The position numbers were made by a program, and so were the translations under genes. The notes under the pieces were generated by a model that was given only the letters and a program-made list of their open reading frames with translations, did no database searches and was not told the DNA's origin. Of a DNA stretch of 64,000 nucleotides, positions 1 through 64,000 are shown piece after piece. The stretch is from contig JAJPJA010000093.1 in NCBI GenBank assembly GCA_021324455.1, forward strand, positions 1-64,000, read 5' to 3'. Within the stretch, counting starts at the first letter, position 1; each line of letters starts with the position of its first letter. This DNA is from Pseudomonadota bacterium. GTDB taxonomy: Bacteria > Desulfobacterota > Binatia > Binatales > Binataceae.

Positions 1-1
1 C

Positions 2-109
2 GAGCTGTTCAGCACCGAAACGCTCGTCGACATGCTGACCCGCGCCGGCGTCCGCGTACAGCTTCGGCTGGGTCCGGCCCGCCGCACTCCGCCACACCAA
101 GCAGCATGA
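2..109 (+). CDS. C-terminal end of a probable XRE-type HTH regulator (partial)
   Basis: The first bases read as an open frame of 35 codons ending in TGA at 107-109. The peptide begins ELFSTETLVDMLTRAG and continues VRVQLRLGP. The pattern S-x-E-x-L-x-x-M-L-x-x-A-G-V-x-V is typical of the last helix and strand of small XRE-family DNA-binding proteins, often antitoxins of toxin-antitoxin pairs. The helix-turn-helix itself would lie upstream of the window, so the assignment rests only on this tail and could be wrong. No partner toxin gene follows on the plus strand. Confidence 0.4.
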   Translation, partial: ELFSTETLVDMLTRAGVRVQLRLGPARRTPPHQAA

Positions 110-283
110 AGCTCGACTCTTTGAAAACCAACCTGCGCCCCCAGCTTAACCCTCCTTCACTCGACCGAATCGGACGTTTTGAGGCGCATTCCGAACGGCT
201 TCGTCGGCCGCTTTTGAGGCGCCACCAACGCCTGCCCTTGACAAATGCGGGCAATCCGGTCAGTTGGTGCCGCGATGTCCGCG

Positions 284-298
284 TTTCTCTCGGAGAAA
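284..298. terminator. Possible hairpin 3' of the tRNA cluster
   Basis: TTTCTC at 284-289 pairs with GAGAAA at 293-298 across a 3-nt loop. On the plus strand it is followed by two T-rich runs (positions 304-322), so it could end transcription of the upstream regulator gene. On the minus strand it lies just beyond tRNA-Lys but has no following T tract. The stem is short and AT-rich, so this is a weak call. Confidence 0.25.
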
Positions 299-321
299 GT
301 CTTTGTTTTTTGGGGATTTTT

Positions 322-397
<76 letters not shown>

Positions 398-425
398 ACC
401 GTTGAGGAAGGGAGCGGCGTTTGGG

Positions 426-502
426 TGGGGTGAGTGAAGGGATTTGAACCCTCGACCACCGGAGCCACAATCCGGTGCTCTGCCAACTGAGCTACACTCA
501 CC
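426..502 (-). tRNA. tRNA-His (anticodon GTG)
   Basis: The minus strand gives a cloverleaf with anticodon loop TTGTGGC (anticodon GTG) in a CCGGA/TCCGG stem. The extra 5' G at position -1 (502), opposite C73 (429), is the identity mark of tRNA-His. CCA is encoded at 426-428. Confidence 0.96.
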
Positions 503-534
503 GCCGTATCGAAAACCGCGAGCACTTCCGGCAA

Positions 535-611
535 TGGCGCGCCAGAAGGGACTCGAACCCCTGACCCGCGGCTTAGAAGGCCGCTGCTCTGTCCACCTGA
601 GCTACTGGCGC
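535..611 (-). tRNA. tRNA-Arg (anticodon TCT)
   Basis: The minus strand gives a cloverleaf with acceptor GCGCCAG/CTGGCGC, anticodon arm GCGGC-CTTCTAA-GCCGC and anticodon TCT, which reads AGA. CCA is encoded at 535-537. Confidence 0.95.
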
Positions 612-619
612 AAATTAAA

Positions 620-693
620 TCGGGGCGAGCCGATTTGAACGGCCGACCCCCTGCTCCCAAGGCAGGTGCGCTACCAGGCTGCGCCACGCCCCG
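620..693 (-). tRNA. tRNA-Pro (anticodon TGG)
   Basis: The minus strand gives a cloverleaf with acceptor CGGGGCG/CGCCCCG, anticodon arm CCTGC-CTTGGGA-GCAGG and anticodon TGG. The base after the acceptor stem is A followed by TTT, so CCA is not encoded here, unlike the other three tRNAs of the cluster. It is the promoter-proximal gene of the group. Confidence 0.95.
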
Positions 694-707
694 AGACATT
701 AGGGATT

Positions 708-735
708 AACATACCCCAACTGTCGTAACAACACA
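708..735 (-). promoter_or_regulatory. Candidate promoter of the tRNA cluster
   Basis: On the minus strand TGTGTT (730-735) and TATGTT (708-713) are 16 nt apart. They would start transcription about 8 nt before the mature 5' end of tRNA-Pro, which is a sensible distance. Both hexamers match the sigma-70 consensus only in part. Confidence 0.35.
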
Positions 736-1464
736 GGCGCATTGAAGCGCGCGCAAAAGGGAATTGCCGCCCGCAATCAGATGAGATCTGCCGTCTTACG
801 CTTTACCGCCGGATGGCTGCGATGAAATGATCCATGACGCTCCGCGCGCGCATTCAAGGGCATCCTTCACGGCATCCATAGCTGCCGCTCCTTAGGCGCC
901 TCCAGAATGAACCACGTCCGGCGCTGCCTCAGGGCGCCACCGAGACGAGCGGGCCGCTCTGAAATGGAGGCGGCGCGAGGGACCAGCATTCGGCGCCGAC
1001 GTCGGGGGCCGTGCGAAGCGCCCCGAGCTTTGGACGGTGTGGTGAGCGCTCAATCGGCGAAGGAAAAGAGGGCGGTCGCATTTCGCGAAAAGCCAAGCGA
1101 GCGTTAGATTTTCCGCCCCTCGTGCCGCGACAACCGATTGCGGCCTTCGCATTTCGAAAAAGCCCCTTGCACCCGCCGAACGGCCTTGGGAGCCAAAATC
1201 TCCCTGTAATCGGCGTTTTTCTGGAGCAGGCGAAAAAGGTACGTAATTTGCTAGACAATGCCGTGCGCTGTTCCCCCAGACAGCGCCATCCCCAGCGGAA
1301 TGGCCGGGCTGCCGTGACCGTTGGCATCCCCGAATCAACGGTCGTCAACGCGCGCAGCCCGGCCAATCCCATCCTCCAAATCTCCTCCTTACCCTTTCGT
1401 ATCAGAGCTGCCACGGCCGGCAGCCGCCGGTCATCAAATCCCGGCTCCGAGCAGCGGGCGCAAC
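736..1464. other. About 0.73 kb with no supported gene
   Basis: Several open frames overlap here on both strands, but none has a recognisable family, a plausible start site or consistent composition. I see no RNA gene or mobile-element end. The stretch separates the tRNA cluster from the signalling operon, which ends at 1465. Confidence 0.5.
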
Positions 1465-2730
1465 TCACTCCTGATACAAGGCCAGGCCTTTGGCAACTGA
1501 TGTGAATTCGTCGCCCGCCCGGACTATTGACGGGTCGAACCGATCAGTAAAAATCTTCCGGATCGCGGGAACCATCGAGGATCCGCCGGTCAGAAACACC
1601 CGGTCCACCTGTTTGGGCGCGGCGGCCGCAGCGCTCAGCAGTCGATCGATACATTCGGATATTTGCCGGCGTTCGGCGGCAATCCAGTGCTCGAACTTTT
1701 CGCGCGCGGTGTGCTGACGGAGCGCAAGCGGCGGCGCGGTGAATTCGAACTCGGCATGGTCGTTGGCGGACAACGCCAGCTTGGTCCGCTCCACCGCCGC
1801 GAACAGCGCATAGGCGAGATCCTCCTGCACGATTCGAATGAAGGCCGCGATTTTGTCCGGCTCCAGCGCCTGGGCGTGAAGCTCGCGCAGTCTGGTCATC
1901 GTCGCCGGCGCCTTCAGCATCGAGAGCTGATGCCATCGCTCCAGGCGCGAGTAGACCAGGGCCGGCATCGGCAACACGCGGCCGTAAACGGTGCGATAGC
2001 AGGAGCCGAGGCCAAGTTCGGGCGCGACCAGATGATGTACGATACGCCCGTCGAATGCGTCGCCGGCCGCGGCTACTCCCTCGCTGGCCAGAATATCGTA
2101 TCGCGGCGGCATGCCGGCGCGCGGCCGAATCCGCATCAGCGAGAAATCGCTGGTGCCGCCGCCGAAGTCGCCGACCAGCAGGATCTGTTCGGTATCGACG
2201 CCGGCGCCATAATGATAAGCGGCGGCGACGGGCTCGTATTGAAAGATCACTTCCTCCCATCCGGCGATCGCAAGCGCAGTCCGCATCCGCCGCAGTGCGC
2301 GCTCTTCGTCGTCGGCGTTATCGGCGCCGGAAAAACGCACCGGCCGGCCCACGACCGCGCGGCGCCCGAGGTCACCGAATTGACGCTCGGCGGTCTGACG
2401 TATCGGAACCAGGATCAGCGAGATCAGTTCTTCCAGTGTAAATCTGCGGCCGAAGATATCGGTGGCGCTGAAATTCCGATCGGCAAGGAACGATTTCAGC
2501 GAGAGCAGCAGACGGCCGTTGCCGCCGCTGTCCAAATAATGCGCGATGGCAGCGGCGCCGGCGGCGGGACGCGCCCTGGCCGCCGGACCATGCTCATCGG
2601 CGTCGAAGAACAGGATTGAGCGGAAGGTGGCGGCGGAATCGAAGCTGGCCAGCCGCGGCTGCGAATCGCCGCCGCGGACCGCCAGCGCGCTGTTGGTGGT
2701 GCCGAAGTCGAGTCCTACGATGCGAGTCAT
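1465..2730 (-). CDS. Hsp70/DnaK-like ATPase (YegD-type, nucleotide-binding domain only)
   Basis: The 421-aa protein has the actin/Hsp70 ATPase fold signatures. Phosphate-1 is GLDFGTTNS at residues 6-14. Phosphate-2 is GDFGGGTSDFSL mid-protein. The adenosine motif LTGGSSMVPAIRKIF lies near the C-terminus. It stops after the ATPase domain and lacks the DnaK peptide-binding domain and lid, as in YegD-like proteins. ATG at 2730 is chosen over an in-frame TTG at 2736. It lies 142 bp behind the kinase gene on the same strand and is probably the last gene of the FHA-channel-kinase operon, perhaps as an ATP-driven remodelling factor or phosphorylation target (inference). The family is clear, the partner is not. 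Confidence 0.85.
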   Translation of the reverse strand: MTRIVGLDFGTTNSALAVRGGDSQPRLASFDSAATFRSILFFDADEHGPAARARPAAGAAAIAHYLDSGGNGRLLLSLKSFLADRNFSATDIFGRRFTLEELISLILVPIRQTAERQFGDLGRRAVVGRPVRFSGADNADDEERALRRMRTALAIAGWEEVIFQYEPVAAAYHYGAGVDTEQILLVGDFGGGTSDFSLMRIRPRAGMPPRYDILASEGVAAAGDAFDGRIVHHLVAPELGLGSCYRTVYGRVLPMPALVYSRLERWHQLSMLKAPATMTRLRELHAQALEPDKIAAFIRIVQEDLAYALFAAVERTKLALSANDHAEFEFTAPPLALRQHTAREKFEHWIAAERRQISECIDRLLSAAAAAPKQVDRVFLTGGSSMVPAIRKIFTDRFDPSIVRAGDEFTSVAKGLALYQE

Positions 2731-2872
2731 GCGCAAAGTTTCAGCATACGCGAGGGCGGTTTATCAGCGTAGATGAGGCGGCCGGGTCGAAACCGGTTCG
2801 CATTTAGTGCGGATGCGCCTTGATGGTTCTTGCGCCGTGCAGCGATGCGGCAGAGCGCGGAGGAGGAAAAGA

Positions 2873-4636
2873 TCAGCCGCTGGAGGACGGAGCGGTTTCC
2901 GGCACCTGAGCGCTGATTACGTAGCGTCCGCCGAAGACCGGTTCCAAATCCCACTTAAGACCCGACAAATCCTGATCGCCGGTGCTGGTGCCGCGCGGAC
3001 TGTTGGCCAGCGTCGCGCGCTTTACGGTCGGCGATCGCATGCCCCTTTGCTGCGCCTTTCTGATCGCTTCGGTGACGCTCAGAAAGCGGTCCGGAATCGG
3101 CAGCTTGTCGCCCCAGTCGACAAAGCCCATATCGTAAACGTCGCTGTCGGGCTGCGCCGCGCTGCCGGGCGCGTTGGGAGTGATCATGATACCTTTCTGT
3201 TTGGAGGGGGAGTAAAAATCAAAGCGGATCATCGCAGTGCCGTCGGAGGTTTGCACGTAGGCATTGCTGTTCCAGGGCTGCAATTCCAGGTTGATCTCGA
3301 CCAGTTCGGCGTCGCTGGACCATTTGCGGGCGCGCTCGCGCGCCTTGACCGCAATAGTGTCGAGGTCGGCGGGCGGCCACGAGTCCTTCAGCGGAGCGAT
3401 TTCGCCGGCATGCGACACCTTGAACATATACGCCGCATAGGCGGCCGGCACACTGGGCATCCCGGCCGGCATTCCGGGCATCGCGTTGGCCGCCGGCCTC
3501 GAGCTTCGATGCGAGAAGATCAGAAAGCCGATCACGAAGAACAACAGCAGGCCCACACCCGCAGCGGCGCGCCGGGCCCACGGATTGGCGGCCAGATCGC
3601 GCGTCCACGATGGAAGGGGAAATCGCGTGCGCGCGGTTCGTGGTGCCCGCCGCGGCATCGTCGCCGATGACGGCAGACCGATCGCCGCCTGGAAATCCTG
3701 GATAGTCTCGTAGCGCTGCGGCGCTTTAACCGCCAACGCCGTCATCAGCGCCTCTTCCGGCGCCGGCGGAATGTCGGATCCCAGCGCACTGGGCGGCTCA
3801 ATCCGATCGTCGGCGAGGCGGTCGATCGACGGCGGCGGCACCTGTCCGGTTATCAGATGATAGAACGTCGCGCCGACGGCATACACGTCGGTCCATGGTC
3901 CCTGGCTGCCCGAGCTGCGATACTGCTCCTCGGGCGCGTAGCCCACCTTGAGGATGACCGAGAGGCGCTGGCTGCGATCGCGCAGCGCCTGGCGGGCGGC
4001 GCCGAAGTCGAGCAGCTTAACCTGCCCGCCGGTGGTGACGTAGATATTGTCGGGGCTGATATCGCGATGCACCACGCCGACGCGATGCAACTCGCGCAGC
4101 GCGTCCATCACCGGCGTCATCAGCGCGAGCGCCTGATTGAAAGAAAGCCGCCCGCCCTGCTGCGCCAGGTATTCCTTGAGCGTGCAGCCTTCAAGGTATT
4201 CCATCACCAGGTAGGCGGTGCCGTTGGCGGGGAAATAGTTGGTGACGCTGATGATTCCCGGATGCTCCTGGAACTGCGCCACCATCCGGGCTTCGTCCAG
4301 AAAGCGCTCCAGGCCGTACTGGAAGTCCTGTCCTGAGACGCCCGTATGCGGCATCACCTGGCTGGTCGCGCCGGAGCGGCTGGCCAGCCCGCTGGGCATG
4401 TATTCCTTGATTGCAACGCGCCGCGCCAAACGCACATCCCAGGCCAGATAGGTAATCGCGAAGCCGCCGGCGCCGAGCGCGCGGCCGACCACATACTGAT
4501 CGTTCAGCACCGTGCGCAGCGGCAGCTGGACTCCGGTTTTCGGATAGGCGGACTCGTCGAAGCCGCAATCCGGACACACGCGCGCCGCGCCGCGATCTTT
4601 CATGCATCCCATACAAAGTTGCGCCGCGTTGTCCAA
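2873..4636 (-). CDS. Zinc-ribbon Ser/Thr protein kinase with one transmembrane span
   Basis: The 587-aa protein starts with a zinc ribbon (C8-x2-C11 and C21-x2-C24). A Hanks-type kinase domain spans about residues 48-320. It has the Gly-rich loop GAGGFA (55-60), ATP lysine K77 in VAIKEY, catalytic loop HRDISPDN (190-197) and DFG (210-212). The usual HRDLKPxN lysine is Ser194 here. A hydrophobic span lies at about 357-375, followed by a roughly 200-aa C-terminal domain, so the kinase is cytoplasmic and the tail extracytoplasmic. The start is TTG at 4636, supported by a strong GGGAGG site inside the end of the phosphatase gene 3 bp upstream. The next ATG would cut off the first zinc cysteine. 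Its operon partners are the PP2C phosphatase and two FHA proteins. Confidence 0.93.
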   Translation of the reverse strand: MDNAAQLCMGCMKDRGAARVCPDCGFDESAYPKTGVQLPLRTVLNDQYVVGRALGAGGFAITYLAWDVRLARRVAIKEYMPSGLASRSGATSQVMPHTGVSGQDFQYGLERFLDEARMVAQFQEHPGIISVTNYFPANGTAYLVMEYLEGCTLKEYLAQQGGRLSFNQALALMTPVMDALRELHRVGVVHRDISPDNIYVTTGGQVKLLDFGAARQALRDRSQRLSVILKVGYAPEEQYRSSGSQGPWTDVYAVGATFYHLITGQVPPPSIDRLADDRIEPPSALGSDIPPAPEEALMTALAVKAPQRYETIQDFQAAIGLPSSATMPRRAPRTARTRFPLPSWTRDLAANPWARRAAAGVGLLLFFVIGFLIFSHRSSRPAANAMPGMPAGMPSVPAAYAAYMFKVSHAGEIAPLKDSWPPADLDTIAVKARERARKWSSDAELVEINLELQPWNSNAYVQTSDGTAMIRFDFYSPSKQKGIMITPNAPGSAAQPDSDVYDMGFVDWGDKLPIPDRFLSVTEAIRKAQQRGMRSPTVKRATLANSPRGTSTGDQDLSGLKWDLEPVFGGRYVISAQVPETAPSSSG

Positions 4637-4639
4637 GGC

Positions 4640-5452
4640 CTATCCTCCCTCAGGCCAAGCCCGCTCGACCTTGATACAGATAACGGTGACGTTGTCCTGA
4701 TGCGGCAGCGCGCGCGCCAGCGCCTGGCCGATCAGTTGGTCGCATGCGGACTGGCTGTCGGCGGCGGATGCGAGCACGGCGGCGATGGCGCCGGTATCAA
4801 GCGCGCGGAACAGCCCGTCGCTGCACAGCAGCAGGAAATCACCCGGCATCAGGGCGACACCGTCGTCTTCGGCATCCACTTCGGTAAGTTCGCCCGCGCC
4901 GACATAGCTGGTGAGGGCGTCGCGGTCGGGATTGGACTGCGCCTGTTGGGCGGGAATCTCGCCGCGCGCCGCCATCCGATCCAGGCGCGCGCCGAGCGTA
5001 TGCGGCTGATTGAGCAAAGCGAGCCTCGGATGCCGAAAAAGATAAATCGCGCTGTCTCCCACCGATATCCAAAACAGATGGCGCGCGGCAAGCGCCGCCG
5101 CGACCAGCGTGGTACCGGCGTCATCCGGGGGCGCCGCGGCGGCGGCGAATTGGAACACCGCGCGATCGGCGGCGTGCAGAGCGCGGCGCATCGCGGCCGG
5201 GATGTCTTCATCGCGATCTTTTGCCGCGTACGCCTCAAGAAAAGTGTCGACCGCGATGCGGCTGGCCTGCGCGCCATGCGCCATCCCGCCCATCCCGTCG
5301 GCGACCACCGCGAGCAATCCGCCGTGCTCCATAAAGCCGCGGTCCGCCGGATCGGAGAAGGCGAAGGAATCCTGCTGGTCGGCGCGGCCTCCCCGATGCT
5401 GCCCGTTGGCGGGCGCGTAGCGAAAGCCGTCAGTCCCAATGAAACTGGTCAT
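4640..5452 (-). CDS. PP2C-family (PPM) Ser/Thr phosphatase
   Basis: The 270-aa protein has the PPM metal-binding motifs: RADQQDSF near residue 23, VVADGMGGMAHG at about 49-60, LLLCSDGLFRAL about two thirds along, and HQDNVTVICIKV near the end. It should remove phosphate from proteins phosphorylated by the kinase encoded 3 bp downstream. Its start overlaps the end of the FHA gene by 23 nt, which suggests translational coupling. It has no membrane segment and is a soluble cytoplasmic enzyme. Kinase, phosphatase and FHA reader in one operon form a complete phospho-switch. Confidence 0.93.
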   Translation of the reverse strand: MTSFIGTDGFRYAPANGQHRGGRADQQDSFAFSDPADRGFMEHGGLLAVVADGMGGMAHGAQASRIAVDTFLEAYAAKDRDEDIPAAMRRALHAADRAVFQFAAAAAPPDDAGTTLVAAALAARHLFWISVGDSAIYLFRHPRLALLNQPHTLGARLDRMAARGEIPAQQAQSNPDRDALTSYVGAGELTEVDAEDDGVALMPGDFLLLCSDGLFRALDTGAIAAVLASAADSQSACDQLIGQALARALPHQDNVTVICIKVERAWPEGG

Positions 5453-5972
5453 CGCACAGGGGCCAGAACATCAGCCGGGTCTTGCCCAGTTCGATGATGT
5501 CGCGGGATTTGAGCGGGCTGGGCGTGTTGACCAGTTGGTCGTTCAAATACACCAGACCGGAAGCCTCGCCCGGGAGCAGCCAGAAGTTGCGCTTTTTGGG
5601 ATCGTAAGCGACCGCGGCGTGCTTGTCGCGCGAGACGCTGTCGTCGCCCGCGATTACGATGTCCATCGCCGGGCCGCGGCCGATAAAGTTCTTCTCGCCG
5701 TGGATTCGATAGTCGCGTCCGCGGTCGGGCCCCGCGACGCAGACCAGCCAGCCGACCACCGGGCTGACGCCGGTGCCGGCTTCGCGATAGGCGGCGCGGG
5801 TCACGCCCGGGTCGGTCATCGGCGGCGGCGCCGGCGGCCGGAGTTGCTGCGGCGCCGGCGGCACCCGGCGCGTCTTGCCTTCGATATCGGCGCCCACTCC
5901 GCAGTAAGGGCAGGAGCTGTGCTTGGAGGAGTCGAAAAAATGCCCGCGGGCGCATCTCGTCATTGTGTCCAT
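5430..5972 (-). CDS. Zinc-ribbon FHA-domain protein
   Basis: In this 180-aa protein a short Cys-containing segment comes first (C7, then CPYC at about 21-24). A Pro-rich linker and a C-terminal FHA domain (about residues 75-180) follow. FHA marks are FIGRGPAMDIVI, then DDSVSRDKHAAV, with Arg, Ser and His placed as in phosphothreonine-binding FHA domains. The fork usually reading NGT is replaced by a shorter YLNDQLV strand. It should bind phosphothreonine on partner proteins such as the kinase or the channel components. It begins 7 bp after the second 186-aa gene and overlaps the phosphatase gene. ATG at 5972 or 5963 could be the start. Confidence 0.85.
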   Translation of the reverse strand: MDTMTRCARGHFFDSSKHSSCPYCGVGADIEGKTRRVPPAPQQLRPPAPPPMTDPGVTRAAYREAGTGVSPVVGWLVCVAGPDRGRDYRIHGEKNFIGRGPAMDIVIAGDDSVSRDKHAAVAYDPKKRNFWLLPGEASGLVYLNDQLVNTPSPLKSRDIIELGKTRLMFWPLCDDQFHWD

Positions 5973-5979
5973 AGGCGCA

Positions 5980-6540
5980 TCAACCGTTCTTCCACAGATC
6001 GCTGTTCAGATCGGTGGAAAGGATATTGAAATCGAAATCCACTGGCTGCCCGGCGCCGCGCACCGATGCGGTCCGGGTCCACTGATTATTGGGATTCTCG
6101 AGGTCGAGATTGACGTCGCACGGAGTGCGGATCGGTCTGACGCGAACGCTCAGGTGATAAGCGCCGGGCGCGAAGGCGAACAGGAAGAAGCGGGCATAAG
6201 CGCCGGAGGCGATTTCCGCGCCGGGGAAGAAACTCAGCGTGCCGCCGGACTCGCTGGACGATCCCGTCACTTCCAGCGTCGCGCAGGCGTCGGGTCGGTC
6301 ATTGTTGAAGGCCCCCAGCGACAGGTACGCGAACGGCGGCACCGGGCCTGCCAATCCTTTGACCCGCGGCTGCGGTTCGGCAGCCTGCTTTTGCGCCCCA
6401 GATTTCGCCCCGGAGCGATGCGATTTGTAGTACGACGGAAACAGCGCCAAAGTCAGAAAACAGAACGCGCCCAACGCACCGGTGAGCAGGTCCAGCACCG
6501 ACATGTTGAAGATGTTGACTTCGCGGTTGCGCGGCTTCAT
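5980..6540 (-). CDS. 186-aa single-span protein B, ExbD/MotB-like N-terminus
   Basis: A basic cytoplasmic N-terminus (MKPRNREVNIFNM) precedes one hydrophobic span at about residues 14-36 with an aspartate, D17, at its start (SVLDLLTGALGAF). This is the topology of ExbD, TolR and MotB, whose membrane Asp carries the proton or sodium ion beside an ExbB/TolQ/MotA partner. Such a partner is encoded upstream in this operon. The outer part, about 145 aa, has no TolR or OmpA-like peptidoglycan motif that I recognise. Residues 1-40 are almost identical to the upstream 186-aa paralogue and the remainder has diverged. The role is inferred from topology and context, not from a named family. Confidence 0.7.
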   Translation of the reverse strand: MKPRNREVNIFNMSVLDLLTGALGAFCFLTLALFPSYYKSHRSGAKSGAQKQAAEPQPRVKGLAGPVPPFAYLSLGAFNNDRPDACATLEVTGSSSESGGTLSFFPGAEIASGAYARFFLFAFAPGAYHLSVRVRPIRTPCDVNLDLENPNNQWTRTASVRGAGQPVDFDFNILSTDLNSDLWKNG

Positions 6541-6560
6541 CGCAATGCCCGTCGCGTACC

Positions 6561-7121
6561 TTATCGATGCGGCACGATGCTGGTGAGGAGCTGCTCGGGT
6601 TTGACCTCGAAGTTAAACAGGTAGGGCGCCGGAGATCGGGTCAACGCACCGGTCAGCGCCGCCGAACCGCCGCGCGGCGTCCGCTGCGCATACACGATAC
6701 TGCAGGGCAGGGAGACGGCCACGGCGGTAACGGTCATGTGGTAGGAACCGGTATCGAACAGGAACATGGTGCTGTAGCTTTCGTAGCCCTCGGCCTGGGC
6801 GCCGGCGCTGAACGGCAGCCGGCGGAACGATCGGCTGCCGCGCGGCGCCTGCACGCGGTCAACCTTGAAGTAGCCGCAGCGATTGCCCTGGTCGTTGACG
6901 GCGAAGAGCTCGGCCAGGGAAAAGGGCGGAATGCCGCCCTTCGCTCTGGTCGGTTCGGGTTGGTAGGGACTTTCCGGCGGTTCCGCCGCGGAAGGATTGT
7001 TGGACTTGAAATACGACGGGAACAGGGCCAGCGTGAGAAAACAAAACGCTCCCAGCGCGCCGGTCAGCAGGTCCAGCACCGACATATTAAAGATGTTGAC
7101 TTCACGGTTGCGCGGCTTCAC
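6561..7121 (-). CDS. 186-aa single-span protein A, ExbD/MotB-like N-terminus
   Basis: This is the sister of the following gene, with the same length (186 aa) and the same first 40 residues except one Tyr-to-Phe change, but an unrelated-looking outer domain. The start is GTG at 7121, overlapping the TGA of the channel gene as GTGA, so translation is coupled to it. The membrane span is residues 14-36 with Asp17 at its cytoplasmic edge. A Pro/Glu-rich linker (about 43-58) leads to a predicted extracytoplasmic beta-rich domain. With the upstream TolQ-like protein it probably forms a stator-like complex in which the two paralogues could make a heterodimer (inference). Confidence 0.7.
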   Translation of the reverse strand: MKPRNREVNIFNMSVLDLLTGALGAFCFLTLALFPSYFKSNNPSAAEPPESPYQPEPTRAKGGIPPFSLAELFAVNDQGNRCGYFKVDRVQAPRGSRSFRRLPFSAGAQAEGYESYSTMFLFDTGSYHMTVTAVAVSLPCSIVYAQRTPRGGSAALTGALTRSPAPYLFNFEVKPEQLLTSIVPHR

Positions 7122-8008
7122 TGCGGTCCCAGGTACAGACGATTGATCAGATTGCGCAGCGTGTGATTGCCCGCCAGATTCACCGCCGTTTCCTCGCGCT
7201 CCTGCGCCAGGTAGAGCACGAACACCAGAATCGCGCTCTCCAGCAACGCCACCAGCGTGCAGTTGAAGCCCAGCGACAGCGCGTGCGCGATGGCGTAGAT
7301 CGAAAGCTCGCCGTTCTCCGGCACCAACGCCAGCGATCCGCCCAGTCCGATCACGGTGCCGATAAAGCCCACCGTCGGGATCAGCCACGCCAGATAGCGA
7401 ATCAATCCGTAGCGCAGGTCCACTCGATGCTCGAGCAGTTCCAGGCTGCTGTTCATCACCGATACCACCTGGTCGATGGATCGTCCGGATTGAAACTGGA
7501 GGATCGAGATGTCGATCAGCGAGGGCAGGAAGCCGTGCTCGCGATCGAACAGGTGCGCCACGCGGCGGCGAATCGGAACCAGGTCGGCGGGCTGGAGCAC
7601 CGTCTCCTGGTCCTCGGGCAGAAGGCGCATCGCGAAGAACTGATGCTCGCGCTCGGCCACGCGCCATCGCACAAACAGCTCGCCCAGTCCGATGAAGAAA
7701 ATGATGTGCTCGAGGTTCTGGACCGTGAACGGATACGGGAAATGGGAAAAGCGGCTGTGATCGATCAGGATTTCGGCGCCGTAACTGTCCTTGGGAAAGA
7801 TGATGCTGAGTAAAATGATGAACACGATTGCCGCGCCGACCGACAGGCACATCACGGCGCGGCGATCGGGCAGGGCCCAGATTTGTTGGAGGAAACCGGG
7901 CGCCGGCTCCGTGCCCCCGCCCGGCGAGGGTCGCGGGCGCGGGGCCGGTGCGGCGGGAGTCGGGCTCTGTCCCGGACGCATCCGCCCGGCTTGCTCAGGC
8001 TGATTCAT
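7118..8008 (-). CDS. MotA/TolQ/ExbB-family proton-channel subunit
   Basis: The 296-aa membrane protein has a Pro-rich cytoplasmic N-terminus (1-40) and four hydrophobic segments at about 51-71, 98-115, 205-227 and 245-267. A large cytoplasmic part lies between segments 2 and 3. Segment 3 carries WLIPTVGFIGTVIGLGGSL, the family's Pro...Gly-hFlGTV-x-G signature. Segment 4 has SLGFNCTLVALLESA, the counterpart of the conserved Thr/Ala helix. ATG at 8008 is preceded by GGGAG. An in-frame extension upstream overlaps the FHA gene and is unlikely. It sits between an FHA gene and the two Asp-bearing single-span proteins, so it is the five-subunit-type channel partner by analogy with ExbB and MotA. Confidence 0.88.
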   Translation of the reverse strand: MNQPEQAGRMRPGQSPTPAAPAPRPRPSPGGGTEPAPGFLQQIWALPDRRAVMCLSVGAAIVFIILLSIIFPKDSYGAEILIDHSRFSHFPYPFTVQNLEHIIFFIGLGELFVRWRVAEREHQFFAMRLLPEDQETVLQPADLVPIRRRVAHLFDREHGFLPSLIDISILQFQSGRSIDQVVSVMNSSLELLEHRVDLRYGLIRYLAWLIPTVGFIGTVIGLGGSLALVPENGELSIYAIAHALSLGFNCTLVALLESAILVFVLYLAQEREETAVNLAGNHTLRNLINRLYLGPQ

Positions 8009-8028
8009 GACTGGAACACTCCCGAAAG

Positions 8029-8421
8029 TTATTCGCCGCAGGCGGGGCACGGCTGCCCGCGCGGTTTGACCGTACCGCATCCGCAGCGCACGAATCCTCC
8101 GGCTCCGGCCGCCGCCCGCGCGATCGGGGGAGGGTTGGCCGGCGGCGCGGCGGAATTCTTCACCATATTGAGTACTTCCTCGACGGGGATGGCGACCTCG
8201 CCGAAGCGCAGCGTATCGCTGAGGAATACCACTTCCTCGGTCAGCGGAAATTCGCGGCCCTTGCGGATCAGGACGGTGCCGTTCTGGCTGCCGAGATCGC
8301 GGACCATGAAGCTGCCGTCCGATCGCAGCTCAACCTCGGCATGCTTCCGGCTGACGGAATCGTGCGCGATCGCGATATCGCAGGTCTGGGCACGCCCAAC
8401 GGTGTAACGTCGAGGAGCCAT
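8029..8421 (-). CDS. FHA-domain protein with C-terminal zinc ribbon
   Basis: In this 130-aa protein an FHA domain fills residues 1-95. Its core is YTVGRAQTCDIAI, then SVSRKHAEVEL and DLGSQNGT, all the phosphothreonine-contact residues being present. The last 25 residues contain C-G-C and CPAC, a probable zinc ribbon. It is the first gene of the eight-gene signalling operon, 20 bp before the channel gene. Domain order (FHA then zinc) is the reverse of the second FHA protein of the operon (zinc then FHA). It is likely to dock phosphorylated channel or kinase to its partners. Confidence 0.88.
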   Translation of the reverse strand: MAPRRYTVGRAQTCDIAIAHDSVSRKHAEVELRSDGSFMVRDLGSQNGTVLIRKGREFPLTEEVVFLSDTLRFGEVAIPVEEVLNMVKNSAAPPANPPPIARAAAGAGGFVRCGCGTVKPRGQPCPACGE

Positions 8422-8764
8422 CTTTGCAAACTCGCTCGAAAACTTCCGCCGCCAAGCTTAGGCCAAAGCCAACTCTTCTTTCAATGAAAAAGACTTTCGC
8501 GATCGCATCCAGACCGGAGCGGGAGGCCGCGCCGCGCAGCGATGCAACGCGAAGCCATTGGGTTGGGCGCTCACATCGCAAATAAGCGCTAAGCGTCGAT
8601 TCCTGACACTCCCGGCTTTGCTGCCGGCCGGAATGATACTCCGGAGATGGCGCGGGCTGACGTCCACACCGTCCATTCCCGAGGTCGAGGCGGGAGAAAG
8701 GGCGGGCTGGGACGCCGGCCCCACTGAGCAAAAAATCGACGCTCTCGGCCCCTGGAGGGGGCAG
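8422..8764 (-). other. 343-bp gap upstream of the signalling operon
   Basis: There is no supported gene between the ilvD stop and the first FHA gene. The promoter of the signalling operon should lie here, since the next genes are tightly packed. TTGAAA on the minus strand near 8484 is a possible -35, but no good -10 stands at the right distance, so I do not call it. A short hairpin (CCCC-TCCA-GGGG) lies just after ilvD at about 8747-8758. Confidence 0.5.
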
Positions 8765-10435
8765 CTAATCGGTGACCGCGCCGAGGCTGGCGGAGGAGAC
8801 GTGCGAGGCGTACTTGGCCAGCACGCCGCGGGTGTAGCGCGGCGGCGGCGGCTGCCAGGCGTCGCGGCGGCGTTTCATCTCGGCCTCCGAGATGTTCAAT
8901 TGCAGCACGCGCTGATGCGCGTCGATCGTGATCGAGTCGCCCTCGTGGATGAGCGCAATCGGACCGCCGACCTGCGCCTCGGGCGCGACGTGTCCGACCA
9001 CCATTCCATAGGTGCCGCCGGAAAACCGGCCGTCGGTGATCAGGCCGACCGATTCGCCCAGTCCCTTGCCGATAATCGCCGAGGTCGGCGACAGCATCTC
9101 GCGCATCCCGGGTCCGCCCCTGGGGCCCTCGTAGCGAATGACGATAACGTCGCCGGGTTTGATGCGATCGCTCAGGATTGCCGCCAATGCCGCTTCTTCG
9201 GCTTCGAACACGCGCGCCGGACCGGTCATCACCGGAGTCTTGAGCCCGCTGATCTTCGCCACGCATCCTTCGGGTGCCAGGTTGCCGCGCAGGATGGCGA
9301 GATGTCCCTCGGGGTAAACCGGTTTTTCCCACGGATGGATCACGTTTTGGTCCGCGCGCGGATTTGCCGGGATGTCCTTCAGCACCTCGGCCACGGTCTG
9401 CCCCGTGATGGTCATCGCGTCGCCGTGCAGAACGCCATGAGCGAGCAGGATTTTCATCACCTGCGGGATACCGCCGGCTTGATGCAGATCGGTGGCGACG
9501 TAGCGGCCCGACGGTTTCAGATCGCACAGCACGGGCACGCGCTTGCGGATAGTTTCGAAGTCGTCGAGCGACAGCGGCACCTCGGCGGCATGGGCGATGG
9601 CCAAAAGATGCAGGATGACGTTGGTCGAGCCGCCGATCGCCATCCCCACCGCGATCGCGTTCTCGAACGCCTTGCGGGTCAGGATCTGCCGCGGCAGCAG
9701 TTGCTTTTCGATAGCGCGCACCAGCACGCGGCCCGATTGCGCGGCGCTGTCGGCTTTTTCGCCGTCCTCGGCGGCCATGGTTGAGGAATTCATCAGGCTC
9801 ATACCCATCGCTTCGAAGACCGAGGACATGGTGTTGGCGGTGTACATGCCGCCGCACGAGCCGGCGCCGGGACAGGCGCGCCGCTCCACCGCGAGCAACT
9901 CCTCTTCGCCGATCTTGCCGGCGCTGTACTCGCCGACCGCTTCGAAGGCGCTGACGATGGTGAGGTCGCGGCCGTTGTAGTGGCCGGGTTTGATAGTGCC
10001 GCCGTAAACGAAAATCGCGGGGATATTCATGCGCGCGATCGCGATCATGGCGCCGGGCATGTTCTTGTCGCATCCGCCGACCGCGACCAACCCATCCATC
10101 GATTCGGCGTTGCACGCGGTCTCGATCGAATCGGCGATCACTTCGCGCGAGACCAGCGAATACTTCATGCCCTCGGTGCCCATCGCGATACCGTCGCTGA
10201 CCGTGATCGTGCCGAACACCTGCGGCATCGCGCCCGCCTCGCGCACCGCCGCCTGCACCCGGTCCGACAGAGTACCGAGACCGAGGTTGCACGGTGTGAT
10301 GGTGCTGTAGCCGTTGGCGACGCCGACGATGGGCTTGTTGAAGTCGCGATCGCCGAATCCGACCGCGCGCAACATCGCGCGATTGGGCGAGCGCTGCACG
10401 CCCTGCGTGATTGCCGTGCTTCTGAGCTGGGCCAT
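8765..10435 (-). CDS. ilvD: Dihydroxy-acid dehydratase
   Basis: The 556-aa protein has the full IlvD/Edd signature. [10 protein letters not shown] carries the first cluster cysteine. [10 protein letters not shown] and [16 protein letters not shown] carry the others for the [Fe-S] cluster. [11 protein letters not shown] lies near the C-terminus. It dehydrates 2,3-dihydroxy-isovalerate and 2,3-dihydroxy-3-methylvalerate in valine and isoleucine synthesis, in the cytoplasm. ATG at 10435 (MAQLRSTA) has GAGGAA 8 nt upstream and matches the family length. No other branched-chain amino-acid gene is in the window. Confidence 0.97.
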
Positions 10436-10524
10436 GGTGAATTCCTCGGCACGAAAACAGTTGGATTGTCTTAGAGCATTCCAAATTGCGCCGCACAATG
10501 CCAACCGGCGCGGCGCGCGCGCCG

Positions 10525-10962
10525 CTATCGGACGATGAGGTCGATTCGAAACGTGCGTGCCGCAGGCTTGTCGCGCTCCCACGGCCGCACGTAATTGAGC
10601 CTGAGCGATGTCGTTCCGGCGGCGGCCGCCAGGAAGCGGAATACCTGCGTCGCGGGCGCCCCCGGCATCGGACGCGCGGGGCGGATCAATTCGGGATCGC
10701 CCTGGGGCCGCAAAATCTTGCTGTCGACGCCGGCCGGCTGCCAGCTGAAACCGCTCCCCGGAGTCGAGGCCAGCGATACCACCAGGATGTCTCCGCGCGC
10801 CACCGTGATTCTGTGTCGATCATCGGCGCCGGTAACGCGCACGGTTTTGCCGGCCGCGGCGCCGCCCCACAGGCCCACCATCAGCAACGCCACAGCCGCG
10901 GCCATCATCGCCAGCCCGATAGCTTTGCGGCCGGCGCGCTCCTGAGCAGCGTCGATTTGCAT
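10525..10962 (-). CDS. Chagasin-like (I42) cysteine-peptidase inhibitor domain protein
   Basis: The 145-aa protein has an N-terminal hydrophobic segment (about 14-37, signal or anchor). A single domain of about 105 residues follows. It shows the three chagasin loops in degenerate form: TPGSGFSWQ (family NPTTGYxW), a Gly/Ala-rich middle loop, and YVRPWERDK (family RPW) near the end. Chagasin-type proteins block papain-like peptidases, and in bacteria many are exported. ATG at 10962 is chosen over an upstream TTG at 10992. It lies upstream of ilvD on the same strand with an 89-bp gap and no evident functional link. Confidence 0.75.
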
Positions 10963-11075
10963 GCCGCATCGTGAGCGATTGGCCGCTATCAAGGCAAGCG
11001 CGGTCCGCGGTTTACGCTGGTCAGTGCGGGCGGGGCGGTCTATGATTGGCTATCCTCCAATACCGGAGAGGGTTG

Positions 11076-11744
11076 ATGAAGCTGATCCATGCTGCGTTCG
11101 AACCCCAGGGCGACGGGCCGTTTCCGGCGATTATCGCGTTTCACGGATGGGGCGCGAACGCGCTCGACCTGCTGGGGCTGGCGCCGCTGATCGCGGGCGG
11201 GCAGTTCCTGACGTTGTGTCCGCAGGGCCCGCTGGAAATCCCGCTGGGCGGCGGCGCGGCCGGTTACGGCTGGTATCCGATCTCCATGGGCGGCCAGCGT
11301 ACCGATGAATCAGGCGTGGAGGACGCGGTCGCCGCGGCGACCGCGTTCCTGGACGAAGCGCCCAGGCGTTATCCGATAGATCCACGCAAGCTGGTGGTGC
11401 TGGGGTTCAGCCAGGGCGGCGTAATGGCCTACAATCTGGCGCTGCGTTATCCGGAACGTTTCGCGGCGCTGGTCGGGATGTCAACCTGGTTCCCGCCCGA
11501 GCTGGCCGCCAAAGCCGCCAATCCCCAGGCGTTGCAGCAGCTGCCGACGCTGGTCCAGCATGGCAGCGCCGATCCGGCAATCGAAGTATCGCGGGCGCGC
11601 CAGTCGGTCGAGACGCTCAGATCGCTCAGGGTGCCGCTTACCTATCGCGAATACGACTGCGGCCACGAGATCAACGGCCAGGGTTTGCGCGATCTCTCCA
11701 ACTTTTTGATGGAAAAAGTGATAAGCCCGATTCTGCGGCTGTAG
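11076..11744 (+). CDS. Phospholipase/carboxylesterase-family serine hydrolase
   Basis: The 222-aa alpha/beta hydrolase has oxyanion-side FHGWGANALD near residue 20, nucleophile elbow GFSQGGVMAYN (Ser near residue 112), acid in HGSADPAIE and histidine in YDCGHEI. This order and size match the YpfH / acyl-protein thioesterase-like esterases, which cleave short-chain or acyl esters; the substrate is not predictable. ATG at 11076 follows GGAGAGG by 4-5 nt; an ATG-free upstream extension was rejected. There is no signal peptide, so it is cytoplasmic. It is transcribed alone, converging with the kelch gene. Confidence 0.88.
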   Translation: MKLIHAAFEPQGDGPFPAIIAFHGWGANALDLLGLAPLIAGGQFLTLCPQGPLEIPLGGGAAGYGWYPISMGGQRTDESGVEDAVAAATAFLDEAPRRYPIDPRKLVVLGFSQGGVMAYNLALRYPERFAALVGMSTWFPPELAAKAANPQALQQLPTLVQHGSADPAIEVSRARQSVETLRSLRVPLTYREYDCGHEINGQGLRDLSNFLMEKVISPILRL

Positions 11745-11750
11745 AGCAAG

Positions 11751-11786
11751 CCTGTCGATCCGGCCGGCGAGCTTGCGGGCGACAGG
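11751..11786. terminator. Inverted repeat between convergent genes
   Basis: CCTGTCG (11751-11757) and CGACAGG (11780-11786) form a 7-bp stem with a 22-nt loop, 7 nt after the esterase stop. It lies between that stop and the kelch stop. There is no T tract on either strand, so intrinsic termination is uncertain. Confidence 0.3.
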
Positions 11787-11837
11787 GGCAGCCGCCGCCG
11801 ATGACGCATGGCTGCCGCGATGCCCAATGCCTCAGCG

Positions 11838-13112
11838 TTAAGGCCGGGCCGGACCGGTTTTGGCCCAACCCGCGGCCGAAGCGGGGCGGTATAGTTCAGC
11901 GGCGGACAAGCCGGTAACCAGACTGCCGCGCATCCCTCCGGCGATCAGAACCTCCCCATCAGGAAGCAATGTCACGGTGTGACCGATACGGGGCGTAGTC
12001 ATGTCCGGGAGCGCGATGAACGCACCGCGGCCGGGGTCGTAGAGCTCCGCAGTCGCGACCACCAGCGGACCGGGAGGCAAAAAAAAGGTCTTGAATCCGC
12101 CGGTGACAAGTACCCGCCCGTCGCTCAGGAGAGTCGCGTCATGCCTGAACCGCGAACTGATCATGCTTCCGGTGGGGAGAAATTTCTGTTGGGAAGGATC
12201 GTACAGGCGAGCGTCGCTGAGCGTGACTCGACCGGCGACGCCGCCGGCTATCAGGACTTTACCGTCGGCCAGCAGGACCGCGCTGCCGTTGCTTGCGGCG
12301 CGTTCTCCGACGCTCATCCCCGATAGCGGATTGAACTGTCCGGTTCCCGGGTCAAACAGCTCCGCGCTGCTGAGAAAATTGTTACCTGCCCAGAGCATCG
12401 GGTCCGGACCACCTCCGCGCATTCCGCCGATGATAAAAACGCCGCCGTTCTTCAGCGCCGTTGCGGCATGCAGCACTCGTGCGACCGTCATGTTGCCCGT
12501 GGCAACGAATTTTCCCGCCGCCGGATCGTAAATCTCGGCACTGGCCGCCATGTCGTTCATCTGATTGCCGTTCCCCGCACCACCCGCAATTAAAACTCTG
12601 CCGTCGGGAAGCAATGTGGCGCTATGCCATTGACGGGGCATCGTCAGGTTTGCGGTGGCGCTGAATGTTCCGGAAACAGGATCGAAAAGTTCAGCGCTCG
12701 CCAGCGCCTCTCCCGCCCGGAAGCCCCCCGCGATCAGCACCTTGCCATTCGGCAACAAAGTTGCCGTGTGGCGCGCGCGGGCCGAAAGCATCCTGCCGGT
12801 AGGTATGAATCTGTGCGCAACCGGATCGTAAAGCTCGGCGCTATCAAGTTCATTGCGAAAGCCGCTCCTGCCGCCTGCGACAAGGACCTTACCGTTGGAC
12901 AGTAAAGTAGCCGTATGGTAGGCACGCGCTGTGCTCATATCGCCGGTGGGGACGAAGGTGCCGTACCTCCCGCCCCAACCCGCTCTCGCGGAAGCGGACA
13001 GCAGCAGAGCCGCCGATAGCAGGATAAGCAGGAAGCCTGTTACGCGAGGCCGGGCGGGCGGAGTTTCGATCCGTGAACGGCCGGATAGCGCAGAGAACAC
13101 TGCCCCGATCAT
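11838..13112 (-). CDS. Secreted kelch-repeat (galactose-oxidase-like beta-propeller) protein
   Basis: The 424-aa protein has an N-terminal basic region and hydrophobic core (about 24-44) ending SASARAG, a signal peptide. Then come about seven repeats of 45-60 residues with the pattern R-x-x-H-T-A-T-L-L-x-N/D-G-K-V-L-V/I-A-G-G followed by A-E-L-Y/F-D-P. This is the kelch motif of a beta-propeller, probably extracytoplasmic. There are no galactose-oxidase copper ligands that I can place, so a binding rather than enzymatic role is likely. ATG at 13112 has an AAGGGGGG site just upstream. Confidence 0.85.
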   Translation of the reverse strand: MIGAVFSALSGRSRIETPPARPRVTGFLLILLSAALLLSASARAGWGGRYGTFVPTGDMSTARAYHTATLLSNGKVLVAGGRSGFRNELDSAELYDPVAHRFIPTGRMLSARARHTATLLPNGKVLIAGGFRAGEALASAELFDPVSGTFSATANLTMPRQWHSATLLPDGRVLIAGGAGNGNQMNDMAASAEIYDPAAGKFVATGNMTVARVLHAATALKNGGVFIIGGMRGGGPDPMLWAGNNFLSSAELFDPGTGQFNPLSGMSVGERAASNGSAVLLADGKVLIAGGVAGRVTLSDARLYDPSQQKFLPTGSMISSRFRHDATLLSDGRVLVTGGFKTFFLPPGPLVVATAELYDPGRGAFIALPDMTTPRIGHTVTLLPDGEVLIAGGMRGSLVTGLSAAELYRPASAAGWAKTGPARP

Positions 13113-13298
13113 CTGCCCCCCTTTTTGTTCTATTGCTATTTTAAATAACATTCTTGCTCATTCAATTGAACTCTCCCGATATCGAACTGGCAGCGCGGCG
13201 AAAGGCAGGCCGACTTACGCCTGAAAATGCGGATGCTCTGCCGCGAACACAGCGGGCCGCGCGGATAAACGCCCGCGGTTTGCGCATTTTTCCTGCCG

Positions 13299-13321
13299 AA
13301 AAAACGCGATCGGCCCGGCCG
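13299..13321 (-). terminator. Possible terminator of the S53 peptidase gene
   Basis: On the minus strand, 16 nt after the stop, CGGC-CGG-GCCG (13311-13321) is followed 6 nt later by six T (13299-13304). The stem is only 4 bp and the spacing to the T run is long, so this is tentative. Confidence 0.35.
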
Positions 13322-13336
13322 TATGCGTTGGACTGG

Positions 13337-15922
13337 TTACCTTGCCAGGCCAATTGTACTGATCGTCGCCGGCAAGCCGGCGACGGCGGCGGGGCCGCGC
13401 GCGGTGCTGACCGCGACGCCGCCTGAGGGCGCGCTTTGCCGTGATGTGCCCAGCACCGCGACGCCGCCATTGCCGCCGCATCCCGCCTGCGCCGCCGCAA
13501 ACAGCAGCAATGCCGCGGCCATCAGACGTATGCGCAGGCGCCTGCAACCGGGTATCGCAACCGCGCCCAAATTAATCAGCCCCAGGATAATCGCCATGGA
13601 CGCGCCGCCGGGATTGTTCCCGCCGTAACTCACCATTCCGGCAAGGCCGAGCCGGCCGCTAATCCGCGAGCTGACCATGGTCGCGCGCAGCGCAAACCCG
13701 GCCGAACCACCGGCCGGAACTGACAGGGCGGGGCTGAAGGTAAACGTGATGGTGCCGCTCAATGCTCCAGGCGCCGCGGTTTGCGTCGCGCCCGCGCTGG
13801 TGCTCGCACTCAATGCGAGTGAAGAGAACAACGCCGGATTGCTGACGCTTAATGTCACCGCGCCCACGCTCTCAGCCATCCCGCTGGTGTTGTTTAATTT
13901 CAGGCTGCCGGCGGCGATAGTTTGCCCGGCAAATCCGATCACGTCGATGTTCGACGAAGTAATCAGCGCAGCTGGCGCCGGCGTCGAGGTCGGCGATGGA
14001 CCCGGGGTGGCGCTGACGGCAGCGGACGGCGTCATGGATGGAGTGGGACTGGCCGACGCGGTTGGGGTTGAAGTGGGTGTCGCAGTGGCGGTGGCGGAAG
14101 GCGTCGGAGTCGCGAATGCGCCGATCAGTTTATTAATATCGGGACTGCCCAGCCCGGTCGCGAGGTCGTAGCCCGGGCCGACCTGATATCCGGGAAATAC
14201 GGTGCAGTTGAAAAAAGGGCAATTCTGACCCAACTGCGATACGTCAACCAGCGGCCCTCCCGGTACGGCAATCGCGTATAGTTGCGGATTGATGTTACCC
14301 AAACGGTGGCTGCCGAGGCGCTGCGCGATGAGGCGCGAGATGCCCGCCCAAATGGGCGAACTGGCACTGGTGCCGCCATCGCCGACATAGCAGATCGGCG
14401 CGCCGCCGGGGCATCCTTGAATCTCATTGGTGGTGGCAATCCATAGCCCCGGCTGATTGGGGCTGGCGACGGCGGCCACGTCGGGCAAGCCGCGCTTGGT
14501 GAACTGTGCCGCGCTCAGACCAAAGGGCACCAATCCGATCTGCCACGGCGGCTTGGGGAAGACCACGCTGATACCGCCGCCGCTGGCGCCTTTTTGCGGC
14601 GACGGCGTCGGCGTCGGGACCGGGTTCAACGGCGGGTACTCGTTCCACACCTGTTCCAAGCCGGGAGCAAGCACGGAAGTATTGACCCCGCTGGAATCGT
14701 AAACCGGATCGAATTGCGTGCCGCCGACCACGGTTACGTCGGCGCTGGCCGAACTCTCCTGGACGCTGGGCTGCAGGCCGGTCGCACCCGGTGTCGCGGC
14801 GGGCTGGCCGCATGGATAGAAGGATCCGTAATCGCCCGAAGAATGAAACAGCGTCTGCCCCTGCATCACCGCCTGGGCGTCGACCCCGGCGAACGCTTCG
14901 ATCTGCGCCACATCGGGACACAGCGCCCCGGTGTCATCGATGCTGGAGCTGATTACGCCGCAGGTATCCCGCTCCACCGCCAGCGAGAGCGCGTCGAACT
15001 GGGGCTGCGGCGAGGTGGGATCGTTGGCGACGTAGAGCACGACTGGCGTGCCGGGCGCAACCGCATGCGCCCAGTCGACATCGAGAATGGACTCGTTGTC
15101 GGACGGCTGCGGCAGCGGCTGCGCCGGATCGGTCGGCACCACCGTAAGATTCACCGCGGGCAGGCTGAATTGGGTGTCGAATGCCGCAACGGCGGCCGGC
15201 ACGGTGTCCGCATGCTCGAGCAGCCCGATACAGTCGCCCGCGCCGGTGCCGGCATTATTGCCCGGCGTGGTGGGCGGGCTCTGGTCGTAATAGGTCCAAA
15301 AATCCTGCGGCGAGAAATGAATCTTCTTTCCGATTTCGAATTGCGGCGACATCACCGCGGACTCACGCGGACGGCGCTGCGGGTCGGGCGAAAAACGGCT
15401 CAGCCCCATGATCGCGGCCACGCCGGCGGCGATGGAAGGGGGAAGCTGCGGGTCGTCCAGGTTCGCGTAAGCGCCCGCGCGGCTCACGATCGCAACCGAA
15501 AACGCGCGCTCCGCGGTTGCGGCGCTGCCGCTGAAATGAATCTCGCGGGTGCCAAGGTCGGTTCTGCCGACCTTGAAGTGGTTGGCAACAAGCCAGCTCA
15601 CGACACTGTTCATCTGCTCTTGCGTGGGACCGAAGCGGCGCATGAATTGGGCCCGGCCAAGCCATTGGTGATATTGCGGCGAACGCGGATCCTGAAGCGC
15701 GTCCTTGAGCGCTTGCATCTCCTGCTCATGACGCAGGGCGAGCACCGCTATCATATGCAGCGGCAGGTCATCGGGTGCGCGGCTCCATCCGGCAGCGATG
15801 GACGTATCGGGATGATTGCGCGCAATCGCAATCCGCTCCTGAGCCGGCGCCGCGGAAAAACCCAGGGCGCCCATCGACACCGCCCCGATCAGCGCTGCGA
15901 CAAACCGAATTGATTTTTTCAC
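13337..15922 (-). CDS. Secreted S53 (pro-kumamolisin/sedolisin) serine-carboxyl peptidase
   Basis: The 861-aa protein starts at GTG 15922 after GGGTGG. A signal peptide at 1-27 is followed by a pro-kumamolisin activation domain (about 35-190), then the catalytic domain. The catalytic Glu and Asp are in ESILDVDWAHA, the oxyanion Asp in SSGDYGS, and the nucleophile Ser in GGTSASSP. The calcium-site Asp motif is PGYDLATGLGSPD. A roughly 45-residue Pro/Thr/Ser/Ala linker follows, then a beta-sandwich-like domain, and two hydrophobic stretches near the end around a CGG tail. That layout suggests an acid-active endopeptidase held at the cell surface. It is transcribed apart from its neighbours. Confidence 0.92.
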   Translation of the reverse strand: MKKSIRFVAALIGAVSMGALGFSAAPAQERIAIARNHPDTSIAAGWSRAPDDLPLHMIAVLALRHEQEMQALKDALQDPRSPQYHQWLGRAQFMRRFGPTQEQMNSVVSWLVANHFKVGRTDLGTREIHFSGSAATAERAFSVAIVSRAGAYANLDDPQLPPSIAAGVAAIMGLSRFSPDPQRRPRESAVMSPQFEIGKKIHFSPQDFWTYYDQSPPTTPGNNAGTGAGDCIGLLEHADTVPAAVAAFDTQFSLPAVNLTVVPTDPAQPLPQPSDNESILDVDWAHAVAPGTPVVLYVANDPTSPQPQFDALSLAVERDTCGVISSSIDDTGALCPDVAQIEAFAGVDAQAVMQGQTLFHSSGDYGSFYPCGQPAATPGATGLQPSVQESSASADVTVVGGTQFDPVYDSSGVNTSVLAPGLEQVWNEYPPLNPVPTPTPSPQKGASGGGISVVFPKPPWQIGLVPFGLSAAQFTKRGLPDVAAVASPNQPGLWIATTNEIQGCPGGAPICYVGDGGTSASSPIWAGISRLIAQRLGSHRLGNINPQLYAIAVPGGPLVDVSQLGQNCPFFNCTVFPGYQVGPGYDLATGLGSPDINKLIGAFATPTPSATATATPTSTPTASASPTPSMTPSAAVSATPGPSPTSTPAPAALITSSNIDVIGFAGQTIAAGSLKLNNTSGMAESVGAVTLSVSNPALFSSLALSASTSAGATQTAAPGALSGTITFTFSPALSVPAGGSAGFALRATMVSSRISGRLGLAGMVSYGGNNPGGASMAIILGLINLGAVAIPGCRRLRIRLMAAALLLFAAAQAGCGGNGGVAVLGTSRQSAPSGGVAVSTARGPAAVAGLPATISTIGLAR

Positions 15923-16108
15923 GCAGCCACCCCGCAACTCGCAAGCTGCCGTCCGGATGCGCGTGAGAATCTGGCGCGTTGTGTTGAAGACGGCGAAAAC
16001 GCGTGGATAGTAGACCGGGGACTGATCGATCACAACCGCGCTTGCGGCGCCTGCAAATCGCAACTTCCGGCCAAAGCTGACAGTCTCGCCGCCCGTGCTT
16101 CGCCCCGG

Positions 16109-17365
16109 CTACTCCTGCTCGAATTCCTCCGGCTTTCTGAGCTCGCCGGAGAAGAAGTAGGTTTGCGCCGACTTGCCCAAGGCGTAGGTGCCGGCGCCCG
16201 CAATCCCGCCCGACACCACCGCTCCCGCGCCCGGTATCAGCTTGATCAGCTGCTGCGCCGCCGTGCGCATCCCGACCGCGCCGCCGACGTTGAGTCCGGC
16301 CGCGGTCAGATACTGGGTGGCGGAGCTGAGCGACAGCTGCTGGCAGGACAGCCCCGCGATCACCGCGATCATCATCAATTGCAGCGGCGTCAGCACCGCG
16401 ATGTCGGCCACCGGGATGGGCGAGCTGCCGACCGCGGTCGCAATCGCGGCAAAGCGCTTGATGATCGAATCCGACAGGCGGCGCAGGAATTCCTTGCGCT
16501 GCTGGGCCTGGTAGAAATCCAGCCGCGCGCTTTTCGGCAGCCGCTCGCCGATTGCCTGCACCAGCATCTCCACGTTCCACGGCTCGTCCTCTTCATAAGC
16601 GAATAGCGGCACCACGCAGAACACGTTGCGCGCGTTGGGTTCGAACTCGTAGCCGCGATAGGGAGTATTGAGGTCCAGCGGCCTGAACCCGGCCCTAAGC
16701 TGCAGCCCGTCGCTGACGAAGTAGTCGATCGCCTCCTTGATCTGCGCCGCCTTGCGCGAGTAACGCTCGGGCGGCCATTCGCGCGGATTGCCGATGATGT
16801 CCGGCTTGCTCAGCACCACCACCAACGGGGTGTCGCCGCCGGTCTTTTTGCGCAGGTCCCGCATCAGATCCGACATCACCCGCAGATCGTTGGACAGCGC
16901 GCGCACCTCCGGCATCGAGATGACATGCAGGACCACGTCGGGGCGATGCTTGAGCATCGCGCCGGCCAGCGCCGCGGCCGCGTCGGGAGAGGGCGCGCCG
17001 CCGGGCGGCGAGGTTTCGAAGATGCCGCGCGAATCCACCACCTGCCAGGTGGCGAAGCGCTCGGGAAACGTAATCAGATGCGCCAGCGCCTGGGGTGTCG
17101 TGGGTTTGACGTGTCCGGTCTGTGCGATCTTCTTCCCCGCCAAAGCGTTGATTACGGAGGATTTGCCATGCCCGCTGCGGCCGGCCAAAAACAGCACCGG
17201 CGGGCGGCTTTGCTCGATAAACTCGCGCAGCTCGGCGAACGCCGGTCCCATGATCGCGGTCTGAATCCAGTCCCGCACCCGCTCTCCCATGGGGGCGGAG
17301 AAGCTTTCGAACAGTTCATCAATATCGCCGATGAGGAGTTTGAGACGGTTGCGATCGATCGCCAT
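16109..17365 (-). CDS. Era/dynamin-like GTPase with C-terminal membrane-associated domain
   Basis: The 418-aa protein has P-loop GRSGHGKSSVINAL near residue 63, switch/G3 VVDSRGIF, and G4 VVLSKPD, where the usual Asn is Ser. A C-terminal region rich in Gly and Ala (about 300-400), with SSPIPVADIAVLTPLQ and PGAGAVVSGGIAGAGTYALG, is the pattern of the DUF697/YcjF-type tail of bacterial TrmE-Era-Septin GTPases. It probably binds membranes through this tail. ATG at 17365 has GGAG 7 nt before it; the frame stays open upstream but lacks homology-like features. The function is not known beyond the GTPase fold. Confidence 0.82.
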   Translation of the reverse strand: MAIDRNRLKLLIGDIDELFESFSAPMGERVRDWIQTAIMGPAFAELREFIEQSRPPVLFLAGRSGHGKSSVINALAGKKIAQTGHVKPTTPQALAHLITFPERFATWQVVDSRGIFETSPPGGAPSPDAAAALAGAMLKHRPDVVLHVISMPEVRALSNDLRVMSDLMRDLRKKTGGDTPLVVVLSKPDIIGNPREWPPERYSRKAAQIKEAIDYFVSDGLQLRAGFRPLDLNTPYRGYEFEPNARNVFCVVPLFAYEEDEPWNVEMLVQAIGERLPKSARLDFYQAQQRKEFLRRLSDSIIKRFAAIATAVGSSPIPVADIAVLTPLQLMMIAVIAGLSCQQLSLSSATQYLTAAGLNVGGAVGMRTAAQQLIKLIPGAGAVVSGGIAGAGTYALGKSAQTYFFSGELRKPEEFEQE

Positions 17366-17523
17366 TGCCACTCCGGAGCCGCGCCTGGACTTCGGCATAT
17401 CATGTGCCGGGTACCGGCTGGGCGGCAATAGCGGATTTCTCCGATGGTCGGGCGGCGCGCGGGCGGCTGGCGGCGGAAAATTCGTTTGGTTAGCATTTTT
17501 GGCTGGCAATTGAGGCTGCAAAA

Positions 17524-18522
17524 ATGCTTGTACCGGTCATCCGATACTTCACATGCGCGCTGTTCGCGCTGGTTGCCGTAATACTGTCCGCCCCTGCGAT
17601 CGGGGCTGAGACGGCCCGAAAATCCACGCTCGCGCCCGGCGACTACGCTTTCACCCTGATGCATGGCGGAATTCAGCGCACCTATCGGGTTCACATGCCG
17701 CCGCAGGCCGCCGGCGGCGCGCCGCTGCCGGTGGTGCTGAATTTCCACGGCGCGGGCAGCAACGGACAACAGGAGGAGGCGTTCTCGAAGATGGACCAGG
17801 CCGCGGACGCACACGGCTTCATCGCGGTTTATCCCGACGGTACCGGCCGCTTCGACCGCCACTTCACCTGGAACGCCGGCTTCTGCTGCGCCTATGCCAT
17901 GAGCCACAACATCGACGACGTCGGCTTCACCATCGCCCTGATCGACGACCTTGCCGCGCGCACGCCGATCATGCGGCGGCGCGTCTATGCGACCGGGATG
18001 TCCAACGGCGGGATGATGGCGTATCGGCTGGCGGCGCAGGCCTCAGCGCATATTGCCGCGGCCGCGCCGGTGGCCGGCTCGATGGTGATGCCAAGATTCG
18101 AGCCGCAGCGTCCGATAGCGATCATGGCGTTCAACAGCGTCGACGATCCGCTGCTGCATTATGCGGGCGGTTACGGCAATCATGTGCGCGCGCTGTTTCA
18201 TCGCAACCTGGGCAACCCCGGTGTGGAGGCGGGACTCGCCAGATGGGTCAAATACGATGGCTGCTCCCAACCAGCGCAGGCCGCGCCGCCGCTGGTGGGC
18301 AACTCCGCTTCGCACGACGCCGGCATCACGGCAACCCGCTATACCTGGGCGCCGTGCAAGGACGGCGTGGAAATCGTGCTGTGGAAACTGACCGGCTCAG
18401 GCCATACCTGGCCCGGCGGCGCACAAGGCCAATTCGAGCGAGTACTGGGGCGCAGCACTGGATTGATCGACGCCAACGAGGAGATGTGGCGGTTTTTCAG
18501 CAGGTACGAGTTGCCCAGATAA
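17524..18522 (+). CDS. Secreted PHB-depolymerase/feruloyl-esterase-family (LpqC-type) esterase
   Basis: The 332-aa protein has a clear signal peptide (1-28, ending PAIGAE). The mature alpha/beta hydrolase has LNFHGAGSNGQ, nucleophile GMSNGGMMAY (Ser near residue 161), acid in NSVDDPL and His in GSGHTWPGG. This set is typical of the COG3509 polyhydroxybutyrate depolymerase and feruloyl esterase group. Cysteines (FCC; CSQ...PCK) may form a disulfide. It should act outside the cytoplasm on polyester or aryl-ester substrates, and the exact substrate is open. It is divergent from the GTPase gene and convergent with recN. Confidence 0.9.
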   Translation: MLVPVIRYFTCALFALVAVILSAPAIGAETARKSTLAPGDYAFTLMHGGIQRTYRVHMPPQAAGGAPLPVVLNFHGAGSNGQQEEAFSKMDQAADAHGFIAVYPDGTGRFDRHFTWNAGFCCAYAMSHNIDDVGFTIALIDDLAARTPIMRRRVYATGMSNGGMMAYRLAAQASAHIAAAAPVAGSMVMPRFEPQRPIAIMAFNSVDDPLLHYAGGYGNHVRALFHRNLGNPGVEAGLARWVKYDGCSQPAQAAPPLVGNSASHDAGITATRYTWAPCKDGVEIVLWKLTGSGHTWPGGAQGQFERVLGRSTGLIDANEEMWRFFSRYELPR

Positions 18523-18549
18523 GGAGGGCCGCCCGCAAATCTCACCCCT

Positions 18550-18570
18550 CTGTCCACGCCGCGGGGACAG
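18550..18570. terminator. Hairpin between convergent esterase and recN genes
   Basis: CTGTCC (18550-18555) pairs with GGACAG (18565-18570) over a 9-nt loop in the 61-bp gap between two convergent stops. It has no T tract; it may help stop transcription from both sides. Confidence 0.35.
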
Positions 18571-18583
18571 GCACCATCAAGAC

Positions 18584-20272
18584 CTACTGGGCCCGCTCCA
18601 GCAGCTCTTTGGCGGCGCGGCGGAAGCGGTCGCTTATTTCGGCGCCGCCCAGCATCCGGGCCAATTCTTCGACTCGCTGCGGCTTGTCCAGTTCGGTGAC
18701 ACGGCTGGTGGTTGCGCCGCGGCGCTCCTCTTTTTCGACGCGGAAATGGCGGTCGGCGAACGACGCTATCTGGGGCAGATGCGTGATGCACAGGATCTGA
18801 TGGAACCGCGACAGCTCCTTTAGCTTGCGGCCGACCACCTCAGCGATGGCGCCGCCGATACCCGCGTCCACCTCATCGAAAATCATGGTGGAAACGCCGC
18901 GCCGCTGCGCTTCCAGCCGCTTCAACGCCAGCATCACGCGCGACAGCTCGCCGCCCGAGGCGATCTTCGCCAGCGCCATCGCGGGCTGGCCCAGGTTGGG
19001 CGCGATATGGAATTCGCCCTGATCGATTCCCTCGGGTCCCAAGCGGATACCGTCGCACAGCAGGCCCGACTCGCCCGTAAACGCGGTCAGTCTGGGTTCG
19101 AATACGGCGTTGCGCATGCCCAATGTTTTGAGTTCGGCCTGCATCTGGTGCTTGAGCGCGGCGGCAGCACCGGCGCGCGAATGGCTCAATTGACGCGCGA
19201 GCGCGGCGGCCTGCGCGGCGGCGGCGGCCAGCTCCGCCCTGATTTCCGACGCGCTTTCCTCGACATCTTCCAGTTCCCCGACCTCGGTGCGCAGGCGTTC
19301 CATCGCAGCGAGCGCCTGCTCGATCGAACCGCCATACTTGCGTTTGAGGCGCGCGATGTCCTGCAGGCGATTGTCGATCTGCTCCAGCCGCCCCGGGTCG
19401 GCTTCGATGCGTTCGCGGTAGCCGCGCAGCGCATGCACCGCCTCCTCCAGCGCCACTCGCGCCGATCCGATCAGTTCGAGCGACTGCGCCAGCTTCGGAT
19501 CCAGCGCCGCCGCTTCTCCCAGCGCCGTCTGCGCGCGGCCGATTAGATCGGCCGCGGCGCCGTCCTGATCCATCAGCATCTGCTCCGCCGCTTCCACCGC
19601 GCCCATCAGCCGGGCGGCGTTGGCCAGGATGGTGCGTTGAGCCGCCAGATCGCGCTCCTCGCCCGGGTCGAGCCGAGCGCGTTCCAGTTCGCCCAGCTCA
19701 AAGCGCGCCATTTCCAAACGCCGCTCGCGGTCGCGTGCGCGCCGATCCAAATCCGCCAGCCGCGCCGTCAGCTCGCGGGCGCGCGCGTAAGCGCCGCGAT
19801 AGGCGGCGAGCTGCGGCTCCAGCGCGGCGAAGCGGTCCAGGATGGTCAGATGATTTTCCGTCCGCAGCAGCGATTGCTGCTCGTGCTGGCCATAGACTTC
19901 GACCAGGGCCGAGCCGATGCGCGACAGCGTCTGCACGGTGGCCATCTCATCGTTGAGCAGCACGCGCGAGCGGCCGGCTTCGGACACCACGCGCTTCACA
20001 ATGAGCTCGCGCGGCGCGGTGGCGGAGCCGGGGAACAGGTCGGCCGGCAAATCTTCGCCCTCGACGGCGAACAGACCCTCGACGACGGCTTCCTTGCGGT
20101 CGGCGCGGACCATCTCGGGCGATGCGCGCATCCCGAGCAGCAGCCCCAGCGCGCTCATGACGATGGTTTTGCCGGCACCGGTTTCGCCCGACAGCACATT
20201 GAGGCCGGGGCCGAATTCCAGCGCCGCCTGATCGATGATTGCGAAGTTGCGGATCCTCAGCTCAAGCAGCAT
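18584..20272 (-). CDS. recN: DNA repair protein RecN
   Basis: This 562-aa SMC-like ATPase starts MLLELRIRNFAIIDQ with Walker A SGETGAGKTIVMSAL (about 29-43). A long coiled-coil middle is rich in Arg, Glu, Ala and Leu. The ABC signature is ASGGELSRVMLALK, and Walker B is TMIFDEVDAGIGG near residue 465. It acts in recombinational repair of double-strand breaks. Length and motif order are those of full RecN. The start lies 42 bp after the nadK stop on the same strand, so nadK-recN probably form an operon, a common pairing in bacteria. Confidence 0.97.
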   Translation of the reverse strand: MLLELRIRNFAIIDQAALEFGPGLNVLSGETGAGKTIVMSALGLLLGMRASPEMVRADRKEAVVEGLFAVEGEDLPADLFPGSATAPRELIVKRVVSEAGRSRVLLNDEMATVQTLSRIGSALVEVYGQHEQQSLLRTENHLTILDRFAALEPQLAAYRGAYARARELTARLADLDRRARDRERRLEMARFELGELERARLDPGEERDLAAQRTILANAARLMGAVEAAEQMLMDQDGAAADLIGRAQTALGEAAALDPKLAQSLELIGSARVALEEAVHALRGYRERIEADPGRLEQIDNRLQDIARLKRKYGGSIEQALAAMERLRTEVGELEDVEESASEIRAELAAAAAQAAALARQLSHSRAGAAAALKHQMQAELKTLGMRNAVFEPRLTAFTGESGLLCDGIRLGPEGIDQGEFHIAPNLGQPAMALAKIASGGELSRVMLALKRLEAQRRGVSTMIFDEVDAGIGGAIAEVVGRKLKELSRFHQILCITHLPQIASFADRHFRVEKEERRGATTSRVTELDKPQRVEELARMLGGAEISDRFRRAAKELLERAQ

Positions 20273-20314
20273 CGCCTACCCGGACCTCCCCGCCGCCCGG
20301 CACCAATCGCCGCC

Positions 20315-21181
20315 TCATCCCCATCTGAGCTTGTTGCGCCAGATCTCGAAATAGCTGTGCGACGAACGCACCAGCGCGACCGAACTGTTACCCTTACATA
20401 TGCGGACGCGGTCGCGCGCGCCCAGCGCAACCCCTTCCTGCCCGTCCGCCGTCAGCATCGCGTCGTGATCGGCGGAGTGGGTGCGGATTTCCAGCGCGCA
20501 CGAATCGGGCAGCACCACCGGACGGTTGCTCAGCGTATGCGGACAGATCGGCGCCAGCACCATCACTTCGAGCGTGGGAAAAATGATCGGACCGCCGGCG
20601 CTCAGTGCGTATGCCGTCGATCCGGTGGGCGTGGATACAATCAGGCCGTCGGCGCGGTAGGAGCAGAAATGCTGGCCGTCGGCGTACACGTCGAGCTCCA
20701 GCAGCCGCCCGAGCTGGCGCTTGTGAATCACCATATCGTTGAGCGCCTTGCGGATGGCCTTCTGCTTGACCGCGCCGTCCGAGGTGGTGACCTCGGCTTC
20801 CAGCGTGATGCGCCGATCGACGTCGTAGTCGCCTTCGAGCACGCGTTCGACCGAGCTGCGCGCCTCGTCCATCGCGGCCTGGGTCAGGAAGCCCAGCGCG
20901 CCCAAATTGACGCCCAAAATAGGCGCCTCGCGCTCGCCCACGAAGCGCGCGATGCTGAGCAGGGTGCCGTCGCCGCCGAGCACGACGATCAGGTCCGCGC
21001 AATGCGCGAGGTCAGGCTTGAGCATCGGCTGGGCGCCGACTGCGGCGGCGGCTTCGGGCTCGGCGAACAGATCGAGTCCGCGGGAACGGAGCCATTGGGC
21101 CAAAGCCGCACCCAGCGCCGTCGCCTCCGAGTCGTCTCGCTTGATTACCAGTCCGACGGATTTTATGGACCGCTTGGTCAT
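20315..21181 (-). CDS. nadK: NAD kinase
   Basis: The 288-aa protein has the GGDGTLL motif (near residue 74), the second conserved block PTGSTAYALSAGGPI, and the NE/D-type and C-terminal strands of ATP-NAD kinases. It makes NADP from NAD and ATP in the cytoplasm. ATG at 21181 (MTKRSIKS) is preceded by a perfect 12-bp palindrome GCGGAATTCCGC (21183-21194), which also contains the only purine-rich stretch near the start. It is upstream of recN on the same strand. Confidence 0.96.
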   Translation of the reverse strand: MTKRSIKSVGLVIKRDDSEATALGAALAQWLRSRGLDLFAEPEAAAAVGAQPMLKPDLAHCADLIVVLGGDGTLLSIARFVGEREAPILGVNLGALGFLTQAAMDEARSSVERVLEGDYDVDRRITLEAEVTTSDGAVKQKAIRKALNDMVIHKRQLGRLLELDVYADGQHFCSYRADGLIVSTPTGSTAYALSAGGPIIFPTLEVMVLAPICPHTLSNRPVVLPDSCALEIRTHSADHDAMLTADGQEGVALGARDRVRICKGNSSVALVRSSHSYFEIWRNKLRWG

Positions 21182-21299
21182 CGCGGAATTCCGCTTATTA
21201 CTCCCTTCATACGGCGGCAAAGCATTTTTCGCCTGTTCGCGCCGCGCCGGCCGATGCTATATTAAACCCGGTTTGCCACCGCTGGCGAAACAGGTCTTG

Positions 21300-21542
21300 A
21301 TGAATTCTTCGAGCCATCCGAAACCGCATCGCGCCGCCGACGCACCCGCCTTGACCGCCCGCATGGCGGAGCAGGTCAGGGCCTGGAGCGGTTTTGTCTT
21401 GCTGGGACTGGGTTGCGTCGTCGGCTATCGGGCGATTGCGGCGGGCGCGGGCGCGGCCGGACTGCTGCTGGGCGCGGCGATGGCGGGGCTGGGCGCGATG
21501 CGCACCTACTACTTGATACGCTACCTGCGCGGCGCTGGGTGA
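21300..21542 (+). CDS. Small membrane protein, 80 aa
   Basis: It begins at ATG 21300 and has a hydrophilic N-terminus of about 28 residues. Two hydrophobic stretches follow (about 31-47 and 50-66), separated by a tiny turn, giving a helical hairpin in the inner membrane, and a short basic end (YLIRYLRG). I recognise no family. Its TGA overlaps the ATG of the universal-stress gene (TGATG at 21540-21544), so the two are translationally coupled and probably work together. The size recalls AtpI-like or ABC-accessory small membrane proteins, but no specific motif supports that. Confidence 0.7.
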   Translation: MNSSSHPKPHRAADAPALTARMAEQVRAWSGFVLLGLGCVVGYRAIAAGAGAAGLLLGAAMAGLGAMRTYYLIRYLRGAG

Positions 21543-22099
21543 TGAACGGGCTGCAATTCTCTCCCGCCGGAATCCTGCTCGCCATCGCGTTCAGCACCGC
21601 GATGGGTTCGCTGTTCTGGTGGATGCTGCACGTGCCGCCCGCGGTCGGACGCCAGGCGGCGCGGGCGCGCCAATCGGTAAAGGCGTGGCGCCGTATCCTG
21701 GTGCCGACGGTCGGCGAGGTCTATTCGGATCGAGCGATCGAGATGGCCTGCCGCCTGGGCCGCGACCAGGATGTCGTCATCTTTGTCGCCTACATCCTGG
21801 AGATTCCGCATACGCTCGCGCTGGCTACCCATCTGGCCGAACTCGAAAAGCATGCCGGCGAAATCCTGGCCCAGGCCGGCGAGATCGTGCGCCTGAGCGG
21901 TTTGCAGGTGGAAACTGTGGCACGCCGCGGACGACAGGCGGGCGAGGAGATATGCGCGCTGGCGCGGCGGCTGGACGTGGACCTGATCGTGATGGGAATC
22001 CGGCAGCGGGTGAGCGCGGCGGAGCGTCTGTTCGGCCGCACCAGCAACGTCGTGCTGCGCCGCGCGCCGTGCGAGGTGATTATCGACCGCCTGGTATAG
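21542..22099 (+). CDS. Membrane-anchored universal stress protein (UspA family)
   Basis: In this 185-aa protein, an N-terminal hydrophobic span (about 8-30, AGILLAIAFSTAMGSLFWW) precedes a UspA domain that starts RRILVPTVGEVYSDRAIEMA. It ends with VMGIRQRVSAAERLFG and then RTSNVVLRRAPCEVII, the region of the ATP-binding G-x2-G-x9-G-[ST] motif. The first glycine pair is altered (GIRQR), so ATP binding is uncertain. Usp proteins tied to the membrane are less usual than soluble ones. The coupled 80-aa membrane protein upstream is a likely partner. Confidence 0.85.
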   Translation: MNGLQFSPAGILLAIAFSTAMGSLFWWMLHVPPAVGRQAARARQSVKAWRRILVPTVGEVYSDRAIEMACRLGRDQDVVIFVAYILEIPHTLALATHLAELEKHAGEILAQAGEIVRLSGLQVETVARRGRQAGEEICALARRLDVDLIVMGIRQRVSAAERLFGRTSNVVLRRAPCEVIIDRLV

Positions 22100-22105
22100 G
22101 GAGTT

Positions 22106-22132
22106 GGACGCGCGCCGCCCGGACGCGCGTCC
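22106..22132. terminator. Strong GC hairpin between convergent genes
   Basis: GGACGCGCG (22106-22114) and CGCGCGTCC (22124-22132) form a perfect 9-bp stem with a 9-nt loop. It lies 6 nt after the stress-protein stop and before the stop of the oppositely oriented oxidoreductase. There is no T tract; it may act as a bidirectional stop or mRNA 3' end. Confidence 0.45.
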
Positions 22133-22175
22133 GTGGAATTTCCCATTTCAGTCCCGACGCGACGGCCGGCTCCGA

Positions 22176-23141
22176 TTACGCCTGCAGCACCAGCTTGCCC
22201 ACCGATCCGCGCGAGGACAGGAAGCGCAGCGCGTCGGGAGCGCCGGCAAGCGGATAGGTCTTGCCCACCACCATCTTGAGCTTGCCCTCGCGCATCAGGG
22301 CAAACGACCCGTCGACGCCCGCGCGCATCAGCTCGGTGCCGTAAACCACCGGCAGCACGAAGCCGCTGATCCTGGTGGATTTCTCCATCAGCCGCGCGAC
22401 GTTGAAGGGATCGGGCAGGCCGCTGCCGCGTCCGTAGAGAATCAGATGTCCGAGCGGCGCCAGGCATTTGACCCCCTTTTCAAAGGTGGGCTTGCCGACC
22501 GCGTCCAGGATGATATCGGCGCCGCGCTTGTTGGTGATCCGCATCACCTCGGCGGCGAAGTCCTGGGTTTCGTAGTTGAGCACCTCGTCGCCGCCGTATT
22601 CCCTGACCACGGCCGCCTTGCCGTCCTGCGAAACCGTGCCGATTACGCGCGCGCCCGCGGCCTTGGCGATCTGCACCGCCACAATCCCGACGCCGCCGGC
22701 CGCCGAATGCACCACCACGGTGTGGCCCGGCTTCACCTTCTCCACCGTATGCAGCATGTGCCATGCGGTGAGGGTCTGGATGGGAAAGGCGGCGCCTTCC
22801 TCGAAGCTGACATTGTCGGGGATCGGGAAGACGAATTTCGCGCTGGCGAGGATGTACTCGGCGTAGGTGCGCTGGGAGATGGCCGCCACGCGCATCCCGG
22901 GCTTGATCCCTTCCACGCCCTCGCCGACGGCTTCGACCACGCCGGAGCCCTCCATTCCGGGAATATCGGGCAGCCGCGGCTTAATCGCGTACTCGCCGCG
23001 GATGAAAAACGTATCGGCGAAGTTCAGTCCGGCGGCGTGGTTGCGAATCAGGACCATCCCGGGCCGCACTTCCGGTTTGGGAATATCCACGACCTTCAAA
23101 ACCTCAGGTCCGCCAATCTTTTCAAACTGGACTGCCTTCAT
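22176..23141 (-). CDS. Zinc-free quinone oxidoreductase (Qor-type, MDR superfamily)
   Basis: The 321-aa protein has a GroES-like N-terminal half with AAGLNFADTFFIRG and GMEGSGVVEAVG. The Rossmann motif HSAAGGVGIVAVQIAKAAGA (about 148-167) follows. The NAD(P) discriminator and substrate pocket are as in NADPH:quinone reductases. No catalytic or structural zinc cysteines are present. It reduces quinones or enones with NADPH in the cytoplasm. ATG at 23141 has GGAGG 11 nt upstream. It is divergent from the hydrogenase operon; about 160 bp separate the two starts. Confidence 0.93.
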   Translation of the reverse strand: MKAVQFEKIGGPEVLKVVDIPKPEVRPGMVLIRNHAAGLNFADTFFIRGEYAIKPRLPDIPGMEGSGVVEAVGEGVEGIKPGMRVAAISQRTYAEYILASAKFVFPIPDNVSFEEGAAFPIQTLTAWHMLHTVEKVKPGHTVVVHSAAGGVGIVAVQIAKAAGARVIGTVSQDGKAAVVREYGGDEVLNYETQDFAAEVMRITNKRGADIILDAVGKPTFEKGVKCLAPLGHLILYGRGSGLPDPFNVARLMEKSTRISGFVLPVVYGTELMRAGVDGSFALMREGKLKMVVGKTYPLAGAPDALRFLSSRGSVGKLVLQA

Positions 23142-23302
23142 AAGCGATATCCTCCAGAGTTCCGGTTGCGCCTGTCCCTGGTGCGCGAACTAATATCTAC
23201 ATCCTTTGCCGGACTGTGCAAAACCGCCGCTGAAAGATGCGTGAAATCCGCACGTGGAAAGCAAGTCAAAAGCATGCGATGCTGGAGCATCAAGGGCCCG
23301 CA

Positions 23303-24454
23303 ATGGAAACTCCATCTCCGGAAATCGCGCCTCAATCGTCGCTGATCGATTGCGGCGGACTCGACGCCTTGATCGGGGCGCTGTCAGCCGAAGGCTACAC
23401 CGTAATCGGTCCGACGCTGGGCGACGGCGCGATCGTGTACGACGAGATCCGCAGCGCCGTGCAGTTGCCCGCCGGATGGACGGAGACGCAAAGTCCCGGC
23501 GCGTACCAGCTGGCGCGGCGCGGAGACGGCGCCCTGTTCGGCTACGCCGTCGGACCGCATTCGTGGAAAAAGCTGCTGCATGCTCCCGTTCTGCGGCTGT
23601 GGCGGGCGCAGCGCCACCACGACGGTTCGATTACGGCGCAAACCGATCCGCCGCCGCCGCTGCGCTACGCCTTTATCGGGGTGCGCTCATGCGACCTGCA
23701 CGCGATCGGCATCCAGGACCGGGTGCTGATCGGCGGCCAGTATCGCGATCCGCATTACGCCGCGCGCCGCGGCGGCGTCTTCATCGTCGCGGTTAACTGC
23801 ATCGTCGCCGGCGGTACCTGCTTCTGCGTCTCGATGAATACTGGACCGCGCGTGCGCCGGGGCTATGATCTGGCGCTGACGGAATTGATTGACGGCGAAC
23901 GCCACGAATTTCTGGTGGAAACCGGCAGCACGCGCGGCGCCGCAATCCTGAACCGGATTCCGAAGCGCCCCGCCGCCGACTCGGATCGGCAGTCCGCCTC
24001 GCAGGCCACCGAGCGCGCGGCCTCGCAGATGGGCCGCCAGCTTGATACCGGCGGAATCAAAGAGCTGCTGCTGAACAACCTGGAGCATCCGCGATGGGAC
24101 GACGTGGCCGCGCGATGCCTGGCGTGCGGCAACTGCACGATGGTCTGTCCCACCTGCTTCTGCACCACCGTCGAGGATCACACCGATCTGGCGGCGGGCG
24201 CGGCGGAGCGCATCCGCAGCTGGGATTCATGCTACACGATGGATTTTTCGCATCTGCACGGCGGCAGCGTGCGCGCGTCGATCAAGTCGCGCTACCGCCA
24301 ATGGCTGACGCATAAGATGGCGACATGGTTCGATCAGTTCGGCACCTCCGGATGCGTCGGATGCGGCCGATGGATCACCTGGTGTCCGGTGGGTATCGAC
24401 CTGACCGAAGAAGTGGCCGCGATTCGATCCGGCCGGCGGGATGACAACGGCTGA
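23303..24454 (+). CDS. hyhB: Group 3b [NiFe] hydrogenase beta subunit (iron-sulfur protein)
   Basis: The 383-aa counterpart of HydB/HyhB passes electrons between the flavin subunit and the small subunit. It contains FIGVRSCDLHAI near residue 125. The first 4Fe-4S motif is CLACGNCTMVCP with FCTTVEDHTDL. The second motif reads CVGCGRWITWCPVGID. In that second motif the third cysteine position is Trp357 (TGG at 24371-24373), so one ligand is missing. ATG at 23303 has AAGGG 7 nt upstream; in-frame ATGs at 23237 and 23279 are less well supported. It is the first gene of a six-gene plus-strand operon with gaps of 2-23 bp. Confidence 0.9.
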   Translation: METPSPEIAPQSSLIDCGGLDALIGALSAEGYTVIGPTLGDGAIVYDEIRSAVQLPAGWTETQSPGAYQLARRGDGALFGYAVGPHSWKKLLHAPVLRLWRAQRHHDGSITAQTDPPPPLRYAFIGVRSCDLHAIGIQDRVLIGGQYRDPHYAARRGGVFIVAVNCIVAGGTCFCVSMNTGPRVRRGYDLALTELIDGERHEFLVETGSTRGAAILNRIPKRPAADSDRQSASQATERAASQMGRQLDTGGIKELLLNNLEHPRWDDVAARCLACGNCTMVCPTCFCTTVEDHTDLAAGAAERIRSWDSCYTMDFSHLHGGSVRASIKSRYRQWLTHKMATWFDQFGTSGCVGCGRWITWCPVGIDLTEEVAAIRSGRRDDNG

Positions 24455-24477
24455 CTGGCAAGCATCGGAGCAAAGCG

Positions 24478-24939
24478 GTGGAGAATCTCGCGCGTCTGCT
24501 CAAGGAGCATCCGTTTCTGCACGGTCTGGAGGATCGGCATTTGGAGTTCCTCACCGGATGCGCCGCCAACGTCCGCTACGCGGCCGACGAATTCCTGTTT
24601 CGCGAGGGGCAGGAATCGGGCGCGTCCTATCTGCTGCGCAATGGCCGCGTCGCTTTGGAAATCGCCGTTCCCGGGCGCGGGCAGGTGCAGCTTCAAACCG
24701 TGGAAGCGGGCGAAGTGCTGGGATGGTCGTGGCTGTTCGCCCCTTATAAATGGCAGTTCGACGCGCGCGCAGTGGAACCGGTGCGCGCCTTCGCGCTGGA
24801 CGGCAACTGCCTGCGCGCCAAGTGCGAGGCCGATCACGACCTCGGCTACGAAGTGGTCAAGCGGTTCCTCTACCAGGTGCATACGCGGCTTGAGCGCACG
24901 CGGATGCAGTTGCTCGATCTGTATCGTGCCGGTGGTTAG
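24478..24939 (+). CDS. Cyclic-nucleotide-binding-domain protein of the hydrogenase operon
   Basis: The 153-aa protein is a single cNMP-binding beta-roll: FLFREGQESGASYLLRNG, then LQTVEAGEVLGWSWLF and QFDARAVEPVRAFALDG. C-terminal helices follow. There is no helix-turn-helix, so it is not a CRP-type transcription factor. The phosphate-binding cassette lacks the usual Arg-Ser/Ala pair of true cAMP sites (GWSWLFAPYKW). Start GTG at 24478 follows GGAG by 9 nt. It sits inside the hydrogenase operon, 3 bp before the flavin subunit, so it is more likely an allosteric or assembly partner than a regulator of transcription (inference). Similar genes are known in other group 3b clusters. Confidence 0.83.
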   Translation: MENLARLLKEHPFLHGLEDRHLEFLTGCAANVRYAADEFLFREGQESGASYLLRNGRVALEIAVPGRGQVQLQTVEAGEVLGWSWLFAPYKWQFDARAVEPVRAFALDGNCLRAKCEADHDLGYEVVKRFLYQVHTRLERTRMQLLDLYRAGG

Positions 24940-24942
24940 CCG

Positions 24943-25809
24943 ATGCCTGCCGATTCCCCGATACCATTTACGGCGATGCGGCGCGAGGATCCGATGCTGC
25001 CGCGATTCATTGCGATTCGCCGCGCGCTGCGCGAAACCGCCGATACCATCACGCTGGAGCTGGAGGATCCCAACCCGCCGGCGCCATTTGCGGCCGGTCA
25101 ATTCAACATGCTCTACCTGTTCGGGGCCGGCGAGGCGGCGATTTCGATCAGCGGCGCGCCCGAACGTCCGAACCTGCTGGCCCATACGATTCGCGGCGTC
25201 GGCGCGGTGACGATGCCGCTGTTGCGCGCGCGGCGCGGCGATGCGATCGGGGTACGCGGGCCGTATGGCAGCGCATGGCCGCTGCAAGAAGCGGCGCGCA
25301 GCGGACGCGACCTTTTGCTGCTGGCGGGCGGTATCGGTCTGGCGCCGCTGCGGCCCGTGATCTACGAAGTGCTGCGCCGGCGCCGCGAATTCGGCCGCCT
25401 GATCGTGCTGTACGGCGCCAGAACTCCGCAGGACCTGCTCTATCGCAAGGAACTGGCGCAATGGCGCATGCATCCGGGCGTGACCGTGAAGCTGACCGTC
25501 GATCGCGCGGCCGCGGGATGGAGCGGGCGGGTCGGCGTGATCACGGATCTGCTGCGCGCGGCCGAATTCGATCCGGCTGAAACCATCGCCCTGGTATGCG
25601 GGCCGGAAGTGATGATGCGGTTTTGCTGCCATGAACTGGCCCGCCGCGGCGTGTCCCCCCGGCAGGTGTATTTGTCGATGGAGCGCAACATGAAGTGCGC
25701 GGCCGGCTTTTGCGGCCACTGCCAGTTCAGTCCCTTCTTCGTCTGCCGCGACGGCCCGGTGTTCCGCGCCGACCGTATCCTGCCGTTGCTGGGAATCAGG
25801 GAGCTTTGA
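24943..25809 (+). CDS. hyhG: Group 3b hydrogenase gamma subunit (FAD / NAD(P)H / 2Fe-2S oxidoreductase)
   Basis: The 288-aa ferredoxin-NADP-reductase-like protein of the dihydroorotate-dehydrogenase electron-transfer type has a flavin domain (about 15-105, GQFNMLYL and ISISGAPE). The nucleotide domain carries [15 protein letters not shown] and [10 protein letters not shown]. The C-terminal 2Fe-2S loop is [17 protein letters not shown]. It exchanges electrons with NAD(P)H on the cytoplasmic side. It lies 3 bp after the cNMP-domain gene and 2 bp before the small subunit gene. The motif set matches HydG/HyhG. Confidence 0.93.
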
Positions 25810-25811
25810 CG

Positions 25812-26597
25812 ATGCCCCGTTCCAGACGCGCCAAACTCGCGGTGTGGAAGTTCACCTCGTGCGACGGATGCCAGCTAAGCCTGCTCGATTGCGAGGACGA
25901 GTTGCTGGAACTGGCGCGGGAGGTTCGGATCGCCAATTTCCTTGAGGCCACCCGCGCCCAACTGAAGGGACCCTACGATCTGTCGCTGGTGGAAGGATCG
26001 ATCACAACTCCCGCCGACGCCGAACGCATCCGTGACATCCGCCGCCGGTCGCGGGCGCTGGTCACGATCGGGGCCTGCGCGACGTCGGGCGGAATTCAGG
26101 CGCTGCGCAACTTCAAAAACGTGCCCGAGTTTATCGCCGCGGTTTACGCCAAACCGCAATACATTTCGACGCTGAGCACCTCGACCGCGATCGCCGACCA
26201 TGTGCCGGTGGATTTCGAGCTGCGCGGATGCCCGATCGACAAGCGTCAGTTGCTGGAGGTGATCGGCGCGTTCATCAACGGGCGCAAGCCGTCGATCCCC
26301 GCGCACAGCGTATGTATCGCGTGCAAGCGCAGCGGCACGGTATGCGTGATGGTGGCGAAGAAGATTCCCTGCCTCGGACCGATTACGCACGACGGATGCG
26401 GCGGTATCTGTCCGGCGTACGGGCGCGGATGCTACGGATGCTACGGGCCGGCGGAAACCGTCAACGCCGCCTCGCTGGCCAACGCATGGCATGCGGCGGG
26501 CGCCTCGAAGGCCCAGATGCATCGCGCGCTGCGCAGCTTTAACGCCAACGCCGGCGAGTTTCGCGCGGCCGCCGAAAAACTCGATGAAGACGATTAA
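25812..26597 (+). CDS. hyhS: Group 3b [NiFe] hydrogenase small subunit
   Basis: The 261-aa protein has no Tat signal, as expected for a cytoplasmic enzyme. Proximal-cluster cysteines lie in [18 protein letters not shown] (about 13-30), in [12 protein letters not shown] and in [10 protein letters not shown]. The C-terminal part has two further cysteine groups ([11 protein letters not shown]; then [19 protein letters not shown]), giving medial and distal clusters. ATG at 25812 follows the gamma stop by 2 bp. The 3' end overlaps the large-subunit gene by 14 nt, so the two are made together. It transfers electrons from the Ni-Fe site. Confidence 0.95.
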
Positions 26598-27867
26598 GGT
26601 CGACTATTTGGCCCGGGTCGAGGGCGAAGGCGCGGTGCGCATCCGCTTTCGCGGCGACCGGGTGCGCGACGTGCAGGTGCGGATATTCGAGCCGCCGCGT
26701 TTTTTCGAGGCGTTTTTGCGCGGCCGCTCCTTCACCGAGGTGCCCGATATCACGGCGCGCATCTGCGGTATCTGCCCGGTGGCATACCAGATGAGCAGCT
26801 GCGCCGCGATGGAAGACGCGTTGGGCGTCGCGGTCAGCCCCGCGATCGCAAATCTGCGCCGGCTGTTCTACTGCGGCGAATGGATCGAGAGCCATACGCT
26901 GCACATCTTCTTTCTGCATGCTCCGGATTTTCTCGGCTACCCCGACGCGCTGGCGATGGCGCGCGAGCATCGGGAGATGGTCGCGGCCGCGCTGGCGATC
27001 AAAAAAGCCGGCAACGCAATTGTGCGCGCGGTTGGCGGACGCGAGATTCATCCGATCAATCCACGGGTCGGCGGTTTTCATTCCTTTCCGCCGCGCTCCG
27101 CGCTGCGCGAACTGCTGGCGGAACTGCAGCGCGCGCGGCAGTCCGCGCTGGACGCTTTGGAATGGCTCTCGCGGCTCAACTATCCGGATTTCGAATACGA
27201 CTACGAACTGGTCGCGGTGGACGCCGGCGATCAGTATCCGTTCATCGGCACGCGCATCATTTCCAACCGCGGTCTGAACATCTCCGTGCGCGACTACGAG
27301 CGCCATTTCCAGGAGCATCAGGTGCCGCATTCCAACGCGCTGCATTCACGGCTCAAGGAGCGCGGCGCCTATCTGTGCGGACCGCTGGCGCGCTTCAATC
27401 TCCATTTCGACAAGCTCAGCGCCGAGACCCGCGCGGCCGCGCGCCGCGCCGGGCTGGAGCCGCCGTGCCGCAACCCGTTCAAAAGCATCATGGTGCGCGC
27501 GGTGGAAGTGGCCTTCGCGCTGGAGGAGGCGATTGCGCTGATCGACAGCTATGACGGCAGCGGCCAGGCTTTCGTCCAGGCGCCGGCCGCCGCGGCGGCC
27601 GGCTATGGCGCCAGCGAAGCGCCGCGCGGGATGCTGTACCATCGCTATCGCATCGACGACGCCGGCATCATCCGCGACGCCAGGATTGTTCCGCCAACCT
27701 CGCAGAATTTGGCCTCGATGGAAGCGGACCTGACTCGCATCGCCCCGCGCATGTTCGCGCTGACCCATCCGCAGGCCACCGCGTTGGCCGAGCAAACGGT
27801 GCGCAACTACGATCCGTGCATCTCCTGCGCCACCCATTTCCTGAAACTTACCATCGAGCGGGAATAA
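26584..27867 (+). CDS. hyhL: Group 3b [NiFe] hydrogenase large (catalytic) subunit
   Basis: The 427-aa protein has N-terminal Ni-Fe ligands in [15 protein letters not shown] (about 57-71) and C-terminal ligands in [11 protein letters not shown] nine-residue tail (FLKLTIERE) follows the final histidine and should be removed by the maturation protease encoded 6 bp downstream. The start [18 protein letters not shown] matches the L0 motif of the family. Together with the other subunits it forms a soluble, bidirectional NAD(P)-linked hydrogenase (sulfhydrogenase class). No hypA-F genes are in the window, so metal-centre assembly relies on genes elsewhere. Confidence 0.96.
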
Positions 27868-27873
27868 GGTCCG

Positions 27874-28326
27874 ATGGCGGCCCGCGTCATAGGCATCGGG
27901 CGCGAATGGTCGGGCGATGACGGCGTTGGTATCGCCGTCGTGCGCATGCTGCGCGAGCTGGACGCGCGCTGCGATCTGGTCGAACTGGAAGAGCCCTCGC
28001 GTCTGATCGAACTGCTGACCGGCGGCGCCGACCCGGTAGTGCTGGTCGACGCCGTGCTCGACCAGGGTCCTCCCGGGCGCGTCCTTCTGATCGGATCGGA
28101 AGCGCGCGGCGCCCACTCGGATCATCCGCTCTCAACCCACGGCGTCGGCGTGATGGAAGCGATCGAACTGGCCCGAATCGCGCATCCGGAGCAGGCCGCG
28201 AAACGCATCTTCATCGTCGGCATCACGATTCGGGAAACGTCCGGTCAGGGCCAGGGGCTTTCGGCGGCAGTCGAAGCGGCGGTCGCACAAGCGGCGGCGC
28301 AGGCGCTGCGCCTTGCAGGCTCGTGA
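27874..28326 (+). CDS. Hydrogenase maturation endopeptidase (HyaD/HycI family)
   Basis: The 150-aa protein has the family's three nickel-contact sites: an acidic pair in IGIGREWSGDDGVGIAVV near residue 16, Asp in VVLVDAVLDQG near residue 56, and His in PLSTHGVGVMEAI near residue 88. The usual N of GxGN is R-E-W here, a modest change. It cuts the C-terminal tail off the large subunit once nickel is in place. It is last in the hydrogenase operon, 6 bp after the large-subunit gene. Confidence 0.93.
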   Translation: MAARVIGIGREWSGDDGVGIAVVRMLRELDARCDLVELEEPSRLIELLTGGADPVVLVDAVLDQGPPGRVLLIGSEARGAHSDHPLSTHGVGVMEAIELARIAHPEQAAKRIFIVGITIRETSGQGQGLSAAVEAAVAQAAAQALRLAGS

Positions 28327-28806
28327 GCGCCGCCGCGCCGGCTGGAAACGCCGTTGACAGACGTTCCTCCACAATAATGCGCAGCATCCCTGACATAAGG
28401 ATAATAAAATGCTGCTCTGGCTGGCAGCAGGGGAAGAAAGTGGATTCTGAATCGGCCAAGGCCGCGGTAACTCACCCCGGCCCGATAGAATCCAGGCGTC
28501 GGGCGGGCATCCTTGATGCGTAATCGGCCAGGGCTTGCGGCAGGATCCCGATCTTCCCAGCCGCGTCTGGAGTAAAACAGTCATAGTGCCAGGCTTTTGA
28601 GTCGGGCATAATCGCAAGCTCCCGATCACGGTGTGGGGACACGGCAAGGAATAAGCGCGATTCGTTTCAGCCTTCAATCCTTCGCATCTCGACCGACTTG
28701 CGTCCGCAGTCCTTGCTCCGGGAGTTTGAAGGCGATTATGCATTGACCCGATCTGAGATTACGCAATGGTACGGTTGACGCCCGTATTCAGGGGAAAGCG
28801 GGTTCT
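28327..28806. other. 480-bp gap with no supported gene
   Basis: Short frames here have no recognisable homology. A TTGACA at 28354-28359 has no -10 at proper spacing (ATAATG follows after only 14 nt). The stretch must hold the 3' end of the hydrogenase mRNA and the promoter of the PRPP-synthetase gene, neither of which I can place with confidence. It is somewhat AT-richer near 28370-28410. Confidence 0.5.
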
Positions 28807-29745
28807 ATGGACATTCTGATTTTTTCCGGGAGCGCCAATCCATCCCTGGCGCGGGCGATTGCCGATTGCGTCGGGGTGGCGCTGGGACAGCGGATTTTGA
28901 CCCGCTTTCCGGATTCCGAGTTGCATGTCGATATTCAGCAGAGCGTGCGCGGGCATGACGTTTACCTGGTTCAGTCCACCTCGCCCCCGGTCGACGCTCA
29001 CCTGATGGAGCTGCTTTTTCTGGCCGACGCATGCCATCGCGCGGGCGCCCGGCGCATCGCCGCGATCGTGCCCTATTTCGGCTACGCGCGGCAGGACCGG
29101 CGGGGCCGAGGGCGCGAAGCGGTTGGCGCGCGCATTACCTGCGACCTGTTCGCCGCCGCACATATCGAACGCGCCGTCGCCGTCGACCTGCATACGCCGG
29201 AGCTGGAAGGTTTCATGAGCATCCCGCTGGAACATCTGAGCGCGATCCCCTTCCTGGCCGGCGCGGCCGCTCCCATGCTGAGCGGCGACAGCGTGGTGGT
29301 CGCGCCCGACCTGGGCGGCGTGAAGCTGGCGGAACGCTATGCGCGGTCGCTGAATCTGCCGCTGGCCGTGGTGCACAAGGCGCGGCTGTCGGGACATGAG
29401 GTGGAAGTGCGCGGCATCGTGGGCGACGTCGCCGGGCGCGCGCCGGTAATCGTCGACGACATGGTCAGCACGGCGGGCACGGTCACGGCCGCTTTGCGCG
29501 CGCTGATCGAGGCCGGCGCCGCGCCTGCGGCGCTGGTCGTCGCCACGCACGGCTTGCTGGTGGGCGAGGCGGTCGAGCGGCTGCGCACGATGCCGATTCG
29601 GCAGATCGTGTTCTCCGACACCGTGAGCGCATCGCCGCAGTCATCGCTGCCGATACAAATCACGAGCATCGCGCCGCTGCTGGCCGAAGCTATCAAACGG
29701 CTGCATAACGAACAGTCGCTGTCGGATCTTATCGTTCATCAGTAA
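28807..29745 (+). CDS. prs: Ribose-phosphate pyrophosphokinase, divergent form
   Basis: The 312-aa PRPP synthetase makes PRPP from ribose 5-phosphate and ATP. FPDSELHVDI, then VPYFGYARQDRRGRGRE (ATP loop), AVDLHTPELEGFMSIP (the Prs signature region) and PVIVDDMVSTAGT (the PRPP loop) are all present in order. Several usually fixed residues differ from the classical bacterial enzyme. DLHAxQIQGFF reads DLHTPELEGFM, and DDMIDTGGT reads DDMVSTAGT, nearer the archaeal-type loop. It is therefore probably a second-class or accessory PRPP synthetase. No rRNA- or tRNA-modifying neighbour (e.g. rplY, ispE, pth) that usually accompanies the housekeeping copy is present. Confidence 0.88.
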   Translation: MDILIFSGSANPSLARAIADCVGVALGQRILTRFPDSELHVDIQQSVRGHDVYLVQSTSPPVDAHLMELLFLADACHRAGARRIAAIVPYFGYARQDRRGRGREAVGARITCDLFAAAHIERAVAVDLHTPELEGFMSIPLEHLSAIPFLAGAAAPMLSGDSVVVAPDLGGVKLAERYARSLNLPLAVVHKARLSGHEVEVRGIVGDVAGRAPVIVDDMVSTAGTVTAALRALIEAGAAPAALVVATHGLLVGEAVERLRTMPIRQIVFSDTVSASPQSSLPIQITSIAPLLAEAIKRLHNEQSLSDLIVHQ

Positions 29746-29814
29746 GGTGCCGGCATAAGGCGGCTGGCTTAAAGGTCGACAGCGGTTGGCGCGGAGCGCT
29801 AGCCTTGTTTGTGG

Positions 29815-31779
29815 ATGTCAGGCCGGGCAATCTGCTTTGCTTTGTGTTTATGGGCGGCGGTGGCGGAGTTGAGCTGTTTCACCGCGCGCGCGGATGACAT
29901 TCGCGTGCCCCTGACGATTCCGTATTTCACTTTGTCCCAGGCGCTGAAGGCGCAGTTATACAGTTCCGCGGGCGGACGCGCGGATTTGTGGCGGGAGTCG
30001 GAATGCCGGTATCTGTACGCGCAGCGTCCGCGCTTTTCACGCGCCGGCAATCTGCTGCGCCTGCAATCCGACGCTTATCTCAACGTGGGCACCCGGGTCG
30101 GCAGCGAATGTATCAACGCGGTCGCGTGGCAGGGGATCGTGGAGGCGATAGCAGCGCCCTATGTTACCCCAGATTGGAAAATCAAGTTCCGCGTCCAGGA
30201 CCTCAACCTGTACAACTTCCAGCACGAAAAGACCCTGCTTGCCGGACGCGGATTCGATCTGATCAAGGGCTATTTCGTGCCGCCGCTGGAGCAGTTTTCC
30301 TTCGACCTGAAGGCGCCCCTGATACAGTTGACGCAACTGGTCGAGGCGGGGTCCTCGGAGCAATCGCGTCCACAATTAAGGCAGGCGCTGGCGGCAATCT
30401 CCACGGTTCCACCGGCGATCGCAGGCGCGCAAGGTCTGCGCGTCAGCTTGCGGGTGCCGCTGCCGGCCGGGCTGCGCGCCGCGGCCATCCCGCCGCATCC
30501 GCAGCCGCTCACCCAGGCCGACATCGAGGCCTGGCAGAAGGCGCTGGATAGCTGGGACGCATTCGTGGTCTTTGCGGTCAAGCAACTGGGCGCCTCGGCC
30601 GCGGACAAGGAGTTTCGCGAGGACCTGCTCGACCTTCTGCTCGACAGCCGCCATCGGCTGGTCGCGGTGATGCAGCAGCCGCAGGCGGGCGGCGGTCCCG
30701 ATCCGGTGCGCCTGCTGTTTATCGAGACCTGGAGCCGATTCGATCGAATTGTGCAGCGGGCGGCTGAGCGCGGATTGCTGGGCGAGCGCACGCTGCAATT
30801 CCTGAGCTTCGTCTCGGCCGGCGACGCGCTGATTGCGTTTGACCAGGCGGCGCCGGCGCTGGGGATGCACATCACGGCGCAGGACCTGCGCGGACTGGCT
30901 CACATTATGGCGCCGCGCCTGCGCAGCGATCCGCTGGGCTTCAGCTTCGATGAGGACCCGGAGCTGCAGAAGCTGTTCGACATTCGTCCGCCGCTGATCA
31001 CTCCCGACGCGCTGCCTGGTCCCGGCGACGCACCCGGGTCCGGCCCGCTGCCGGCCGACGGCGGGCATTCGCGGGAAAATCCGCCCGCCAGCTTTCCTGA
31101 GCGGCTTGTCCGCTGGATGGCGCCGCCGGCATTCGCGGCAACGGCGGTGGTGATTGTCGATCGGGAGATTCGGAGCGTTGCCATACGGCTGCGGCGCAGG
31201 ATTCCGGACTCCTCCAATCTGCCGGAGTATACGGCGGACGTTGGGCGGCTGCTCGACCTCAGCGCGGCGCGGGAAATTGACGACGATTACCTCCAGGCGC
31301 ATTACGGTACGATCACGCGCCGCCTGGTGCGGAGCACGGCGTGGCAGGAGAGCTGCTGGCGCCAGTTCGTACGCAAGGGCAGGCGCGTTACCTACCTGCA
31401 ATCGTCCAGCCGCGATATCGGGCTGATGCAGGTGAACGAGTACATATGGCGCGGCTTTTACAGCATCCCGCGGCTCAAGTGGGACATCGCTTATAACGCC
31501 GGCGCCGGCGCGCAAATTCTCCTGCGCCGGCTGCGCGATTGCGCCCGCTACGCGGCGGGCAGCGGGGTCGGCGCCAGTTCCGAGGATCTGGTCCGTTCGG
31601 CTTATTCCGCCTACAACGGCGGTCCGTATTCATGCAATCGATGGAACAGCGTCGGGGTGCCGTCGGAAAAGGCGCTGATCGACGTGTCCTTCTGGCTCAA
31701 GTACCAGGCATTGGAGCAGGGCCAGCCGATGGACATCCTGCGCTGCGCCGCGCAATGGGATCATGCGGCGGGTCACTGA
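29815..31779 (+). CDS. Large secreted lytic transglycosylase (SLT domain at C-terminus)
   Basis: The 654-aa protein starts with a signal peptide (about 1-26, ending TARAD). The first 500 residues have no fold I recognise; they include a Pro/Gly-rich linker (about 400-425) and a hydrophobic stretch near 440. The C-terminal part is a goose-type lysozyme-like SLT domain. Catalytic Glu512 is in TAWQESCWRQF, followed by SSRDIGLMQVNEYIWRG, WDIAYNAGAGAQILL and SAYSAYNGGPYS. It should cleave peptidoglycan in the periplasm. ATG at 29815 is chosen; a TTG two codons upstream (29809) is possible. It is transcribed alone. Confidence 0.87.
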   Translation: MSGRAICFALCLWAAVAELSCFTARADDIRVPLTIPYFTLSQALKAQLYSSAGGRADLWRESECRYLYAQRPRFSRAGNLLRLQSDAYLNVGTRVGSECINAVAWQGIVEAIAAPYVTPDWKIKFRVQDLNLYNFQHEKTLLAGRGFDLIKGYFVPPLEQFSFDLKAPLIQLTQLVEAGSSEQSRPQLRQALAAISTVPPAIAGAQGLRVSLRVPLPAGLRAAAIPPHPQPLTQADIEAWQKALDSWDAFVVFAVKQLGASAADKEFREDLLDLLLDSRHRLVAVMQQPQAGGGPDPVRLLFIETWSRFDRIVQRAAERGLLGERTLQFLSFVSAGDALIAFDQAAPALGMHITAQDLRGLAHIMAPRLRSDPLGFSFDEDPELQKLFDIRPPLITPDALPGPGDAPGSGPLPADGGHSRENPPASFPERLVRWMAPPAFAATAVVIVDREIRSVAIRLRRRIPDSSNLPEYTADVGRLLDLSAAREIDDDYLQAHYGTITRRLVRSTAWQESCWRQFVRKGRRVTYLQSSSRDIGLMQVNEYIWRGFYSIPRLKWDIAYNAGAGAQILLRRLRDCARYAAGSGVGASSEDLVRSAYSAYNGGPYSCNRWNSVGVPSEKALIDVSFWLKYQALEQGQPMDILRCAAQWDHAAGH

Positions 31780-31839
31780 TGTTTGCCGCTCAACTAAATT
31801 ATTGCAATAACCCGCAGTTTGTGGCTCCCTCTAACTATG

Positions 31840-31853
31840 GCCGGTTAGCCGGC
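31840..31853 (+). terminator. Small hairpin after the transglycosylase gene
   Basis: GCCGG-TTAG-CCGGC forms a 5-bp stem about 60 nt after the stop, with no T tract. A perfect AT palindrome TTATTGCAATAA lies at 31799-31810 in the same gap and could be a protein site. Both calls are weak. Confidence 0.25.
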
Positions 31854-32058
31854 AACGCGGCCTTGCGGGGGAGGCTGCGGCTCCGGAGCATCATTCCAGG
31901 CGCTGAATTGATTATCGAATGCGGTTCGCCCCACGGATTGAATGGCGCAGTTTTGCGCGAGGCTTGCGGCCGCTGAAGAATGATCCGTTTCCCGATAAGG
32001 GACGGCATAACCAGGCGCTCCAACGGCGCTTTCGCGTTGTTCAAAACTACGAGTCTAT

Positions 32059-32430
32059 ATGAATCTTCTGGTTGTGGACGACTCACCGATTGACCGCCTG
32101 ATTCTGAACCGCGCGCTGGCCAAGGCGTTCCCGCAGGCGCGGGTGCGCGTCGCCGGAGCCAACATGAAAGAGGTCCAGCACGCGGTCGAGGAAGAGCAAT
32201 ACGATCTGCTGGTGGTCGATTACGCCCTGGGCTGGGGCGACGGCTTTGAGGTGATGCGCAGCGTGCGCAAGCGATGTCCCGAGTGCAAGGCGATCCTGTT
32301 CACCGTGATGCCGTCGGACCGCCTGTTCTCTCAGGCGATGACGGCGGGCTTCGACGTTTGTCTGACCAAGAGCGATTCTTTGGAGCATCTGAAGCTGGCG
32401 GTGGAAGGGATTTTTGGCGACCTCAGCTGA
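32059..32430 (+). CDS. Stand-alone response-regulator receiver domain
   Basis: The 123-aa CheY-like protein has the acidic pair in LLVVDDSPIDR (D7, D8), phospho-acceptor Asp in LLVVDYALGWGDG (about residue 54), Thr in ILFTVMPSD (about 80) and Lys in CLTKSDS (about 103). There is no output domain, so it works by protein contact, for instance in a phosphorelay. No histidine kinase is encoded nearby. Its end converges on the membrane-protein gene with 15 bp between stops. Confidence 0.92.
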   Translation: MNLLVVDDSPIDRLILNRALAKAFPQARVRVAGANMKEVQHAVEEEQYDLLVVDYALGWGDGFEVMRSVRKRCPECKAILFTVMPSDRLFSQAMTAGFDVCLTKSDSLEHLKLAVEGIFGDLS

Positions 32431-32445
32431 GCTGACGAAGCTTTT

Positions 32446-34116
32446 CTACGACGGCGGTTTGGCCAGCAGTCCCGCCAATCCCAGGATCGCGAAAACCCAT
32501 CCGGCCAGAATATGCACCGCCAGGTACCAATGCAGGACTGTGCCGCAGGGTTCCGGACGCTGGAAGGAGCGGCAGGTGCGGTGTGGGTTGGGGTACCAGT
32601 AATCTTCCTGATGGAAATCGGTAAGCGGTAGAAAAGTATCGAGCGAGTAGATCAGGGGATTGAACGCTGGATAGGAGGGCGGCAGGGTGCGGCTTATCAG
32701 AAACTGCTCGTACACGGATTCGGTAGCCGGCAACACCACGCCTTCGCGATAACCCAGCGAAAACAGGAGCCATCCGGCGAGCACGAAAAACGCCGGCACC
32801 CACATCACGCGGTAGGCCTTGTAACCGTAGCCGGTGGCGATACCGAACAGACGGCTGGCGCATCGGCCGACGAACGACATCTTTTCGTGCTCGCGGCGCT
32901 GGTCCTCGCGCTCGATCGCGACGTGCAGCGCTTCGTGTTCGCGTCCGGCGCGGCGCAAAGCGTCGGCCAACGCGCTGTAGGCCTGGGGTGCGAAGGGCTG
33001 CTGGCGGCGCAGCATCCGCAGCCGCTCCTCCAGCTGCGTGAAACCGGGCGCGATCGAATTGTACCGGCATCCCTCGACGATGAAATTCTCCGGTGCCGGC
33101 CAGCTGGCGGCCTGATCGGCAATCTGGTCGAAATGCGCATCGCTGACATCGAGCCGGGTGCGGGGGGTTTGCTCGATCGCCATCCACACCGCGCGCCCTT
33201 CCACCGAGGCACGGCTCAAATCGGCGCCGCCGGCCTGATCGCCGCAAAAGACGGCGCGTTCGAAGATCAGGTCGGAGGCAACGGTGGCGCGCTGCATCGA
33301 GACGATGCCGTTGGTGCGGAAGCCCTCGCCGAAGGTCGCGCTGCCGCCGATTTTGATCCCGTTGGCCAGCAGCGCCACGCGATTGCGGTTGAAAAAAGCG
33401 CCGCCGCTGCAATCCAGATTATCGCCGATCGAAGCCCCCCGCAGATTGACCATCCCATAGGCGCGGAACCCGCCATTGAGCAGCACGCTGCCGCCGATGT
33501 TGCTGTACTCGGCAGTCAAGCCGGTGCCGCCGCGATACAGCAGACGGGCGTTGCCGCAGTCCAGATGGTCGCTGATGACGGCGGCGGATATGTCGATCGG
33601 CGCCGCCAAGCGCGCACCGCGGATTGAGATGCCGCCGCGGACCGCGATACCGTGCGCTTCGATCGGGCCGCAGTAACTGCCGTCGAGCGCGATAATCCGG
33701 CTTTCGGCGTGCGTCAGGTCGATTCCCTCGTACAGGGTGCTGTGGGCGATCGTTATGGGGAACTGAAGCCGCACGTAGGCCAAATCGATGCGGCCGGCGA
33801 TCCTGGCGGACCGGATCGCAATTCCCCTCAAATCGACGCATCCCACCGCTGCCGGATCGACGCATAGCCATCGCAGCAATTCCGCGCGCACCACGCGGTC
33901 CGAGCCCCACGTTGAACGGTTGCGGCCGTCGCGCCGCTGGTCATGATCGGCGCCCGCGCAGTCGGCGGTGACGCCGCGGACGGCGGCGCCGAGCAGGATG
34001 CGCTCCGCGGTGGTCAGGTTGGGGAACTCGGCCGCGGCGCGGTCCATCAGTTCCGCCGCCGCCATCGGTCCCAATTGGTCGCTGCCCTGGCGCGATTTCA
34101 TCGAAACGGCGTCCAT
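32446..34116 (-). CDS. Repeat-rich membrane protein (solenoid domain plus C-terminal spans)
   Basis: The 556-aa protein's residues 80-330 contain degenerate, roughly 20-residue repeats of the type I-x-G-x-I-D-L-x-x-A-x-L (for example GISIRGARLAAPIDISAA and GMVNLRGASIGDNLD). They resemble pentapeptide or right-handed beta-helix solenoids. An alpha-helical, Arg/Glu-rich stretch follows. Two hydrophobic spans (about 432-452 and 528-550) flank a segment with PLIYSLDTFLPLTDFHQEDYW. This arrangement is known in conserved, uncharacterised proteins sometimes annotated as membrane-associated oxidoreductases, but I see no redox motif. It overlaps the preceding beta-barrel-like gene by 19 nt (or starts at 34101), so the two are coupled. 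Confidence 0.72.
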   Translation of the reverse strand: MDAVSMKSRQGSDQLGPMAAAELMDRAAAEFPNLTTAERILLGAAVRGVTADCAGADHDQRRDGRNRSTWGSDRVVRAELLRWLCVDPAAVGCVDLRGIAIRSARIAGRIDLAYVRLQFPITIAHSTLYEGIDLTHAESRIIALDGSYCGPIEAHGIAVRGGISIRGARLAAPIDISAAVISDHLDCGNARLLYRGGTGLTAEYSNIGGSVLLNGGFRAYGMVNLRGASIGDNLDCSGGAFFNRNRVALLANGIKIGGSATFGEGFRTNGIVSMQRATVASDLIFERAVFCGDQAGGADLSRASVEGRAVWMAIEQTPRTRLDVSDAHFDQIADQAASWPAPENFIVEGCRYNSIAPGFTQLEERLRMLRRQQPFAPQAYSALADALRRAGREHEALHVAIEREDQRREHEKMSFVGRCASRLFGIATGYGYKAYRVMWVPAFFVLAGWLLFSLGYREGVVLPATESVYEQFLISRTLPPSYPAFNPLIYSLDTFLPLTDFHQEDYWYPNPHRTCRSFQRPEPCGTVLHWYLAVHILAGWVFAILGLAGLLAKPPS

Positions 34117-35126
34117 CCGGTAGACGGAATCAGCTGGTCAAGTGTAAGGCTGAGCATCGTGATCACAGCGGAATGCTCGTATTGAACGGTACCGCGGTTC
34201 AGCGCCAGGGCCGTAGCCACGCTTAGCTGCCAGCTATTGGTTACGTAGGCTACACCGGGCAGGACGGCGAGGTCCGGCACCGTGCCGGCATAGCGCGCCC
34301 GTACCACCTGCTCGTAGGTGAACTCGGCAAAGGGCGCCAGGTTGCGGGCGGCAGGGAAGTCGAAATGCTCTACATAGTCATCGAGGTATTGCATCGAGTA
34401 GGAGATGTCCCAGTCCGCAATCGTGTCATCCGCGGTGGTTCCGCCGGTGCGGAACAGGTATTCGAAGTCGCCCTGCAGCGCCAAGGGCCGCAGATAGCGG
34501 ACCAAGCCGCGGTTGGGAAGATCGCCGAAGCCCTTGGCGAACATGATAATTGGCCCCACATGCGTATGCGTGTTGCCGCCCGCGGTGGGATTGCCGGCGG
34601 GCAGGAACAGATCGCTTCCCACCGCGAGCCGCACCTCATGCTCGGGCGACATGAAGAAAGCATACTTGGTGAGCACTTCCAAATCGGTGAAGCCGCTGAG
34701 CACCTGCTCGCGGCGCAAGATTCGCAGGCGCCGGCGCCGGGAGTGGCGCGAGCGGACCCGTCCGCGCCGCTCGGGCGCGATACCGTCGCAGACGAAACCG
34801 TTGTCGCAGGAGGGGTCGTTCCAAGCGCTGCCGAGCTGGACGCTGAAATCGGGACTGAGCTGCTTTTCCAACGAAAACGGCAGCGAGTAAGCCTGTCCAT
34901 GCGCAAACCGCATCCATTCGGGCAGCAAATCCAGCTCGTTGCTGGGGTTGGGATCCTGCACGATCAGCGGCTCGATAAAGTTGCGGTGGCCGACCTGGGC
35001 GCGGGCGTCTGCGGAGTTGAGCAGCCACCAGAGCGTCGCGAGCAGTTTGAACACCAGGCGATAGCGCCGAATGCGGTGGATGCGTCCGCACGGGACCCTG
35101 CGGCAAGAGTATGCAGCGGCAAACAT
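34098..35126 (-). CDS. Probable outer-membrane beta-barrel protein
   Basis: The protein is about 342 aa from ATG 35126. A hydrophobic segment (FKLLATLWWLLNSADARAQ) looks like the end of a signal peptide. An alternative GTG start at 35054 would give a more standard 20-residue signal. The mature part alternates aromatic and polar residues in short strands (EVRLAVGSDLFLPAG; LQGDFEYLFRTGG; WDISYSMQYLDD; WQLSVATALALNRG), as in barrel proteins. A basic insert (RRGRVRSRHSRRRRLR) probably lies in a loop. I do not recognise a family. It is upstream of and coupled to the solenoid membrane-protein gene, suggesting one envelope function. Confidence 0.6.
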   Translation of the reverse strand: MFAAAYSCRRVPCGRIHRIRRYRLVFKLLATLWWLLNSADARAQVGHRNFIEPLIVQDPNPSNELDLLPEWMRFAHGQAYSLPFSLEKQLSPDFSVQLGSAWNDPSCDNGFVCDGIAPERRGRVRSRHSRRRRLRILRREQVLSGFTDLEVLTKYAFFMSPEHEVRLAVGSDLFLPAGNPTAGGNTHTHVGPIIMFAKGFGDLPNRGLVRYLRPLALQGDFEYLFRTGGTTADDTIADWDISYSMQYLDDYVEHFDFPAARNLAPFAEFTYEQVVRARYAGTVPDLAVLPGVAYVTNSWQLSVATALALNRGTVQYEHSAVITMLSLTLDQLIPSTGWTPFR

Positions 35127-35229
35127 CGGTCCAATCGAAATAGCAGGGACCGTGGCGGTTGTCATCGCGCCCCGCGGCAACGCCGGCCGCCAGGGCGGAG
35201 CGCCGCTCACCATGCCGTGGCTGCCGGCC

Positions 35230-35658
35230 CTAGCCAACCAGGGTGAACCGGTATTGAGCGCCGTGCCTGGATGCAAAGCGCGCGATGCGCTCGTCGTACG
35301 TGACCAGCGGGCAGCCAAGCTCGATCGCCGTCGCAATCAGCATACGATCCGCCGGGTCGCGGTGTTCGAGATGATGAAGAGTGTAGGCACGCGCAGCAGG
35401 ACCATAATTCAAGGGCACGGACTCGACGCCGGGGCGGCTAAGGAAACGGCCCATCCACTGTTCCACCGGCAGGTCCAGATCGATTCGTCCGGTGTCGACC
35501 AGCAACGCCACTTCCCATGCACTGACGGCGCTCACCAGAATCCTGCCGTCGTTTTTCCAGCAATGGTCGATTAATTCGCGGGTCGCGGGCCGGAGCCGTT
35601 CGTCGCCGCTGTCGAGCCACAGGACAATGTGCGTGTCGAGCAGCAGCGCGCCGCTCAT
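35230..35658 (-). CDS. vapC: VapC-type PIN-domain toxin
   Basis: The 142-aa protein has the PIN-domain acidic set: LLLDTHIVLWL (D8 by count), SAVSAWEVALL (Glu near residue 49), RDPADRMLIATAIE (Asp near 100) and LVTYDERIAR (Asp near 119). It is an RNase that usually cuts tRNA or rRNA when freed from its antitoxin. Its ATG overlaps the antitoxin stop as ATGA, the normal vapBC layout. Confidence 0.95.
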   Translation of the reverse strand: MSGALLLDTHIVLWLDSGDERLRPATRELIDHCWKNDGRILVSAVSAWEVALLVDTGRIDLDLPVEQWMGRFLSRPGVESVPLNYGPAARAYTLHHLEHRDPADRMLIATAIELGCPLVTYDERIARFASRHGAQYRFTLVG

Positions 35659-35909
35659 CGATCGATCTCGCGGCCGCTTTCAGCGTCGGGTTCGACATCC
35701 AACGCCGGCGCGGTCAGGTCGACCCCTTCGCGAACCTTAAGCGAGCCGCGATGAGCTCCGAAAAGAGAACCGGACCGGGCGTTCTGCTCCAGCAGACAGC
35801 GGACCGCCATGGCGACCGCCTCAGTCTTGTTGCCGGCCGTCAGGCGACGGGCCGCTTCTTCGATCAGCGCCACGACATCCGGGCGGTTGATGGTGACGAC
35901 GTTGGCCAT
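35655..35909 (-). CDS. vapB: VapB-type antitoxin
   Basis: The 84-aa protein begins MANVVTINRPDVVALIEEAARR and has the short strand-helix-helix of Rv0623-like VapB antitoxins (KTEAVAMAVRCLLEQ). A flexible C-terminal tail should wrap the toxin. There is no clear Shine-Dalgarno before ATG 35909. The upstream 30 bp are strikingly AT-rich (ATTTAATG; TATGTTATTA), giving a probable promoter with the start codon close behind. An ATAACAT half-site at 35920-35926 also appears as an inverted repeat in front of the vapBC remnant at 48.3 kb. Confidence 0.92.
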   Translation of the reverse strand: MANVVTINRPDVVALIEEAARRLTAGNKTEAVAMAVRCLLEQNARSGSLFGAHRGSLKVREGVDLTAPALDVEPDAESGREIDR

Positions 35910-35991
35910 TAAATAAGTAATAACATAATGACCCCGCACCGCAACACCTCTAACTCCGGTTAAACCGCGTCACCTACGAGCGAATAACTGG

Positions 35992-37182
35992 TCAACTCTT
36001 GGGCAGCCCCAGCGTCCGCTCGCCGATGATGTTGCGCGAAATCTCCGTGGTACCCCCTGCGATGGTAACTCCGCGCACGGCGAGCACCCGATGCAGCCAC
36101 TGGCTGCCGTCCGGTACGTTGGGATTGGGGCATAACTCCGCCATGGTTCCGAAGCCGCCCAGCATTTCCGTCGCCACGCGCATCATGTTCAGCACCAGAT
36201 TGCATCCCACGGTCTTCAGCATTGAGAGCTCGGGGCCGGCCGGCAGGCCTTTGATCTGACGGGTCAGGGCGCGATAGCCGGTGAATCGCAGCGACTCCAG
36301 CTCGATTTTGAGTTGAGCAAGCTGCTGGCGGAAGTAATTGTCCTCGCTGGCCGGATGCCCGTTGACGGACACCCGTTTGGCCAACTCGACCAGTTCCTGG
36401 AGCTGCGAGGCATGATTATGGCCGCCGGAGATGGCGCGCTCGTAATTGAGCGTGGTCATCGCCACCCGCCATCCTTCATGCAGCGGCCCGACCAGGTTCT
36501 GCCTGGGCACGCGTACGGCGTCGAAGAAGACTTCATTGAAATGATGCGCGCCGGTGATTTCGATCAGCGGACGCACTTCGACACCGGGACTGTGCATGTC
36601 GACATAGATGCAACTGATTCCCTTATGCTTGGGTGCGGCCGGGTCGGTGCGCACCAGCATGTAGATCCAGTCGGCGAAATGGCCCGCCGAAGTCCAGATC
36701 TTCTGCCCCGTTACCTCGAAGTAATCCCCCTTATCGACCGCGCGGGTCTGCAGCGAGGCCAGATCCGAGCCGGCGTTGGGTTCCGAATAGCCCTGGCACC
36801 AGGTTTCCTCCCCGCTGAGCATTGGCGCGAGCAGGCGCTGTTTCTGCTCCTGGGTACCCCAATGGATTACCGTCGGTCCCCACTGGTTGATCGGCGGATG
36901 ATTGGTCATGCGCGGGGCGTGGGCGCGTTCGTACTCTTCGTCATAGATGGCCTGCTCGATGATTCCGGCGCCGCGGCCGCCGTATTCGCGCGGCCACCAG
37001 ATTCCGATCCAGCGCGCGGCGGCCAACTTTTTCTGGAACGCCCGGCGCTTTTCAAATTCCTCGCGGCTGTTGGGCACCATGTCGGCCGCGTTGGCCTTCA
37101 GATCCTCGGGGACGTTCGCCTCCAGCCACGCGCGCAGTTCCATCCGGAACGCTTCCTGCTCAGGAGTGTAGACAAAATCCAT
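35992..37182 (-). CDS. Acyl-CoA dehydrogenase
   Basis: This 396-aa FAD enzyme has WCQGYSEPNAGSDLAS (FAD/substrate signature 1) near residue 127, GQKIWTSAGHFADW, and the C-terminal VRGVTIAGGTTEISRNIIGERTLGLP. It oxidises acyl-CoA thioesters to enoyl-CoA and passes electrons to ETF. The series best fits the acyl-CoA dehydrogenases linked to branched, aromatic or steroid side-chain breakdown rather than straight-chain ones (family-level inference). ATG at 37182 has GGAG 8 nt upstream; a 16-bp palindrome lies just beyond, a likely operator. Confidence 0.95.
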   Translation of the reverse strand: MDFVYTPEQEAFRMELRAWLEANVPEDLKANAADMVPNSREEFEKRRAFQKKLAAARWIGIWWPREYGGRGAGIIEQAIYDEEYERAHAPRMTNHPPINQWGPTVIHWGTQEQKQRLLAPMLSGEETWCQGYSEPNAGSDLASLQTRAVDKGDYFEVTGQKIWTSAGHFADWIYMLVRTDPAAPKHKGISCIYVDMHSPGVEVRPLIEITGAHHFNEVFFDAVRVPRQNLVGPLHEGWRVAMTTLNYERAISGGHNHASQLQELVELAKRVSVNGHPASEDNYFRQQLAQLKIELESLRFTGYRALTRQIKGLPAGPELSMLKTVGCNLVLNMMRVATEMLGGFGTMAELCPNPNVPDGSQWLHRVLAVRGVTIAGGTTEISRNIIGERTLGLPKS

Positions 37183-37197
37183 ACGAGTCTCCGTGCT

Positions 37198-37213
37198 TCG
37201 AACGCTCGTTCGA
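37198..37213. promoter_or_regulatory. Palindromic putative operator (TetR-like) before the acyl-CoA dehydrogenase gene
   Basis: TCGAACG-CT-CGTTCGA is a perfect inverted repeat, 16 bp with a 2-bp centre, starting 15 bp upstream of the dehydrogenase ATG and overlapping the leader. Symmetry, length and AACG/CGTT core are those of TetR-family operators, which often control acyl-CoA catabolic genes. No regulator gene is adjacent. Confidence 0.5.
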
Positions 37214-37528
37214 CTAGGGAGAGTTAAACAAGCCAACGCCTGTGTCAAATCCGCTCCGGGGTTGCCGATGCGGGCACGGCCGCGCATCCGCGACACCGGC
37301 TCCCTCTGCCATTTGTCGCAGAACCGTTGTGTTCCTGGCATGGAAGAGCATCAGTCAGCGGGGCAAACGTCTCTGCCCGCCATTTTCGCCAGTTTCGACC
37401 GGATTAATGACGGGCAGAGAAGCCCCACGCACTCTCCGGTTGAGTAAGGCGACGGCCTCACTTTGCGTGGGAAAGGATCGGACGTGCCCGCTAGGCTGCG
37501 CAACCGGGTTATGAAAGCAGGGCAAGAC
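37214..37528. other. Gap upstream of the acyl-CoA dehydrogenase gene
   Basis: Apart from the palindrome beside it, I see no gene, RNA or strong promoter in this roughly 315-bp stretch. The dehydrogenase promoter should be here. Confidence 0.5.
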
Positions 37529-38632
37529 TCACTTGACGAAGTCCCGGCGATAGACCACGAAATTGCTGGTGATAGCGCCGCCCAACTTCTGCGCGGTGCG
37601 GCGCGAGGGCCAGTTTTCATCCAGCACCAGCGTGTAGCCCGCGTACTTCATCCCCTGACGCGCCATCGCGCTGAAGGAGCGCGCAGCCATCGCGAGGTTG
37701 GCGCCGGTCCCCCGCCATCCTTCCAGCACCCCGATATTGATCAGGGCGCCGCGGGTTCCACCGCCCCGCGTTTCTTCAAGCCGCACGCCATGGCGCACGC
37801 GGGCCAGACGGGCGCTGAAATCGGGCACGGCGAAAACCGCCCCGACCACATCGCCGCCGGCAATCGCCAGCGTGGACAGATCGGCCACCTCGGTGCGCGC
37901 CAATCCGGCCAGCATCGGACGAACTTCCTCGCGCGTAATTGGATTCCATCCCCAATGCCGCTCGAAGGCGGAATTGGTGACGTCGGTCCAGGCGTCCACC
38001 GCGTTCATGAAGCCGTGCTCGCGCCAGGTCTGCACGCGCACCCCGCGCCGGGCGGCGTCATCGATCATTTTCGGATAGCTGGCGAGCGTCTGCGGGGTGA
38101 GCGCGATGGTGAAGTCGGTCAGGCCCTTTTCGGTCATGAAGCCGGCGCTCTTGAAATAGTTGTGGTAGTACTCGGGGCTGTTGCGCAGCAGAAAGGGCGG
38201 CAGCGTGCAATAGTTGTCGACCGCGTAGGGATAATCGAGGAAAGCGGCGAAGCCGCTGCGCACCGCGGTCATCCCGCGCTGGCGCAGCCATTGCGCGGCC
38301 TCCTCGATCATCGAGGCCGCCGCCGCCGTTTCGTTTGGCAGCGCTTCGAAATGGATTAGCTGCCCGATCTGTTCGTTCCAGTGCGTGTTGTATCTGAAAT
38401 TGACCACGGCGGTGACGCGCGCCACGAGCTTGCCGGCGCGGCGGGCGGCCAACGGCATCATCGCCAGATGCGAGGAGATGGGCGCGCGGCTGCAAAGCAG
38501 GTCGATTTCGTTTTGAACATCGGGCGGCCACCAGGCTTCGCGTTCGCCGTAAACCTGAAACGGGAGCATCGCGAACTCGGTCATCGCGTCGCGGCTGGTA
38601 ACCGCTTCTATGCTAACGCCATCCCCGCGCAT
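37529..38632 (-). CDS. GNAT-like N-acetyltransferase-family protein
   Basis: The 367-aa protein has a C-terminal GNAT fold with INIGVLEGWRGTGANLAMAA (acetyl-CoA loop, normally R/Q-x-x-G-x-G/A) and then YTLVLDENWPSRRTAQKLG. The N-terminal half has an AVRSGFAAFLDYPYAVDNY segment and YYHNYFKSAGF motif typical of large two-lobe GNAT-like proteins of unknown substrate. It is cytoplasmic. It is located upstream of the acyl-CoA dehydrogenase on the same strand, but the 345-bp gap argues against co-transcription. Confidence 0.82.
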   Translation of the reverse strand: MRGDGVSIEAVTSRDAMTEFAMLPFQVYGEREAWWPPDVQNEIDLLCSRAPISSHLAMMPLAARRAGKLVARVTAVVNFRYNTHWNEQIGQLIHFEALPNETAAAASMIEEAAQWLRQRGMTAVRSGFAAFLDYPYAVDNYCTLPPFLLRNSPEYYHNYFKSAGFMTEKGLTDFTIALTPQTLASYPKMIDDAARRGVRVQTWREHGFMNAVDAWTDVTNSAFERHWGWNPITREEVRPMLAGLARTEVADLSTLAIAGGDVVGAVFAVPDFSARLARVRHGVRLEETRGGGTRGALINIGVLEGWRGTGANLAMAARSFSAMARQGMKYAGYTLVLDENWPSRRTAQKLGGAITSNFVVYRRDFVK

Positions 38633-38888
38633 CGAAGCTCACTTTAAGCGGCCGCCCATATCGCGAGCAGCACTAACCCAATTCGGGACCTTTCCGCAAT
38701 ATAGGTGAATGGAGAGAAAAATCCACGAGGCAGCCGCCAGCCTTGATCAGGATCGCCTGGCTCGCCGGCTGCTCCGGTCAGGTTGCCTTCTTCAGGCCCC
38801 CTGCAAAACCCGGAAACACTACAGAGCAGTTCGCCTGCCGCGCGTCAACCGCTCCGTGCGCTTGGGTTGTGCATCGACGCGCACAACC

Positions 38889-39638
38889 CTATTTGGCCGC
38901 CGGAGGCTTCGTATACTCGGCGGCGGCGGCGGCGAGATGCTCGTAAAAGGTCTTGCCGAAGGCGGTTTCGATCGCGCTGCGGCATTCGATGTACATGGGG
39001 TCGCCCGCCTGTTTCAGCAGACAGGGCAGTTTGAGCGATTCCTTGGGATTGGCGAACATCCGCTCCACCTCTTCCGAGGTTGCGGTCAGCAGCATCTCGC
39101 CGTTCTCAAAGCGGAACACCACCAGCGGAAACAGGATACAGGTGACCGGCTTGATCGATTCGATCGGCCATCCCTTGTGCAGCGCCAGCGCATGCAGTCC
39201 GCACCAGAGCTGACCCGCCTCGTCGCGATAGGAAAAGACGCAGCGGTTGTCCTCCTTGCGCAGCTCGATGGTGTTGCGGTCGTCGAAGAAGCTGGCGATG
39301 TCGCGGTTCGGGGCGACGCGGCCGGGATCCTTGCGGCTGAGGAATTCGACCACTTCGGCGCCGCGCTCGATAATGCGGTCGCGCTCGGCCAGCGTCAGCT
39401 CAACGAAGTATTCCTCGCAGCATGATTCCACGCCCTGCGGCCGATCGACCATCGCGCAGGTCTTGCTGTCGCAGCGAAAGCGCGTGGCGAACAGCGCGCG
39501 CCCGTCAACCATCACGCCGCCGACGTCGACCAGTTCGCCGCGTGCGCGCAGGCCCTGGACATAGCGGCGCCAGGGCTGCTCCTCATAATCGCGCAGCCAT
39601 TCGATCAGCGAGGGGTTGGTTTGGATGCGAGCGCTCAT
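38889..39638 (-). CDS. Cysteine-cluster protein (YkgJ/DUF3109-like, putative metal binding)
   Basis: The 249-aa protein has cysteines placed as in the CxxxCC-type metal-cluster proteins: F-x-C-D-S-K-T-C near residue 55, SCCEEYFVELT near 72, RCVFSYRDEAGQLWCGLHALAL near 133, PVTCILFPL near 165, and C near 204 and 218. Iron-sulfur or zinc binding is likely; no enzyme motif is visible. It lies 112 bp downstream of purF on the same strand with a possible terminator between. Confidence 0.82.
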   Translation of the reverse strand: MSARIQTNPSLIEWLRDYEEQPWRRYVQGLRARGELVDVGGVMVDGRALFATRFRCDSKTCAMVDRPQGVESCCEEYFVELTLAERDRIIERGAEVVEFLSRKDPGRVAPNRDIASFFDDRNTIELRKEDNRCVFSYRDEAGQLWCGLHALALHKGWPIESIKPVTCILFPLVVFRFENGEMLLTATSEEVERMFANPKESLKLPCLLKQAGDPMYIECRSAIETAFGKTFYEHLAAAAAEYTKPPAAK

Positions 39639-39705
39639 GGTGACATCACCAGAGGGGATTTTAACGTTGCGGCGAATTTAGCATGCCTGCACAGCGAGGC
39701 TAATA

Positions 39706-39738
39706 ACCCGCGGGAAACTTCGTCCACAGGCCGCGGGT
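39706..39738 (-). terminator. Possible terminator after purF
   Basis: On the minus strand, 12 nt after the purF stop, ACCCGCGG and CCGCGGGT form a perfect 8-bp stem with a 17-nt loop, followed by TATTAG. The loop is long and the T run short, so termination may be partial. Confidence 0.4.
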
Positions 39739-39750
39739 AACCGGAAAAGA

Positions 39751-41226
39751 TCAACCGCGGCTTTCGGCGTGTTCGAACAGCGGCAGCGGCAACTGGCGCT
39801 CGCGCCCGCGATCGGGCACCTCGACCGGATACTTGCCGGTAAAGCAGGCGTCGCAAAAGCCGCCGGTCTGACGGCCGTCGAACGAATACAGGCCTTCCCG
39901 GCTCAGGTAGCCCAGCGAGTCGGCGCCGATGAAGCGGCGGATCTCCTCGATCGACTGATGGGAGGCAAGCAATTCTTCGCGCGTCGGAGTATCTATTCCA
40001 TAAAAACAGGAATGAGTAGTCGGCGGCGCCGCGATGCGCATGTGAATCTCGCGCGCGCCCGCCTGCCGCAGCATCGGGATCACCTTCTTCAGCGTGGTCC
40101 CGCGCACCAGCGAATCTTCCACCAGCACCACGCGTTTGCCCTCCAGCACCGCGGGCACCGGATTGAATTTGATCTTGACCCCGAAATGGCGAATCGCCTG
40201 GGCCGGCTCGATGAAAGTGCGGCCCACATAATGGCTCCGGATGAGGCCGAATTCGAACGGCAAGCCGGCTTCTTCGGCGTAGCCCAATGCGGCGGGCACG
40301 CCGGAGTCGGGCACCGGCACCACCACGTCGGCGGCGGCGGGGCATTCGCGGGCCAGCGCGCGTCCCTGCTGCTTGCGCACCTGGTAAACGTTGCGCCCGA
40401 ACACGTTGGAATCGGGGCGCGAGAAGTAGACGTATTCGAAGATGCATCGCCGGGCCGGCATCGCCGCGAACGGCTTGATCGAGCGGGTCCCGGCCTCGTC
40501 GATGATCACGATCTCGCCCGGCTCCACTTCGCGGATGTAATCGGCGCGCACCAGATCCAGCGCGCAGGTCTCCGAGGCTGCCACGGTTGCGTTCTTCAGC
40601 CGGCCCAGCACCAGCGGCCTGAAGCCGTACGGATCGCGCGCCGCAATCATCTGGCGCTCGGTCAGGAACAGCAGCGAATAGGCGCCGCGAATCTGCGACA
40701 GCGCGTCGACCACGCCGTCAACCAGCGACGGACCGCGCGAGGCCGCGACCAGATGGATGATTACTTCGCTGTCGGAAGAGGACTGAAAGATCGCGCCGCC
40801 GCGCTCCAGCCGCTCGCGCAAATCATCGAAGTTGACCAAATTGCCGTTGTGCGCCACGGCCAGACCGCCGCGCGCGTACTCGACCACCAGCGGCTGGCAG
40901 TTCTTGAGCGTGGTCGATCCGGTGGTCGAGTAGCGGTTGTGCCCGATCGCCAGCGTGCCCTCAAGGCGCTGGATCACCTCGCTGTTGAAGATATCGGCGA
41001 CCAGGCCCATCCCGCGATGACTGATCAGGGTCTTGCCGTTGGACGATACGATGCCGGCCGACTCCTGGCCGCGATGCTGCAGGCCGTACAATCCCAGGTA
41101 CACGAGGTTGGCGGCTTCCGGATGGCCATAGACGCCGAACACGCCGCATTCTTCATGGAAGCCGTCGAGGTTGGATTCCTCGATCTCGATTCCGGCCGAA
41201 AGATCGGCTGGCGGCATTTTAGCCAT
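39751..41226 (-). CDS. purF: Amidophosphoribosyltransferase
   Basis: The 491-aa protein transfers glutamine amide nitrogen to PRPP, the first step of purine synthesis. After a short propeptide the nucleophile cysteine is in [14 protein letters not shown] (about residue 28). [10 protein letters not shown] and QSSSDSEV of the class II glutaminase follow. The PRPP loop is [14 protein letters not shown]. Cysteines near the C-terminus ([12 protein letters not shown]) and in [15 protein letters not shown] match the iron-sulfur-containing Bacillus-type enzyme. ATG at 41226 overlaps purL by 8 nt and has GGAGG 11-12 nt upstream. It is last in the purine operon. Confidence 0.97.
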
Positions 41227-43446
41227 GCGCCTGGATCCTCCTGGGCAACGCCTGTTCGTAGATGGCCCTGAGTTCGGCCACGTCGACCTCGATCTCGGTA
41301 TCGATCTTCAGAATCGGATCGTTCAAAACCGTTCCAACGCGGCGGCATTCCAAGCCGCGTCCTTCCGCTCGATGCTCGATGGCGCGGGCCGCCTCCGGCG
41401 GCGCCGACACGATCACCGTGGACGGTCCTTCGCCGAACAGATTAACCGCGCTGTCCAGGCCCGCCGCTGAGACCCTGACCGCGGCGCCGAGATTGCCCGC
41501 CGGGCTGAAACAGCATTCCGCCATCGCCGCGGCCAACCCGCCGTCCGATACGTCATGTGCCGAGCTTATCAGCCTGGCCTCCGCGAGCGTAACCAACAGA
41601 TCGATCAGCGCGCGCTCCTTCTGCAGGTCGATGGTTTCGAGGCGCCCTTCGCCTCCGAACATTGCCGCATACTCGCTGGCCGCCAGCGCGGGATTGGAGG
41701 TGCGAAGCAGCAGGATGAGGTCCCCGGGATGCCGGAAGAATTGGCCGCGGCAGTTTGCCAAATCGGCGCTCAGACCGACCATCGCCAGGGTCGGCGTAGG
41801 CGGTATCGCGCGTCCCTGGGTTTCATTATAGAAGCTCACGTTGCCGCTTACCACGGGGGTGTCCAGCGCGGCGGCGGCGTCGCGGATACCTTCGATGCCG
41901 CGCACGAACTGCCACATGATTTCGGGCCGCTCGGGATTGCCGTAGTTAAGGCAGTCGGTGATGCCGATAGGGCGCGCGCCGCTGCAGGCAACGTTGCGTG
42001 CCGCCTCCAGTGTAACCGCAATCGCGCCCAGATAGGGATCGATAGCGCAGGCGCGCGGATTGGAATCCACCGCCAGCGCCAGAGCGCGCCGCGTGCCCTT
42101 GATGCGCAGGATGGCGGCGTCGCTGCCGGGCTCGATCACGGTATTGCTCTGCACGATCGAATCATACTGCCGGTAAACCCATCGCCTGGAACCGACGTTG
42201 GGCGAATCCAGCAGCCGGCGCAGAGCTTCGGCGGGCGCCGGGCGCTGTTTGACCGCAGTCGTCCGCGCCGAGGGCCGGACGGGCGGCGCGAATGGCCGCT
42301 CATAGACCGGCGCTTCGTCAGCCAGCATCGCCACAGGGATGTCGGCGACGGCCTGACCGCGCCAGCTCACGCGCCAGCGGCCGTCGTCCGTAATCTGTCC
42401 GATCACGACCGCATGAAGGTCCCATTTCTCGAACACCGCCTGCAGCTCGGCTTCGCGTCCCTTCTCGGCCACAATCAGCATCCGCTCCTGCGATTCCGAC
42501 AGCAGCATCTCGTAGGGCGTGAGATTGGGTTCGCGCAGCGGCACGCGGTCGAGATTCAGCTCGATACCGAGCTTGCCGCGCGCCGCCATCTCGCTGGAGG
42601 ACGAGGTCAGGCCGGCGGCGCCCATATCCTGAAGCGCCGCGACCGCGCCGGTTTTGACCGCTTCGAGGCAGGCTTCGATCAGCAGCTTTTCGGTAAACGG
42701 GTCGCCCACCTGCACGGTGGGACGTTTCTGATCGCTGCTTTGGTCGAACTCCGCCGACGCCAGCAGACTGGCGCCGTGAATGCCGTCGCGCCCGGTGGCG
42801 GATCCGACGTAAAGCACCGGATTGCCGACGCCCCTGGCGCGCGCGCTCTGCAACTCGCCCTTGCGCGCCAGACCCAGACAGAAAGCGTTGACCAGGATAT
42901 TGTCGTTGTAGGCGTCGTCGAACATCACCTCGCCGCCGACGGTGGGCACGCCGACACAGTTGCCGTAGCCGCCGATTCCGCCTACCACGCCGCCCAGCAG
43001 ATAGCGCGTGCGGGGATGGTTGAAGGATCCGAACTTGAGCGAGTTGAGGCTGGCCACCGGCCGCGCGCCCATGGCAAAGATGTCGCGCAGGATACCGCCC
43101 ACGCCGGTCGCCGCGCCCGGGTACGGCTCGACGAACGACGGATGATTGTGGCTTTCGATCTTGAACACCGCGAGCCATCCGTCGCCCACGTCCAGCGCGC
43201 CGGCGTTCTCGCCCGGTCCGCCCACCACCAAACTGCCCTGGTTGGGGAGCATCGCCAGATGCCGCCGGGAGGATTTGTACGAGCAATGCTCCGACCACAT
43301 CACCGAAAACACGCCCAGCTCGGTGAACGTTGGCGTGCGGCCGAGACCGCGTTCAATCAGCCGAAACTCGTCTTCGCTGAGCCCATGCGCGAGCGCCTGT
43401 TCCAGATCGACCCTGGGCTCGCCGGGCAATGCGGCCGGATGCTCAC

Positions 43447-43450
<4 letters not shown>
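41219..43450 (-). CDS. purL: Phosphoribosylformylglycinamidine synthase, small PurL form
   Basis: The 743-aa protein is the small type that needs PurS and PurQ, both encoded immediately upstream. Motifs are [15 protein letters not shown] (about 46-60), [39 protein letters not shown] near residue 640, and the AIR-synthase-like halves. It makes FGAM from FGAR, glutamine and ATP. The start overlaps the purQ stop as ATGA. No glutaminase domain is fused to it. Confidence 0.97.
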
Positions 43451-44132
<682 letters not shown>

Positions 44133-44136
<4 letters not shown>

Positions 44137-44378
44137 GCGCCCTCAACCTCGAGCCGGTAGTCTTCGATTACGCTGTTGGCCAGCAACTGCTCGCACATCC
44201 GCCCGACTTCGCCCGCCGCCTCCTCCGCCGATTGCGCGGCGACGTCAAGCTCGATGTACTTGCCCATCCGCACCTGGCCGACATTGTGGAAGCCCAGGCT
44301 CTTGAGCGAATGCTCGATCGCGCGTCCCTGCGGGTCCAGCACGCCCCGCTTGGGAGTTATGTACACCTTGACCTGCAA
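44133..44378 (-). CDS. purS: FGAM synthase PurS subunit
   Basis: The 81-aa protein begins MQVKVYITPKRGVLDPQGRAIEHSL and has the typical small alpha/beta PurS layout (YIELDVAAQSAEEAAGEVGRMCEQLLAN). It bridges PurL and PurQ. It starts 4 bp after the purC stop. Confidence 0.96.
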
Positions 44379-44382
44379 ATTC

Positions 44383-45105
44383 TCAGGCCTGGTCCGATAC
44401 CCTGCGGAGCATCTCCTGGTAGGCCTCTTCCACTCCGCCCATATCGCGGCGGAAGCGGTCCTTGTCGAGCTTCTCGCGCGTCACCTTGTCCCAGAAACGG
44501 CAGGTGTCGGGGCAGATTTCGTCGCCCAGCAGGATACGCCCATGATGCCGCCCGAATTCCAGCTTGAAATCCACCAGCAGAACGCCGCATTGGTCGAGAA
44601 AGCGGCTCAGCACATCGTTGACCCGCAGCGCCATCGACTTGATCTGGTCCAGCTCCTCCTGCGTGGCCCAGCCGAAGGCGAGCGCATGTTCGGGCAGAAT
44701 CAGCGGATCGTCGAGCGGGTCGGACTTGTAATAATACTCAACGATGGGAAAGGGCAGGTTGGCCCCTTCCTCCCGTCCCAGCCGCTTCGCCATCGAGCCG
44801 GCCACGATATTACGCACCACGGTTTCGACCGGGACGATTTCCAGCCGCTTGCACAGCATGTCCCGGTCATTCAACCGGCGCACGAAATGGGTTGGAATCC
44901 CGTGTTTTTCCAGCAGGGTGAAGAACAGCTCCGACATCTGGTTGTTGATCACGCCCTTTTGCTCGATCGTACCGCGCTTCTTGGCGTTGAACGCGGTGGC
45001 GTCGTCCTTGAAATGGGCGATCACCAAATCGGGGTCCGAGGTCGAGTAAAGCTTCTTCGCCTTACCCTCGTAAAACATCTCCAGCTTTTCGGGTGTCTGC
45101 TCCAT
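44383..45105 (-). CDS. purC: SAICAR synthetase
   Basis: The 240-aa protein has FYEGKAKKLY at residues 12-21, FKDDATAFNAKKRG, and the two signature blocks VPVETVVRNIVAGS and LVDFKLEFGRHHG. ATP-dependent condensation of CAIR with aspartate follows. ATG at 45105 has GGAG 7 nt before it. It is the first gene of the tight purC-S-Q-L-F run, with a 333-bp leader region in front. Confidence 0.97.
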   Translation of the reverse strand: MEQTPEKLEMFYEGKAKKLYSTSDPDLVIAHFKDDATAFNAKKRGTIEQKGVINNQMSELFFTLLEKHGIPTHFVRRLNDRDMLCKRLEIVPVETVVRNIVAGSMAKRLGREEGANLPFPIVEYYYKSDPLDDPLILPEHALAFGWATQEELDQIKSMALRVNDVLSRFLDQCGVLLVDFKLEFGRHHGRILLGDEICPDTCRFWDKVTREKLDKDRFRRDMGGVEEAYQEMLRRVSDQA

Positions 45106-45438
45106 GTTTCACTCCGTGCCCGCACCGGGCCAGAAAAGATTGAGCCATCCGCCCGCCGCGCGATGCCACCGGAGGCAGAAGCCGGCAACACTGGCGGCAG
45201 ACAGAATTTTTAATAGCCAAGTGGCTGTGATTGATAAACCGCAGCTTTCCGCGATGTCCGCCGTTTATTAACAGAAAGCGCTGTTGATAATTGTAGCGGC
45301 CGCAGGCCGCTGAAACGACACCCCCGGACCCCGCAATCCGCAGCCAGGTTCCCTCTCCCACAATCTTCTCCAAGCGAGGAGGCCGAGGTCCGCGCCCTGG
45401 TTATCCCGCACGATCCGCCGCCTGGATCTCTCCCCCGG
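45106..45438 (-). promoter_or_regulatory. Leader/promoter region of the purC-S-Q-L-F run
   Basis: On the minus strand a good -10 (TACAAT, 45290-45295) stands just after a perfect 7-bp hairpin AGCGGCC-TGC-GGCCGCT (45295-45311). The -35 is poor. A start there would give a leader of about 180 nt that holds a small AACAG/CTGTT hairpin. I see no purine-riboswitch core or PurR-type box. There is no supported gene in the 333 bp. Confidence 0.3.
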
Positions 45439-46119
45439 TCAGTTCGGCCAGGGACTGCCGTACCGGTCAATGACCGCGACCTCGCTCAGCGGACGCCGCC
45501 GGACGCCGCCGAACTTATCGTCGGTGTAACCGATCGGCATCAGCGCGAAGGTCCGCACATCATCGGGCAGGCCCAGCACCTGTTTGACCTCGGCCTCCAG
45601 GATGGTGTGATTGGTCGTCAGCACGGTGCCCAGGCCGAGCGCGCGGCAGGCGAGAATAATGTTCTGGACGGCGGGATAGATCGACGCGCCCGCGGTCCAG
45701 GGCGCCGCCGCCGTCATCCGCGCGCGGATTTCCGCCGGAATATCGTCCGGCAGCATCGGCGCGATCACCCTGAGACAGGGCAGGAGCAGCACCGGGGCGT
45801 CGCCCATACGCTCATGCAGATAGACTCCGCCGCTCCACATCTTCCGGTATTGCGCGGGCTCGATGTGTGCGGGATGAGGATTGCTGGCGTATTTCTCCCG
45901 CACCCACAAGCTGGCACGGCGGTAGATGTCGCCCAGCTTCTGGCGCTGATCGGCGCCGGTCACGACCACGAACAGCCAATTCTGATTGTTGCCCGCCGAC
46001 GGCGCCTGGATTGCGGCGTCAAGGATTTTCGCAATCAGCTCATGGGGAACCGGGTCGGGTCTGAAATGCCGGATGGCGCGGGTTGAATGGATCGCTTCAA
46101 ACAGGCCGATATCGCTCAT
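45439..46119 (-). CDS. Nitroreductase-family flavoprotein
   Basis: The 226-aa protein has FEAIHSTRAIRHFRPDPVP at the N-terminus (FMN-phosphate contacts), AAIQAPSAGNNQNWLFVVV, ALGLGTVLTTNH and MPIGYTDDKFGGVRRRPL. It is an NAD(P)H- and FMN-dependent reductase of unspecified substrate. ATG at 46119 has GGAG 8-9 nt upstream. It sits between purB and purC on the same strand, 22 bp after purB, so it is probably read with the purine genes, though no role in that pathway is known. Confidence 0.93.
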   Translation of the reverse strand: MSDIGLFEAIHSTRAIRHFRPDPVPHELIAKILDAAIQAPSAGNNQNWLFVVVTGADQRQKLGDIYRRASLWVREKYASNPHPAHIEPAQYRKMWSGGVYLHERMGDAPVLLLPCLRVIAPMLPDDIPAEIRARMTAAAPWTAGASIYPAVQNIILACRALGLGTVLTTNHTILEAEVKQVLGLPDDVRTFALMPIGYTDDKFGGVRRRPLSEVAVIDRYGSPWPN

Positions 46120-46141
46120 CCGCCCGCTCCTGCAGGGCAAC

Positions 46142-47545
46142 TCAGTCCGGCTTGCGGCCGGGAGTAAAACGGTTCACCAGTTCGGCCGCCAGGCCGACGT
46201 AGTTGTCCGGCGTAACCTCGCGCAGCCGCTGCCTGACGCTTTCTTCCAGCGGCAGCTGCGCGATGAATTCATCCATCACCTGGCGCGTGATAACGCGTCC
46301 GCGGGTCAGTTCCTTAAGCGTCTCGTAAGGGTTGGGCAGGCCATAGCGCCGCATCAGGGTTTGAATCGCCTCGCTCACCACTTCCCACGACTGGTCTTCG
46401 GCCAGTTCCTGCGCGATACGGCCGCGGTTAATCTCGACCAGACCGAGGCCGCGCTCGAGCGAGGCCAGCGCGATGATCACGTGCCCGAACGCCGGCCCGA
46501 TCGCGCGCAGCGCCGTGCTGTCGCTCAGGTCGCGTTGGAAGCGGGAGATGGGCAGCTTGACCGCCAGATGCTGCAGCATTGCGCTGGCGACTCCAAGATT
46601 GCCCTCGCAATTCTCGAAATCGATCGGATTGATCTTATGCGGCATGGTCGAGGAGCCGACTTCGCCCGCCACCGCACGCTGGGTGAAGTAATGCCGGGAG
46701 ATGTAGCCCCACATGTCGCGCGCCAGATCGATCAGGATCGTGTTGACGCGCACCACCGTGTCGAACAACTCCGCCATGTAGTCGTGGCATTCGATTTGAG
46801 TGGTAAGCGGATTCCACGCCAGCCCCAGCGATTGGATGAAAGCTTTGGAGTGGGCGATCCAGTCGACGTCGGGATAGGCGAATAGATGGGCGTTATAGTT
46901 GCCCACGGCGCCGTTGGCTTTGGCCACATACTCCTGGGCTTCCAACTGGCGCATCTGGCGGCTGAGCCGCGCGGCGAAGATCGCCATCTCCTTGCCCGCC
47001 GTGGTGGGAGTCGCGGCCTGTCCGTGGGTCAGGCTGAGCATCGCGGTATCGCGCAGCCGATGCGCCATCGCGGCGAGCGCCGATTGCGTTTTCTCCAGCC
47101 GGGGAAGCAGTTCCGCGGCGACGAACTCCTTCAGCGTCAGCGCGTAGGCGATACTGTTGACGTCCTCCGAGGTACAGGCGAAGTGGACCATCTCAAGCGG
47201 AAGGTTGGCATCGATCGACGCAATCCGCTGCTTGACGAAGTATTCCACCGCCTTGACGTCATGGTTCAGCGAACGCTCCAATTCCTTGACGCGGCGTCCG
47301 TCGGCCACAGAGAAATCCAGGTAAATCGCGCGCAGGCGCCGGGCGGCGGCCGGAGCAAGCGCGGGCAGGGCGTCGATTGCGGGGTTCGCGGCCAGCGACA
47401 GATACCATTCCACCATCGCCCGCACGCGGTAGCGGATGAGGGCGAATTCGCTGAAGTATTGCTCCAGCGCGCGCGTGCGCGCCCGGTAACGTCCGTCAAC
47501 CGGACCGATGTCCAACAATGCCGCGTCGCCGTCGTGCTGGCTCAT
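46142..47545 (-). CDS. purB: Adenylosuccinate lyase
   Basis: The 467-aa lyase is of the fumarase/ASL superfamily and of the longer, E. coli-like type (DIGPVDGRYRARTRAL start). The catalytic His region is MLSLTHGQAATPTTAGKE and the signature loop is GSSTMPHKINPIDFENCEGN. It acts twice in purine synthesis, on SAICAR and on adenylosuccinate. It lies 9 bp after dut and 22 bp before the nitroreductase gene, so dut-purB-nitroreductase may be one transcript. Confidence 0.97.
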   Translation of the reverse strand: MSQHDGDAALLDIGPVDGRYRARTRALEQYFSEFALIRYRVRAMVEWYLSLAANPAIDALPALAPAAARRLRAIYLDFSVADGRRVKELERSLNHDVKAVEYFVKQRIASIDANLPLEMVHFACTSEDVNSIAYALTLKEFVAAELLPRLEKTQSALAAMAHRLRDTAMLSLTHGQAATPTTAGKEMAIFAARLSRQMRQLEAQEYVAKANGAVGNYNAHLFAYPDVDWIAHSKAFIQSLGLAWNPLTTQIECHDYMAELFDTVVRVNTILIDLARDMWGYISRHYFTQRAVAGEVGSSTMPHKINPIDFENCEGNLGVASAMLQHLAVKLPISRFQRDLSDSTALRAIGPAFGHVIIALASLERGLGLVEINRGRIAQELAEDQSWEVVSEAIQTLMRRYGLPNPYETLKELTRGRVITRQVMDEFIAQLPLEESVRQRLREVTPDNYVGLAAELVNRFTPGRKPD

Positions 47546-47554
47546 ATAGCTGTA

Positions 47555-47998
47555 TCAGCGGCCGGTATGGCCGAATCCGCCTCCGCCTCTGGGGGTATCG
47601 GTCAGCTCTTTGACCTCCACCACAGTAGCGCGCGCTACCGGCGCAATCACCAACTGCGCGATGCGGTCGCCGGGCTGGATCGTCACCGGTTCGCGGCCGA
47701 GGTTTACCACGAGCACCTGGATCTCGCCGCGATAATCCGCATCGACGGTACCGGGCGAATTGACCAAAGTCAGCCCCTCGCGCAGCGCCCGCCCGCTGCG
47801 CGGCCGCACCTGCCCTTCGAATCCGTCCGGGAGTTCGACCGCGACTCCGCTGGGGACGGCGCATCGCTCCAGCGGAGCCAGCGTAATCGCATGCTCGACA
47901 TCGGCGCACAGATCCATCCCCGCCGCCCCTTGGCTTTGATACGCGGGCAGCGGCATTGAGGAGTTGCGCAAACGCCGGATTTTGACGACTGAATCCAC
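47555..47998 (-). CDS. dut: dUTP diphosphatase (trimeric dUTPase)
   Basis: The 147-aa protein has all five dUTPase motifs in order: [40 protein letters not shown] and [10 protein letters not shown]. It hydrolyses dUTP to dUMP, keeping uracil out of DNA. Start GTG at 47998 fits the family length, with no strong ribosome-binding site. It follows the fused toxin-antitoxin remnant and precedes purB by 9 bp. Confidence 0.96.
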
Positions 47999-48012
47999 CC
48001 GAGCCCCGCGGC

Positions 48013-48306
48013 CTAGCTGATGCGCCGGTTTTCGATAACGAGGCGCTCGACTCTTTGGTATTCCCCGGCGCTGGACTCAACGCGGGTCAATCCAAGCGCA
48101 GTACCCGCAATCAAGGCATCGTATGCTCCGACCGGAGCGCTCGGCGTCCCGATGACGGCACGCAACCCGGCGGTCTCGCGCGCAGCCGCGCCGTCGCAAG
48201 GCCGCAGGGGCACGGAAGACAGGGCATTGCGAGTCCTGCCGGTTTCCCTTGCAGCACGATCGAACTCTTCGGCCGATTCTTTATCGATGCAGACGCTGAA
48301 TGTCAC
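48013..48306 (-). pseudogene. vapBC remnant: antitoxin N-terminus fused in frame to toxin C-terminus
   Basis: In this 97-codon frame (GTG start at 48306), the first roughly 30 residues, TFSVCIDKESAEEFDRAARE and then TGRTRNALSS, look like a ribbon-helix-helix antitoxin. The last roughly 40 are the end of a PIN-domain VapC: PVGAYDALIAGTALGLTRV, then [12 protein letters not shown]. The junction is a low-complexity stretch. About 380 bp, including the antitoxin tail and the first catalytic acids of the toxin, are missing relative to a normal pair. It is therefore a deletion-derived relic without toxin activity, although the frame is intact. Its operator-like repeat is kept just upstream. Confidence 0.7.
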
Positions 48307-48315
48307 ACCTACGCC

Positions 48316-48332
48316 ATAACATCTTATGTTAT
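48316..48332. promoter_or_regulatory. Inverted repeat, probable autoregulatory operator of the vapBC remnant
   Basis: ATAACAT-CTT-ATGTTAT is a perfect 7-bp inverted repeat with a 3-bp centre, 9 bp upstream of the GTG start. It overlaps AT-rich promoter-like sequence in an otherwise GC-rich setting. The same ATAACAT half-site lies before the intact vapB gene (35920-35926). Confidence 0.5.
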
Positions 48333-48413
48333 ATGCACGGAAGCGCGCACAATTAACGCCGGCGCGCGCGGCCCTGGCTTTGCGAATCAGAAATTCGGTC
48401 GATCGCGGCCGGA

Positions 48414-49673
48414 CTACAGCGCCGAGAAGATGTCGGGCGGAAGGGCGCGGCCTTTGAGGTCGCCGAGCACCACCAGCGCCATCTGCTCGCGATCGAAGAA
48501 GGTGGAGGCCAGTTCGGTTACCTGGTCGTTGCTGACAGCTTCGATATCGCGCGCCAGCTCCTCGACCGGGATGTCGCGGCGGAAGTAGATCTCATTGCGC
48601 GCCAGCCGGTTCATCCGCGCGTCGGTCGATTCCAGTCCGAGCAGCAGATTGCCCTTGAGCTGGCTCTTGGCGCGATCCAGTTCCGCCGGCTTCAGGCCCT
48701 CGCGCGCGACCTGCTTGAGTTCGGCCAGCGTAATCTCCAGCACCTCATCGACCCATTCGGGATTGGTGCCGGCGTAAATCCCGAAGTAGCCGCAATCGAT
48801 GTGCGAGGACAGGAAGGAGTAGATGCTGTAAACCTTGCCGCGTTTTTCCCGCACTTCCTGGAACAGCCGCGACGACATCCCGCCGCCCAAAGCGGTGTTC
48901 AGCACGTAGCCCGCGTAGCGCGCGGCGCTGCTCTGGCTGATCCCGGGGCCGCCCAGGCAGATATGCGCCTGCTCCAGCGGCTTTTCATGATTCAGCACCA
49001 CCGAATGCGCCTTGGGCGGCTTGATCCGGTCGACCTTGCCGTTGCCCTGGATAGCGCCGAACAGGGTCTGGCATTGCGCGGCCAGGGCGTCGTGATCCAC
49101 TTTGCCCGCGGCGGCGATGAACACGCGCTCGGCGCGATAGCGCTGGTCCATAAAGGATGTCATCCGTTCGCGGTCCAGCGACGTCACCGTCGCGACGCTG
49201 CCCGCGATCGGCAACGCCAACGGATGCCCCGCCCAGAATTTCAGATTGAACAGGTCGTGGATGAAGTCGTCGGGCGTGTCCTCGGCCTGGGAGATTTCCT
49301 GCAGCACCACCTGCTGCTCGCGCTTGATCTCGTCGGGATCGAACAGCGACTCCAAAAACAGGTCGGCGAGCAGGTCGGTCGCCATGGCGAGGTCGGCGCC
49401 CAGCACCTTGGCGTAATAGCAGGTATATTCCTTGCCGGTAAAAGCGTTGAGCACGCCGCCGACCGCGTCGATTTCCTCGGCGATTTGCGCTGCCGTGCGC
49501 TTGCGCGTGCCCTTAAACAGCAGATGCTCGATCAGATGAGAGACGCCGTTCTCATGCGGCTCTTCGTAGCGCGATCCGTTTTCGACCCAGATGCCGATGC
49601 TGGCGGAGTGCGAATGCGGCATCTCCTCGGTCAGAACGCGCACGCCGTTGGACAACAGGGATTTGCGCGTCAT
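48414..49673 (-). CDS. M16-family zinc peptidase (processing-peptidase type)
   Basis: The 419-aa protein has the inverted zinc motif HLIEHLLFKGT (H, E and H ligands at about residues 47-51), and the downstream Glu is in AFTGKEYTCYYAKVL. Other conserved stretches are GGGMSSRLFQEVREKRGKVYSIYSF, the family C-terminal block. It resembles the mitochondrial-processing-peptidase beta-like enzymes found just after pnp in many bacteria. ATG at 49673 overlaps the pnp stop as ATGA. It degrades or processes peptides; no signal peptide is visible. Confidence 0.95.
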   Translation of the reverse strand: MTRKSLLSNGVRVLTEEMPHSHSASIGIWVENGSRYEEPHENGVSHLIEHLLFKGTRKRTAAQIAEEIDAVGGVLNAFTGKEYTCYYAKVLGADLAMATDLLADLFLESLFDPDEIKREQQVVLQEISQAEDTPDDFIHDLFNLKFWAGHPLALPIAGSVATVTSLDRERMTSFMDQRYRAERVFIAAAGKVDHDALAAQCQTLFGAIQGNGKVDRIKPPKAHSVVLNHEKPLEQAHICLGGPGISQSSAARYAGYVLNTALGGGMSSRLFQEVREKRGKVYSIYSFLSSHIDCGYFGIYAGTNPEWVDEVLEITLAELKQVAREGLKPAELDRAKSQLKGNLLLGLESTDARMNRLARNEIYFRRDIPVEELARDIEAVSNDQVTELASTFFDREQMALVVLGDLKGRALPPDIFSAL

Positions 49674-51784
49674 GCCAGTGGCTTCGCCTGCGATCCCTCG
49701 GATTCGGCGTCCTGCTGAGCTTCACGCACCGAAAGCCGGATTTTGCCGTTGCGGTCGATATCGAGCACTTTGACCATCACCTCGTCGCCTTCGTTCAGCA
49801 CGTCCTCGACCCGGCGCACCCGCTTATCCGACAGTTGCGAGATATGCACCAGTCCGTCGGTGCCGGGCAGGATTTCGACGAACGCGCCAAAATCGACTAC
49901 TTTGCGGACTTTGCCTTTGTAGATGCGGCCGATCTCGGGTTCCTGGGTGATCGACTGGATGGTGTTGATCGCCTTTTCCATCTGTGACGCGTCGGCCGAA
50001 GCGATCAGCACCGTGCCGTCATCTTCGATATCGATCTTACAACCGGTCTCTTCGACGATGCCGCGAATGACTTTGCCGCCCGGGCCGATCACGTCGCGGA
50101 TCTTGTCGGGCTTGATATGCAGGGTCACGATGCGCGGGGCGTACAGCGAGACTTCCTTGCGCGGCTCCTGCAGCGCCTTCTGCATCACGTCGAGCACGAA
50201 CAGCCGGGCCTCGCGCGCCTGATGCAGCGCCTGGCGCATCACGTCGCGCGTAATCCCGCCGACCTTGTTATCCATCTGGATCGCGGTCACGCCGGTGGCG
50301 GTGCCGGCGACCTTGAAGTCCATGTCGCCCAGATGATCCTCGTCGCCCAGGATGTCGGTCAGCACGCGGACCTTGTCGCCTTCCTTGACCAGACCCATCG
50401 CGATACCCGCGACCGCCGCCTTGACCGGAACCCCGGCGTCCATCAGGGCCAGGCTGCCGCCGCATACCGTGGCCATCGAGGAGCTCCCGTTTGACTCCAG
50501 CACTTCGGAGACCACCCGAATCGTGTAGGGAAACTTGTCTTCGGGCGGAAGCACCGCCTGCAGGGCGCGTTCGGCCAGCGCCCCGTGCCCAATCTCGCGC
50601 CGCGAGGGTCCGCGCAGAAACTTCACCTCGCCGGTCGAAAACGGCGGGAAGTTATAGTGCAGCATGAATTTCTTGTAATGCTCGCCCAGCAGCGCGTCGA
50701 TCTTCTGCTCATCGGACGACGTCCCCAGCGTAACCGTCGCCAGCACCTGGGTCTCGCCGCGGGTGAACAGGGCCGAGCCGTGGGTCCGCGGCAGCGCCTG
50801 AACGGTGGCGCTCAGCTGGCGAATCTCGGTCGAACTGCGATCGTCGATCCGGCGGTCGTTTTCGACGATCACCCGGCGCACCCGTTCCCGGGTCAGATAC
50901 TCGTAAACCTCGTGCAGTTCGTTTTCGGCCTGGGGAAAGCGCTCGGACAAATCCGCAATCACGCGGTCTTCGAGATCGTGCAGGGCCGCGGAGCGTTCCT
51001 TCTTGCCCGGCGTGGCCAGAGCCACCTCGAGGCTGTCGCCGATCCGCGCGCGCATCGCTTCGACCATCGCCTGGTCCATTTCCTTGCGTCTGAATTCGCG
51101 CTTGGGCTTGCCCACCATCCGTTTCAGCTCGCGCTGAATTTCGAAAATCGGATTGAGTTCCTCATGCGCGGTAAACAGCGCTTCGAGAATGGTTTCCTCC
51201 TCCACGATGTCGGCGCCGCCCTCGAGCATCACGATCGAGTCCGGCCTGGCCGCAACCACCATCGAGAGGTCGCTCATTTCCATCTGGCTGCGCAGCGGAT
51301 TGACCACCAGCTTGCCCTCGATACGGCCCATCCTGACCGCCGCCACCGGGCCTTCATGCGGGATGTCGGAGATTTCCAGCGCGGTTGACGCGGCGATCAG
51401 CGACAGCATATCGGGATCGTTCTCGCGGTCCACCGAGAGCACGGTCACGATGAGCTGGGTTTCCTTGTCGTAGCCCTTGGGGAAGAGCGGGCGCATCGCG
51501 CGGTCGATCAGCCGCGAGGTGAGGATCTCCTTTTCGGAAGGGCGGCCTTCGCGCTTGAAAAAACCGCCGGGAATTTTCCCGGCGGCAAAGGTCTTTTCCA
51601 GGTAATCGACCGTCAGAGGGAGAAAATCCACCTTTTCCCGGCTGCTGTACGCCGATACCACGGTGGCCAGCACGACGGTTTCGCCGTACTGCGCCAATAC
51701 CGAGCCATGCGCCTGGCGGGCCAGACGCCCAGTCTCAAGCGATAGCTTGCGACCATGAAAGTCGATTTCAAGCTTCCTGAACAT
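49670..51784 (-). CDS. pnp: Polyribonucleotide nucleotidyltransferase (PNPase)
   Basis: The 704-aa protein has two RNase PH-like halves (KLSLETGRLARQAHGSVLAQ; SSSMATVCGGSLALMDAGVP). A linking helical domain lies between them, and the KH domain VIGPGGKVIRGIVEETGCKI is near residue 560. The S1 domain GKVRKVVDFGAFVEILPG is at the end. It is a phosphorolytic 3'-5' exonuclease of the degradosome. Start ATG 51784 (MFRKLEIDFHG); an in-frame GTG-type extension was rejected by family length. It is 132 bp downstream of rpsO with a structured leader. Confidence 0.98.
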   Translation of the reverse strand: MFRKLEIDFHGRKLSLETGRLARQAHGSVLAQYGETVVLATVVSAYSSREKVDFLPLTVDYLEKTFAAGKIPGGFFKREGRPSEKEILTSRLIDRAMRPLFPKGYDKETQLIVTVLSVDRENDPDMLSLIAASTALEISDIPHEGPVAAVRMGRIEGKLVVNPLRSQMEMSDLSMVVAARPDSIVMLEGGADIVEEETILEALFTAHEELNPIFEIQRELKRMVGKPKREFRRKEMDQAMVEAMRARIGDSLEVALATPGKKERSAALHDLEDRVIADLSERFPQAENELHEVYEYLTRERVRRVIVENDRRIDDRSSTEIRQLSATVQALPRTHGSALFTRGETQVLATVTLGTSSDEQKIDALLGEHYKKFMLHYNFPPFSTGEVKFLRGPSRREIGHGALAERALQAVLPPEDKFPYTIRVVSEVLESNGSSSMATVCGGSLALMDAGVPVKAAVAGIAMGLVKEGDKVRVLTDILGDEDHLGDMDFKVAGTATGVTAIQMDNKVGGITRDVMRQALHQAREARLFVLDVMQKALQEPRKEVSLYAPRIVTLHIKPDKIRDVIGPGGKVIRGIVEETGCKIDIEDDGTVLIASADASQMEKAINTIQSITQEPEIGRIYKGKVRKVVDFGAFVEILPGTDGLVHISQLSDKRVRRVEDVLNEGDEVMVKVLDIDRNGKIRLSVREAQQDAESEGSQAKPLA

Positions 51785-51829
51785 GCTAGTAATGTCCCTC
51801 AGGGAGGTGGGAGCGGCTGTCCCCACAAA

Positions 51830-51855
51830 GACAGAGCGCGGGGCTCTTTTCTGTC
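51830..51855 (-). promoter_or_regulatory. Structured leader hairpin between rpsO and pnp
   Basis: On the minus strand GACA-GAAAA-GAGC-CCCGC-GCTC-TGTC forms a two-part stem with a 5-nt bulge, about 45 nt before the pnp start. In E. coli an RNase III-cut stem in the same intergenic place lets PNPase control its own mRNA. The position is equivalent; the sequence is not conserved. Confidence 0.4.
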
Positions 51856-51916
51856 ATCGACCTGCGCGGCGGCGAGGTAAGACGCGGCGCGCAATGCCGA
51901 TTTTAGGCAATCAGCC

Positions 51917-52186
51917 CTATCTCCGGATACCCAGTTTCTCGATCAGCGACCGGTAACGGGCAAAATCGCAACCCCGCAGGTATTCCAGCAAGCGGCGGCG
52001 CTTGCCAACCAGGCGCAACAGGCCGACCCGGGAATGATGGTCCTTGACATGCGATTTGAAATGCTCGCTCAGACTCTCGATCCGCGCGGTCAGAAGCGCA
52101 ATCTGCACTTCCGGCGATCCACTGTCATTCTGAGTGCGAGCGTGAGAACCGATTATTTCCCGTTTACGGGCCGACGCGAGGGGCAT
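51917..52186 (-). CDS. rpsO: Ribosomal protein uS15
   Basis: The 89-aa protein is a standard-length S15, with [21 protein letters not shown] and [20 protein letters not shown], the rRNA- and protein-contact regions. It sits in the classical truB-rpsO-pnp order. Confidence 0.98.
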
Positions 52187-52280
52187 CAGGAGACTCTTAC
52201 TTTCCCTTTTTTCCTTTCGTTAACGGGATAAACTACCATACGCACGCGGCCCCATTCAAGCCTGCCCCCAACCGACCCCG

Positions 52281-53162
52281 TCAGTGGCCGAAAACCCGTG
52301 CCAGCGCCAGGCGGCGTTCGGGTCCGAATTGCGCCACCGCGACCAGCGCTCCGGCGCATACTACCTTAATCGCGCCCTGCCCTATGCGGACCCTTTCCAG
52401 CAGGCCCGAGATGTCGCCGTTGCGGATTTGCCTGGCCGTTTCCCGGTCCGCCTCGATTGCCGGCATATCCGCCAGCGCCTCCGTCAGCCCGATGAGCGGC
52501 GGGACTGGCCCGTGCGTCAGCGCGCCGATTGCCTCATCCAGCGGCAGCGCCTGTGCGATTGAAAATCCGCCGGTGGCGACGCGCCGTAACGCGGTCAGAT
52601 GCGCCGCGGTGTTCAGAGCCGTACCAACATCGCGCGCCAAGGCGCGTACGTACATGCCGGTCGCGCACTGGAGCCAAAAGCGCAGGCGATCGGCGCCCTC
52701 AGGGATGAGCCGCAGCTCCGTCACACGCACCATCCGCGGCGCCGGCGGCGGCTGCTCCACGCCCCTGCGCGCCAGCTTGTAGAGCGGCACTCCGGCGCGT
52801 TTGATGGCTGAGAAGACCGGCGGCACCTGCTCGAACTCGCCGGTGAACAGGCGGGCGATTTCGTCCAGCCGGCCCTGGTCCAACCGTGGTACCGGCGCTG
52901 ACGAAACCACTTCGCCGGTCGGGTCGAGGGTGTCGGTTTGCGCGCCCAGCGCGATCACGCCTTCGTACCTTTTAGCCTGATGCTCCAGGAACTGCGCGAT
53001 CTTGGTCGCCTCTCCGATCAGGATGGGCAGAAGGCCGGTGGCGAAGGGGTCGAGCGTCCCCAGATGCCCGACCTTGGCCGGCTTGACCAGCCGTTTGACC
53101 CGCCGCACCACCTCCGCCGAGCCCATCCCGGCCGGCTTGTCAATCAGGAGAACACCATCCAT
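52281..53162 (-). CDS. truB: tRNA pseudouridine-55 synthase
   Basis: The 293-aa protein has DGVLLIDKPAGMGSAEVVRR at the N-terminus and catalytic Asp in GHLGTLDPFATGLLPI (near residue 38). KRYEGVIALGAQTDTLD and MYVRALARDVG follow. It has a C-terminal PUA-like segment. It makes psi55 in the T-loop of tRNAs. ATG at 53162 lies 52 bp after rbfA. Confidence 0.97.
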   Translation of the reverse strand: MDGVLLIDKPAGMGSAEVVRRVKRLVKPAKVGHLGTLDPFATGLLPILIGEATKIAQFLEHQAKRYEGVIALGAQTDTLDPTGEVVSSAPVPRLDQGRLDEIARLFTGEFEQVPPVFSAIKRAGVPLYKLARRGVEQPPPAPRMVRVTELRLIPEGADRLRFWLQCATGMYVRALARDVGTALNTAAHLTALRRVATGGFSIAQALPLDEAIGALTHGPVPPLIGLTEALADMPAIEADRETARQIRNGDISGLLERVRIGQGAIKVVCAGALVAVAQFGPERRLALARVFGH

Positions 53163-53214
53163 GAAAACCAGTAAGTTAAACCACTTCCGCCGCTGTCGCT
53201 ACCGGGGGAGATGG

Positions 53215-53565
53215 TTACTTCGCCTGTTCCTTGCGCAGCAACGCGTCGATGCGGGCGGCGCGTTCGATGCCCGGGTCGTATTCGAATTCCAGTTCCGGCG
53301 CGTAGCGCAAGCCCAGGCCGCGGCCGATTCGCTGACGGATAAATCCGGCCGCGCTGCGAAAACCCTCGACCGCTGACCGGCCGCGCGCCGCACCTTCCAG
53401 ATGAGAAAAGTAAACCCGGCCGTGGCGCAGGTCGGGCGTCAGCTTGACCTCGGTGAGCGTAACTCCGCGCAGCCGCGGGTCCTTCAGATCGCGATACAAC
53501 AGAGCAGACAGTTCGCGCAGCAGCGCTTCGCCTACCCGCTCGGGACGCCGTCCGTCGCCTGGCAT
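53215..53565 (-). CDS. rbfA: Ribosome-binding factor A
   Basis: The 116-aa KH-fold protein starts GDGRRPERVGEALLRELSAL. It has LKDPRLRGVTLTEVKLTPDL and YFSHLEG, and IRQRIGRGLGLRYAPELEFEYD at the end, matching RbfA closely. It acts in 16S rRNA 5'-end maturation and cold adaptation. It lies between a DUF503 gene and truB, the usual neighbourhood. Confidence 0.96.
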   Translation of the reverse strand: MPGDGRRPERVGEALLRELSALLYRDLKDPRLRGVTLTEVKLTPDLRHGRVYFSHLEGAARGRSAVEGFRSAAGFIRQRIGRGLGLRYAPELEFEYDPGIERAARIDALLRKEQAK

Positions 53566-53610
53566 GTCTCTAATGTTATCTGCGCCTGAACGGATCGTGA
53601 AGCGGATGCG

Positions 53611-53898
53611 CTAGTAATGCAGGATTTCCAGGTCTTCCTCGCCCAGCGGAGCCAAACCCAGCGATTCGATAAAGTTCACCACCTCGCGCAGCGCGCCGTC
53701 GACAAAGGCGCGGTCGCTGCCCACCTGGCAGATGCCCAACTGGGCGCGCTGCCACAAATCGTGATCGTCGGACTCGGCAATCGAGACGTTGAACTTGTTG
53801 CGCACGCGATCCTTAATCGAGCGCAGCACCTGGCGCTTGCCCTTGAGCGAATGATTGTCGGGCAGGAACAGGGTCAGGCGAAGAACTCCAACGACCAT
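53611..53898 (-). CDS. DUF503 (YlxP-like) protein
   Basis: The 95-aa protein starts MVVGVLRLTLFLPDNHSLKGKR, the hallmark of DUF503. SIKDRVRNKFNVSIAESDDHDLWQR and LGICQVGSDRAF follow. The family is found next to infB/rbfA in many bacteria and is thought to be linked to translation or ribosome assembly; its biochemical role is not settled. Here infB and nusA are not adjacent, as fmt and def precede it instead. Confidence 0.93.
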   Translation of the reverse strand: MVVGVLRLTLFLPDNHSLKGKRQVLRSIKDRVRNKFNVSIAESDDHDLWQRAQLGICQVGSDRAFVDGALREVVNFIESLGLAPLGEEDLEILHY

Positions 53899-53973
53899 AG
53901 TTTTGGGGAATACACGCCCGTGGCGAGGCTTGCAATATATGCGGCAAACGCCCGCTCTCGCCAGGCCCCGGCG

Positions 53974-54969
53974 TCAGCCCGCCGCCGATTCCTTATCGCC
54001 GAGGCGGTCGCCTATGGTGAGGCGGCGGCCGCGGGCGTAGTCGGGGGCGGCGATGCGTTTGCGGCCGGCGGCCTGCACTTCCAGCAGGCGGAGCTGGTGG
54101 TGGCCGCATTGGACCGTGGGCGCGGGTTTCAGCTCCACGATGGTGCCCGGCGGCGACGCCGCGGCGGCGTCCCACACCACTTCCGCGTTGTAGATGCGCA
54201 GTTCCTCGCCCTGGTAATAACTAAAGGCAACCGGCCACGGCTCGAACGCGCGGACCATCCGCTCGATTTGATCGGCGGGCAGATTCCAGTCGATGCGCGC
54301 GTGCTCTTTTTTGATAATGCCGGTGTAGGTGGCGCGGTCTTCGTCCTGGGGCGTTTCGCGCAATTCGCCGCGAGAAAGAAGTTGCAATGTGTCGAGCAGC
54401 GCCTGCGCGCCCAGTTCCGCCAGCCTGGCGGTCAGCGTCCCCTGAGTTTCCCGCGGCGCGACCGCAATTTCGCGCTGGAGCAGGACCGGTCCGGCGTCCA
54501 TCTGCTCGACCATCCGCATAATCGTGACGCCGGTGATCGGGTCGCCGGCCAGCAGCGCGCCCTGGATGGGCGACGCGCCGCGATGGCGCGGCAGCAGCGA
54601 GGCGTGCACGTTGATTGGCATCAGGGCCGGCGCTCCAAGCACGGCCGGCGGCAGGATCCGTCCGTAGGCGGCAACAACCAGCAGATCGGGCCGATACGAT
54701 TTGAGCTCTTCGACAAAGGCGGCGGTGCGGATTTTGACCGGCTTGAGCACGGGCACGCCATACCGGGCGGCGATCTCCGCCACTTCAGACGGATGCAGTT
54801 TCAGCCCGCGCCCGCGCGGCTGGTCGGGACGCGTTACTACGGCGACCACCCGGCCCGCGGAGTTTTCCGTGTCGATGAGGCGCTTTAAGATGTGGGCCGC
54901 CAATGCCGGCGTGCCCATGAAAACTATCGACCAGCATTTAGAGCCGGGCGCCGGAGGGCCGTTCTCCAT
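53974..54969 (-). CDS. fmt: Methionyl-tRNA formyltransferase
   Basis: The 331-aa protein has SIVFMGTPALAAHIL at the N-terminus, VVTRPDQPRGRG, AAYGRILPPAVL and catalytic NVHASLLPRHRGASPIQGAL (about residues 120-139). A C-terminal tRNA-binding barrel follows. It formylates initiator Met-tRNA. The start lies 32 nt inside def, more overlap than usual; a later ATG would remove the first beta strand. The def-fmt pairing is standard. Confidence 0.96.
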   Translation of the reverse strand: MENGPPAPGSKCWSIVFMGTPALAAHILKRLIDTENSAGRVVAVVTRPDQPRGRGLKLHPSEVAEIAARYGVPVLKPVKIRTAAFVEELKSYRPDLLVVAAYGRILPPAVLGAPALMPINVHASLLPRHRGASPIQGALLAGDPITGVTIMRMVEQMDAGPVLLQREIAVAPRETQGTLTARLAELGAQALLDTLQLLSRGELRETPQDEDRATYTGIIKKEHARIDWNLPADQIERMVRAFEPWPVAFSYYQGEELRIYNAEVVWDAAAASPPGTIVELKPAPTVQCGHHQLRLLEVQAAGRKRIAAPDYARGRRLTIGDRLGDKESAAG

Positions 54970-55480
54970 CGGTCTTGCCCTCTTTCAACGCCTTCTGCAG
55001 CTTGCGCCGGTAGAGTTCGCGCTTGATGCGGCTGATGCGGTCGATGAACAATTTGCCGTCCAGATGATCGATCTCATGCTGGAGCACCACGGCCAGCAGG
55101 CCATCGGCTTCGATTTCGATTTCCTTCTGCTCGGGAGTGAACGCGCGCGCCAGCACCTTGGCCGAGCGCTTTACCTCAGCGTTGTAATCCACCACCGACA
55201 GGCATCCTTCTTCCCATACGATCGAGCCTTCGCGCTCGATAATCTGGGGATTGATCAGTTTCAGGAGATGCTTGCCGGGATTCTGATGGTCGGTATCGAT
55301 CACGACCAGGCGGCGCGACTCGCCGACCTGCGGCGCCGCCAGTCCGATACCGGGGGCGGAGTACATGGTCTGGACCATGCTCTCGACCAGGCCGTTGATG
55401 CGGCCGTCGATATCACTGACTTCGCGCGCCGTCTCTTTCAGAACGGGGTCGGGATAGGTACGAATCTTAAGCAGCGCCAT
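54938..55480 (-). CDS. def: Peptide deformylase
   Basis: The 180-aa protein has the three PDF motifs: GIGLAAPQVG (about 45-54), EEGCLSV (about 90-96) and QHEIDHLDGKLF (about 133-144), which supply Gln, Cys and the two His metal ligands. It removes the formyl group added by Fmt's product. ATG at 55480 starts the fmt-containing operon and is divergent from tag. Confidence 0.97.
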   Translation of the reverse strand: MALLKIRTYPDPVLKETAREVSDIDGRINGLVESMVQTMYSAPGIGLAAPQVGESRRLVVIDTDHQNPGKHLLKLINPQIIEREGSIVWEEGCLSVVDYNAEVKRSAKVLARAFTPEQKEIEIEADGLLAVVLQHEIDHLDGKLFIDRISRIKRELYRRKLQKALKEGKTDGERPSGARL

Positions 55481-55586
55481 CGGCGGAATTCTTCAATATC
55501 GCGGCCGGACGCAACCAAGCCGGCCCGTAAATTCAATTTATCAGACCGATGTCGCTGCTGAAAAGCGCGATTACCAGAGTGAGGCG

Positions 55587-56198
55587 ATGGATAAACAGGT
55601 GCTGACGCGATGCGGCTGGGCGGCCAGCGAACTGATGGCCCGCTATCACGACCGGGAATGGGGCGTGCCGCTGCACGACGACCGGGGGCTGTTCGAGTTC
55701 CTGTGCCTGGAAGGCGCCCAGGCGGGACTCAGCTGGGAGACGGTACTGAAGAAACGCGAGCATTATCGCGCAGCCTTTGCCGGTTTCCAGCCCGCCGCGG
55801 TGGCGGCGTTCGATCGGCGCAAGGTCCAGGCGCTGCTGCAAAACCCCGGCCTTATCCGCAACCGGCTCAAGATCGAATCGGCCATCGGCAATGCGAAAGC
55901 TCTGCTGGCGGTGCAGGCCGAATTCGGCAGCTTCGACGCCTATGTCTGGGGTTTCGTGGACGGACGGCCGATCGTCAATGCGCGGCGCACCCCGCGCGAG
56001 GTGCCGGCCACCACCGCGATTTCGGATCGGATGAGCCGGGACTTGCGCAAACGCGGCTTCAATTTCGTCGGCTCGACCATCTGTTACGCCTTCATGCAGG
56101 CGGTCGGCATGGTCAACGACCACCTGGTGAGCTGTTTCAGGTACGACCTCATTCGAGCTGATGCGGATATTCGGCCCAGTCGTCGGGGTCGTGGTTGA
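55587..56198 (+). CDS. tag: DNA-3-methyladenine glycosylase I
   Basis: The 203-aa protein has RCGWAASELMARYHDREWGVPLHDD at the N-terminus (the zinc Cys and His set), LEGAQAGLSWETVLKKRE, and FVGSTICYAFMQAVGMVNDHLVSCF at the C-terminus with the second ligand group. It excises 3-methyladenine from alkylated DNA. Its last 50 bp overlap the 3' end of the convergent metallo-hydrolase gene (56149-56198). Confidence 0.96.
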   Translation: MDKQVLTRCGWAASELMARYHDREWGVPLHDDRGLFEFLCLEGAQAGLSWETVLKKREHYRAAFAGFQPAAVAAFDRRKVQALLQNPGLIRNRLKIESAIGNAKALLAVQAEFGSFDAYVWGFVDGRPIVNARRTPREVPATTAISDRMSRDLRKRGFNFVGSTICYAFMQAVGMVNDHLVSCFRYDLIRADADIRPSRRGRG

Positions 56199-56934
56199 CC
56201 CAGATGCGCGCGCTTTCCGCCTTGGCCATCTCGACTACGCGCTTGACGGAATCCGCCGCCTGACGCGGGTCGTAGTCGCCGCCCATCCCCTTAAGCGTCC
56301 TGATCTGCATCCGCAGATGCAGCGTGTCGCCCGTCAGCATCACGGTTTCGTTCCTCAGCCGCACGCGCAGCGAGCATTCACCCGGGGTATGGCCGGGCGT
56401 CTTCAGAATGAGGACGGCGCCGTCGCCGAACAGGTCGTGGTCGTGCTCGGGTTCGTTCCAGTTGAGACCGCGCGTGGCCGCGATTTCACTGGATTTAAAC
56501 CCGAGCTTGACGTGGCGCGCGTCCGGCCACGCGGCATAGCGCATCTCGCCGGCGATCGCGAATAGCTGCGCGTGGGGAAACAAGCTGACCGCGCCGGCGT
56601 GATCGTAATGGCCGTGCGAGACCACCACGAAGCCCACCTTGGCCGGATCGTAGCCGTGGCGGCGCAGTTGCTCGTCCACCACCAAATCGCGGGTGAACGG
56701 CCGATGGTTCACGATCGCGGCCAGCTTCGACATCTCTTCCATATAGGCGTGGAGGTCCTCGGCCATGCGCCAGCTGTAGCCGGTATCGAACAGGACCAAT
56801 CCCTTGGGATGCTCAATCAGAAAGGTAGGCGTGACCATCTCAATGTAGCGATGGTCCTCGGGCGCCATCAGCGACGCGTCAATCCCGAAGGTGCCGCCGG
56901 GCAGGGCAATCAGCTTGTTCGCGGTTTGCGCCAT
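56149..56934 (-). CDS. Metallo-beta-lactamase-fold hydrolase (AHL-lactonase-like)
   Basis: The 261-aa protein has zinc motif SHGHYDHAGAV (H-x-H-x-D-H) near residue 106, then ATRGLNW, KTPGHTPGECSLRV with a third His, GDTLHL with the bridging Asp, and WVNHDPDDW with the last His. Of MBL-fold enzymes it looks most like the N-acyl-homoserine lactonase / AttM group, but substrate cannot be told from sequence. It has a cytoplasmic form (no signal peptide). ATG at 56934 follows GGAGCG. Confidence 0.9.
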   Translation of the reverse strand: MAQTANKLIALPGGTFGIDASLMAPEDHRYIEMVTPTFLIEHPKGLVLFDTGYSWRMAEDLHAYMEEMSKLAAIVNHRPFTRDLVVDEQLRRHGYDPAKVGFVVVSHGHYDHAGAVSLFPHAQLFAIAGEMRYAAWPDARHVKLGFKSSEIAATRGLNWNEPEHDHDLFGDGAVLILKTPGHTPGECSLRVRLRNETVMLTGDTLHLRMQIRTLKGMGGDYDPRQAADSVKRVVEMAKAESARIWVNHDPDDWAEYPHQLE

Positions 56935-57064
56935 CGATCCGCTCCTTGTCGAAACCAGTGCCGCACGCCCCGAACATAGGCGCGTCGGGCGCCCGCTGGC
57001 AATCGCCGGCGGCGATGTGCCCTGAAAGAAGTCTTACCTCGCCGGTAGAGGTCCGTGGTCCGAT

Positions 57065-57096
57065 AAAAAGCGGCGGCGCAAGCACGCCGCCGCTTT
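57065..57096 (-). terminator. Intrinsic terminator of the LLM monooxygenase gene
   Basis: On the minus strand AAAGCGGCGGCG and CGCCGCCGCTTT form a perfect stem of up to 12 bp with a 6-nt loop, followed by T5 (57065-57069). It starts 12 nt after the LLM stop. It is the clearest rho-independent terminator in the window. Confidence 0.85.
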
Positions 57097-57108
57097 GACC
57101 AGGGCTGC

Positions 57109-58323
57109 TCAGGCGCTCGTACTGCCGCCTTCGGCCGAGAAGATGCCGAATTTGCCGAACGCCCTGACCACGGTCCTGTCTTTGGGCGGCTCGACCTTCT
57201 TTTTGCGTTTGAGCGCGCGCTCGATGGCCGGCGCCAGCCGCGCCGCCTTTTCCTTCATCCGCCGCTCTTCGCGCTCATGAAATTGGGGCGCCACTTCCTT
57301 GAAAAACAGCTCGTGCGAGGAACAGATCGCCTCATGCGGGACATTGCCGTTTTGCGCCAGCAGCAGGATCTGGTCGACCCCGGTGCCTTCCCATTGGGCC
57401 AGGTATTCGCGCAGCTCCGCGGGCGTGCCGTAGCCGTCCTGCGCGGTGGGCGCGGGCACGCGGTTGGCCCGGTAGGCGTCGTAAATGCTGGTCTTGCCGG
57501 GCTCATGCTCGCCGAACAGGTAATGATGCCCGAAGGAATGGAAGAAAAAGCCGGCGCCGTCGCGGCCGATCTCGCGCGCGCGATCGCCGTTGCGGTCGCA
57601 CAGGTAGAACATCGTGAACGCGATGTTGGCGTTGACCGTGTATCCGACCGGCTCGCACTCGGTCTCGATAATCCGGTAATACTCCTCAGTGTACTGGCGC
57701 GCCTCCTCGGGCGACACAAAGCCGAAGGTCAGCGCGCCGATACCGAGCTTGGCCGCCACCCGGATCATCTCCAGCTTGGAGCACGCCACCCACAGCGGCG
57801 GATGCGGCTTTTGGCGCGGCTTGGGAATGACGTTGCGCACCGGCGCCTTGACGTATTGGCCGTTGTAGCCACCGAACGGTTCCTCGACCATCATGCGGGT
57901 GACCACTTCGAGCGCCTCGCGCCACATCGCATGCTTCTCCTCGCGCCGGACGTGAAAGGCGTCGATCTCGGCGTTGGAGGAAGTCTCGCCGGTGCCGAAT
58001 TCAACCCGGCCGCCGGAAACCAGGTCAAGCATTCCAATCCGTTCCGCGACGCGAAAGGTCGGGTTCATGGCGGGCGGCAAGGCCACGATTCCGTGCCCCA
58101 GACGGATATTTTTGGTGCGCTGACTGGCGGCGGCGAGGAAAACCTCAGGCGCCGAGCAGTGAGCGTATTCCTCCAGAAAATGATGTTCGACCGCCCACGC
58201 CGAAACCGCCCCAACCCGATCCGCAATCTCCACCTGCTCAAGCGCGTTCTGAACCAGATTGTATTCCGCGTCAGGCCCCCAGGGACGCGGAAGTTGAAGT
58301 TCGTACAAGAGCCCAAATTTCAT
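57109..58323 (-). CDS. Luciferase-like (LLM) flavin-dependent monooxygenase
   Basis: The 404-aa TIM-barrel protein has KFGLLYELQLPRPW, SAWAVEHHFLEEYAHCSAPEV (the HH signature near residue 46), IRLGHGIVALPPAMNPTFRVAE and LDLVSGGRVEFGTGE. These are all standard in bacterial luciferase-like F420/FMN monooxygenases. A C-terminal basic tail (ERALKRKKKVEPP) is unusual. ATG at 58323 follows GGAG by 8 nt. A CTTTGA-N13-TCAAAG repeat (58341-58365) just upstream could be an operator. It is divergent from malQ. Confidence 0.93.
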   Translation of the reverse strand: MKFGLLYELQLPRPWGPDAEYNLVQNALEQVEIADRVGAVSAWAVEHHFLEEYAHCSAPEVFLAAASQRTKNIRLGHGIVALPPAMNPTFRVAERIGMLDLVSGGRVEFGTGETSSNAEIDAFHVRREEKHAMWREALEVVTRMMVEEPFGGYNGQYVKAPVRNVIPKPRQKPHPPLWVACSKLEMIRVAAKLGIGALTFGFVSPEEARQYTEEYYRIIETECEPVGYTVNANIAFTMFYLCDRNGDRAREIGRDGAGFFFHSFGHHYLFGEHEPGKTSIYDAYRANRVPAPTAQDGYGTPAELREYLAQWEGTGVDQILLLAQNGNVPHEAICSSHELFFKEVAPQFHEREERRMKEKAARLAPAIERALKRKKKVEPPKDRTVVRAFGKFGIFSAEGGSTSA

Positions 58324-58525
58324 ATTTTCGCTCCGCGGCGCTTTGAACGATGGTCCCCGTCAAAGCATAGGTTGTCACACAGGATACCGGTACGGCCGGA
58401 CTCATGCCAGTACGAACCGGCACCCTCCCGGGCGTTATCGCGCGGCGCGGCGGCGCCGATGGTCTGCACGCGGGCGCATCTGTTACCCTGAACGAAACCA
58501 ACCTGGCGCACCTGCGGCGGGGCAT

Positions 58526-60070
58526 ATGAAGAAACGGACCGCGGCAATCCTGTTGCCGCTGTTTTCATTGCGAAGCGAACACGACCTGGGCCGCGGCGAG
58601 ATCGGGCATCTGCGGCCGGCGGCGCAGTGGATGCTCGAACTCGGTATCCGCGCGCTTCAACTCCTGCCGTTGACCGAATCCGCCGCTGGCGAAAGCAGCC
58701 CCTACAGCGCGCTGAGCGTGTTCTCGATCGACCCGCTTTACATCTCGCTTGACGGCCTGCCGGGAATAGCGCCGGCCGCCATGCAGCGGGCGCGCGCGCG
58801 AATCGCGGATCGCCGATCGGTTCCCAGAGCCGAACTGCGGGCGCTTAAGATGCCGCTGCTCGCCGCGGCCTACGCTCATTTCCGCGATCGCGGCAGTGAT
58901 GAGGAACGCGGCGGTTTCGAGGAATTCGCCGCCAACAACCGGCATTGGCTGGACGACTACGCCCTGTTTCGCGCGCTGAAAGATCGTTTCCAATGGGCCG
59001 ACTGGAAGACCTGGCCGGACGATCTGAGGGACTTCGAGCATAGTGCCGTCGCCGCCGCGCGCCGTGAATTGCACGACAGCGCTGCGATGTACAGTTATTG
59101 GCAATACGTTGCGCGCCGCCAATGGAATCAGGCGCGCGCGGCTCTCGCCGCCATGGACGTGAGCCTGATCGGCGACCTGGCCTTTCTGCCCGCATGCGAC
59201 AGCGCCGACGTGTGGGCCAACCAGCAGCTCTTCATGCTCGACCGCCTGGTCGGCGCCCCGCCCGACGCGTTCAGCAAGGAGGGTCAGCGGTGGGGTCTGC
59301 CGATGCCTAATTGGGAGCGGATGCGCAACGACGACCTGCGATGGTGGCGCGGACGCGCCCGCCATGCCGCGCGATTGTTCGACATGGTGCGCGTCGATCA
59401 CGCGGTGGGCTTCTATCGCACCTACTCCTTCGGCCCGGACCCTGAGGCGCCCGGCGAGTTCTATCCCCGCCAGGAGGATCAACAGCGCGATCAGGGCGAG
59501 CGCTTCTTCCGCATGCTCAAGCAGGAGATCGGCGAGGACGCGCTCATCGGCGAGGACCTGGGCACGGTTCCGCCGTGGGTGCGGGTGTCGCTGAGCCAGC
59601 TCGGAGTGCTGGGGCTCAAGGTCTTTCGGTGGGAGAAGAAGGATTGGCGGACGCCGCGCGAACGGTTTATCCCTCCCGCCGAGTATCCGCAGGCATCGGT
59701 AGCGGTGACCGGAACTCACGATACCGAGTGCGTGGTCAAATGGTGGCGCGCGGCGCCGCAATCGGAACGCAAACAACTGGCCGCCGCGTTCAACTTCTCC
59801 CCGCAATTGGATATCAGCGCGGCCGATCCCGGTATCGAGCTGCTCGACGCGATCCTGGACCCGCTTTACGCCGCGCCTTCGCGTCTGGTTTTGGCGCCGG
59901 TTCAGGATCTGTTCGGCTGGGAGGAGCAGATCAACGTGCCGGGATTGGTGGCGGAAACCAACTGGAGCTATCGCCTGCCTCAAAGTATCGAGCGGCTGCG
60001 CGCTGACCCTTCGATTCGCCGGCGCGCGCAAGAGCTGCGCGCGATGGCGTATCGCAGCGGCCGCTTTTAG
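58526..60070 (+). CDS. malQ: 4-alpha-glucanotransferase (amylomaltase)
   Basis: The 514-aa GH77 enzyme has QLLPLTESAAGESSPYSALSVFSIDP (substrate loop), SLIGDLAFLPACDSADVWAN, nucleophile Asp in MVRVDHAVGF (near residue 290), acid/base Glu in LIGEDLGTVPPWV, and GTHDTECVVKWWR. It transfers glucan chains in maltodextrin or glycogen metabolism in the cytoplasm. ATG at 58526 begins MKKRTAAILLPLFSLRSEHDLG, the true N-terminus by family. It is plus strand and on its own. Confidence 0.94.
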   Translation: MKKRTAAILLPLFSLRSEHDLGRGEIGHLRPAAQWMLELGIRALQLLPLTESAAGESSPYSALSVFSIDPLYISLDGLPGIAPAAMQRARARIADRRSVPRAELRALKMPLLAAAYAHFRDRGSDEERGGFEEFAANNRHWLDDYALFRALKDRFQWADWKTWPDDLRDFEHSAVAAARRELHDSAAMYSYWQYVARRQWNQARAALAAMDVSLIGDLAFLPACDSADVWANQQLFMLDRLVGAPPDAFSKEGQRWGLPMPNWERMRNDDLRWWRGRARHAARLFDMVRVDHAVGFYRTYSFGPDPEAPGEFYPRQEDQQRDQGERFFRMLKQEIGEDALIGEDLGTVPPWVRVSLSQLGVLGLKVFRWEKKDWRTPRERFIPPAEYPQASVAVTGTHDTECVVKWWRAAPQSERKQLAAAFNFSPQLDISAADPGIELLDAILDPLYAAPSRLVLAPVQDLFGWEEQINVPGLVAETNWSYRLPQSIERLRADPSIRRRAQELRAMAYRSGRF

Positions 60071-60119
60071 TCAGGCTCGCCCATGGCCCGACGCGAGGCG
60101 GTCGATTGTTAAGCCCGCC

Positions 60120-60138
60120 GGGTTTTGGCTATAAACCC
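60120..60138 (+). terminator. Small hairpin after malQ
   Basis: GGGTTT-TGGCTAT-AAACCC forms a 6-bp stem about 50 nt after the malQ stop and about 50 nt before the SDR start. No T tract follows, so it could also be a leader structure. Confidence 0.25.
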
Positions 60139-60189
60139 AATACCCAAGACGATCTTCAAATCTCAAAGTGAAACAGAGGCATACCAAAC

Positions 60190-61077
60190 ATGGGCAAGCT
60201 TGAAGGCAAAGCGGCGTTGGTGACCGGCGCCGGACGCGGACTGGGACGGGCAATCGCAAAAGGACTCGCGGCCCAGGGCGCGGCCGTCGTGGTCAACGAT
60301 TTGGGCGTGACATTGGCCGGCGAAAAGGAACCCAGCTCGCCCGCCGACCAGACCGTGGCGGAGATCAAGGCGGCCGGCGGCAAGGCCGTGATCAATTACG
60401 GCAACGTCTCCAAATGGTCCGACGCCGAAGCGATGGTGGCGCAGGCGATCAAGGAATTCGGCAAGCTCGACATTCTGGTCAACGTCGCCGGTATCCTGCG
60501 CGACCGCATGATCTTCAACATGGCTGAAGAGGAATGGGACGCGGTGCTGAACGTGCATCTCAAGGGCACCTTCAACTGCAGCCGCTTCGCCTCGGTCCAT
60601 ATGCGCGAACGCAAGCACGGGCGCATCATCAATATTTCCTCGGCCGCCGCGCTGGGCAGCCCCGGCCAACCCAACTATGCCGCCGCCAAAGCCGGCATCC
60701 TGGGACTGACCTTCAGTTGCGCCAACGCACTGGGCAAGTACGGCATCACCTGCAACGCGATCATGCCGCAGGCGGCCACGCGGATGACCGACATGGTGCC
60801 GCGCGACCGCGGAATCAATATCCCGACCAGCGAAACCGCCGCCGGAACGCCGTCGGACCCGGCCAACGTCGCACCGATTATCATCTACCTGGCCAGCGAC
60901 GAGGCGGCCGAGATCAACGGCCAGATCTTCGGCTCCGAAGGCTATCGCCTGCTGCGCTACCGCCACATCTTCTGGGACAAGGTCGTGTACGGCCAAGGGC
61001 CGTGGGATATCGACGAGTTGTTCAAGGTGATGAAGCGCACGCTGGCGCGCGATCTCGAAAAGCCGCGCATCATGTGA
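60190..61077 (+). CDS. Short-chain dehydrogenase/reductase (17beta-HSD4-like)
   Basis: The 295-aa protein has the Rossmann loop VTGAGRGLGRAIA (residues 12-24), then NVAGILRDRM, IINISSAAALGSPGQPNYAAAKAG with the Ser-Tyr-Lys catalytic set, and a C-terminal extension of 40 residues after the core. The cofactor loop and NDLGV segment resemble the dehydrogenase part of MFE-2/17beta-HSD4 enzymes, which oxidise 3-hydroxyacyl-CoA or steroids. The reaction is family-level inference. Its stop is 1 bp from the stop of the convergent hydrolase gene. Confidence 0.92.
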   Translation: MGKLEGKAALVTGAGRGLGRAIAKGLAAQGAAVVVNDLGVTLAGEKEPSSPADQTVAEIKAAGGKAVINYGNVSKWSDAEAMVAQAIKEFGKLDILVNVAGILRDRMIFNMAEEEWDAVLNVHLKGTFNCSRFASVHMRERKHGRIINISSAAALGSPGQPNYAAAKAGILGLTFSCANALGKYGITCNAIMPQAATRMTDMVPRDRGINIPTSETAAGTPSDPANVAPIIIYLASDEAAEINGQIFGSEGYRLLRYRHIFWDKVVYGQGPWDIDELFKVMKRTLARDLEKPRIM

Positions 61078-61078
61078 G

Positions 61079-62044
61079 CTAGGGCGCCGCGGCGGCGCCC
61101 AGATAGCGGCGCAAAAACGCACCGGCACGCCGCTGGTATTCCGCGGGAGCGGACGCCAGCGCGGCGGCGTGTCCGGCATGCGGGACGATCCACAGCTGTT
61201 TGGGCCCGCGCGCGGCAGCATAGATTCGGCGCGCGTCGGACGGCGGAACGAGCGGATCGTCGGCGCCATTGATGACCATCAAGGGGCGGCCGTCCAGTTG
61301 GGCGGCCGCCTTTTCCGGCGCAAGCCCGGATAGCGGCCGTCCCAGCGTCAATCCCAATCCCCACAGCACCGTGCGATCGAACAACGGATTGAGCGAGTCC
61401 ATCGGCGGAATCCGCTGCAGCAAATACTCCAGACCGGCGTAGGAACTGTCGCTGATGACGGCGGCAACCGGCGCGCCGCCCGCGGCCGCGTACAGCACCG
61501 CCGCCGCTCCTTCGGAAATTCCCATCAGCGCGACCTGCCGCGTGCCTTGGGCCCGCAGCGCCGCGACCGCTGCCGCCACGCCGGCGCGCTGTTTCCATCC
61601 GAAACCGAAACGCGCCCCGGGATCGTCGTAGTCGATAATTAAAGCGCGATATCCTGCCGCACGTATAAGATTGTAGTAGCTGACCAGATTTTGTGAGTTC
61701 ACCCGGTTCGGATAGACCAGCACCACGGCGGGGGACTGACCCGCGGGAGCGATAAGCGCATGCAGGGGCGCGCGGTTTTGCTCCAGCGTGATTTCGGTGG
61801 ACGGGCCGCGAATCAATTCGCGCAGCGGTACATTGGATTTCGCGCTCAGGCCGGCGTCCGCGGCGGTGCCGCTGGTGCTGTAGGGCAGCGCGGGCGGAAA
61901 TTGCAGTCCGCGCGCGACGATAAAGACGGCGCCCAGCCAGATCAGCACGATGGGCAAAAACAGGCCGGCCCCGATCGCGAACAGACGCCGCCGTCTCCGC
62001 GCGGGCGAAGGTCGCGAATCGTCAGCCGATAGTCTCGAACTCAT
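61079..62044 (-). CDS. Membrane-anchored alpha/beta hydrolase
   Basis: The 321-aa protein has an N-terminal basic patch (ARRRRRLF) and one hydrophobic span (about 24-46), which anchors it with the enzyme outside. The hydrolase core carries nucleophile GISEGAAAVLYA (near residue 175), acid in NGADDPLVPP and His in PHAGHAAAL. The profile fits the BEM46/YqkD-like serine hydrolases; substrate unknown. It is convergent with the SDR gene. A 58-bp gap upstream is shared with the divergent tam gene. Confidence 0.87.
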   Translation of the reverse strand: MSSRLSADDSRPSPARRRRRLFAIGAGLFLPIVLIWLGAVFIVARGLQFPPALPYSTSGTAADAGLSAKSNVPLRELIRGPSTEITLEQNRAPLHALIAPAGQSPAVVLVYPNRVNSQNLVSYYNLIRAAGYRALIIDYDDPGARFGFGWKQRAGVAAAVAALRAQGTRQVALMGISEGAAAVLYAAAGGAPVAAVISDSSYAGLEYLLQRIPPMDSLNPLFDRTVLWGLGLTLGRPLSGLAPEKAAAQLDGRPLMVINGADDPLVPPSDARRIYAAARGPKQLWIVPHAGHAAALASAPAEYQRRAGAFLRRYLGAAAAP

Positions 62045-62102
62045 AAGGCAGCTATACCGATGATAGCGGGAGGCGAGGGACGCGCAGCGGCTTGATACAT
62101 CG

Positions 62103-62903
62103 ATGAGCGACTGGAACCCGGAACTTTATAACCGCTTCCGTAGCTATCGGGCGGAGCCGTTTCGCGCAATCCTTGCGCGCCTGGATCTCGATCCGGCCGA
62201 GCAAATCGCCGATTTCGGATGCGGCAGCGGCGAAAATACCGTTGAACTGGCCCGCCGCGCTCCCGGCTCACGGGCGTTGGGAATCGATTCGTCGCCGGCC
62301 ATGATCGAGCGCGCCAACGCGGCCAAAGCGGAGCTGGCGGAGGAGCTTGCGGCGCGGCTTGAGTTCAGGCTGGGCGATCTCGCCGCTGCGCGAGTATGCG
62401 GGCATTTCTCGCTGATTTTTTCCAACGCCGCCCTGCATTGGGTCGCGGACCATCGCCGCATCCTCGCCGCGTGGCGCGACCTGCTGTGCCGCGGCGGAAA
62501 GCTGGTCGTGCAGATGCCGGCCAACCACGAGGAGACCGCGCAGGTAGCTTTGACTGCTCTGGCCGCGGAGCCCCGCTGGCGCGATGCGCTGCGCGGCGTC
62601 GCCGTACCTTCGGCCAATGTCGGCACGCCCGCGCAATACTCCCGCATGCTGGCCGAAATCGGGTTCGATAACATCGACTGCTACTACCAGGTTTTTGCCC
62701 ATCTGATGAACGGCCCGGACGACGTGGTGCAATGGTCGCGATCGACGGTGCTGCGCCCCTTTCTCGACGCGCTCGCCAAGGACCAGCGCGAAGAGTTTGT
62801 AGCTCAATGGCAGCGGCGCCTGGAGCAGGCCTACGGCACCGCCGGTCCGCTCACGCTGCACTTCCGCCGCATCTTTTTGTGGGCCCGGCGCGGAAGGAAC
62901 TGA
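62103..62903 (+). CDS. tam: Trans-aconitate 2-methyltransferase
   Basis: This 266-aa class I SAM methyltransferase starts MSDWNPELYNRFRSYRAEPF, the Tam-type start. Motif I is IADFGCGSGENTVEL (about 36-50). SNAALHWVADHRRIL and VQMPANHEETAQVAL follow, both typical of Tam. It methylates spontaneously formed trans-aconitate, which inhibits the citrate cycle. It is followed 5 bp later by the isoaspartyl-peptidase gene, so they form a small operon. Confidence 0.93.
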   Translation: MSDWNPELYNRFRSYRAEPFRAILARLDLDPAEQIADFGCGSGENTVELARRAPGSRALGIDSSPAMIERANAAKAELAEELAARLEFRLGDLAAARVCGHFSLIFSNAALHWVADHRRILAAWRDLLCRGGKLVVQMPANHEETAQVALTALAAEPRWRDALRGVAVPSANVGTPAQYSRMLAEIGFDNIDCYYQVFAHLMNGPDDVVQWSRSTVLRPFLDALAKDQREEFVAQWQRRLEQAYGTAGPLTLHFRRIFLWARRGRN

Positions 62904-62908
62904 CTGCG

Positions 62909-63820
62909 ATGCGCCGGGTGGTCGCTCCTGTTCTGGTCCTGCACGGCGGCGCCGGGATGCGCGGTCCGGCCGAAGAACGTCCGGCGCGGCGCCGCGCGAT
63001 GCTGGAGGCGGCCGAGCACGGGCGCAGCGTGCTGGAATCCGGCGGCAGCGCGATTGACGCGGTGTGCGCGGCGATCGTCTTCATGGAGGACTCGCCCCTG
63101 TTCAACGCCGGCCGCGGGTCCGCGCTTAACGCCGAAGGCGAAGTGGAGATGGACGCCTCGCTGATGGTGGTGCCGTATGGCGCGGCTGCCGGCAATGGAG
63201 CGGTTGGTGTCGGCGCGGGCGGCGTCGCCGGTGTGCGCCGCGTGCGCAATCCAATCCTGGCCGCGCGCGCCGTAATGACGCAGACGCCGCACGTCCTGAT
63301 CATCGGCCCGGCGGCCGAACGCCTGGCGTTCAGATCGGGGCTGGCCTTGTGCCGCCCCGACGAACTGGTCACTGACCGCGCGCGCGTGCGCTGGCAAACT
63401 CACATGGCGCGCGCCTCCGAGCACGGCACAGTCGGCGCCGCGGCGCTCGACCTGCACGGTCAACTCGCGGCCGGCACTTCAACCGGCGGCATTACCGGCA
63501 AGATGCCGGGGCGGGTGGGAGACTCCGCCATCGTCGGCGCTGGAACCTTTGCCGACCGCATCGGAGCGGCCTCCGCCACCGGCGTGGGCGAATCGATAAT
63601 GAAGGCCACGCTGTGCCGCGAAGTGGTCAGGATGCTTGCGCGCACCACCGCGGCGCGCGCCGCTGCGAGCGGAATAAAAATCATGGCGGCCACCGTCGGC
63701 GGTGAGGCCGGCATTATTGTCGTCGATCGGCACGGACGGATTGGCTACGCGCACAACGCGCAGGCGATGGACGTGGCGACGTTCACGCCGGATGAAGGTT
63801 TACGCCATCATCTGCTGTAG
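62909..63820 (+). CDS. Isoaspartyl peptidase / L-asparaginase (Ntn hydrolase, plant type)
   Basis: The 303-aa protein has LVLHGGAGMRGP at the N-terminus, SGGSAIDAVCAAIVFMEDSP and FNAGRGSALNAEGEVEMDA. The cleavage site and nucleophile are EHGTVGAAALD: Thr near residue 171 becomes the N-terminus of the beta chain. GGITGKMPGRVGDSAIVGAGT contains the second Thr and the substrate loop. It splits isoaspartyl peptides or asparagine. ATG at 62909 follows GGAAGGAA. Confidence 0.94.
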   Translation: MRRVVAPVLVLHGGAGMRGPAEERPARRRAMLEAAEHGRSVLESGGSAIDAVCAAIVFMEDSPLFNAGRGSALNAEGEVEMDASLMVVPYGAAAGNGAVGVGAGGVAGVRRVRNPILAARAVMTQTPHVLIIGPAAERLAFRSGLALCRPDELVTDRARVRWQTHMARASEHGTVGAAALDLHGQLAAGTSTGGITGKMPGRVGDSAIVGAGTFADRIGAASATGVGESIMKATLCREVVRMLARTTAARAAASGIKIMAATVGGEAGIIVVDRHGRIGYAHNAQAMDVATFTPDEGLRHHLL

Positions 63821-63952
63821 ATGGTTGCGCCGGTGCGCCCTCCGCGCTCACCGGAATTGGGCAAGGCAGGCTGGAGCTTTTGTAAACCGCCCTAAACTGG
63901 TAGAAGCACTCACAACAAAAGCCGGACCCGGGCAGGTTTTGGAGATTTCCTA

Positions 63953-64000
63953 ATGGCTGGGAACAAACAAAAGCATATCCTCGACGGGATCAAAGTTCTG
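63953..64000 (+). CDS. CoA-transferase family III (CaiB/BaiF), first 16 codons
   Basis: ATG at 63953 has GGAG 8-9 nt upstream. The visible peptide MAGNKQKHILDGIKVL ends in the I-L-D-G-I-K-V-L stretch that opens many CaiB/BaiF CoA-transferases. The rest is beyond the window, so this rests on the N-terminus and on neighbours of acyl-CoA type. Confidence 0.6.
   Translation, partial: MAGNKQKHILDGIKVL

Follow-up and report, generated by a model that had tools for sequence, protein, structure and literature searches.

A compact run of seven adjacent genes occupies positions 2873-8421 of the minus strand in the window, by which is meant the whole 64,000-nucleotide stretch of Binataceae DNA that was analysed. 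The genes encode two FHA proteins, a channel, two related single-span proteins (here called C and D), a PP2C phosphatase and a kinase, and an Hsp70-like gene follows them:

8029-8421, minus strand: FHA1, 130 aa; cytosolic FHA domain and a C-terminal zinc-ribbon-like CxC...CxxC (PF00498, E 4e-15)
7118-8008, minus strand: channel, 296 aa; TolQ/ExbB/MotA superfamily (PF01618, MotA_ExbB, E 5e-9)
6561-7121, minus strand: C, 186 aa; single-span protein with membrane Asp17; GTG start
5980-6540, minus strand: D, 186 aa; paralogue of C with a predicted extracytoplasmic beta-sandwich
5430-5972, minus strand: FHA2, 180 aa; N-terminal zinc ribbon and an atypical FHA domain (PF00498, E 5e-8)
4640-5452, minus strand: PP2C Ser/Thr phosphatase, 270 aa (PF13672, PP2C_2, E 2e-18)
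2873-4636, minus strand: membrane Ser/Thr kinase, 587 aa; TTG start (PF00069, Pkinase, E 5e-31)
1465-2730, minus strand: Hsp70/YegD-like ATPase (HSP70, E 1e-23; PRK11678, E 8e-56); a neighbour, judged to lie outside the module

All eight open reading frames of the preliminary description are present at these positions. Intergenic distances from FHA1 to the kinase gene are 20, -4, 20, 7, -23 and 3 bp, the start of C overlapping the channel stop by 4 bp, and a further 142 bp precede the Hsp70 gene. A cluster of four tRNA genes lies at 322-694. A tRNA-bounded island was considered and rejected: the ilvD neighbourhood in two same-genus genomes holds other genes and no tRNAs, so that neither genome gave an empty site.

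Translation of the channel from the ATG at 8008 agrees with its orthologues and yields a protein with an extra N-terminal transmembrane helix and a Pro-rich cytosolic tail. Its placement in the TolQ/ExbB/MotA superfamily is carried by a PF01618 score above the cut-off (36.4 bits versus 22.9), by the fold, and by conserved Thr residues in both pore helices. The single-chain AlphaFold2 model (pLDDT 95.9) matches TolQ best (Z 15.3, rmsd 3.5 over 208 residues), followed by ExbB (13.9), ZorA (11.2) and MotA/PomA (about 10). The pore residues T242 and T275, together with P235 and W232, are kept in all 64 channels compared (numbering follows the 320-aa open reading frame, not the refined 296-aa start), and the two Thr residues align, with a weak score, to Thr residues in PomA. 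An LPEDxxT(V/M)L motif is conserved after TM2, its Thr position being T or S in 52 of the 64 channels and V in 8, a count that is partly selected since the LPEDxxT motif was the basis of one of the two scan patterns.

A single-span partner with a membrane Asp is a feature of 5:2 rotary motors, and such a partner is encoded here by C and D. The TM-like segment spans residues 13-36 and includes Asp17, which 85 of the 87 relatives compared retain. C and D are nearly identical over residues 2-35, and comparison of the two genes indicates that this segment is maintained by purifying selection; recent gene conversion between them is ruled out by 15 synonymous differences in 39 codons. Paired, adjacent genes for Asp proteins are also found in Lysobacterales, Latescibacterota, Kiloniellales and the genome G102. 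Neither C nor D matched any Pfam family, even at E 1. AlphaFold2 predicts a beta-sandwich at residues 70-173 of D (pLDDT mostly 84-95), which a fold search did not link clearly to any known domain (best Z 5.3, a result that does not establish a new fold). The outer domain varies across the family, and the preliminary description of the outer domains as being of no known type is apt for C and D themselves and wrong for the 22 of 87 relatives that bear a VWA domain.

The remaining genes of the run are of signalling types. The Hanks-type kinase and the PP2C form a pair with catalytic motifs intact on both: VAIK, HRD and DFG in the kinase, and the metal-site motifs DGMGG, SDGL and QDN in the phosphatase, which matches the Stp1-like model NF033484 at E 1e-42, below that model's cut-off. 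The kinase has an N-terminal zinc ribbon, the kinase domain, one transmembrane segment (approximately residues 354-379) and an extracytoplasmic domain. In 61 of 86 loci the gene directly before the channel encodes an FHA protein that retains the G, R, S and H residues. The FHA2 class retains G-R, S and H and is missing the N-G-T signature, and therefore its phospho-binding is less sure. Many relatives also encode a trypsin-FHA protein, which is missing from this operon; 43 of the 57 long FHA proteins have a Trypsin_2 domain.

A single genome scan gave 164 relatives, from which 80 channel loci were kept. Within 5 kb and on the same strand, 67 of these loci have an Asp protein, 64 an FHA gene, 51 a kinase and 42 a PP2C. 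Recurrence of the set in 12 named phyla bears out the earlier suggestion of a real, conserved system that joins stator-type parts to a kinase, a phosphatase and FHA proteins, and it answers the proposed check on co-occurrence, as the set is not confined to close relatives. The Hsp70 gene, counted in the preliminary description as the eighth gene of the operon, was found at none of the 80 related loci. Two genomes (G018 and G033) carry the operon without it; in two others (G020 and G029) it lies on separate contigs, and it occurs also in Binataceae genomes that lack the operon. With this distribution it was dropped as a component, and genome comparison marks it as a mere neighbour of the conserved set.

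The signalling genes might merely be co-located with a channel and Asp proteins that form a unit of their own. Of 63 channels, 15 lack an FHA gene within 5 kb, and nearly all of these retain the Asp-protein partner; they imply that the switch is not a necessary companion of the motor. Such a separate cassette is nevertheless very unlikely in our judgement, given the FHA gene so often directly upstream of the channel, the interleaved order FHA-channel-Asp-FHA-PP2C-kinase that recurs across phyla, and the congruence of gene distances: all 10 comparisons among five of the genes (channel, Asp protein, FHA1, PP2C and kinase) show a correlation (Spearman 0.28-0.64), and none of 300 permutations reached the observed values. 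The clustering is far above chance: FHA genes number 27 per 100 kb at 4 kb or less from the channel versus 1.7 at 7.5 kb or more (16x), and PP2C genes 8.7 versus 0.4 per 100 kb over the same distances. Also on the side of one module, the channel and Asp-protein families share largely the same genomes (among 145 relative genomes), and loss or gain of the FHA neighbourhood takes no fewer than 6 steps on the channel tree.

We consider it fairly probable that the module is a PMF-driven motor of the TolQ/ExbB/MotA/ZorA superfamily, apparently undescribed, with Thr phosphorylation as the switch of its activity. This reading draws on sequence, structure prediction and comparative genomics, from which we infer its stoichiometry, phosphorylation target and role. 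A pentamer of the channel would surround a single-span protein dimer, probably formed here by C and D, in a 5:2-type assembly. Ion flow would turn or move the dimer, so that its extracytoplasmic heads (beta-sandwich or VWA) may work against a partner in the envelope. The membrane kinase would sense an outer signal and phosphorylate a cytosolic Thr, possibly in the channel, where the LPEDxxT(V/M)L motif after TM2 is the candidate site; FHA1 and FHA2 would bind the phosphorylated form and thereby gate or localise the motor, which the PP2C would reset. In relatives, the trypsin-like domain fused to a cytosolic FHA domain could provide a proteolytic output in the envelope.

Envelope surveillance or remodelling appears the likeliest role, and occurrence of the module in cultured strains (Lamprocystis purpurea DSM 4197, Hansschlegelia beijingensis DSM 25481 and Rhizobium leguminosarum BT01) makes the role directly testable. 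With confidence a little short of even, we propose more broadly that these are widespread phospho-switched ion motors, in which a Hanks-kinase/PP2C/FHA set directly gates a TolQ-like motor while VWA or beta-sandwich heads and trypsin-FHA proteases do mechanical and proteolytic work in the envelope. Neither a description of this gene set nor a known system combining such signalling proteins, motor and heads was found in the open-access literature (subscription papers and preprints lay outside the scope of the search). If correct, the proposal would extend the few known 5:2-type motors powered by ions (Mot, Exb, Tol, Zor, Gld) by a new branch with a dedicated Ser/Thr phospho-switch, and in a dozen phyla it would connect eukaryotic-like signalling with the generation of force in the envelope.

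Two other roles deserve consideration. One is secretion, adhesion or surface motility: the motor could power export or movement of surface proteins, and the kinase set would turn it on and off. This is unlikely; the VWA domains of 22 of 87 partner proteins, the trypsin-FHA proteins at many loci, and the proposal that tolQR-like motors beside VWA proteins are force transducers (PMC12204202) are in its favour, but genes for a secretin, a barrel exporter, pilins or gliding were not seen in the recurrent neighbour clusters examined. Alternatively, in a Zorya-like anti-phage defence, the motor would sense phage-caused disturbance of the envelope, with kinase, CHAT or trypsin proteins serving as signal and effector. 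Occurrence is patchy (10 of 145 relative genomes), CHAT-TPR proteins are close to 9 loci, and one copy lies on a conjugative megaplasmid of Rhizobium leguminosarum BT01, approximately 3 kb from a full Gabija pair (GajA, E 2e-238; GajB, E 8e-157). The KKP system provides a precedent for kinase-phosphatase-FHA modules that are defensive (PMC11341870), and 51 of 64 channels match ZorA models weakly (best 6e-9). We nonetheless regard defence as unlikely: the operon's own channel matched no PADLOC family at E 1, the operon encodes neither a peptidoglycan-binding outer domain nor an effector of nuclease or helicase type, and viral carriage was rejected, as the module is absent from the phage collection and viral contigs gave no useful match. 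Defence-family matches are few among the 103 other flanking genes scanned (an AbiE pair and a scattering of others); most of the named genes there are metabolic, which gives defence little support.

Among known systems, the module resembles TolQR and ExbBD in channel fold, GTV pore motif and single-span Asp partner; it differs in the extra N-terminal helix of the channel, in a partner that escapes the ExbD/TolR models and bears other outer domains, and in the added kinase, PP2C and FHA genes. With MotAB/PomAB it shares the PF01618 channel, the pore Thr residues aligning with PomA and the extra N-terminal helix, but the fold is more distant (Z about 10) and the partner lacks the OmpA-like peptidoglycan-binding domain, C and D giving no Pfam match to one and a predicted beta-sandwich instead. 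Likeness to Zorya (ZorAB) extends to a MotA-like channel (Z 11.2), an Asp partner and patchy distribution, whereas the module lacks the long cytoplasmic tail, has no peptidoglycan-binding domain that could be found, and carries kinase, PP2C and FHA genes in place of helicase or nuclease genes. The reported absence of ZorC, ZorD and ZorE partners from the operon holds, as none of the eight proteins scanned matched their models; a genome-wide search for the ZorC domain carries no weight, as it matched nothing even in the controls.

The PpkA-PppA-Fha set of type VI secretion likewise attaches a membrane kinase, a PP2C and an FHA reader to a membrane machine, which is activated when Fha binds phospho-Thr14 of TssL (PMC3953482). 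The machine here would be an ion motor, and the earlier statement that no type VI secretion gene is near extends to the whole genome for the sheath gene VipB (PF05943), which is missing genome-wide while the control matched in E. coli. In cassettes of the E. coli yegI-yegK-yegL-yegD or TerY-P type, a kinase, a PP2C and a YegD-like Hsp70 lie near one another, a combination repeated at this locus, but the Hsp70 is not conserved here, and we know of no channel, FHA or Asp protein in those cassettes. The VWA force transducers (PMC12204202) are alike in that ion motor genes adjoin VWA-bearing envelope proteins; those proteins are TonB/TolA-like with an SHLS motif, whereas in the module any VWA domain belongs to the Asp partner itself, and the motor has an apparent phospho-switch attached. 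By the features tested, the module is distinct from Zorya, T6SS, MotAB, ExbBD and TolQR.

The eight open reading frames that the preliminary description had placed in one kinase/phosphatase/FHA/proton-channel/Hsp70 operon are all present at 1465-8421 of the window. Pfam domains recognized among their products are FHA, MotA_ExbB, FHA, PP2C, Pkinase and HSP70, with no Pfam match for C and D, the paralogous 186-residue single-span proteins that carry a membrane aspartate (Asp proteins). The first seven genes are separated by 20, -4, 20, 7, -23 and 3 bp, the Hsp70 gene lies 142 bp beyond the seventh, and the catalytic motifs of the kinase and PP2C are intact. The window is part of a Binatota-type genome, the nearest named relatives of its channel being from Candidatus Binataceae metagenome bins.

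Features of the window
322-694: four-tRNA cluster (Lys, His, Arg, Pro) past the Hsp70 gene and close to the end of the contig
1465-2730, minus strand: YegD-like Hsp70 gene
2873-8421, minus strand: seven-gene module (FHA1, channel, C, D, FHA2, PP2C, membrane kinase)
11838-13151: repeat protein, by eye like Kelch-type propellers
13337-16063: large ORF, by eye like a secreted peptidase of the S53 type, with a linker rich in Ser, Thr and Pro

In two genomes of the same genus the four-tRNA cluster is absent near ilvD.

To assess conservation, a six-channel alignment was used to scan 84,980 species genomes, which yielded 164 relatives, and component profiles were run on every ORF of the best 80 loci. 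Among these best 80 of 164, an FHA gene (64/80), an Asp protein (67), a kinase (51) and a PP2C (42) lie within 5 kb on the same strand, and all four occur together in 29; the counts are minima because many contigs are truncated. FHA density is 27 per 100 kb within 4 kb of the channel versus 1.7 at 7.5 kb or more. The usual order, FHA-channel-Asp protein-FHA-PP2C-(FHA)-(PP2C)-kinase, rearranged in places, is found across phyla that include Acidobacteriota, Pseudomonadota, Latescibacterota and Gemmatimonadota, and the set thus co-occurs well beyond close relatives, the tree program naming 12 phyla on the channel tree. Locus records are mostly metagenome bins, and isolated odd placements (e.g., Actinomycetota) may be binning errors. 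Pairwise distances are congruent among five proteins of the set (channel, Asp protein, FHA1, PP2C, kinase), with Spearman 0.28-0.64 and 0/300 permutations as high, so these genes are inherited together.

A profile search of 145 relatives of the window genome found the channel in 10, the Asp protein in 10 and both in 8; in two genomes (G083 and G128) it had missed a VWA-type Asp protein adjoining the channel, another (G094) has an incomplete locus that lacks the channel, and the match in G122 is weak and outside the transmembrane segment.

The Hsp70 gene, counted earlier as an eighth operon member, is best left out, as it is near the module in 0 of the best 80 of 164 loci and occurs independently in relatives. 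Among 57 relatives searched, 10 besides the window genome encode a YegD-like Hsp70; the operon is present in just two of them, with Hsp70 on other contigs. Two genomes of different assigned genera, G033 and G018, have the operon without Hsp70; they share 10,475 bp at 100% identity (L031 5028-15502; L032 1-10475), which suggests a shared or misbinned contig, and should therefore count once.

The channel model, built from a 64-row alignment (mean pLDDT 95.9), matches TolQ (Z 15.3, rmsd 3.5 over 208 residues), ExbB (13.9), ZorA (11.2) and MotA/PomA (about 10). TolQ aligns only from model residue 21, which leaves the channel with an additional helix at its N-terminus; MotA likewise has four helices. 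Invariant in 64 channel sequences are W232, P235, G238, G241, T242, F272, T275 and A278 (numbered from the 320-residue ORF; subtract 24 for the 296-residue protein). In a weak PomA alignment, T242 and T275 fall on threonines that have a role in the PomA ion path.

The partner family carries the signature R-x-R-E-x-N-I-F-x-x-S-x-L-D-x-x-x-x-A-L-G-A-F, with the aspartate kept in 85 of 87 proteins. At four Binataceae loci, residues 2-35 of C and D are almost unchanged and the outer halves far less alike; the codons differ synonymously, so the likeness reflects selection on the protein. Asp-protein genes are likewise paired side by side in Lysobacterales, Latescibacterota, Kiloniellales and a further genome of the window's class, and C and D would fit a heterodimer. 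For the outer half of D a beta-sandwich is predicted with confidence, for which a fold search gave no clear known relative (best Z 5.3); 22 of the 87 family members have a VWA domain instead.

Three FHA classes were distinguished: long FHA proteins, FHA2, and FHA1, whose gene directly precedes that of the channel in 61 of 86 loci. G-R, S and H are kept in all three, and N-G-T is missing from FHA2. The long proteins have a trypsin-like domain in 43 of 57 cases and a VWA domain in 4. Single proteins joining trypsin-like and FHA domains are common beside the module (e.g., L035 10979-12553, L096 16254-17951), with none in the window operon.

The channel tree places Binataceae beside Acidobacteriota and other members of the class beside proteobacterial channels, a pattern suggestive of transfer between phyla. 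The FHA neighbourhood requires at least six changes on this tree. Several simple loci with channel and partner alone sit within groups of full loci, so the switch seems more likely to have been lost than to have been gained repeatedly.

The module is best read as a putative envelope motor whose activity would be set by phosphorylation. The main rival, that it is a defence system, draws on its patchy distribution and on a copy adjoining Gabija on a conjugative Rhizobium plasmid, but defence families are few among 103 other sampled flanking genes, where named families are mostly metabolic. The Rhizobium locus (L151 186-23471; R. leguminosarum BT01, megaplasmid pRlBT01d), from a cultured strain, has a complete gajA-gajB pair and a 1610-residue protein without a Pfam match. 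TPR-CHAT-related proteins lie beside the module in nine loci of two phyla.

TPR-CHAT-related proteins, one cluster
L054 17478-20141; L056 7107-9812; L078, L089, L090, L094, L108

More distant MotA/TolQ/ExbB channels, each followed by two small single-span proteins, lie in defence-like surroundings in Anabaena cylindrica pANACY.03 (L149 8782-11361; type III-B CRISPR and viperin) and Microcystis aeruginosa p1 (L150 8932-11532; N-6 DNA methylase and SLATT), and are candidates for a separate defence motor.

No description of this gene set was found in the open-access literature, nor does it figure in the passages concerned of papers on MotAB stator phylogeny (PMC12505986), VWA transducers beside tolQR-like genes (PMC12204202), Zorya (PMC11890865), KKP kinase-phosphatase defence (PMC11341870) or conflict systems using VWA, trypsin and PP2C parts (PMC7159879). 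For the envelope-motor reading, a precedent is the threonine phosphorylation pathway of type VI secretion, in which, according to passages of PMC3953482, a kinase/PP2C/FHA set of this sort can activate a membrane machine and Fha binds the TssL peptide DLPpTVVEI; the window's genome has no T6SS sheath gene. After TM2 the channel carries a cytosolic motif, LPEDxxT(V/M)L, with Thr or Ser at the position in 42 of 54 sequences (those not matching the search pattern itself). Its setting is similar to that of DLPpTVVEI, and the motif might, hypothetically, be the counterpart of the Fha-bound TssL peptide.
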